From NCBI GenBank assembly GCA_947184155.2, contig CAMXCT020001559.1, positions 42,501 to 106,500 on the forward strand: a DNA stretch of 64,000 nucleotides, read 5' to 3'. Position 1 is the stretch's first letter. Each line of letters opens with the position of its first letter. The notes under the pieces were generated by a model that was not told the origin of the DNA, ran no database searches, and saw only the letters and a program-made list of their open reading frames with translations. A program made the position numbers and the translations under genes. Shown one piece after another: positions 1 through 64,000 of the stretch. This DNA comes from Cladocopium goreaui (taxonomy: Eukaryota > Sar > Dinophyceae > Suessiales > Symbiodiniaceae).

Positions 1-73
1 CCAACTTAGTTGAAAACTTCTCTGTTTTTTTGTTGCTTTGGACCAAAAATCATCCAAAAGTTCTACGGATTTA

Positions 74-174
74 CCCTCTGGTAAACTAACATAACTATGG
101 AAAATCACCATTTCTAATGGGAAAATCCACTATAAATGGCCATGTTCAATAGCTATTTTGACATAACCAGAGGG
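74..174. mobile_element. CCCTCTGGTAA-family short inverted-repeat element (F2)
   Basis: CCCTCTGGTAAACTAACATA to ACATAACCAGAGGG, flanked by TA on both sides, a Stowaway-like plan. Confidence 0.8.
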
Positions 175-209
175 TATCTCTTCACGGATTCTGCTGTGCA
201 TCAACAAAG

Positions 210-263
210 TTTCGGCCGAATCTGGGAGATGACGTCCACCGATGCAGTTGGCAACGCCGAATG
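210..263 (+). CDS. Tentative exon
   Basis: After AAAG, the segment reads FGRIWEMTSTDAVGNAE and stays open until a possible GTGAAA donor; an alternative donor GTTGGC lies at 247. It is GC-richer than its surroundings. Phase link to the next exon is not settled. Confidence 0.35.
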
Positions 264-385
264 GTGAAATCCCAACGTTTTCAACTCAGCAGTTGAGCCT
301 TTTTTTTATTTTGGGTTAGATAAAACAAAACAGGGTGTCTCCGAAAATATCTGAAAATGCTTGGATGATTTTATTTATACCAGAT

Positions 386-491
386 CTGGTTGGTGACTGG
401 AACATGTTTTATGACGTTCCATTCAGTTGGGAATTTCATCATCCCAACTGACTTTCATATTTTTCAGAGGGGTAGGTATACCACCAGCCAG
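386..491 (+). mobile_element. CTGGTTGG-family short inverted-repeat element (F1)
   Basis: Starts CTGGTTGGTGACTGG, ends ATACCACCAGCCAG. Inner CAACTGACTTTCATATTTTTCAG looks like branch point plus acceptor. Confidence 0.75.
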
Positions 492-700
492 ACATGGGTG
501 TCTCTGTCGTTGATCAATCCCTACGAATCCATAGGCTCCAAAACGTACACTCAGGGTGATGTGAATGTTGGTTTATTAACACCCATGAAAATATCCATTA
601 ACTATAGTTACATCATGTTATATCATGTTCTATCATGTTATATCATGTTATATCTACCATAAAACAGCATTTTCTTGGAACCATTCCCTAGCCACTGCAG

Positions 701-748
701 TCTGTGATGCTGGCGGACGTGGCTTGCGAGACGCCCTTACACTTTCAG
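701..748 (+). CDS. Tentative exon
   Basis: Flanked by CTGCAG and GTCGGG. Reads SVMLADVACETPLHFQ in phase 0 in and out. Sharp rise in GC against an A-rich intron. Confidence 0.45.
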
Positions 749-1250
749 GTCGGGGATGAGCGATGGAAAAAAACATGGGAAAAACCCTATGGATTTATCG
801 TAGGGACCTTCCAAAAAAAAGGTAATGCTTGATGGCAAGATGACAATAAACATCAAAAACCAAAAAATATAGAACAAACATAATGTTTGATGGAAATAGT
901 ACAATGTTATAATAAACCAGTAACCATTCGATTTGATAAGATATTGAATGACAAGAAACCATTAACCATTCTATATTATATTATTGGGTACCCAATTTAA
1001 AGACAACCCCCAAATTGGGATTTAACGGCAAAAATGGGGCTTAAGCAACAGATTTTTTTCAAGCCAATGGTTTGAAAATATCACCCGTTGGATCCATGGT
1101 ACCTGCTCCTTAGAAGTGGTTTTTGGGGTTGTTCCCTTAATATAATATAATATAATACAACATCATAATAATTGATCAGGATGTTCTGGAAAGCTATCAG
1201 TTAGACATTTTTTCTTTTTGGGCGGATGTTCAGGCCATTTTAAGAGCCAG

Positions 1251-1303
1251 GTCCATGATGCCATGGCTTCCTTCTGGTATCGCATGAATCCGAACTTTGT
1301 CAA
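1251..1303 (+). CDS. Tentative exon
   Basis: After AGCCAG in phase 0, matching the previous exon. Reads VHDAMASFWYRMNPNFVK. The donor is not GT (GGGAATC follows), so the right end is uncertain. Confidence 0.42.
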
Positions 1304-1492
1304 GGGAATCAATAATATAATTATATATAATTTGAGAAAAACGATAATAAACCACCTATTTTGGGAATGGTTTATACAACCTATTTATATCTATTTATGG
1401 TGAAATTGGGGATGATGGTTTGATTATTGGGAATCCATAATGTGTTTTTGTTTCATGTGTTTTTCTTTACAAGTAGTGCACAAGGATAGAAG

Positions 1493-1546
1493 GTTTTTGC
1501 TGTGTTGACTCTGCGACACAAGTTTGAAGAAGCGCAAAGTCTCGAG
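1493..1546 (+). CDS. Tentative exon
   Basis: After ATAGAAG the phase 0 reading is VFAVLTLRHKFEEAQSLE. It stays open into AT-rich sequence; a GTCTCG donor at 1539 or a non-GT donor would end it. No domain recognised. Confidence 0.38.
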
Positions 1547-1969
1547 CGGACTATTTCCATTTTCAATTTTATATTTATTGAGAAATGGTTGGATGGTTTC
1601 ACATTCTATGTTTAGCAGTTCCGAACATTCAGCAAGAGATACATGTCTATCTTATTACGTTCATGTTCCAGAATCCATGAGTGCCAAGCCATACAGGGTT
1701 ACTTTCACAAACAGCAAGGCACTTTATTTCTGTGTCAACTGAACATTGGCAGTAAGAAATTCCTCTTGCGGCGGCTGATCTGATTTACGGATTGTATGAA
1801 CATATCACACGAACGTGTGTGTGTGTGTGTCGCGGATATTTTTTTGGTGAACATAGTACATGATTTCACATACAGGAGACACTGATTTCAATTTGCAAGT
1901 ATGTTTCCAAAGATGTTTATCATGATAGCACTGTAGTACTGAAACCCATCTGGTTGGTGGTTTGGAACA

Positions 1970-3060
1970 GCTGCGGGCTCAACTCCTCCCAGTTCAGCGG
2001 TGCAGCGGGGCTGGCTAATCGTTGAGCGGTTAGTACACCCTGCTTTGGTTGCATACCGTTCCATGTGTCGTTGCCATGGCTCGTGAGTCTCCGTTTGTCC
2101 CGCTTTGACGATGACGCTGGCTACCCGGTTGTGGCCTTTCCTTGTCTTGATGGTGGTCTACATTGCGAAGGGGGTGCAATTGTTGCACCGGCAAACTTCT
2201 GTTCGGACGGTCAGGTTCCAGGATTCGTGGGACTACGACGGCTTGTTCGCCACACATGTCTTGAGCAGCAAGTGCGTGCTCTGGCAGCTCCCACAGAAAC
2301 CCCCTGGGACTCTGTGTGCTTCCCTGGTCCCTAACCATAGCGCAGAAGCAGCACCGTTTCGCTTTGAGAAGTTTGAGTTCAAACAATCAGTCACTGCGGG
2401 CAGTTCGGCATGCACCAACACTGCTTGGGAAGGTATGAGGAGCCTTGATACAGCCATGGTTGTTCCACAAGTGAGCTTTTCGCCCTGGTTGGATTCTTTG
2501 CCTGGATTCATGGTCGAGGTCCCTGACTTGAAACAGATTAGACAACGATTACTGCGGTTGAACATCTGGGTGGCGCACTTTCTTTTGCCCGCTTGGGTGC
2601 GCACTCTTCAGCTGATGGTTCGTGCTAAGATTGCGATTGGTGATTGGGGTCCCTCCCGCGATCGTTTCTGGTTGGTTCCTAAGACTTGGCTAGGCTTTGA
2701 AGTGCTTCACCGCTCATGTCAGCAGCGGTTTGTGTGGAGGACTGGCAAGTTTCGCACAGTTTGGACGAATTTGTGGTCACATGTGAGTTCATTCCTTGGC
2801 CCCGCTACGACGTTCTTGTTGCTGTCTAAGCAATTGGAGATTGTTGTGACGACGTTGTTGGGCCACTGTCCGCACGCTTGGCTGGTAGAGGTGATGGTTT
2901 TCTTTAATTTGACTCGGGCCGCAGAGCGGCTGCCCTGCACGTTGACATTTGCCGAGGCTGACAGGCCACCCAACAAGGGTCGCTTGTCCCTCTGATTACT
3001 CTGGTACATAGTGCTTCGTTCCATACCCCGAGCAAGCACGCTTATCGGAAATGGTGGAAA
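1970..3060 (+). mobile_element. Retroposon-like 1.09 kb insertion inside a short inverted-repeat element
   Basis: The sequence splits an otherwise complete CTGGTTGG-family element (1950-1969 and 3075-3153) and is flanked by 15 bp direct repeats TGGTGGTTTGGAACA (1955-1969 and 3061-3075). It is GC-richer than its surroundings and ends in GGAAATGGTGGAAA, a weak A-rich tail. Long duplications of this kind suggest target-primed reverse transcription of an RNA. Confidence 0.8.
2105..2995 (+). CDS. 296-codon frame in the retroposon-like insert, unknown
   Basis: Begins MTMTLATRLWPFLVLMVV, a hydrophobic start that could be a signal or membrane segment, and continues through a Trp-rich basic body. It fills most of the insert. 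No reverse transcriptase motif was seen. A shorter overlapping frame (2065-2334) is also open, so coding is probable but not sure. Confidence 0.4.
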   Translation: MTMTLATRLWPFLVLMVVYIAKGVQLLHRQTSVRTVRFQDSWDYDGLFATHVLSSKCVLWQLPQKPPGTLCASLVPNHSAEAAPFRFEKFEFKQSVTAGSSACTNTAWEGMRSLDTAMVVPQVSFSPWLDSLPGFMVEVPDLKQIRQRLLRLNIWVAHFLLPAWVRTLQLMVRAKIAIGDWGPSRDRFWLVPKTWLGFEVLHRSCQQRFVWRTGKFRTVWTNLWSHVSSFLGPATTFLLLSKQLEIVVTTLLGHCPHAWLVEVMVFFNLTRAAERLPCTLTFAEADRPPNKGRLSL

Positions 3061-3324
3061 TGGTGGTTTGGAACATTTTTAATTTTTCCATATATTGGGA
3101 ATAATCATCCTAACTGACTAATATTTTTCAGAGGGGTTGAAACCACCAACCAGATTAATTAATTATATTATATATATATACATATTATCATTATATTGTA
3201 TAATATATATGGTTATATATGTGGTTTTATAATTACATATTAAAAAATATTATGATATTATCCGCGTTGAATCCCATGACCATTAAGATCCCATGCATAT
3301 CCAAAAAAAATGCGAAAGCCACAG

Positions 3325-3394
3325 GAGAGTTACATCGACAAGAGCTATGAGTGGAACGAGTGGAAACTTCGGCAGGATGCAGGGGACTTGGAAG
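3325..3394 (+). CDS. Tentative exon
   Basis: After CCACAG in phase 0; begins ESYIDKSYEWNEWKLRQDAG, then DLE. A GC donor (GCTGAAG) fits, giving phase 1 out, which matches the next proposed exon. The composition is strongly protein-like. Confidence 0.5.
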
Positions 3395-3418
3395 GCTGAA
3401 GAGCAGAACGTATAATTA

Positions 3419-3520
3419 CCCTGTGGTTATTTAACATAGCCATGGAAAATCACCATTTTTAATAGGTAAACCATCTATAAATGGGCCATCTATACCATGG
3501 CTATGTTAAATAAGCAGAGG
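3419..3520. mobile_element. F2 element, TTATTTAACATAGCC subtype
   Basis: Long palindromic core TTATTTAACATAGCCATGG with its complement; right end diverged. Confidence 0.6.
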
Positions 3521-3579
3521 TTTTGTTTATTCGAAATGTTGAGGGTTGCACCGTGTTTTTTTGTGTGGTGCATAATTTG

Positions 3580-3682
3580 ATATGGGTATGGGTCAAAATT
3601 AGGTAGCCCAATAATTGGATGGTTAATACTAGACCAACATCTGTGGTCCCCTAGGTCTTCCATTTTGACCCACATCCATATG
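3580..3682. mobile_element. Short inverted-repeat family F6 (GGGTCAAAAT)
   Basis: ATGGGTATGGGTCAAAATTAG to CCATTTTGACCCACATCCAT; a close second copy lies at 55548-55653. Confidence 0.75.
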
Positions 3683-4065
3683 ATTTGATTTTGCATATAG
3701 GATTGTTCATGTGATTTTATATTGATTGAATGGAATATGAATGGGATGAATATCATTGGATAAATAATGGGGTATTATTGATATTATTAGTGGGATATAT
3801 ACCCTTTAGTAATCAAACATAGCAATGGAACGAATCCACCATTTATTGATGATTTGGACACTGAAATTAGCGCCTCATGATCCAACGGAAATGCAAATCC
3901 AAGGAGAAGCATCCAACCAGAAGATGACCCATTTATAGATGATGTTCCCATCTAGAAACCTCCATTTATGGTTGGGATTTTCCATGGCTATGTTAGTCAT
4001 AACCAGATGGTATAACTCACTACACATCGGATCTCATCCCATCGGATCTTCTGACAAATCACCAG

Positions 4066-4091
4066 CCAAGGTCCCCCAAGCATCGCCAGAG
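4066..4091 (+). CDS. Tentative micro-exon
   Basis: Between CACCAG and GTAAAC; reads KVPQASPE in phase 1 in, phase 0 out. It agrees with exons on both sides but is only 26 bp. Confidence 0.35.
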
Positions 4092-4188
4092 GTAAACCTC
4101 TGGTTCGTTCATATTCTGGGGGACCATTCCCAACAGTACTGCAACACACATCCACTTCATTGAATTACGACTATATATACATATATAT

Positions 4189-4285
4189 CTGATTGGTGGT
4201 TTGGAACAGGTTTTATTTTTCCATATTGGGAACAATAATCCCAACTGACGAATATGTTTCAAGATGGATTAAAACCACCCACCAG
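4189..4285 (+). mobile_element. F1 element
   Basis: CTGATTGGTGGTTTGGAAC to ACCACCCACCAG, with two arm mismatches. Confidence 0.65.
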
Positions 4286-4366
4286 ATATATAGGATACAC
4301 TAACAACCAATTGTTAACTAACAGTATGGTAGTCACCTTGGGTTGTTCGGGTACCCCTAGTAGTAG

Positions 4367-4411
4367 AATTTCTTGAGCGACGGAAAATTCACGACATTCT
4401 CCGCTACTGAG
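4367..4411 (+). CDS. Tentative exon
   Basis: After AGTAG in phase 0; reads NFLSDGKFTTFSATE. Another frame ends in TGA at once (reading ERRKIHDILRY then stop), so a gene end here cannot be excluded. Confidence 0.35.
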
Positions 4412-4825
4412 CTCTTTTTTGGGACAACCAAGTAACACGTTTTTTTTTTCTACCCTACGGACTCAGCAAAAGGTGCTTTGGCGGTTTGAACTCTGAGAAT
4501 TCCCCAACCAAATAGTCTCAGGTTGAAATGACTAAATGTGAGTTTGTCTCAAAATAAGGTACCCATAGGTACCCCCATGTCCAATGGTTTTTGTTGGGAA
4601 TGTTTAGGATATCATTGTCCCATTGTAGAAAGGCAATAAATTGTAGTATATCACATTTCAGGACAAACCCAAGAAGCGTAATCTTGGTTAGACTTTGTCA
4701 TATTGTGGCATATCCCATTCTCTCATATCTTTTCATTGTAGCTCATTATGTTTTATGGTTATCTCATTATAGTTCATCATAGTTGATTATATATCATTAT
4801 AGCTCGTGATATCTCATTACATATC

Positions 4826-5275
4826 ATTATACATACATACATACAAACATACATTACATTACATTACATTACATTACATTACATTACATAACATAACATA
4901 ACATAACATAACATACATAACATACATAACATACATACATACATACATACATACATACATACATACATACATACATACATACATACATACATCCATCCAT
5001 ACCATACCATACCATACCATACCTTACCATACCTTACCTTACCTTACCTTACCTTACCTTACCTACCTTACCTACCTACCTACATACCTACCTACATACC
5101 TACCTACCTACGTACATACATACATACACACACACACACATACATACATACATGCCATGCCATGCCATGCCACGCCATGCCACGCCACGCCATGCCACGC
5201 CATGCCACGCCACGCATGGCATGGCATGGCATTACATTACATATCATTACATTACATTACATTGCATTACATTGC
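4826..5275. repeat. Mixed microsatellite block
   Basis: Successive runs of ACAT, TACAT, TACCT and ATACC units, then CATGC/CACGC units and a TGGCA tail that inverts the CATGC run. No gene seen from 4412 to 5825 apart from this block and one F1 copy. Confidence 0.9.
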
Positions 5276-5510
5276 AGTACATACATATATATATATGATA
5301 TGTGATTATATTATATCATTTTACGATATCATTATATTTCATTATATATATAATCGTGTATATAACGTATATTTCACCATATATATATATATATTTACAT
5401 CAATATATCATCATTAAACGGTTACCACGGTTGTTGGCGTTATTTTTCCCGATCAATCCCATTGAACAAAACCAACTTCGTCAACAAAAAATCAACTATG
5501 ATCAACTATG

Positions 5511-5622
5511 CTGGTTGGTGGTGACTGGAACATTTGGATGATGTTTCCCATCATATTGGGAATTTCATCATCCCAACTGACGAACTCATATGTTTCAGAG
5601 GGGTAGGTCAACCACCAACCAG
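5511..5622 (+). mobile_element. F1 element
   Basis: CTGGTTGGTGGTGACTGG to CAACCACCAACCAG, well preserved. Confidence 0.78.
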
Positions 5623-5825
5623 AATACCTACTTTCCGTATACAAAGTGTTGTGGCAGTCCCTATGGCAGCCAACCATTCGGATAAAGAAATGAAATAAAC
5701 CATCATTAAACATAGTATCATGATGTATCATGTTCATGTGTCCATATTTTCCGATTTTTTTTCCACCACCCTTCATCCCAAACCAAGCCAATTTTAGTTC
5801 ATCATCCCCCAACGAAGAAACCCAG

Positions 5826-5883
5826 GCCCTCCATGTGGCTGATATCCGGCGCAAGACGACCTCCACCACTCAGACGGCACGCG
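5826..5883 (+). CDS. Tentative exon
   Basis: After AACCCAG; reads ALHVADIRRKTTSTTQTAR, with donor GTTCCC. In the same frame TGA follows 8 bases later, so it could be a terminal exon. A second plus-strand frame is also open, and strand is not certain. Confidence 0.35.
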
Positions 5884-6401
5884 GTTCCCAGTGCTGAAAG
5901 GGACCAGAACTGGTGAAAACGCACTGAGAATGAGGATATCATGAGGATATGATGGTTATTTCATGTGGAGATATATGGAGATATATTACAGTATTTTTGA
6001 TTTGACATGATCTGCAATGGTACATCTATGTACCCACTGGTTCTTCAAAGGACAGATTACAGATCTATACAGATCTCCACATGCTCTGGTTTGGTTTCTG
6101 CACTGTACACAATGCTTTGAGGTGGGATTCAAGTGTGCAGACTTTGGTGGACGGTATGATTGACTGAAAAACCATCGAATGATATCCCACTAAAAAGACC
6201 TTCACTTAATTGCATATGATAGATTATTATAGTATCTAAATAACTACAATCCATTATAATCCATTTAACAATGATTATAGGTCATTTAATAATCTATTAT
6301 CATCCATTTATTATACTATATAAAATTACTTACAAACCATTTAAGTCATCAACCTACATTTTCCAAGCATCCCCAAGCTTCATTTTTTTGACCGATGCCA
6401 G

Positions 6402-6468
6402 GCCTTTAGCCACCTCCGAAGGGAAAACGAGACGCAAGTCTACCTACCCAAGGTGCGCGCCGGTCATG
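6402..6468 (+). CDS. Tentative exon
   Basis: After ATGCCAG; reads AFSHLRRENETQVYLPK and on to VRAGH before GTGAAG. An inner donor GTGCGC at 6453 is also possible. Another frame (PLATSEGKTRRKSTYP) is open, so frame is ambiguous. Confidence 0.4.
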
Positions 6469-6509
6469 GTGAAGTCTAGTATCGATGTGTAAGAGAATGT
6501 AAGACATCT

Positions 6510-6675
6510 ATCTATCTACATAATAATATATATATATATTATATGTTATTATATAATATATAATATATATAATAGGTATATATGATATATATATATATAC
6601 ATGATGTATATATATATATATATGATATATATTTTATTATATTGTATTATATTATATTATATTATATTAATATGT
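6510..6675. repeat. AT-rich simple repeat
   Basis: TA, ATATA and TATTA runs. The rest of 6469-7556 holds an F5 copy, an F4 copy and a GACCTCACTGCGACCTCACTGG motif shared with 31318; no gene seen. Confidence 0.8.
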
Positions 6676-7297
6676 GGGTAGATTATAGGGACCTCACTGC
6701 GACCTCACTGGAATGATGGTTTGTTTTGGGGAATCATCATCAAATCACCTTATTTCTCAGGCCATTGTGTTTCTTATTTAATGTTGTTTCTCAACCTGAA
6801 ACACTTGTGATTTGTACATACCCCTACTTGGTGGGTTATAACCGGAGTTATAAATGGGATTTTTGTAGGGTTAATCCACTGAAATCACTGGGGTTATAAG
6901 CCACTTACGATTCGTGGGTAGTTCGCCACCAAGTACATACCCCTAGTTATAAGTCACCATCAAACAAAGTGAAGTAAACCATCCACATTGGTAGATACCT
7001 ATGAATGACTTGACACATTTTTTTGGTGAGTCCTGAGTGCCTGAGACGGGCCCCCTTGGAACGAGTAGGAACGAGTAATGGGATGGTATCTGAACTTTAG
7101 ATGATTACTATGTTTTTATGGTTATATAATGTTATAATTGTTATATAAGTTACTAAGTTGGTGCAAATAACTCCCATAACTATAACTCCCATTTCACTAT
7201 GGTTTATGGCAGATATAACGAACTAGTTTTCATGGGGTTTATAAACCAACTTATAACTGGGGGGCACCATCCTGTATATATAATTATATATATATAC

Positions 7298-7402
7298 CCC
7301 AGATGCTCCATGGTGCTGGAATTTATATACCTGCATGACTGGGTCATTTTTGGGGTAAATGTTAGGATTCATATTCCAGCACCATGGTTCGCATATGGGT
7401 AA
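7298..7402. mobile_element. F4 element, opposite orientation
   Basis: CCCAGATGCTCCATGGTGC to GCACCATGGTTCGCATATGGG. Confidence 0.68.
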
Positions 7403-7556
7403 TATACCATCCATATACCATCCATATACCATCCATATACCATCCATAAGTCATTCCATATACCTGGTATAGTTATAGATGTGTAACAACCCCCAACTAG
7501 GTGCAACCACTATGGATACCCACGTGATCTTGGAGGAAACCCCTGGGAAAATTCAG

Positions 7557-7605
7557 AAGGTGGATTTTGAAACCGTGCAGCAAGCCGTGGGAATTCATGC
7601 TGGAG
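7557..7605 (+). CDS. Tentative exon
   Basis: Between TTCAG and GTCATG. Phase 0 reading KVDFETVQQAVGIHAG; a second frame (KPWEFMLEVMKIKELQQ) is also protein-like and runs further right. Coding is likely, frame is not fixed. Confidence 0.4.
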
Positions 7606-7629
7606 GTCATGAAAATCAAAGAACTTCAA

Positions 7630-7775
7630 CAGGAAATCCATTGGAAATCCATTGGAAATCCATCTAAATTAAATTCTATGATAAAAAAATCCATTGGAAA
7701 TCCATTGGATATAGTTACTTTCTATGTTACTTATAGATATTCTATGTCTATGGGCCATTGGAAATCCATTGGATA
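7630..7775. repeat. GGAAATCCATT short tandem repeats
   Basis: GGAAATCCATT occurs in three small clusters together with repeated GGATATAGTTACTT. Confidence 0.65.
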
Positions 7776-7812
7776 TAGTTACTTAACTTAATGTTACTTG
7801 TAGATACTTATA

Positions 7813-7928
7813 CTGGTCGGTGGTTTCAAACATCTGGATTATTTTCCATTTCATGCATGGGATGTCATCTGAAACCCATTGACTTTCACTCCATCATTTT
7901 TCAAGATGGTTAGTTTACCACCAACCAG
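7813..7928 (+). mobile_element. F1 element, TTTACCACC subtype
   Basis: CTGGTCGGTGGTTTCAAAC to TTTACCACCAACCAG; inner acceptor-like CATTTTTCAAG. Confidence 0.7.
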
Positions 7929-8108
7929 GTATGATCATAACTCCCATGATATAACCCATATATAACCATTATTATTGGTATTATAACCACATGTTTTATA
8001 CATTTATATACCACCAACCGAAACTTATAGCCTATTTAAGTGATGGCCATGGATACCTATAGCAATTTCTTCAGAAGGCCATGCGGCCATTGTCGGATGC
8101 TTTATCAG

Positions 8109-8168
8109 GAAGCTGCCACCAGCACCAGCACCTCGCGGGGAACCAATCCTCCCAGGCTGGCCTCCCGG
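8109..8168 (+). CDS. Exon of giant gene
   Basis: Between TATCAG and GTTTTG. All three frames are open; phase 2 in and out ([19 protein letters not shown]) is the one that links with the next exon. Confidence 0.5.
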
Positions 8169-11100
8169 GTTTTGATCGTGAATATGGAGGTTTTAATGGG
8201 AAAACCCATAGGAAAACCATAGGAAAACCATAGGAAAACCATAGGAAAATGGAGGTTTACCCTTCGGTTAATGGTTAATATACTGTTAATAATTATTAAT
8301 ATTAATGGTTATTATATGGTTAATGATGGTGAATAATCTAATGATCAACTGGTTGATGGTTGACCCCTCTGGTAATGACTAACAGTTTGCGAACTTGAAC
8401 ATGACCATAGAATAGTGGATTTTTTTCCATTGGAAACGGTGATTTTCAATAGCTATGTTAGTTTACCGGAGGGTAAATCATCAATGGAAACCACAGTTTT
8501 TTTTTAACCACTGTGGTTAAAAAATTGGAGGAAACCCATCAATGGATGATTTGAGGGGGAAAATCTTACCCGGAAATTCCATGGGTTTTTACCCGCAAAT
8601 CCATGTTGGATTTGATCACAGTGGTACATTGATCCCCTCAAAATGGGGCTTAATTTTTGGGGAAACCATCCATGATCATCAGTGGATTGTTTCAAGGGAA
8701 AATCTTAACCGGAAAGTCCATAGTTTTTGTTTACCCAGTAAATCTAAGGGGGCTCCTGTAAATCTTCCTCTCATCTAAGTCTACGAAAGCAAGCAATGAG
8801 GATTCATTGGATGTGTTTTTGAAAGCATATGACACTGCCGGGTTTCGGGCATATTTGGATTAATGGTATATATACTTATCTGGTTGGTGGTTTAGAACAT
8901 TTTTATATGTTTCCATATATTGGGAATAATAATACTCCATCATTTTTCAGAGGGGTAGGTATACCACCAACCAGATACTTATATACTGAGCATAGATGTC
9001 CCAAATTCCCACTGGTTGATTCATAGATGGGGATAATCTGACTCTCCTAGATGATCTCCCCCAGCTGTGACCGAGAGCTGGTTCCCATGAGTTCAGCTGC
9101 TTGGCGAAGCCGAAGCCGGTCGATTGGAATGACCAGCATTGAGAATATGTTATGCCGGTCATTCCAATTGTTTATGACCATAGAAAATGATTGTTATATC
9201 AAATGAGAATCATGGAAAATTGTTTTATCATATTGTAATATCATACACATTTGCTATGACTTGGCATAAATTGGTCATTAGCAAAAAATACGTAGAGGGC
9301 GGTTCATCACCAAAAATTTCAGAATGCCAGGTGGCACATGATTGGTGACCAGGGTAAATGATTGACATTGACTTTGAATCCCAACAGCGTGTGGTTCTAG
9401 AGGTTGGAAAAACTTGGTCCTTCCCACTGCATTGGAGGTTTTTCTTCACGCGGAAGTTTCCAGGTTCCAACTTCGAGCCGACTTAGAATTTTGTATATAT
9501 ATATATAAATATACTAGAATAACGACTAAAGAAACATTGTACATAGAAATATCTGCAATTTTTAATCCCCAAACTGGAGGCTTTAATCATGTTTAATCTT
9601 CAAAAAAAGAAACGCCGTGGCACCTGGTAGGCTCAAAAAATACTTCGTGGGTCTCCGTGGTGTGCCTCAACCAATGCAAGTAGGGGCAGCCCAGTGGTAA
9701 CTGCTGGTGGTGGTAACTGGTGAGTGTTAAGGGCTTAGTCTACCCATAAATATGGCAAGCCAGGACTTGGGACTTCGGTGCAAAGCGAGAGTTGCTGCAG
9801 ATGGTGACATTCGTACGTGTTTTTTTTCGGAATGTGTTTTTTCTGGATTTGATCCAAAGAATCTACAAACCCCCAAGTTTTTCTAGCTGATTTGGGTCCT
9901 TAAAACTACTAAGATTTCCGATGGCCCGTCCCCCGAATATCCAACCACCCCAGAATCTATGCTTCAGTAGCGGATTTGCACATGTGGGTATCACTTAGGA
10001 GGGATATTTTATAGTAGCTGCAGGGATTCTGACTACCCTCTGGTTATTTGACATCGCTAAGGAAAATGACCCGTTAAAAAAAAAAATGTTTTATGCTGTT
10101 GTATCTAGTTGAAAAGGATGATCTAAGCCATAGCGGCTATTTGTTGATATCTGTCGTATATTAGCAGAGGGTATATCATATCCCATTCGTTTATCCCACT
10201 AAAGCTTCATAAATGGCAGTGTGTCAAAACCTTGTACCCCTTTTGTTCACATCAAAATAGCTGGTAAATGGATGTTCATTCCCCTAAAATGGTATTAATA
10301 GGTATTGATCCATACCCAAATATCCCATTAAATCCCATAAATCTCCCACGAAATCACAGGAAAATCCCCTGTTTTGGTGGTCCTTGTCACTGGGGCAAGC
10401 CATGACGTCCAAGCGCTGCCGCGCGCCTGCGCGCGTGCGCGCTGCAGGTTGCCGAATGCAGATACGATCTTTGAGATGTCCGATCGAAAGGGTCGCTTCC
10501 CGAAGGAGCTGGGCACCTCACAAAATGGAACATCATTTGTATGATCATATAGATGTTAGATAGTTTAATATGGTTAATTAATAATATGGTTACAAATATG
10601 GTTAATAATATGGTTGATAATATGGGTAATAATGTTGATAATAATATGGCTAATAATATGGATAATAACATTGATATTTCTGTGTATTCTAGCAGAATCG
10701 AAAACATGTGCATCACATGCGTTCTCGTTCATCTCAAAACGAAGCATTCCTCTTGTGACTCATTTATACAAATTAACAGCTGATATTAGCATATATTGGC
10801 TTCCTTATCAAGTCTTTGCACATGATTCATCTACTAAACAAACATTGACATACTCTAAACGTTGCTCAGAGGGGGACTTGACCGCTTTTCACCGTTCAAC
10901 GTTTCACCCTGCAAAACTCGCACCGGGGCATCACTGGAAGCCACTGGTGAAAAAGACGTCTCAGCGAATTTGGTTGTGGGTTGGCTGGTAGTTGTTGATT
11001 TCTTTGATTTCTATAGTTTTATTGTTAGCAGATGCTAGCAGGAGCATCTATATAATCTATGATGATTATATTATTGTTATTATGTGTTTGTTTGTGTTAA

Positions 11101-26100: not shown

Positions 26101-29100
26101 TAGATAGATAGATCGATCGATGGATGGATAGATAGATAGATGATTAGATTAGATTAGATTTGATTCGATTAGATAAATAGATAAATAGATAGATACATAG
26201 ATACATAGATAAATAGATAGATTTTTAGAGATTCGTATTTGTTGAATGATTTGATTGTGATTCCGCCATAAGTTTGGTGCTTTTGGTCGCCAAACAATGG
26301 TCCCTCCAAGAGGTTGATGGAGATGGGCTTCGAGGAAAGCTTGGTGAGGATCGCCTTACAGGTGGGGCAACCGATTTGGTCGCGATCCGTTGGTTGAGGA
26401 CGTGGCGGACCTGACATGACCTGACTGGTGATTTGATCTGGCCATTTTACCAAGTCACCACAGGTGGTGATTTGATCATCCAAAATATATGGGGGATATC
26501 ATCTGATTGGTGGTTTGGAACATGTTTTGTTCCCCCAAAAAAAGGTTGGGAATTGAATAATCATCCCAACTGACGTTCACTCCATCATGTTTCAGAGGGG
26601 TAGGTTGAAACCACCAAGCAGCTGGGGCTAGCCTACGCTTCTAAGTTGTTGTATTCGGATCAGGGATTGTATTCGGGTACCAGATCCCACTTTTCAGAAA
26701 TGTTGGAAAAGATGACTCAATTCTACAGCACTGTTTGATGGCTTAAGAGTTTTTTTAAGGTTCAATCCTGAGACAACGTGATCCCCCTTTTTTCCCATTT
26801 TGTTTCCTAGAATAGTTGAGATGGATTGAAGCATGAATGAATTAATTATCACCCACCCATGTATCCCAGAATGTTTGGGATGCTACAGTACATTTTTGTT
26901 GGATCATGGATTTGATGTTTTCTTTGTATCCAACTCATTTTATTTGGAATGAATGAATGGATCATTTGCATAATATCATTGTATATCATTTATTTTGCCC
27001 CTGGAACGGACGTTGGTTGTTCCATTGAGGAAAAAACAAACCGATCGCCAACTTCATCCCCATCCAGACGCAAAAGTCGCCTGCTTCGCGTGGTGGCACT
27101 GTGGTGACACGAAACTGCGAAGCTGCTGAGGATTGTGACGGAGCTGCTGGACAAATGTGGGGGTGGGTCAAAACCTATTATCAAGTATTATCAATTTTAG
27201 GGGAATGAACATCCATTTACCAGCTATTTTGGGGTTCACGGCACGGTGCCAGGGTTTTGACCCATAGCCATCACTGGTCCAACTTAGAATGGCATCAAAG
27301 ATTGCAGCAAGGGCCGAGATCATGGTCATTGCCATGTCATTGCAGTGGACCCTGCATGTGAAAGCTGTGGAATCCTGCAGTTGACATGTTCCGGAACGGA
27401 AAATGAACCGATCCGGGATCATCCTGATCCACAGTAGCAGTGGCTGTGTTTATTGGGGTAAATCAGTGCAGTTGTTATTCCCCAAAATTGTGGCCTTCTT
27501 CCGTCGATAAGAGGTAAGTCATGTGTCAAGAAACAACTCTCCAAATTATATCCGCATATATATATATATATATCCACATGATATCATAGTTTCTATCCCT
27601 ATGGATCCAAACACCTCCTCAGATATAGTACTTACAGCAACCCCCAATATCGTATCACAGCATGCCTCAAACACTTCCTAAGAAGGAACGACTGGATCTA
27701 TAGGGTATAGGAATCCCCACTTATCAGTTGGTTTCTAAACCATACGTAGGAACCAAAAAAAGACCATAAACCGTAAACCCTACAAAAGTATCAGTTCGTA
27801 ACATATAGTAACTAATTATAAATATATCGACCATAGACCCTACCATAGTATCATACTTTCTAATAGTAACTCGGAATGATGAAAACCCATGTGAGGCCAG
27901 CGATGGAGATGTGGAGGCAGCCCTGGCGCAACTCTGTGCCAACAGGTGCGGACGAGTTCGGTTCGTTCGAATGGTTAAGCAATGGTGATTTTCTGGGAAT
28001 TCATGGGGATATAATTATAAACTACCATAGGGATGTATGTTTGTAAATACATGATATTATATATTATATTATATATATAATTATATATATATAATTATAT
28101 ATATATACACATGATGTTGTACATCATCAACTTGAGATTGTTTGGCTGTGTCTGCAAAAGGGCTCGAAAATGGAGGGATACCTTCAAATGGCGTTTGAAT
28201 GATGAAGGCAATGATAAAAGATTGAATTTGGGGTACCCCTAGTTTATATACTATCCAAGTTGGGTATGCCCGCCATAATTACAAACTGACAAGTTTAAGT
28301 TGAATAATGATAATTTGATGATATAATATATACATTAAGCTGGGATGGAGAATTTTACACAGAGTCTAGCACTGCCCAGCATCCCCTCAACTAACATAGA
28401 CCCTGCGAATTATCCATTAGGAAAGTTGGCTTGAACCGCCCCCTGTGTTCTAGGGTCCAGATTAGTTGGATATCGATCCTGACCAGAAGTTGGTTTACAA
28501 AGGCCATAACTAGTGGCTTTATGCTGCATATATCTACAGTTGGATGGGGTTATCAATCAACTTCTACCTGGGCAAAACCTGAAAAATGGGGCACCATTTT
28601 GTAGGTGTTGCCATCTTTGGAGCTTCCCAGTGGTGGAAAGGCATACCAGAACCCATGGATTTCATTTGGTTGGTAAGTTCGTGAAAAAATCCCAGTATAT
28701 CCCCATGATATCCCCATAAAATACCATGCTTTCCGCTTAGACTGCTCATATTTGCCAATCCACTGAAAGCCAGGGAAGACCTGGAGGGTGTGTGGACACC
28801 AAGATGTTGACTGACTCGGTTGGACAGTGCGAATATATTGGGGATTGTTTCCCTTTGGTAAACAAAAAGCTATGGAAGATCACCATGTTCAATGGGTAAT
28901 CCGGCTATTTCGACTGGGCCATGTTCAAGTTCGCAAACTGTTAGTCATTACCAGCGGGTAAATCCTGCATAGAGGTTCATGGCTGGCCAAAAGCGAAGAA
29001 AACGCTGGATTTTCCATGACCCGCATGTGACGCATGTGCGTCGATGATGTGGTTGATTTTCCCAGTGGGAAATCCACTTCCAGATCAGCAGATCCAAGAA

Positions 29101-32100
29101 TATATTGCGGATGACTATGATCCATATGTGTTTTTTCATGTTTGTTAGTGTTTTTCATGATTTAATGTGTGTTTTCTTTGTGTGTGTTGATCGATGTCAT
29201 TGTGTTTTCTGGATTTTACTTCATTCGCTTGTGGCCTTTTGAACGAATAAATAGCTGACATGTGATATTGTACCTTGCTGTGAATGAATGTGAATAAGAT
29301 GTGAGTCGAGGCAAAAAAAAACGAACGCGTGCTGCTATGCCACATGTTAGCGTCAAACCCGGAATGGGTTTAAGATTGAAACAAAGTTTGGATAGTAAGA
29401 TATTGTAAGAATATGTAAGAATATCAAGAACAAACATGGATTGCCGCCATTTTCCCGCCACTTCCCCCCGTCCTGTCCCCCCCTCGGACGGGGCAAGGCC
29501 GCCAGTGACGGCAGTTCTGTTGGCACCCCAACACACGGCCGAGATCCTCAGTGACAGACGGTTGGTGGATGTTTGTTGGGGAGGTCCTATGAATTTTCGT
29601 GGGCCTTGAAACAGTTTCTGGTTGGTGGTTTGGAACATGAATTTTATGACTTTCCATATATTGGGAATAATCATCCCAACTGACGAACTCATATTTTTCA
29701 GAGGGATTGAAACCACCAACCAGAGTTTGATTGATTGTTTTGGGGCATGGTTTGTAAATCATTTCGATGTGGTATTGTTTGGTATTGTTTGATGTCATGA
29801 ATTCATATGAATTCGCTAATATGGGTGAATTCTACAGCAAAACTGCGAAACATTGGCTACCTGACATGGCTAATTCAGAAAGTTCTGAAGGTTCTGAACC
29901 ATCCCCCGAAGTGTGCATCGCAAATCATCCAGGAATGGTAAAGATATATTGGCAAACTGATGGTACTGATCCCCGAAAATTGGCCATAGAATTCGGGGAA
30001 TGTTATTGGGGTTCTTAGTTACGCACCAAGATTGACGCGGAAAGAGAAGATAGCCCATAAAGATTGAAGCTTCATAAACACATGATGTGTGTAAACATTA
30101 AGTACCATAAACTTGACCCATCGGAGATGGATATCCAGAAACGCCAACAACCATCCCCGATTTTACCAGAAATGGATGGAAATGGGTTATATAAACTCTG
30201 CATAACTCTGCAATGCTGGAGGTTTGTGATTGGATTTACTACATCACAAGGTCACCTGGGAAACCCCCAAAACCAACGAGTCGCGGCCCACATGAAAAGA
30301 TCCACCACGTTCGGTACTGAAGTGCAGGACGGTGATATTTCATGGTATTTCTATCTCTATCTTTCAAAAGATACAAAATGGTTAGGCATGAGGCATGAGA
30401 TGTGTGCATATCTGCACTATCTCTTACTACCTCTAAGTTAGCTTTGGTATATGTACCCCCTAAAAAAGGTGGGATGTACCCTCTGGTTATTTAACATAGC
30501 CATGATATGGATGGCCCATAGAAATAGATGGTTTACCTGGGTTTACCCATTAAACATGGCGATTTTCCATGGCAAACTCTTAAATAACCCGAGGCGCAGC
30601 GCAGCGGTGCGCCGCATTGGAGGCGCCGCCTTTGTCCCAAGATCCGTTTGGCCCGGGGCCAAACGTGGATCTTGGTGGGTTGTAAGCCCTTAACAAATCT
30701 TAATATAAGAACATGGTTGTTGGTTAATCATAGTTAATAATGGTTAATAATGGTTAATAATTGGAATAACAATATATCTGGTTGCTGGTGTGGAACATTT
30801 TTTTCCATAATATACGGGATATATAATCCTTCCCATTGACGAACTCCATCATTTTTCAGAGGTAGGTCAACCACCAACCTGATGATTATTAACCAGCATT
30901 AACCATATAAGAACCATTAATATTAACCATTATATAATACCAATAGTATATTACCAACCAATGGTAGGTCAACCACCAACCTAATATGATTGGGTCCCAC
31001 CCAGAGATGTCCATTTTCCCAGAGATGTTCCAGAAATGGCTAGGCTGCAGAGAAGAGGGCTGCCGAGGCCCGAAACAACGTGCGGAAGACCCAGGTGGTT
31101 GGTGATCTTTTTTGCGAAGATCCACAAGCAGCCAGTTATGTAATTGGTAATTATCTGGCACATGGTTGGATGCTTTTAGATTATTGTGGTATATACACGT
31201 TTATATGTGTATATTATGTGTATGTATATATATGTATATATGTTATATAATTTTATATATTTATAGATATATATATATATTTATATATATATATGTGTGT
31301 GTTTGGGTAAATTATAACGACCTCACTGCGACCTCACTGGAAATCATAGTTAGTAAGGAGAATCATCCCTAAATGGCCTTAATTCAGGTTAGTGAAATAT
31401 TCTAATTTACCCAGATGCGTGTATGTATGTACATATGTGTCTATATGTAATATGTAAGTAACCGATTCTACCATATGCTCGATGCATGAACCCCGATTTT
31501 CTAGTTATATTTATGTGAAAACCGTGGTATCAGGATTCGATCCACAGCCATATGTGTGTGCGTGTTTTTTAAATTGTGATTGGCGATTTTGATGTATCTT
31601 GTCTTTTGCTTGCATATACCCTCTGGTTATTTAACATAGCCATGGAAGCCATGGCCCATTTATAGATGGTTTACCTATTAGAAATGGTGATTTTCCATGG
31701 CGATGTTAAATAACCAGATGGTATCATGTACATACATGTACATTGTATGTTTTCTTGGCTGGACCTAGTCTGGTAAATTTTGGTAAAGGGCAGCCTACTG
31801 CACTATTCAATGTTTTGCCAGTTGCCGTCCTGGGCGTAACCTCCCAGCAATCAACTTATGGTACTGGAATGTAAGTTGCAATCCATGTTTCTTCATGGGA
31901 AACTACGAGAAGATCATATGAAAAAAATGTTGAATTTCCAGTGCCAGTGGGTTTTTGAGAGGGTCAGTGATTACTAAAGCTGGTTGTTTTGTCCCGTGGC
32001 TATGAACACCTTAGACCTTAGGACCCGCTACCACCGTGGTTCTCCAAGGTGGTTGTCAGCATCATTCCAAGTTACGATCAAGATTGATTTATGGAGGTGT

Positions 32101-35100
32101 CCGAAAAAAGTGGTGGCTATCCCAAGTCACCATGGTTTTTTTTTCATACAAAAAAACATTACTGGTTTCAAACATTTTTTCCATTTCATATGTGGGTTGT
32201 CATCCTTCCCATTGACTTACTCCATGATTTATCAAGATGGTAAGAGTTTACCAGTTTACCAGTGATACACATATATATATATTACCATCTGGTTATGACT
32301 AACATAACCATGGAAAATCCACCCATTTTTAAGAACGGTAAACCATCTATTTCTATGGGCCATGGCTTAACCGGATGATTTGGGACTGCCATGACTCCAT
32401 GACGTCCCGATGGGTCTTCAGAAGAACAGGAAACCATGTATTGTTTGCCCTCTATAAATGTATAGTTGTACATATATATATATATGTATATTATATATAT
32501 ATTATATTATATATAGATATATGTATGTGTATGAGTTTAACCTCGCAATGGAAAAATGACCCGTTTAGTCTGATAAGTCTCCTATATGGAGGTGTCCTAA
32601 GTCGTGGAGGTACCCTCAATAATCATCCATTTCTTTGTTGAATTTTCCATGAACTAAACCATCCAGCTATGGGGGGCTAGCCATCAAGGCTGGCACTATG
32701 GACGACTGGAGGTGCCATTCATGGGATACGAATGGGAAGAAAATGATAGAAACATATGGTTTTACATGGTTGCATTTGGATAGTTACTGGATGATTATGG
32801 GATGCTAGCTATGGTTAAGTGGTTAACTTTAGTTTATGAGTTTATGATAAATATATCTAGAGTTAATGGAATACTATTGGTATGATTATGAGATATACCC
32901 TCCAATAATCAAACTTGGCAAATTGGGAAACACCCAAACTAAATGGAGGTTTGTAACTGAGAAAATCACCTTTCAACAGTGCCATGTCTGATTACCGGAG
33001 GGTATGACCATGGAACAGCAATTCAATGGGCTTTGGAATGTCCAACCTATTCGATGATGATACATGATAAGGCAATATACGACACTGCGCTGTAAGATGA
33101 CGTACATTACCAGACAACAGAATGCCATACAGTACAACACAACACACTGTTTGATGTCCAACATCCCCCCCTAGAACAACAACAACAACAACAGCAAAAA
33201 ACAACCAAAAAAAAAAACAACAGCAGCAACAGCAACAGCAGCAACAGCAGCAACAGAAGCAACAGCAGCAACAGCAGCAGCAGCAACAGCAACAGCAGCA
33301 GCAGCAGCAGCAACAAAAACAGAAACAAAAATAGCAACAACAAACAGACAGACAACAGACAGACAGGCAGGCCGACAGACAGAGAGACAGACAAACAAAA
33401 CACAAAAACGACGACGACGACGACCAGGTACAAGGTGAGGCCCTCGGGTTATGTTTGTTGGTTTTTAAAGCCATTGACTAGTTCGATATATCTACCATAA
33501 ACCATCGATATATCTACTATAAAGCAAATTAGCTATCATAGAACCGCTATAAATCCCATTAAATCCCATTTTTCTTTGTTAAATCACCATTTAATACCTT
33601 CTTTTCCTATGGCTGCTTTGAGGAAATCATGAGATCTTTCACCACTTGAAGTCCAGGCAAGAACAGCGCCGCCAGGCTTCAAGGCCTGGTTGATTGGAAA
33701 AAGTGGGATCAATGGGAATTCAAGGACCCTAAAACAGTTGAAATATATCGACCCCTGAGCCCCACTATGTATAGCATAGGTAGTAGGTCTAGTGTAGACA
33801 TGCCGTAGCTATGATTCCATCACATCCGAAGTAGTACATCTCAATACATGTACAGTTGTAGCACAACCTATGTAGAAGCGTTACATAGGTAAAGTAGCCT
33901 TAGATTAGAGGGTAGTACTAGTCCCATCCTAACAACAACCTGGGTGGTAGTAATTAGTATGCATCCGACGTCGACTGGCTCAAGTGCCTTCTAGAAAAGG
34001 TGCTTGTTGTGTTTTCATGCAGGGTCTGGGGAATTGGGTTCCCGTTTCTTTTGGGGTCTCCGGTTCTTCCCCCTGTTTGACTGGTTATCAGCCGTAAGGC
34101 TTTGTGTTAGGGAACCTAATTCTTTGGAACTTGCTTAGGCCCTAACATCGTATTCATCTTTTCGCTGTCACACTTGCATGCCCACAGATACGTCTGAGGA
34201 GGTCGCTGAGTTACTCGCGACCGAAGCACCAGCGGACGAAGGAGAGGGAGCGACGGACGCAGAGAGGGTTGAGCAGCCTGTTCCCCAATCTGTGGAAGTT
34301 GCGACCGAACCTGTCCTCTCCTGGGCAGACGCATCTGAGGATATTTTTGCGCCCGAGCCGTCTCTTGAGGGAACATCTGCAGTAGCTGACACAGATCGAG
34401 CCGAAGGACATCTGTTGGAGGTGAAGCAGGAGGAGTTCCAAGAGGCTACAACATGGGTGCCGTTCTTTCTGTGATTGGAGTGCCAGAAGAGGTCGCTGAC
34501 GAAGTCGCGACGGACCCTGCAGACCAAGCTTTTGATCCGGTTGAGGCTGACCCCAACGAAGTCCCAGCTGAAACTGCCTTTGCTGATTTAGATCGTGTGA
34601 AGGAAGAAGGTCAAGACCGTCCTGCAGGTGAGCCGTTGCCTCTTGCTGAGCAAGCCGATCCAGAAGCTGAGACAGCCGATCTTTTAGGTTTAGGTGACGA
34701 GGCGGGTCCAGTAGGAGAAGCATCCGTTGCATCCGAACCATCTGCATCCGTGCCTGAGCCTGCGGTCGCTGACACATCCGGTGTCGCGACAGAAGCCAAC
34801 ACTAGTTGCCCCGATCAAATAGTCCCACCACCAACTAGCCCTAATCTTGTTGACCCAGGTGCCGATCCTATCCAAGTAGGACATTCCCCCGCTAGTTCAT
34901 CAACAGCCCATCGACCAAGGGTTCGATCCAGCAGGGGTGGTGCCACAACCAGGTGGCAAGAAGCAAAGCGAGCTTGGTGGAACGACTTCGAGGCATACCA
35001 AAATTGGCTTTACCATAACTCCGGAGGGGATATCGTAGGTGGCTTTTGGTTAAGAAAGATTTCTTACGAATACGCCGACGAAAGCACTCGCTGGTTGATA

Positions 35101-38100
35101 GCTCTTCATTCAAGACTTGTTGAGGAGTTCCCAACATCACAGTGTTTAGCTTTGGCCTATCAAATCCTCATCCCATACAAAGAGTGGGCACACATTTACG
35201 GTTTGGACAGGCGTAGAGGTACATCACACGCTGAGCAAGTGATAAACTCTGGTGAACTACCCCCAAAAAGGATCATCAATCAACGCATCTTAGGGGCAGA
35301 GCACCCACGCCCAGAAGAGTGGGATAGGTATTATAGATACATAGGCCCACAGCAGCAACCCCATCCAAAAGTGGTAAGGCCTGCTGCCGCAACACCCGTT
35401 GCTGGCGCGGCAAGTGGAGGCACAGAACCTACTCCGGTCCAGCAAGGACCCAAAGAGCCTGGGCATCCACCGCCGAACTGGCAACCTTCATTGCGAAGAC
35501 CACCTGAGCCAGCAGTGCCACCGCGTCCAAGGGTTACTGTTTCTGTCCATCCGGTCCCACAAGCCCCAAAGTCAGATTCTCAAGGGGTCGCTGCCTCTGG
35601 GCGCGACGTAGCACCAGTCCCAGCTGCTAGCCCTGCTAAGCCACCAGCTAAAGCTAGGCCTAAAGCTCCTGATTCTAGTGCCACATCCCTTGCAGATAGA
35701 ATTCAAAGTTTGCCACCTCCACCTAATAACATTCCCCCTAGTCCGACCCTTCATAAACAACCACCTTTACCACCACCACCATCTCATCCGCCGCCAACTG
35801 CACAGGAGCTCGCTGCCCGCAGTTCCCAGCCAGCAGAGGCGCGAGAAGAGGCTGCTCCGGAGGGTCCCAACGATCCACCGCCTGAAGAGGAGCAGCGGGT
35901 GGAGGAGGAAGAGGAAGAGGAAGCTTTGGAGGAGGACGAAGTGGTTGAAGTTGAGGTTGAGGCCGAAGCCGAACCCGAATTCCCTGACTTTGCACCAACA
36001 GAGCACGGCCGTGAGGTTTCCACGCGCCGTCGTAGGCCTAAAAGAACTAGGTCCAATCCGCCATTGCCTGTCAATCTTGTCCCAAGGGAAACCCGTGAAC
36101 GCATTGAACTTAATCAAGAACTCTATAGAGCCCGAACCATAACCGGTGTTTCTAGGAGACCTCTTGCTTTAAGACCTCAAGTGCACGGTTACCCCGAAAT
36201 TAGAATTGACTCCGCTGGCACCTGGGCTAGGGTCGCTGATCCTCCGATCGCGTACGCGCCGCAGACTTTGCCGTTCATTGTGCCGCACGCCGTGGCACCA
36301 GAGCTTGGGGTCAACCCACACGAGCTTCCCGACTCGTTGTGGCGTGATCCTGCACTCAGATCCCATCGTACTGTTCTTGGTTCAAGTAATTAGACCCCAA
36401 CAGTGTTTATAATCTTGACACCAATAACCCCGGTACCGAATCTGAGGGCTCTGAAACTGCTGAGACTCGAACCGCCAGGTTTGTTTCATCAGGTCAGGCA
36501 TTTGTTGGCCAGCAAGAACCTTTCGACGCTGGCTTCGCTGAGCGCACCCCTGCCCGTCCAATTGAGTCTCCACCAAAGAGACAGCGTCCTAACATAAGAA
36601 CCTCCCGAATCCAACGTGATAAGCCGGCACAGCCCAGAAAAGATCCAGTTTCTGCTGCACCACCACCTGCAGCCCCAACAGTACCATCTTTGACTGTTCC
36701 CCCATTAAGCGGTTCTAGTAGTTCAGCTTATCCCTGGAGGCAATCTTTGCAAGGTGCTGGAACTGGGGTCGCTGACACAGCCCGTGTCGCGACAGAGACC
36801 GTATCAGAGCCAGCCGGCTCTCCCGTTGCGCGATCCAGGTCAAGAGCACCCTCAGCCGAAACTGCGCCCGCAGTTGCTGCTAGACCAAGGGGAAGGGAAG
36901 TACCAATTTCCAATAAGATTTCATCTAAGTCTCGCAAAAGAGCTAGTTCCGTTCCTGTGCCAATCCGTGCAAAGGGGGCTGCTGTCCCCGACACGCCCCA
37001 AAGGCCTGAACCGTTGCCACCAGCTCCAGAGAAAAAGAAGAATCTGCCTTGGAAACATCCACCTGTGAACATTGGGCCTGCGACACCCGTTGCACCTGTG
37101 GCACCTGCTGCACCCGCGGCACCTGTGGTAATTCCCCCAAGACCTAATAGGCCTGTTCCCCCTAATCCAGCTAGTCTTAAGCCTGTAAAACCCCCTCCGC
37201 CAGGAATTTTGGGGCCAAGACCTGCTGGTCAACCGTCCCGAGATCTTCCTCCACTTGATCCCGAAGGACAGCATCCGATAGGCTTTCAACGCCGAGGTAG
37301 CTGAGCTTGCTCGCTACGTTCGTCGGTCTGTCCTTGTCGTTTGCCAAGTGTCCATTGTCCAATTGCCTTTTGCCTTTTGTTTTTAGTTCAGTGTTGTTCT
37401 GCGGTCAGAGCTAGGGTCATTACCGCTAGCGAAGCCGTATTGCATCCGAACTTCAACACAACTTGAATTAATTTCAATTGCACTTTATTATCTTAATATC
37501 CAACTTGCGAAGACTTTGTTGGTTGAGGTAGTATTGTGCTGCATTGGTCTTTTGTCCCATCACTGCACACTTTTGCTTGGGACGCTGAGCAAAGCTCGCG
37601 TTGGATCACATCGTTGCAGTTGAGCGCAAAAGTTCAGCCGAGTTTGGGTCAAGATGTCAGGCATTTCTCCCCCTTCTGATCCTAGTTCATCTAACAGTAG
37701 GTCAAGGAGTAGTCCTGAAACTTCTAATCCAAATGCAACAAGGGTCCCGGCGGTTGTTACCTCCCTGGTTCCACGAAGAATCCAGTTGCCTTCAACTAGG
37801 GATGCCATGCGTGTTGATGAGTCATCTGATACTAGTGTGGAAGCATCTCAACAAAATAGATTTAGGCAAAGGGGTCCCCATGGTCCAAACCCAAGCAATA
37901 GTCCTGATGAAGATAATCCTGTAGACCTTAGTGCAACCCAAGCCACTTTCCTTGCGGGTGCTGCTGTAACCCAAGCGCACCATGCCGCCACTATCGCAGA
38001 CCATGCTAGTAATGTTGCCATCCAATCCCAATTAGAAGCCTTCCAAGCTAGACAAGTCATCGCACAGCAGCAATCCGACTTTGGTCAGGTCGCTGCAGAA

Positions 38101-41100
38101 ATGCGCGACGCCGCAGCACGAGCCATCCTGCACAACCAGGAGGAAGCTCACGCCGCTCTGGCTGAGAGGGACAGGGGTTCGGAGTTGTTTGAGCATAACC
38201 TCACCCAACAAGCCCAACAATTTGTTTTTGGGGCTAGGCAACAAGCTCAGCAGGAAGTCTTAGAGAGCCAAGCGGTTTTGCAATGGGAAGCCCAACAATT
38301 TGTGGAATCTAATGTTAGACCACTTCAACAACAAATCAATTTGGGTAACCAACAATTGGCCACTCGGGAAGTTGAAATAACTGAAAGGGATACTAGGATT
38401 GCTCTCCTGGAGCATGAGTTGGCAGAAGCCAGACGCCAAAACAACTTGGCTGTAGCATCCCCGGTTCCAGTTTCCCCCATTTCAGGTTCTGCCCTCATGG
38501 ACTTCCTTGCGGATCTTCCCCGAGAAAATATAGGTCAAAGGGTAATTCCTGAAGATGAGCAAACTATGGAAAACTTCAATTTATTTGAGGGTTATGTTCC
38601 AGCTCCAGCTCAAACACCAGATGTTCGTGCTAGGCCTTTTGGTTCCCCACAAAATACTCCAGTTCCCCTGCAAGAGGTTGCAAATCCAATGGTTGTAGAG
38701 GCAACTACTTGGGCCACCCCCAGGGTTTCTGTTGGCCAATCATCCCATGAAGTAGCACCAAATGTTGTTCCGACCATGCCTCAGTCTTTTCACCCTCCGG
38801 GTGCCACACCCGTGACTGTTATGGCGAACCCCCAACCTGCGGAGTTGGCAGTTGCCAACTTGTCCATGCCAGCAAATGCCATGGTACCTAGCGCTAATGT
38901 TGCAAGTGGTTCGAATCCAACAGAATCAGCTTTAGTCCATCAACTTTTAGCTGAAGTGAGTAGATTGACCAATGCATTGCAATCGCAACAGCAGCAACTT
39001 CAACAGATGCAACAACAACAATCTCAGCAGCTCACTGCCCCTGCACCCCTGCCGATAGCACCTCCGTGCACGCCCCCAAAGGGCGCTGCTGCTAGCGCAC
39101 CGGGCTTAGGTCCAACCAATGCTAGTGCTGCGGGCACTCCCTGTGCAAACTCTCGTTTTGGGTCCATAGGTCGTGCACCTCCACCGCAGCAGGTGTTGCC
39201 GCCAGGGTTGCCGCCACTTCCGTTGGCGCAACAGGGTTTAGTTGTTGACAATACCACATCCTATCACCATATTGGTTCTGCTAATAGATCAGTTGATTCA
39301 GGTAGCTCAGAGTCCTCCTCGGATTCTGGTGAGTTTCACTCAGTGCGTGCCCCATTAGTCCTTACCGAATGTAGGATTTGTGGTGACCTCCATGAAGAGA
39401 TCGAATGCCCGCATCTTACCATGAACCAACCCTATTTAGCCCCACAGCCACCTGCTGTTAACTATGCGGATGATGAAGAAGATACCATTAGGATAAAATC
39501 CTTAGTTGATATGGTTTTTCCGAATCCACCAGAAAACGCAGGTCAAGCCCGTGGATATATCAATCAGGTGTTGATGTCAATAGGCAAACTCCAAAAGACC
39601 CCCGGTAATGAGGTTTACCAATGGGCCCAAGAGTGCCTAACCATTGATGAAGCTGTTCTTCAAGCCGATCCTAGGTACCCCCGCACCGATCGAGAGATCG
39701 CTTCTAGGCTCATAAAGACCTGTAAGCGCGGTAGGTTTGGCCTTGTTTTTCAGCAAATGGTAGAAGCAGAGGGCGCAGCTAGTGGTGCAATGCCTTGCGG
39801 GCGCGCGATGTTGCGTAAAATATTCAAACATTTTCAACTCGAGCGTGACCGCATCGGCATGCTTGGCGAGCGGAATCTGTTATCCCTTAGGGTCGCTGGT
39901 AACACGGTAGCTGACTTAGAGGCCTTTAGGGATAAGTATATTTACGTGATGTCTACCATTCCCTTAGAGGATTTACCGCGACAACAAACGCTGTTTAACC
40001 ATCTCATCGACGAACTAGAACGCAATGCCGTGATCGCCCCAAAAGTTGTTAAAGCTAGGGAAGCCCGACTAGATAGCCATCGTCGCACCACTGACTGGTT
40101 ATGGTCTAAGGTTGAACTTGCCATCCAACTTGATCAGCAGAAGCGTAATCGCGCCGAGTTTGATAAGCAGCTGAAGTTGAAGCCTGCTGCTGGCTATGCT
40201 GGCACGCAACAAACCCCCGATGATAAAATCGCTGGTGCCCCTGCACCAACCCCTAATCCCAAAGCTAAGGCCACGCCTAAGAACCAGGGTCCAGGGGGGG
40301 GTAATCCTCAACCAAAGAAAACCCCTAAAAAGGAGGACGTGAAGGCAGCTCCTGCCCCGAAAGCGAAGCCCAAAGCCAAGCCATCCGGTCCAAAGCCGCC
40401 TCCGCCCAACCGAAAGGGCAACACGACCCCGCGTGGGGAAGAAGCCAAGAAGGTAGCAAACATGAGCGCTTCCGAAAAGGCCAAAACCCCTTGCATGTTC
40501 TATGCGTACAATGCATGCAAAGCTAAGTCGTGCGCGTTCCTCCACTCAGACACTAATAAGTATAAGGGACCTCCTCCTAGAGCACTTGGTAAAAGCGGTA
40601 AAGCCCCTGCCAAAGCTGCTGCTAGTATGGCAACTGTCATAATCCCAGAGGTCGCTGCCGATGGCGCGACTAATAATCCTGACCCCATCAATGCCATGCC
40701 AATGAAGGCCTCCAAATCCATCCCTTGGCTTTGGGACACGGCCGCAGGTCGACACTTGATTGGACGCCAAGCCCTCACACCAGCCATGAAGGAGCACTTG
40801 CAGCAATCACCCAATCCTGTTGCTTTTGCTACCGGAGGTGGCAGCCAGCCTGGCCAAGAGTCACTAGCCTTTAATGGAAGTAAGATTCTTGAAGGTGAAG
40901 AGGTCTATGTCCTTAAAGAATGTCCTCCCGCACAAAGCATTGGTAAGACTGTCATAGATAAGGGTTACATGTTTGTCTGGGATCCTAGAGAGAATGTCCC
41001 CTACTTGATAGCTCCAGAAAATATCAACAGGTGTAGGATGAAAGTTCCCCGGAACGCTAGAATCTGTGCATCTAGGGTAGTTGAATATGTTCCCCAGTAT

Positions 41101-44100
41101 GATGAAGAGTTGACCCCACGTCATTTTGTGCCCAGCGAGCACCTTGCTCCTGTTTCAACTGCCGTGCCAGCTCCACCTGTGGAAACTGATGCTCCCGCTG
41201 ACGATGAAGAAGATCCTAATGACCCTGGCTATGCCCCTAGCTTTGGTGGTAGTGACCTTCCTAGTCCTTCAGAATTAGATGAAATTCTAGATCCCGAGCC
41301 TGTTGAGGACGCTGCTGGGCCCCCTAGCGCGTCGGAGCCTAAACACCCAATGGATGATAAGCTTTTGGTAGAGCTAGGTGATGGTGAGCCGCCTAAGGAT
41401 GAAGTTCTAAAGCAGCAAGCCACTAGCCCTGAACATTTGCGCACCCATTTTCCCAAAAAACCCTACTGTCCTTTGTGCCATATAGCAAAAGATACCGCCA
41501 TGAGGGTTTCACATGTCAAAGATGGCAAAGCCGATGATTTTGTTGATCCCCCAAAGCAGCCGCTGGAACAGCTTGCTACTGATGATGTTATCTTAGCTAA
41601 AGGGTCCGAACACTTGGGTGTAGGTATAGGGGGAATAAGGTCGCATCATGTCATCCGCGATGCGTACTCTGGTGCGCGTGTTGCATACCCATTGTCTAAA
41701 CGTACTGCTGACGCGCATGCTCGCAACTTTAGGCATTTCTTAGGATTGCGTGGATCAGAGCTCACCACCCGAACGTTCATCAAAATGGACGAAGCAGGCG
41801 AGCTTGAACAGGCGGCACATGCCGTAGGCATGGTTCCAGAAACCTCGTTGCCGAACAGATGGCCCCACAATGCCATCCTCGAGAGAGATGTTCGAGAGGA
41901 GAAAGAATGTTGCCGCACTATTCACCTCCAATCTGGCCTTCCCTATGAGTATCACACATATAGCTATCCATATGCTTGCCTTTCAATGTCATTCGACAAG
42001 CCTTCAATAGCCGACCCCGACAAAACCCAATGGGAGTCGCTTACTAGGAATAAGTTTGATGGCATGAGGTTATGCTTTGGTCAGTTAGTGTATTACCGTA
42101 GGAAGTCACCCACCAAAAGGACTTTGGAGCCCAACATGTCACCTGGTCTATTTTTGGGTTGGAGGATTGATCCCGGTTTCCGATATAGAAATATCTTAAG
42201 GGTGTTAGATTACCAAGAGTATCGCACTAGAGGTGGGAATTCAGCCGTTGATGTTCCAGAAGCAGAAATCTTTGTCCCTGAAGGTGATCCTGTTTTTCCA
42301 GTAGGTTTTTCACGCCACCAAGCTCTCATCAGGGGGGATAACCCAGATGATCTTAAGTTGCCTGAATATGCCTTAAAGGATGTGCCCTTCCCCAAGGAGG
42401 GCGGAATAGCCTCACCCTCTACACCAGGTCTCAAAAGTCGTTCTGTTTATATAACCGTAGACCGTATCCTTAAGTGGAAAGAGACCCCTGGTTGCAAAGG
42501 CTGCACTGGCCATTCGCGCGTGCACACTGATGAGTGCAGAGCCCGCTTCGCAATGTTGGTTGAAAAAGAAAAAGAAGCCGAAAAAGAAAAGAAAGCTCCA
42601 CCTCCCATAAGTGAAACAGAAGCAGAAGACAAGGATGATGAAGCACATGGCATCATCTTCCACGGTGAGGATCTCCCTGATCCCGATCCGATACCATCTC
42701 ACCTCTCCGCAGAGGACAGAGCACTGGTTGAGGAAATCTTCATAAGAGGTGAGGTACCAGGGTCATCCGAACCCAGCGCTCCAGCCGAGCCTGCTGTTTC
42801 TGTTTCTGGTGTAGCTATTCTCCCACAAGTTGCCAATCGATGTTCCGACCTATGCCAAAAGTCGCTGCCTGTTTTTGGTTGCCCCGCTGTAGGTAAGCCA
42901 ACTAACCGCGATAATCGTAGGAGCCGGAAAGCTGCCAAGAAAGCTTCCAGACCCAATGCCAAGTCAACCATGTTTGAATTTGCTTGTTCTGAGGACTCCC
43001 AGATGGGTTTTACTCACCAAGAATATGGCATTAATCATGTTAGACTTTGTAAGGATAGGATAGACCTGGGAGATGAGTCACAATGTGAGCAACTAGACTA
43101 TCAGATAGATGAAGCCGCTAAGGTTGCACCTCCACATATGTGGGCCTCTATCCCTTGCACATCCGGATCCCCTTGGCAGTACATCAATAGGAAGAGGGGT
43201 GGTGCCGCGTTCATTAGGAAGCTTGCCCACCAGGTCAAAGAGTCCAAACGGTTGTTTAAGAGTTTTTCCAAACGCGCTGAAAGGGTTCTCAATCATGGTG
43301 GTACTGTAACGTTTGAATGGCCAAGACCTTGCTCTGGCTGGAAAAGGCCTGACGTTGTAGCATTCTTTGAGAAACATCCCCAGTTTATGACCGTTGGTTT
43401 TGAAGGGTGTACCGTAGGTTTAACCGACAGAAATGGTTATCCCATCAAAAAGCCATGGAAGCTCAAGACCACTTCTCCCCGAATTGTAGAGGCGTTTCAA
43501 GATATGCGGTGCCGATGCCAGCAACCTCATTCCAGATGTGAGGGAGCTGAGACCACTCGCTCCGCAATGTATCCGCCCCAAATGACTAATCTAATTGCGC
43601 AAGCTTTGTATCCCTCAAAATGTGCCCAGCAGTCCGTTCCTGCTATGCCTTGCCGACCGGCAACTAGCGAGCCTCAACCCCATAGGGAAATTGAGCAGCA
43701 CCTTAAGCATGTATCCCCATTAGCTGGTTTTGAAGATTTAGCCCTAGCTGTTGAATCAGACCCCACTGCTAATAGGTTGGTTACAGAACTTCTTGACCAC
43801 GAACAATTGATCGCTCAAGCCTTCCACCTGGAAGACCCTAAGGCGCCAACGCCTGAGATCAAAGCTATGGTCACTAAGCTCTTATCCCGTGCAGAGATGC
43901 TGTCCAATCCCAAGGCCCTCGAGGCAATCCGCGCCGAAGCCGATGGTTTGGTTAAGGCTGGTACATGGGATCTTGGCTCGGTCCGCGAGAAGGAAGATGT
44001 ACGCAAAGAAGCTAAGGCTTCGGGTGTATCAGTACACTTTGGTCAGCTCATGACCATCGCGTCCATTAAATTCTACGAGCTTGCAGACCACCTTCACAAA

Positions 44101-47100
44101 ATGAAGGGGCGCATCGTGTACAGAGGAGACTGCGCAAAGGACGAACATGGTGCAGCCGCGGTTTACCAAGAACTCGGCGCTAACCCCACCTCCGTCCAAG
44201 GGCTAAACGCCTGCCTGGCGTATGGGTCGCTGCCGGGTAACCGCGCGACGGCTGCAGACGCAGTCAAAGCTTACGTCCAAGCGCTGTTATCTTCCAAATA
44301 CAAAACCTGGATTGAGCTTCCCCCGGAGCTCCGCCCTAAGTATTGGAAGCAACAGTTTGTTAAGCCCGTAGTCCTCTTAATTAAAGCCTTATACGGTCAT
44401 CCTGATGCCGGAGGCCTGTGGGAACAACACTTGAAAGTCATCATCAAGAACCTTGGTGGACAGGAAGTTCCAGAATACCCAGGAAATTTTTACTTCCCAG
44501 ATACAAAGTTACTTCTGTCAACTTATGTAGACGATTTAACTCTAGCTGGCCCCGCCGACCAGCACGATGCTTTCTGGAGTAAGTTAACTTCTGTGGTAGA
44601 CATTGAACCCCCAGAGCCCATCTATAGGATTCTTGGACGCAACCATGTTGTTACCCCACTATCCAAGACCGAAGGTCATGAAAAATGTGCAGCCTTCCAA
44701 GCCCAAGATGGCATGGTTTTTGACATGGCAGACTACGCTCAGCAGACCGTAGATTTGTATAAATCAATAACTGGTGTCACCAAACTCAAGCATGCCGCCA
44801 CGCCATTTCCACCTGAGGGATCCATCACCATTGAAGATGATGAAACTAAAGGGGAACTAGCTCCAAATGCATGTAAGATTTTGATGAAAGCCCTTTGGTT
44901 AGGTAGACTTGCACGTCCAGACATTATCAAGCCTATCAATGATCTGGCCACAAAGGTCCAGTCGTGGTCCAGGGGGGATGATAAGAAGGTCCTAAGATTA
45001 ATCCAGTATATAGCCTCAACACCACACTACAGGTTAGTAGGTACCATTCAGGACAAGCCTGAAGACCTAGAGCTCAGACTGTTTGTCGATGCCGACTTCG
45101 CCGGCGACAGATCAACTGCACGCTCAACCTCCGGTGGCTTTCTGGTTTTAACTGGCCCTAGTTCCTTCTTCCCACTTGCATGGATTAGCAAGCGCCAAAC
45201 ATCCACTTCTAGATCGACCACGGAAAGCGAGGTTGTTAGTTTAGCCCATTCGCTTTATCAAGAAGGCTTGCCTGCCTTACAGTTATGGGAGCTGTTGCTT
45301 GCACGCTCCGTAACCCTCAAGGTCCACGAAGATAATCAAGCAACAATCCTAGTTGTGAAGAAAGGATATAGTCCCAAGCTTCGCCATATAACTAGAACAC
45401 ACAAAGTTAATTTGTCTTGCCTGTCCGAAGTCTTCAGGGATGACTCTGCCGAAATAGAGTACACCCACACCGATGATCAGGCGGCAGACATATTCACCAA
45501 GGCATTGCCTCCACACAAGTGGGCAGCAGCACTAATCCTTCTAGGAATACGTACTGATCTCCCCTTAGACCTTAAAGCCAACGCCTAGGTCGCTGCGGAC
45601 ACCCGTTCGCGCGACAGTAGTTGCGTAGGTTACTGCCAATGCGCAGTGCGTGTGGAACAGGCGAGGGGGGAGTTGAAATATATCGACCCCTGAGCCCCAC
45701 TATGTATAGCATAGGTAGTAGGTCTAGTGTAGACATGCCGTAGCTATGATTCCATCACATCCGAAGTAGTACATCTCAATACATGTACAGTTGTAGCACA
45801 ACCTATGTAGAAGCGTTACATAGGTAAAGTAGCCTTAGATTAGAGGGTAGTACTAGTCCCATCCTAACAACAACCTGGGTGGTAGTAATTAGTATGTATC
45901 CGACGTCGACTGGCTCAAGTGCCTTCTAGAAAAGGTGCTTGTTGTGTTTTCATGCAGGGTCTGGGGAATTGGGTTCCCGTTTCTGTTGGGGTCTCCGGTT
46001 CTTCCCCCTGTTTGACTAAAACATCCTAAAATCTAGGTCAATCTTGGATGGGTAGTTTAATCCAAAATATTCTTTTGGTGTCAATGGGATGATCTACTAA
46101 CCAGCTAAGATTTTAATTTGTTGCAAGGTATCTAAGATTGGCCATGAAATGGAGGTACTGTACAATATAAAGCATTATAGAGCCATAGAAATTAGGTGCA
46201 TCTTTGAATTTACACTTGGCCTTAGGCCTGGTACCTCATTTGCTACCTCAATTGGCCATTGAGTGGATTCCCCTTTTGGTATCGAGGAGTATGATAATCC
46301 ATGGGAATTCCTTTATGAGCCTATGAACCAACCAGTCACCACTATTTTTTTCGGGATGACAGAGGATTTTTGAACACGGCTCATCTGTGCCCACAGAAGC
46401 GTCCAGCATGCTAACCTTGAGCGAAATCCTGGGTTTTCCGTAGGAATGATCTACAAATGATGGAATTTCCAGAGCTATGCTAGTTTATTGGATGATAGAT
46501 TTAACGTGGAACCCAAGAATTACCATTTTTGGAATATGTTTATTGAATAGGAACATGTTTGGTGGATAGTGGATGACACATGTTCTGTTGAGTTTATTGG
46601 TAACATCCTACCAGTGGCTGGATGCTTCATTTTGAGCCACAACTGATTTGGGGGAAGGTAAAGATCCATTGAAGCATCCGAAATATGGTGAACTTGCATT
46701 TTTTTTAGGTCAATCTCGGATGGGTAGTTTAATCCAAGATAGTTTTTTGGTATCAAGGGGATTATCTACTAACCAGCTAAGAATTTAGTTTGTTGCAAGG
46801 TATCTAAGATTGGCCATGCTATCGGGATTTGATTCGATCATTATAAAATTGGAGACCATCAGGATTAAAGATTCGCGAAACATATCAAGTTTTAACCATC
46901 AGATTGGAACCACTTGAGTTTCTGAAATAATGATGTGTGGGGCATCTGTGTCAGTTCGTATGGTGGGATGAAAACTGTGTGCACCCAAAGACAAGCGGTA
47001 TGAATTATTTATATAACCAACACGTAGAGACAACAGGCGAACAACATAAAAATCTACCCAGAAAAAAATTGCATTTGCTGGTTGTGTTTTGAAAAGATGA

Positions 47101-50100
47101 TTTTTTCCATCCCCATCTTGGATGATAATCCTTGGTGACCATGGACTTAATATATACATAACTATAGTGCTGTAAGGACTTCTAAATCGCAAACCTATAT
47201 ACATGCCTTCTTGAAATTGGTCCATCTCCGTTCAACAAGGTGGCAATCGTAAAACAAACAAGAACATGTCAATCTGGAAGATGTTCCGATCTTTGTCCCT
47301 GATGTTTCCCATCCAAAAAAGGGGATTTCCCGATTTGGAAGTTTCTTAAGTCATACAGGGTACCCCCAAATCATTCAAAAACTTAGGCATTTTTTTGGAA
47401 CCCCATGGTGACTTGGTGGTCCAAACCATTTTAAGACCCCCGCCCGCATTTCGCAGGGCTCCGGAGCCACCGCCGTCGGAGCGTCCGGCGCAAGCGCCAG
47501 CGCAAGCTCCGCGGCCGCCCGCGAGGGATGATGCGGATCCGGAGGACGTGTCCTGGGTGGACATGGTATTTAAAATGTATGTCACACATATATATATATA
47601 TATTATACATATATATATATATATCATTAATTTATATGTATATATATATATATTAGTCAGTACTACTATCAAACATGATTGTATAATCATCATGATTGTT
47701 ACTATTACATATAACTATCATTAACCATGTTTAACCACCATTTACCATCATTAATTACTGGTTGGTGGTTTGGAACATGTTGTATTTGTCCATGTATTGG
47801 GAACAGTAATCCCAACTGACTTTCATGTTTTTCAGAGGAGTTGAAACCACCAGCCAGTTTATGTATATCTAACCAATTATTTATATGTACAATACTATTG
47901 AATATCCTATCTGACTATTATCGTCTATGACCATGATCAACTTTATATATATATAATTATATATATATGTACAATACTATTGTTATTATGTATTGCCATT
48001 ATTAACTTTATATATATGTTTAATACTATAGAATATCCTATATGACTATTGTCATCTATTACAATTATTAACTCTATAATTACTCTATATTCAATATAGT
48101 TTAAGTACAATTCTATTGAATATCCTTTCTGACTATTATCATGTTTTGCCATTATGAAGTTTATAAGTACTATATATATATATATACGTATATACAATAC
48201 TATTGAATATCTGATACACATATTATCATTACAACTATATACATATACATGATGATGTATCATGTGCTGGACTATAATGACAACTATTAATGTTGAATGA
48301 TGACTATGATGAAAGTACTTATATAGTCATTCTGGACTATCACAACTGATTTCTGCAAGGACTGGATGCTCCAACAAGCCTTGTCAGCGTCGCTGGAAAC
48401 TCCTCAGAAGACCGAGGCAGAGGCCGACTGGCGGTCGGGGAAGGTGTGGAAGTGAGTGTTTTGATGAATAAACCAGAACCGCAACCTTAGGATTAAGAAA
48501 GCCATGAGTATACCGGATCCATCCGGATCTTACTATACTATTCTAGGATCCTAATCTGGTTGGTGGTTTCAAACATTTGGATTGTTTTCCATTTCACATA
48601 TGGGATGTCATCCTTCCCATTGACGAACTCCATCATTTTTCAAGATGGTTAGTTTACCACCAACCAGTGATACATATATTACCATCTGGTTATTTCACAT
48701 AACCATTTATCCACCCATTTTTTAATAGGTAAACCATCTATAACTGGGCCATTTTCAATGGTTATGTTAAATAACCAGATGATTTCCGAAACAATGGATT
48801 TATAAACCCTCCAGGCCGATCGCCTGCCAAGGCGCAAGATCCTGAGCTGTTGGATCTGCAGCTGCGACAGGCGCGGGGCCTGGGTGCTTTAATTAGAAGC
48901 AACGTTGTTTATATGTTTTTTGATGGGATACAGTGGGAGACAATGGGATATAAGCAGCAATCTAATATTTGATGAACTTGGTATGTTTTTCTTTTTGAGA
49001 GTTGTGTATACTGTATACTTAAAAACTTGCAATGTTTAGGGGACCTGAAATAAATAATCGGTGGATTTGGGCGTATGCACCATTTGAGAGAAAACCACAC
49101 GGATCTATATGCATTTCCATGAGTGAACAGCCCACAATTTGTAGATAATTTTCAACATGTTTTAACGCAAAATACCATAAAGTACCCTGGTGTAGTCCAG
49201 TCCTATGGCAACCTGTTGATATTCCTCTTCCCACTTTCCAGGTGGCAGGACCCGGGATTTACCTGCAAACCTAATCACATGTCCCATCTTCCATACCAAT
49301 GATCTAATGCACTAGGGGATATACAGTATACCACGACATGTTTTTTGGTAAAGAACTACATGTCATTGACAAATGCCCACTACTAGTATCAGATTTGAAT
49401 CATGAGAGCATACTCCCATCGAAAACCGTTGTTTTGAAAACTAATTTCATCAAAAAAGATCAACACCGTATACCCTCTGGTAAACTAACATAGCTATGGA
49501 AAATCACCATTTTTAATGGGAAAATCCACTATAAATGGCCATTTTCAATAGCTATGTTAGTCATTACCAGAGGGTAACATTTACAGTACCATCCCACAAA
49601 TGGTAGAAAGGGTCCGGCAAACCTGCACATTGCCCAAAAAAATCCTTCGACATCCTGCAACTATACTTGGATTTGTTGGGTCCCAAAGAAATAAAACATA
49701 TTCACTATAGATTCCCCAGTCAGGGTGGATTTTCCATTGGGAAAATAAAAAATCACCTCAAACAAACCCAGGTATATACAAGTAGCTAGTCCTGTGAGTG
49801 CTCCAAAGCCTCGTGAGACATTCCATGGTGCTACTGAGTAGCAGCAGGCTGGCCAGGTGTCGAGAAACCCCTTGCAACCCGATGCCAAAAAGAACAAATC
49901 CTACTTACATTTATCATTTGTTTCTCATCTTCACCAAATTTTGGGGGTTACTGCAACCTATAATCTCCAGAATCAGGAATCTCGAGAATCAACTGGTCAT
50001 CCTTTGTTTAAAGCACAACTGAATGGATGGCTAGTCTGGCTGATAATTTTGTACATACTCCCAAATTCACTACAGTCAATCATCTGTTCCCAAATTTTTA

Positions 50101-53100
50101 TAGATGGGAAATCTACAGTTAACTGTAATGAATTAAACTAGAGTGAAATCCCAAATGTTAATAGATTTTAATGTTAACTGTAGTGAATGAAACTTGCCAT
50201 GTTTGGTGGCCAACCCTTCAGCGTGGGACTATGCGAACTATGCCCAGGCCATGCCTGAAGAGGAGTCCGGAGATCTAATCTGGAGAAGTTGGTGAAGGAT
50301 TTTCTTGGAATATGTGGCCATGCTATGCCATGATGTTCGTCTAAAAAATGCTGGCTTTCAATGGGAAAATCATCTATTTTTATGGAGCTTTGAATGGTTT
50401 TTTTAAAGCTGATTATAGATGATGATTAATTTCATTCACATAGGGTTTGCTTTTTTTCAAACCATTACTGTATGAATAATCATCAGCAAAGCCATTATGA
50501 TGAATATCCATTCACCATTAGGGTTTGCTGATGATGCCGCCCACATTGCGCATGGAAAATTGGAAAAATCCACTGGGTCATCTTGGAAAAAAGGTGCCGT
50601 TTCCAGCGTTTCCAGAATGGAAAAAAGGATGGTATAGATGACTGGTTGGTGGTGACTGGAACATATGTTTTATGACTTTCCGTATTTTTCCATTCAGTTT
50701 GGAATTTCATCATCCCAACTGACGAACTCCATCATTTTTCAGAGGGGTAGGTATACCACCAACCAGATGATATTTCCTCCATAATTTCCAACTCTTGGGA
50801 ACCCTCTGGTAATCAAACTTACCAATTCAAATGCCGTTAGATGGGGAATGTCACATTCCCATTCCCATTATCGATGTGGAACAAAAAACATGTTTTCTAG
50901 ATTATGTTGCTAGGGTTTTTGAATGGGTTTTCCACGACATCTTTTTGGAAGTTTACCCTATGCCCTATGGTTAGCATGTCATTATCATTATTACTATCAA
51001 CCATATTAACCATGATTACTACATAGTACTACTTAATAGCAACAATCATTAGAAAAAACCATGACAAACTGTTTACTTACTATTTCGATAGAAACCATGG
51101 TTTTAAGTTTTTACCATCATTAGTACTTAATATTAACCGAATCATTCTCAACTTTTATTAGTACTAGTAGTACTCTCCAGTATCAGCAAGGCCAGGTTTC
51201 GTCATTTCGTCACCCAAGGTTGGACCTTCAAATGGCTCTCAGTGCCAGCCTTCATGCGCAGGTGGGATTTTGTGGGTGGGTGGCATGGCATGGCACCACG
51301 GTTTTTGCCACCAGAAATGGATGTTTGAATGGCTGCAAATGGCTATATAATACATAAATATACATAAATGACATTGAATGACTATAGAAATGGACATTTA
51401 ACAATCAAAAATGAAGGTTTAACATGCGTTAACCATGAGAAATGTGGATGTATAGCCAATGCAATGGCCAATATACGATCAAATACCGCCCACGACTGGA
51501 CCCCAAGGGTTTCAAAAAAATCGGGGGGCAGGATGAACCAATAAGAAATGAGGCAGGATTCCTCAAACTGCCACCCTGCGATACACATTTTGGCAGACTT
51601 CCTTTCGGGACGAAAATGAGCAGGTCCTGTTGGAAAATGGGATTTTGGGCTTTGGTATCCTATTTGAGTCTGAAAATTATCCAGAAAAAAAACACTGGTT
51701 TTCATCATCATTTTGCCGTATTGAGCCATTTGGTATAGCCAATTTTCAGATCCATTTTTAGACAATCTCTCAAAAATGCTGGGGTGAAATCGCTACCGGA
51801 AATTTGCCAGCTTGGGGAGGTTTTATCTGATTCTTATGATTTTGCCTGTGCTTATTTTTTGGGGGCTTTTTTGGGCCGAGATTCAACTCTCACAGCCATG
51901 TGTTGAAACTCGACTGACAGGTTTTATATTTTTGTTTACCCTCTGGTAATGGCTGATGTAGCTATTGAAAATGGCCATTAATAGTGGATTTTCCCATTAA
52001 AAATGGTGATTTTCCATAGCTATGTTAAATTACCAGAGGGTAAATGGTTTCATGATTGTGAAGATTCCTCTCTGAAGCGTGTGAATTGACCAGCATATCA
52101 GCATATCTACCATGTGTTTTACAATGACCAAGAGGATAAATCACTGATGATCACAGTGAGTAGAAAATGATTTTAAAAAATGCCTTGCCTTTGAAACCGT
52201 GTCACCTGGCGACGCTGCAAAGTTGTTCTACACCCCCTAAATTTAAGGAATGGAACCCAACAAGGCCCCATATCCAGGAGTAATCTAAAAAAATCAGTAA
52301 CCCCATGTTTACAGATTTTTTTTCTAGGTTCCACCTTAGAATAATGGCTTTAATGACGTTGAATGGTCTAACGAGGCAACATTGGTTTCTTGCTGCTGAT
52401 CCCAAAATTGGCAGAAGCTTTCCGTTGCTTTGTCTCCCTGAAGTTCGTGGCTGTGCCATGGTCAATTTGTCAATTCTCCGCATGACAAGGATGTCCATCC
52501 ATGATATTCCATGATCATGATGATGATTATTCATAAATAAGCACTGTTAGATGATTACTATGATGATTATTAGATTATTACTATGATCATGATGATTATT
52601 ATTATTATTTGATGGTGATGTTATTGATGATTATGATTGTATTTGATGACATGGATGTCCATCCACCGGTGATTTATAACATTTTATAACGTTAATGATG
52701 GAGATGTTATGACTATTTCCCTTCATTAACGTGATAAATCACCGGTGGTTTATCCATCACTGGCGGTGCTGGGATGACCTGCTGGGATGACCAGCTGGGA
52801 TGACCAGGCCCATGAGGCCGACGATCCCAGCTGTGCGGGTGCAGCTGTGGGTGAAGAAGCTGCAACTTGGCGTTTCAGCTGTGGGTTGAACAATGGTGAC
52901 CCAGTCAGCGTTCAATTTGTTTTGTGTGTTTCAGTGGAAATTGGTGTAGGCTATAATATATATATATACATTTTTATGTGTATGTATATGTGTATACATA
53001 TATATATATATATGTATATATATGTATATATATATATGTATATATTTACTGTACATATATAATTATATTGTATACATATGTTTGTATATATATATACTGT

Positions 53101-56100
53101 ACATATATAATTATATATATGTATACATATGTTTATATATATATATATATGTATATGTGTATATATATATATGTATATGTGTATATATGTATCATGGGAC
53201 CTTGCTGAGCCTTGCTGCATTTTGATGTTTCCATGAGCGTCTTATTTTGCTGACATGTTGCTCGTACTCCTATTGGTTGATGTTTGCTTTCATTACATCC
53301 AACTGTTATAGGTAGTTTCAAATCGTTTATATAGTTTATATCCCAAACCTTTTTGCCGGGTGGCTTGGAGACATCTACATGTAAGATGTAGGGACATAGC
53401 CTCAACATACATGATATGAACCATCTATTCTTTACTACTTCTTGCTATTACTTCACCATTCTAGTCGGTTGAAGCCCCATGTTTGTTGCCACCCAGAAAC
53501 GATCTCATTGTTGGTGGTTCACCCAAGTTAGTGGGTGAATTTGCACCACTTACAACTGGACTAACCATGACTAACCCTCTACCCATCCTGCTTATTTCAT
53601 GCCAAACTTCGGAGCCCCATCTCTGAATTTTCCGAGTCGATGATTTGCTAAAAAATGTTCCCGATGGGATATCTATCCACGTGGGGAATATATACATTTA
53701 TTTATTTATCTATTTATTTATTATTTATTTACAGTACATATGGGGTTTCCTTGAGCGAATCCAAGCTATGCTCCGAATGTCGAGGAGCAGGAAGAAGAAA
53801 GGGCTCGCCTATCGGCCTCCGCGCAACACCACCTGTCACAGGTTTCCGACCTTTATCCCCGTGCTGGGTCAAGCAGTTTGAAGTGGGCAGTTTAAGCATC
53901 AGAAATTTGGGGTTAAATAGAGGGTTTGACCAAAAAACATGGGGGATTAAATGATTTAACCAAGAAAAAAATTGTTTGTACAGTAATCATCAAAAATGAT
54001 GGTTTAAGATGCCTTCACCATCCTGAAATGGGGATTTCATCATATCTAATCATATTAGAACAGTGGCTGCAAGACACCCTTGTTGGGTGAAACTAGGGGA
54101 TTCTACGAAACCAAAAATCGGTGACAATCATCCCGTAGGAGAAATAGCTCCTGAATTCTTCATGGGGCAGCCCAAAATCTATTGGTACCCTCTGGCTATG
54201 ACTAACATAGCCATCGGAAATGGCCCATAGAAATAGATGGCTTACCGAACTTAAAAATGGGTGGATTTTCCATGGCTATGTTAAATCACCAGATGGTAAC
54301 TCTCATCATTTTCCTGGGTGCTGATGCCAACAGATCTGACAGGAGCAAGAGAAGTTGCCAGAGGACGAGGTGTGTAACACAAGAGGCGTCCAAAGGCAGA
54401 AAGTTAACCCACGATGGCTATTTTGTTGGGGACAATTATTATTTAAGCAAAAGGAATTTGGTGTAACTACATGTAACTACCCTATTTGCAGACAAATCTA
54501 TGTTGATATGAGTGTTTGATAGTGTTTGAGATAAATGGACGGGTTCGAGCGATAAATCTCACAGTAAATTCACCTCTGCATTTGATGGCACATAAAACCT
54601 TTAATAAAAACAGTAAACTTTCCATTGGACCAATCTCTTCACGGAAATCTCGGTTGGTGTCAGTTGCTGTCCTGAGATTGCCCTACCCAGAAGGTGAAGG
54701 CGGAGCTTAAGGCACAACCTCACTTTTCACACCGTTGGCCGGGTGTGGGGCACTCCGATGCCAGGGGTGGCTAAAATGGGCGTTTGATGTTCTCTGTCAC
54801 AGGTTGTGACTCGGAGATGCTCACGCCTACCCGCCAACCCAATGTGCTTGGGGCCAACGCACTCCACGTGCCTTAATGCACAACATGTGCAGCACTCCGG
54901 GTGTATGACAGTGAGACCATGGGCTATTCGGTGCTCACTGGGCACATTTCCTACGACTAGCTGGAGCCAGGCGTAATTCGGGTCGCGGTCCTGGTCTGGC
55001 ATTGGACCGAGGCGGGGAGGCCGACTTTCAAACGAAAATCATCGACGTGCTGAGCTGTATGCCTTGCGGTGACTTCGCGTGTCTTGGAAAACATCAATTC
55101 TGCTCACAGTTCTGTTGTTGTCAGAAATTGGGGATTGTACAGACGGCAAAAACATGCGGTTTGTCTCTGCGTCCACTAGAAGCTTGAAATGTTTGTTCAG
55201 AAAAGGTTGGGGAAGACAATTCCAAATAGTTTCCATTTATATGTCAGTCTTAGACAGTATGAGTATGAGTTGAAGAGTAAGCAGAAAAGATGCAGATCAC
55301 CAGTGCATGTTGATTTATTCAAAATCAGGGGGTCTCCATGCTAATGGCAAAAAATCATGAAAAATCAATGACCTTCCTTTTGTGTCGTCAAATGTGGCGG
55401 GCTGGGAAATCCCCAAATCAGCCATGGCGGTTTTGTAGTGACTGTCTGTGGGGAAATCATCGAACTATTGCTGGGGGCTTTTCCAGCAAGCCATGGAGCT
55501 GATTGCCGGATGGTACGTATAACATACGTTAACAAATTGTAATTAAATGGGTATGGGTCAAAATTAGGTACCCCAATAATTGGATGGTTAATACTAAACT
55601 AGACTAACATCTGTGGTCCCACATCGGTCTTCCATTTTGACCCACATCCAAATGGTACCCTGTTGATAAATTCTGGGTTGACACTACACTCAAAGCAGTT
55701 TCGACGCCGTGATTCTACCAGAGGTTGCACCACAAAGTGGCCTTATTTGGATTTATTTGGAACTGTTGCTTGCTGGCTTCCAATGAAGATACTGTCAGCT
55801 AGGGTTTCAGGTCTGAGATGCCGATGGTGTTGATGGGTTCTATGTTTTTTGATCACATCCTGGTTGTGTATCTTGTTCAGGATCTCTGTCTGCGCACCTC
55901 CTGGTGTGAATTGGCGACTGTCAGTATGGATGTGTTCTCGCTCTTTCCCATTTTGGTGGGCAGTTGTGATGTACGATGAACTGTTGGTTTCAGCTTGGGA
56001 CCCTTTGGACTTGCCCTACCCAAAGAGTGTTGGCAGTAGCACAGCCTCACTCTTCACACCGTTGGCCGGGTGTGGGGCGCTCCGATTTACCTGGGGCTCA

Positions 56101-57165
56101 TCGAAACTCCTGCAGCAGGTGGATTGATTCGCTCAGTGCGTTTGGGGCCAACGCACCTTGTGCTCAAAGCGAGGTGTATGACAGTGAGACCATGGGCTAT
56201 CGGTGCTCACTGGGCGTATCTTCCCTGCACAGTACAAGCCTGGTCGCCCTGATATGAGATCTTTTCAGATGGAGTTGTGGACCTGCGCTCGGTGAGCGCG
56301 GCTCCCACCGTTGGAACCGCTGCACCGTTGGGCCCGGGGTCGGGGGACAACCACCCAGCGTTCCCTACGTGGGATCGGAGCGGCGAACTACGCCGGCGCA
56401 GCGGCGCTGCTACCCTGGAAGACGTCAGGAGGGCGTAGCTGCTGTGTGGGGTCTGGTAGATATCGGATCGGGGAGGCCAAACCTCGAGTGCTTGGACAAC
56501 GTGCTTTGGGTTGTCGTTACATGTGCGGTTTACAGCGTTTTGTCCATGTGGTAAACCCTTTCTGATCAACTATCCCATACTATCCCCAATGACTTTGCGT
56601 ACGTGGTTGGTATTCGTATCATCTACACATATAGTAGTATTTGTTTATGGGGTTTTAGCAGGTTGAAGAACCCCCAGGTACCTTCCGGTGATTTAACAGT
56701 TTCCTATGGCCTGCTTTGGTATACATCACACATCTGTAGAGATTTATGGTGATATATATATATATATATATCTCTATCTACTTGTATTGTGACCTGTTAC
56801 CTATTTAAAGTTGCTATTTTCCATAGTAATGTGCTAAGTTAGGAGAGGGTATACATCTTTGGTTTGTTGTTTTCTATGTTGAATCATATTTCGGATGATG
56901 ATCTCCAATGACAAGCACGTCTTCTAACTTTGGGTGGTTGAAACATGTGGAAATCGCCAAAGAGTACTGATTCTGTGATAAATAGATAGACCGACAGGCA
57001 GAGAAAGATAGGTAGAGATAGATAGAGAGATAGCGAGAGAGATAGATAGAGAGATAGATAAAGATATATATATAGAGAGAGAGATAGATAGAGATATAGA
57101 TAGAGAGATAGACAGAGATATAGATAGAGAGATAGAAAGAGAGATAGATAGAGACAAAGAAAGAG

Positions 57166-57200
<35 letters not shown>

Positions 57201-57446
57201 TAGATAGATATATAGATAGATAATGATAGATAATGATAGATAATGATAGATAATGATAGATAATGATAGATAATTATGGATAATGATAGATAAGGATAGA
57301 TAATGATATATAATGATAGATCATGATAGATCATGATAGACAATGATAGATAATGATAGATAATGATACATAATAATAGATAATGATAGATAATGATAGA
57401 TCATGGTATATTGATAATGATAGATAGATAATGACAGCTAGACACT

Positions 57447-57486
<40 letters not shown>

Positions 57487-58362
57487 TAGATAGATATAGA
57501 TAGATAGATATAGATAGATATAGATAGATATAGATAGATATAGATAGATATAGATAGATATAGATAGATATAGATATAGATATAGATAGATATAGATAGA
57601 TATAGATAGATATAGATATAGATACAGATATAGATAGAGATAGAGATAGATAGAAAGATAGATAGATAGATAGAAAGATAGATAGATAGATAAATAGATA
57701 AATAGATAAATAGATAATGATAGACAGATAATGATAGACAGATAATGATAGATAGATAATGATAGATAGATAATGATAGATAGATAGATCATGATAGATA
57801 GAGATAGTTAGATAGATAGAGATAGGTAGATAGATAGAGATAGGTAGATAGATAGAGATTGGTAGATAGATAGAGATAGAGATAGATAGAGATAGAGATA
57901 GATAGAGATAGAGATAGAGATAGAGGTAGATAATGATAGACAGATAATGATAGATAGATAATGATAGATAATGGTAGTTAATGATAGATAATGACAGATA
58001 ATGATAGAAAGAGAAAAATGTTAGAGATAGACATATCGATAGAGATAGATAGATAGATGGATGGCTAGATAGGTAGATAGATAGATAGAGATAGAGATAG
58101 AGATAGATAAAGTTAGATAGGGATAGATAGAGTTAGATAGAGATAGATAGAGATAGATAGAGTTAGATTGATATTTATAGATAGATATTGATTGATTGAT
58201 TGATTGATAGATAGATAGGCAGTTCGATAGATAGATAGATAGATAGATATATAGATAGACAGACAATGATAGATAGAGATAGAATGGTAGAGATAAAAAA
58301 AGGAAATATAGACAGATAGATAGTTAGTTAGATAGATAGATATTGACAGATAGAGAGGTAGG

Positions 58363-58396
<34 letters not shown>

Positions 58397-61300
58397 TAGA
58401 TAGATATAGATAGATATAGATAGATATAGATAGATATAGATAGATATAGATATAGATATAGATAGATATAGATAGATATAGATATAGATACAGATATAGA
58501 TAGAGATAGAGATAGATAGAAAGATAGATAGATAGATAGAAAGATAGATAGATAGATAGAAAGATAGAAAGATAGAGATACGATAACACCATGGAAAATG
58601 TCCCCGGGGAGCTCCTCCACAGCTCTTGCGAGGTCAAAAAGGAGGCAGTTGCGGAGGCTCTACCCAGGCTGCTGCGCGGGAAGTGCGGCGTCGGTTGTGG
58701 AGGGTTGGATGAAACCATCAATGCGGATTTAACCGGCCGCAACATGTGAATGGATTTTACATAACCATTTGACAACAAATTTATAACCATCATATAAAGA
58801 ATATTTGTTTATAATATATAATGCCAACACCGCATTAATAAACCCCCCCCAGACGGTCAGAACTCACCTTGTAAAGTCTTTCCTGGTGTCCCCCTAAATA
58901 AACTGCCTCTGAACCATAAAATTTTGGATATGGTTTACGTCAATTGGCTGAAAGCTATGGGGGACATTGGGAATGAATAGGCAAATCCAAAGAAAAAACA
59001 TTAGGAACATGGTGGTTGATTAATCAGGGGCAAACCCTGATTATTATCAATGGGGGACATGGGCTCATGGGGGGTACCCTTTAGGAGCTATCCAAACTGA
59101 TGATTTTTATAAAGAATTCGATTAGAAATCGATCATATGGGGAATAGTTGTTTTTTCAAATTTTCAATGATCAACGGTGATGGGTTCTGGTGTTCATGTG
59201 GTTTCAACTTAAATATATATCATAAGGAAACCATAAGGAAACCATTTGAAATTTTTGGATTTAAAAAAATTGATTTCAGTACTGGTGGTTTTTTAATCGG
59301 GGGTGGTTATTAATCTGGGGGGACCACCTGTTTTTAAATTACAAAAAAATGGGCAGTGGTGGTTGATTAATCTGGAGGGGTTAATTAATCCTGACTTGAC
59401 ATTATATTTTAAGATAATATAAGATAAAATAATACAATATAATATAACATAACATAATATAACATAGCATAACATAATACAATATAAGATTCGATAAGAT
59501 AAATATATTATAATTCAATATGATAGAAGATAAGATAATATATTTTGATATAACATAACATTTATTATAATGTTTAATATAATATGATATAACATAATAT
59601 AATATAATATCATATCATATATTAAAATATAATATAATATAGACTACAATATAATACAATATAATATAATAAAATACAATATAATATAATATAGACTATA
59701 ATAGACTATAATATAATATAATATGATATAATATGATATGTTTTGATATGATATAATATAATATATATATATATATTAGGATATCTAATGTTGTATCATT
59801 ACCAAAAATGAACAATGAATGTTCGCAACAAAAAACAATATTCAGGGAAGATGAAAAACCAATATCATGGCCCATGGATTGTCCATCACTTGGCAGTGGA
59901 AATATGAGACAGGATTAGAAAAACTACCGAATCTTACCATGATTGGATATATAATTCAACCATGAAACATGGATTTTTACCCATATATAGTTTTTGATAT
60001 AGTGTATAATCCCATCCGTTCATATGAAACAGGCCTTATGTATTGAATTTTGGTGCTCCCTAGTGATTTCCGAAACCATCCACCATAGTGGGTTTCTGGG
60101 TTGACTCACGTTTTGGAGGGTCCCAAGGTGGGCCACGTTTGGTCAAAGATTGTGAGATTTCAATCCCGAGGAGAACTATGTAGTGATTATGTTTATTATA
60201 ATCCACTAATCCACTATATTATAAATAATCCAATTATTGTAATCCAACTCAGATTTGTTATACTGATATACTGGACATGAAGCCAGTATGGGGGCTCCCG
60301 GCTCCACACGTGGGCACGTGAAGATTCCGTGTGGGTGGTTTCACCCTGAATCAGATCAGGTCAGGTCTGTTTCGAAAACCTGGAAGTTGGATTCTATGTT
60401 TTACCATCTGGTTATGACTAACATAGCCATAGAAAATCACCATTTTTAATAGGTAAACCATCTATTTCTATGGGCCATTTTCCATGGCTATGTTAAATAA
60501 CCAGATGGTAACACAAATGTGTGAGGTTCAACAGGTCTCTCGAAAGACTTGATGTGTCTAGGTTTTTAAATACAGTTGATGGATTGAAACCAGCAAGGGA
60601 ATTTGAAGATATAGAGCTTTGTCCGGAAAATCCGAAAATCATCAACCACCAACCTGCAGTTTGATGTTTTTCTTGATGAAAGACCATGAAAAACCTGGCT
60701 GTTTTAATTTCAGTGCCAGTGGCCGCCAGTGTCAGGCCTGCAGCCTCACCAACCAAGGCGGATCTTGTTGGGCTCAACAGCCTCGTGACCTTTTGACTGA
60801 GAAATTCCGATTGTGTATTTTTGCCCCGTCTTTTTGCTCGAAGTGGGCATGTTGGTGAAATCTAGATGGGGTCTGCTCATATCTTCATCATCGCCATGAT
60901 TGCCAACCAGAATCCCACGAATCTTGTTGGACAATTCCTCATGTGGTTGGTGCTTTGGACCATTTTTGATATATATAGTTTCCCCATATTTTCGTTGGGA
61001 TGATGATCCAATCTCACGAACTCTATCATTTTTCAGAGGGGTAGGTTAACCAACCACCAACCAGTCATGTGTGTTGATTTTCGCCGCCATTGAAGGCAAA
61101 AAACCCGCCCTTTCAACCGAGAAACAACTGGGACCCAAGGGACCTGTCGTGCGACTGCAGGAGGGTGTCAGTGCACCGTCCTAGGCGCATGGGATGTTGG
61201 GTACCCCAGTGACCTTGAATCACATGGAAAACCACGGATAGAAATCCTGCACCACCTTGAGCCCTATAAATAATAGACAAAAACCACCTGTCAACTGGTG

Positions 61301-63367: not shown

Positions 63368-64000
63368 CCGTTGCTGGTGCATTGTTTTACACCCCCGGCC
63401 CCAAACCAGGGCACCAAGCGTTGAGAAAAGCAAGTGCGAAAGAAGAGCCAGCGGGGATATGACAGGGACAAAATGAGTATATCATGGTATACCGGGAGAT
63501 AATGGGATATAGAACATTACAGAACCAACAATATTAAATTGTTGGTTTGCCCAAAAATCATGACCATGGGAGGATTGAGGGATGCCATATTTTCAGACAA
63601 AGCCATTTGAGAAGTGACGAGGAGTGGGCATGGCTTAAAAATGCTCAAAAGAACAGTGAGGATTGACCGACTAAATTTGGGATGATTTAGCCAGCAAAAT
63701 AGATGGTGTTTGGGGAGTTTTACCAGGGAAAACATGGATTTAACATGGATTTACTGTAACTACCATTCAACACCCATAATCTCTTGGAATGGCTCAACAC
63801 TGTATACTTCCCCACACTGAATGAAATTTAGACATAGAAATGACGATTTTCTTTGGTCTCTGGTTGCGCTAATTTCATCTCATCATTTTTTCATTCTCAC
63901 AAGGGTATGGTCGAAAGATGTCGAAAGTCTTTTTCACCAACTCATATCAGGGCCGGAGTTTCGTTGTCACTCCTGATTTGGGATTCAATCCTCCAAAAGA
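63368..64000. other. Downstream of the stop codon, nothing assigned
   Basis: Probable 3' untranslated region then AT-rich intergenic or intronic sequence. No AATAAA near the stop, no further exon with both splice sites. Confidence 0.4.

Follow-up and report, generated by a model that had tools for sequence, protein, structure and literature searches.

A family of bulged-T hairpins dispersed along a copia-type LTR retrotransposon, probably of Symbiodiniaceae

Results

A young copia-type LTR retrotransposon, located at positions 33736-46017 of the 64,000-nucleotide stretch of DNA analysed here (the window), carries a family of small hairpins with the pattern GNNGC-T-G...C-GCN'N'C. Thirteen good and four doubtful copies were recognized, all on the plus strand (Table 1), in agreement with the preliminary description, which had placed such a bulged-T family in this element. 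That the hairpins are under selection on structure is well supported. That they form a single family of recognition sites acting in cis in the sense RNA, bound by a protein of the element and acting as dispersed packaging or assembly signals, is a reading to which we assign about an even chance.

Structure of the element

The two LTRs differ by two mismatches, and AAAAC flanks the element at both ends, as in copia-type LTR elements. The gag-pol polyprotein matches the RVT_2 reverse transcriptase with a Pfam E value of 6e-4, which is under the gathering score; relatives have RVT_2 annotated and are named RE1 or GIP [Symbiodinium]. The reverse transcriptase was assigned by Pfam, and the capsid-like region, CCCH motif, protease, integrase and RNase H were read by eye. 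The ORF1 region is a single ORF in relatives and is broken in this copy; it contains a conserved arginine-rich stretch, RRRRPKRTR. The CCCH finger is Pfam-annotated also in relatives beyond the clade with hairpins (P0049, P0063), so the finger alone cannot explain the clade limit described below. The host of the element is an alga related to coral symbionts.

Table 1. Positions of the retrotransposon features and hairpin copies in the window
Feature	Position	Strand	Sequence or remark
Target duplication	33731-33735		AAAAC; just 5' of 5' LTR
5' LTR	33736-34082	+	347 bp, AGTTGAAA...TTTGACT; repeat family D3
ORF1 region	34178-36390	+	ATG 34178 in one frame, followed by open frame 34390-36390
Open frame	36390-37301	+	C-terminal part of ORF1 in relatives
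Gag-pol polyprotein	37624-45588	+	2654 aa; stop TAG 45586-45588
3' LTR	45671-46017	+	347 bp; purine tract GGCGAGGGGGG immediately 5' of it
Target duplication	46018-46022		AAAAC; just 3' of 3' LTR
Hairpin 1	34202-34221	+	GTCGC T GAG TTA CTC GCGAC; codons 9-15 from ATG 34178
Hairpin 2	34492-34511	+	GTCGC T GAC GAA GTC GCGAC
Hairpin 3	34765-34790	+	GTCGC T GACAC ATCCG GTGTC GCGAC
Hairpin 4	35587-35607	+	GTCGC T GCC TCTG GGC GCGAC
Hairpin 5	36768-36793	+	GTCGC T GACAC AGCCC GTGTC GCGAC; VADTARVAT vs AADTSRVAA
Hairpin 6	37297-37317	+	GTAGC T GAG CTTG CTC GCTAC; overlaps stop codon of frame 36390-37301; relatives read VAGTIPRH
Hairpin 7	37581-37602	+	GACGC T GAGC AAA GCTC GCGTT; between reading frames; outermost pair G.U
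Hairpin 8	37957-37981	+	GGTGC T GCT (loop 8) AGC GCACC; moderate, covariance model E=0.15
Hairpin 9	38089-38109	+	GTCGC T GCA GAAA TGC GCGAC
Hairpin 10	40651-40670	+	GTCGC T GCC GAT GGC GCGAC; relatives VAAHGAT, VAADSAT, VAAEGAT
Hairpin 11	41308-41333	+	GACGC T GCTGGG CCC CCTAGC GCGTC; one inner G.U; just 5' of (L/M)DD motif
Hairpin 12	43543-43563	+	GGAGC T GAG ACCA CTC GCTCC; within protein-conserved stretch
Hairpin 13	45589-45615	+	GTCGC T GCGGAC ACCC GTTCGC GCGAC; one inner G.U; directly 3' of gag-pol stop
Doubtful copy	39082-39101	+	C/A mismatch in outer stem
Probable copy with C as bulged base	39207-39232	+	GTTGC C GCCA..TGGC GCAAC; repeat family D11
Doubtful copy	44226-44249	+	2-bp inner stem; different codon phase
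Doubtful copy	45288-45309	+	2-bp inner stem

Architecture and distribution of the hairpins

In the DNA of the window the copies, 20-27 nt in size, share a preceding G, an outer stem of 5 bp whose inner G-C/C-G pairs are fixed, a single bulged U and an inner stem beginning with G-C; the loop is free. They are single, with starts 132-2562 nt apart, and extend from about 120 nt 3' of the 5' LTR to about 55 nt 5' of the 3' LTR. Nearly all coding copies begin at codon position 1. The non-Watson-Crick pairs in strong copies (37581, 41308 and 45589) are G.U in sense RNA. Hairpins 3 and 5 are near-identical and belong to repeat family D11.

Some details of the preliminary description had to be revised. 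It had called the bulged T constant, which holds for most copies but not for the one at 39207, probably a family member with C in its place. The statement that the outer arms change together is correct for two outer pairs, both changed on the two sides among 12 copies, but not for the copy at 39082, possibly a decayed hairpin of the GGNGC type. Copies do occur between frames and after the stop; the first two of the frames over which they had been said to be distributed are, however, one long ORF in relatives. The off-phase copy at 44226 is weak and lies in a protein-conserved stretch; in the relative P0004 the S at this place is replaced by W, a residue incompatible with the stem, so this copy may be due to chance.

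Enrichment in the element

With a detector blind to sequence (5 bp, a bulge of 1 nt, 3 bp or more, loop of 3-9), 11 hairpins with a 5' T bulge were found in the element. The seven other 1-nt bulge classes gave a total of four (5' C, 1; 5' A and G, 0; 3' A, 0; 3' C, G and T, 1 each), 2- and 3-nt bulges a total of eight, and the same detector with no bulge four (two overlapping starts per LTR). Dinucleotide shuffles (n=200) yielded a mean of 0.4 and a maximum of 3, as compared with the 11 found. Codon-preserving shuffles of the three open frames, named in the preliminary description as the control that could overturn it, gave dissimilar numbers (0.33, maximum sum 3, n=300; nine found in the ORFs). 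Relative to shuffles only the 5' T bulge class was enriched.

When the bulge base was left free and only GC before it and G after it were required, 18 candidates were obtained in the element (16 with T, two with C) and four elsewhere in the window (three with A, one with C). In GCNG contexts of the element as a whole, T occurs in 79 of 233. Candidate 36005, which starts with ACGGC, has a bulged C and is preceded by C, was set aside as not belonging to the family, leaving the 17 copies on which later counts are based. The base preceding the hairpin, a position outside every search pattern, is G in all 17 (17 of 18 with 36005 included), compared with 47 of 231 at the element's other GNNGC sites.

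A covariance model built from 12 copies, which match it by construction, found two further copies (44223, E=0.054; 37954, E=0.15). Run on the window, it gave nothing better than E=3.8 outside the element. No hairpin copies were found in the remaining 52 kb of the window, nor in reverse orientation, and Rfam 15 had no match at gathering score in the window. The minimum-energy RNA structure contains the hairpin in 13 of 13 strong copies, with ordinary stability (z of -0.54 to -2.44). The covariation score of the 12 copies was 0.275, reached in none of 500 shuffles and at most 0.056 when slid; the copies had been chosen for pairing, and the count of two doubly changed pairs was reached by 83 of the 500 shuffles.

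Pairing in related elements

In relatives, pairing was deduced from proteins, by asking whether synonymous codons would permit it; the bulged T, where it falls at codon position 3, is invisible to this approach. Judged in this way, the sites appear to be conserved with both arms changing together: at matching sites residues change in pairs that follow base pairing (D-V, A-S, A-R, E-L, E-F, G-A, G-T). Among ORF1 peptides with pairable outer residues, 95 of 109 were also inner-pairable (43 expected, permutation maximum 59), as against 36 of 224 with unpairable outer residues (39 expected), the relatives in these and the following counts not being independent samples. The corresponding values in the pol set were 102 of 233 (78 expected, maximum 94) and 194 of 1049 (166 expected, maximum 199).

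Distinct peptides were compatible with pairing in 22 of 23 cases at the site of hairpin 1 and 23 of 24 at that of hairpin 2 (0 of 10000 permutations as good for either), and in 18 of 21 at that of hairpin 3 (47 of 10000). The site of hairpin 5 was not significant (five of eight; 1086 of 10000), partly because of misaligned rows. For the residue before the hairpin, a codon ending in G is available in 99 of 100 distinct cases, compared with 83% of residues overall. In 20 of the 22 listed ORF1 relatives, a peptide that permits the hairpin begins at residue 9.

GA..AP peptides of pol fitted in 61 of 64 cases in the near clade (permutation maximum 57) and in two of eight in more distant elements. 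For other outer types in near pol proteins, V..T reached 6 of 10 (mean 2.5, maximum 6), and no clear excess was seen for D..S (4 of 7, mean 4.0), E..S (3 of 9, mean 1.8) and A..A (15 of 53, mean 14.6). Before (L/M)DD, the place of hairpin 11, relatives read GAAPSAP or GAGSAAP, and 15 of the 16 near proteins with such a text there were hairpin-compatible. The 3'-terminal site, which here follows the stop, has compatible peptides before the stop in P0020 and P0006 (the latter judged by hand). Site 40651 is among the lineage-specific ones, and relatives use some other sites too. The inner type was the same within an element in 48 of 76 pairs; permutations gave a mean of 27.6, and 1 in 5000 reached that count. 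The possibility raised in the preliminary description that relatives might lack the hairpins was not borne out at the protein level, hairpin-compatible residues being kept at matching sites.

The signal is limited largely to one clade. It amounted to 151 in the near clade (26 in shuffled sequences) and 265 in ORF1 (26), was absent from elements at middle distance (18 versus 20), and showed a weak, unexplained excess in far elements (32 versus 14). Among the copia elements farther away, which include some from Symbiodinium natans, the signal was absent or weak.

Discussion

The codon shuffles and the co-changing arms in relatives' proteins uphold the earlier proposal that selection or spread acts at the level of nucleic acid. 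Since relatives appear to keep the pairing while the letters change, the hairpins look like a repeated label for recognition in RNA. We propose that they are recognition sites carried by the sense RNA of one clade of Symbiodiniaceae copia-type retrotransposons. The binder would most likely be encoded by the element: the ORF1 protein, or Gag by means of its CCCH finger, might attach to the bulge regions of the many hairpins in the genomic RNA. The element's own RNA would thereby be picked out and condensed into particles, as with the dispersed packaging signals of small RNA viruses.

Stem letters vary from one element lineage to another but tend to be alike inside a given element, which would be expected if binder and sites drift together. 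A further step, which we regard as doubtful, would be that each lineage has its own stem code (outer U-A, G-C, A-U or C-G; inner C-G or G-C) and a matching RNA-binding protein, which together make up an address system for self and non-self. Sister elements in one nucleus could then tell their genomic RNAs apart, with sites and reader evolving in concert.

Chance or composition, although single-copy fold energies are ordinary, has a negligible probability in view of the shuffle controls, the invariable preceding G and the covarying sites. Hardly more credible is a repeat at the protein level, i.e., a short linear motif or a cleavage site for a protease (VA[D/E]..VAT or GAAxSAP) whose codons pair by accident: similar peptides do recur in the polyprotein and the majority of coding copies begin at codon position 1, but the hairpins are lost in synonymous shuffles, there are copies between frames, across a stop and downstream of a stop, residues change pairwise as base pairing demands, and the preceding residue is almost always encodable with a final G. 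A tiny mobile palindrome of 20-27 nt spreading inside the retrotransposon, akin to the Rickettsia palindromic or mitochondrial double-hairpin elements, would account for the near-identical copies at 34765 and 36768 and for the agreement of inner types within an element, and local copying is documented by the tandem duplication VAADFSATVAADFSAT in P0225 and by repeated GV.(A/V)PKERD units in P0184, P0185 and P0187. Against it stand the apparently conserved sites with co-changing arms. Some sites are lineage-specific, but neither a clean unit indel nor a clean unit insertion with its target duplication was seen in protein alignments of relatives. The lack of copies in the window outside the element or in reverse orientation, together with the absent or weak signal in distant copia elements, favours a function in sense RNA over spread, and we consider such a palindrome improbable.

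An appreciable, though clearly smaller, probability than that of packaging is given to RNA sites with another role, such as nuclear export, control of translation or stability, or start-codon recognition, through a host or element protein in the manner of TAR or RRE. The evidence at the RNA level (shuffles, preceding G, covariation) applies equally to these, and the position of hairpin 1 at the beginning of ORF1, matched by compatible peptides in most of the listed relatives, and the conserved arginine-rich stretch in ORF1 would suit them. However, export or translation control would predict one or few clustered sites, whereas the hairpins occur all along the RNA, its 3' end included, and are largely confined to one element clade.

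To our knowledge, the selection of their own RNA by LTR retrotransposons is understood only to a small extent, and the RNA signals known from them are single regions close to the 5' end. A family of covarying hairpins repeated over the entire length of a copia element would carry packaging-signal assembly over from RNA viruses to retrotransposons. The signature left in proteins (V..T or G..P outside; D-V, A-S, E-L or G-A inside) could help to find such structures where only proteins are available. The hairpins also offer a handle on Symbiodinium copia elements, which are described as heat-activated (PMC11453091).

Comparison with known systems

No comparable hairpin family in LTR retrotransposons was found in searches of the open-access literature. 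Rickettsia palindromic elements are mobile, much longer insertions in unrelated genes, and mitochondrial double-hairpin elements are mobile, organellar, paired hairpins. The likeness lies in palindromes tolerated inside reading frames for the former and in small repeated hairpins for the latter. Both had been named as the nearest ideas in the preliminary description and fit less well: the hairpins described here measure 20-27 nt and belong to one element clade in one orientation, no copies inserted in other genes or between genes having been found in the rest of the window (52 kb), and they are single, with a fixed bulge and in an LTR element, unlike the two adjacent hairpins per mitochondrial unit. 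In TAR of BIV and HIV and in other stems recognized by their bulge, the feature read by the protein is a bulged pyrimidine within a stem rich in G-C, which resembles the bulge seen here; TAR, however, is 5'-terminal and not a family spread over the genome.

The packaging region of Ty1 likewise belongs to a copia-type LTR element with Gag as the presumed RNA binder, but the signal proposed in the passages of PMC8396678 on this region is a pseudoknot region near the 5' end, and a repeated hairpin family is not mentioned there. According to PMC6281560, packaging-signal assembly rests on multiple scattered stem-loops that have a recognition feature in common, and such mechanisms are suggested for repurposed Gag-like proteins. 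As far as these signals are described for MS2, STNV, parechovirus and the HBV pregenome, they are many short stem-loops throughout the genome that share a feature while the rest varies, and the 13 copies likewise share a feature along the genomic RNA; here, in contrast, that feature is a constant bulged U in the stem with a free loop, it occurs in an LTR retrotransposon, and binding is putative.

The element and its reading frames

The hairpins are carried by a copia-type LTR retrotransposon. Its LTRs (347 bp each) differ from one another at two positions and AAAAC is duplicated on both flanks (5 bp), and therefore the insertion is young. Gag-pol of the element comprises 2654 aa; when residues 1900-2654 were searched, the closest named relatives were RE1 and GIP proteins of Symbiodinium natans and Symbiodinium sp. 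CCMP2592 (63-66% identity), which points to a probable host among the Symbiodiniaceae. The upstream ORF1 lies in several frames although the LTRs differ only twice, whereas the longest relatives have it as one uninterrupted ORF (about 1200-1480 aa).

No Pfam match was found in ORF1. Its conserved domain has a predicted all-helical fold (pLDDT 83.5) and found no match in the PDB. Three longer ORF1 relatives (P0128, P0156 and P0159; P-numbers are handles for related retrotransposon proteins) possess a conserved C-terminal domain with the motif (V/I)DWHDT(L/I)D, which was not noticed in the window copy on casual inspection. By eye this domain is reminiscent of HAD-type phosphatases; a Pfam search with P0159 gave no match.

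Positions of the element, its parts and neighboring repeats in the window
Feature	Position	Remarks
Fold-back repeat	31616-31725	about 110 bp; MITE-like, related to the next two; together they flank the element on both sides; arms up to 94% complementary
Fold-back repeat	48680-48786	same family
Fold-back repeat	49469-49583	same family
Retrotransposon	33736-46017	
ORF1 region	34178-37301	
ORF1, first frame	34390-36390	
ORF1, second frame	36390-37301	
Conserved ORF1 domain	34903-35392	
Hairpin, site 1	34202 (start)	in ORF1
Hairpin, site 2	34492 (start)	in ORF1
Hairpin, site 3	34765 (start)	in ORF1
Hairpin, site 5	36768 (start)	in ORF1
Direct repeat, 113 nt	46034-46146	shortly downstream of element
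Second copy of this repeat	46706-46818	92% identical
Direct repeats	47877-48227	spacing 131, 87, 87 bp

Hairpin counts and controls

The window DNA contains a repeated structure that has one orientation, occurs both inside and outside coding sequence, and is sequence-specific at its core positions. A relaxed scan of the plus strand, which required GC before the bulge and G after it but left the bulge base free, yielded 18 candidates inside the element (16 with bulged T, two with bulged C) and four in the remainder of the window, none of which had a bulged T. Candidate 36005 was excluded from the family; it starts with ACGGC, has a bulged C and is preceded by C. No search pattern covered the nucleotide that precedes the hairpin; it is G in all 17 copies, including the 13 strong ones (17/18 with 36005; 47/231 at other GNNGC sites).

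A sequence-blind detector (stem of 5 bp, single-base bulge, second stem of 3 bp or more, loop of 3-9) found 11 hairpins with a 5' T bulge in the element versus four summed over the seven other bulge classes. It also reported four bulge-free hairpins (two overlapping starts per LTR) and eight with bulges of two or three bases. Dinucleotide shuffles gave a mean of 0.4 and a maximum of 3 T-bulge hairpins (200 shuffles). The preliminary description had placed selection or spread of the hairpins at the nucleic-acid rather than the protein level, and codon shuffling of the three open frames with the protein kept bore this out: nine were observed versus a mean of 0.33 (maximum sum 3 in 300 shuffles).

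Twelve copies were aligned. Pairing in all 72 outer and first-inner cells results from how these copies were selected. Two outer pairs are changed on both sides, a number reached in 83 of 500 shuffles. The five doubly changed cells and the covariation score of 0.275 were matched by none of the 500, and with the partner slid the score was 0.056 at most. A covariance model built from the 12 copies added two weaker ones (E 0.054 and 0.15) and a few marginal ones within the element; outside the element, no match in the window was better than E 3.8. The minimum-energy RNA structure contains the bulged hairpin in all 13 strong copies, with stability ordinary relative to shuffles (z -0.54 to -2.44).

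No reverse-orientation copies were found in the window by the strict pattern, nor by comparing the relaxed plus-strand scan with the both-strand model search. The sole minus-strand model match inside the element, at E 8.4, corresponds to hairpin 1 read on its complementary strand. Non-Watson-Crick pairs of the strong copies 37581, 41308 and 45589 are G.U when read as sense RNA, whereas antisense RNA would have A.C there; in 39082, a doubtful copy, C and A face each other as a mismatch.

Compensating changes in related proteins

Pairing in relatives was deduced from protein residues and the codons that can encode them; observation of the bulged T is confined to the window. A hairpin of length 20, 23 or 26 at codon position 1 encodes residues x-A-g-...-z-A-y. 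The outer stem ties x to y (V-T, G-P, D/E-S, A-A), and the inner stem ties g to z (A with S, R, G, C; D with V, I; E with L, F; G with S, P, T, A; V with Y, H, N, D).

For ORF1, 95 of the 109 peptides with compatible x/y were also compatible at g/z (43 under independence; maximum 59 in 2000 permutations; here and below, permutation counts are not probabilities because the sequences are related to one another), versus 36 of 224 with incompatible x/y (independence 39). The parser applied to single homologous ORF1 sites sought V/A...A-T first, so its results bear on inner-stem but not on outer-stem pairing. At site 1, 22 of 23 distinct peptides were compatible (D-V, A-S, A-R, E-L, E-F), and at site 2, 23 of 24 (D-V, G-A, G-T; a single G-P occurs where the outer pair is broken), each with 0/10000 permutations as good. 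Site 3, which is missing in some relatives (e.g. P0129 and P0130), had 18/21 (47/10000). Site 5, where some rows are misaligned, had 5/8 and was not significant (1086/10000). The outer pair changes as well: VADTARVAT of most relatives is AADTSRVAA at the same site in P0137, P0199 and P0200. A codon ending in G was possible for the residue preceding the hairpin in 99 of 100 distinct cases, versus 83% of residues overall. Together, the relatives' proteins imply compensating changes in the hairpin arms.

Repeated ORF1 segments were seen in P0184, P0185, P0187, P0212, P0213 and P0215, several with a compatible peptide (GVAVPKERD, GVVVPKEHD). In the last three proteins VAVPKERD (or VAVPNERD, VAVPIERD) alternates with VVVPKEHD, which would fit a C-G to U-A change adjoining the bulge.

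The pol set gave 102/233 with compatible x/y (independence 78; permutation maximum 94) and 194/1049 with incompatible x/y (166; 199). In the near clade (P0001-P0040 and P0059), GA..AP peptides were inner-compatible in 61 of 64 cases (permutation mean 51.6, maximum 57), versus two of eight in more distant copia elements. V..T peptides reached 6/10 (mean 2.5), and D..S, E..S and A..A peptides of this clade showed no clear excess. The peptide next to the (L/M)DD motif on its upstream side is DAAGPPSAS in the window family and GAAPSAP, GAAPGAP or GAGSAAP in others. Among 40 near proteins, 16 have this site, six unrelated text and 18 no text; 15 of the 16 fit the hairpin, the exception being P0010 (EGAEPASVP). 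At the 3' end, the window hairpin follows the stop codon, and compatible peptides shortly precede the stop in P0020 (GAAAGAP, by the compatibility rule) and P0006 (GAAPSRP, by hand), with nothing clear in the protein part of the other elements compared.

Distribution among elements

Compatible peptides at codon position 1 were counted against locally shuffled sequence (mean of three). Near pol (40 proteins) had 151 versus 26, and ORF1 (66 proteins) 265 versus 26. Mid-distance pol (34 proteins) had 18 versus 20, four of the 18 from P0059, really a near copy. The outgroup (14 proteins) had four versus three, and other codon phases of near proteins 9 versus 1.3 and 34 versus 25. Distant pol (P0075-P0107, 33 proteins) had 32 versus 14, an excess without explanation. 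G..P and V..T peptides are scarce in mid and distant pol together (8 and 4). Judged from these peptides, the feature is mainly that of a single element clade and is not general among the copia elements of these hosts.

Inner type agreed within elements in 48 of 76 pairs from 20 proteins (permutation mean 27.6; 1/5000 as high, kinship uncorrected). All ten GA..AP peptides of P0021, P0025 and P0026 are of the G-A inner type.

Possible function

The bulge region may be read by a protein. An element-encoded candidate is favored by the restriction to one clade and by stem types that go with the element. Besides Gag, the ORF1 protein is a second candidate reader because of its arginine-rich stretch and the predicted all-helical domain without PDB match. 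As the sites are spread over almost the whole length between the 5' and 3' ends, a role in assembly or packaging would be favored over a single regulatory switch. For Ty1, the sections of PMC8396678 concerned place the proposed signal in the 5' region and describe Gag binding as being of low specificity. Packaging-signal assembly of RNA viruses, as outlined in the pertinent part of PMC6281560, is based on dispersed stem-loops with a common recognition feature, and in this the hairpins resemble such signals.
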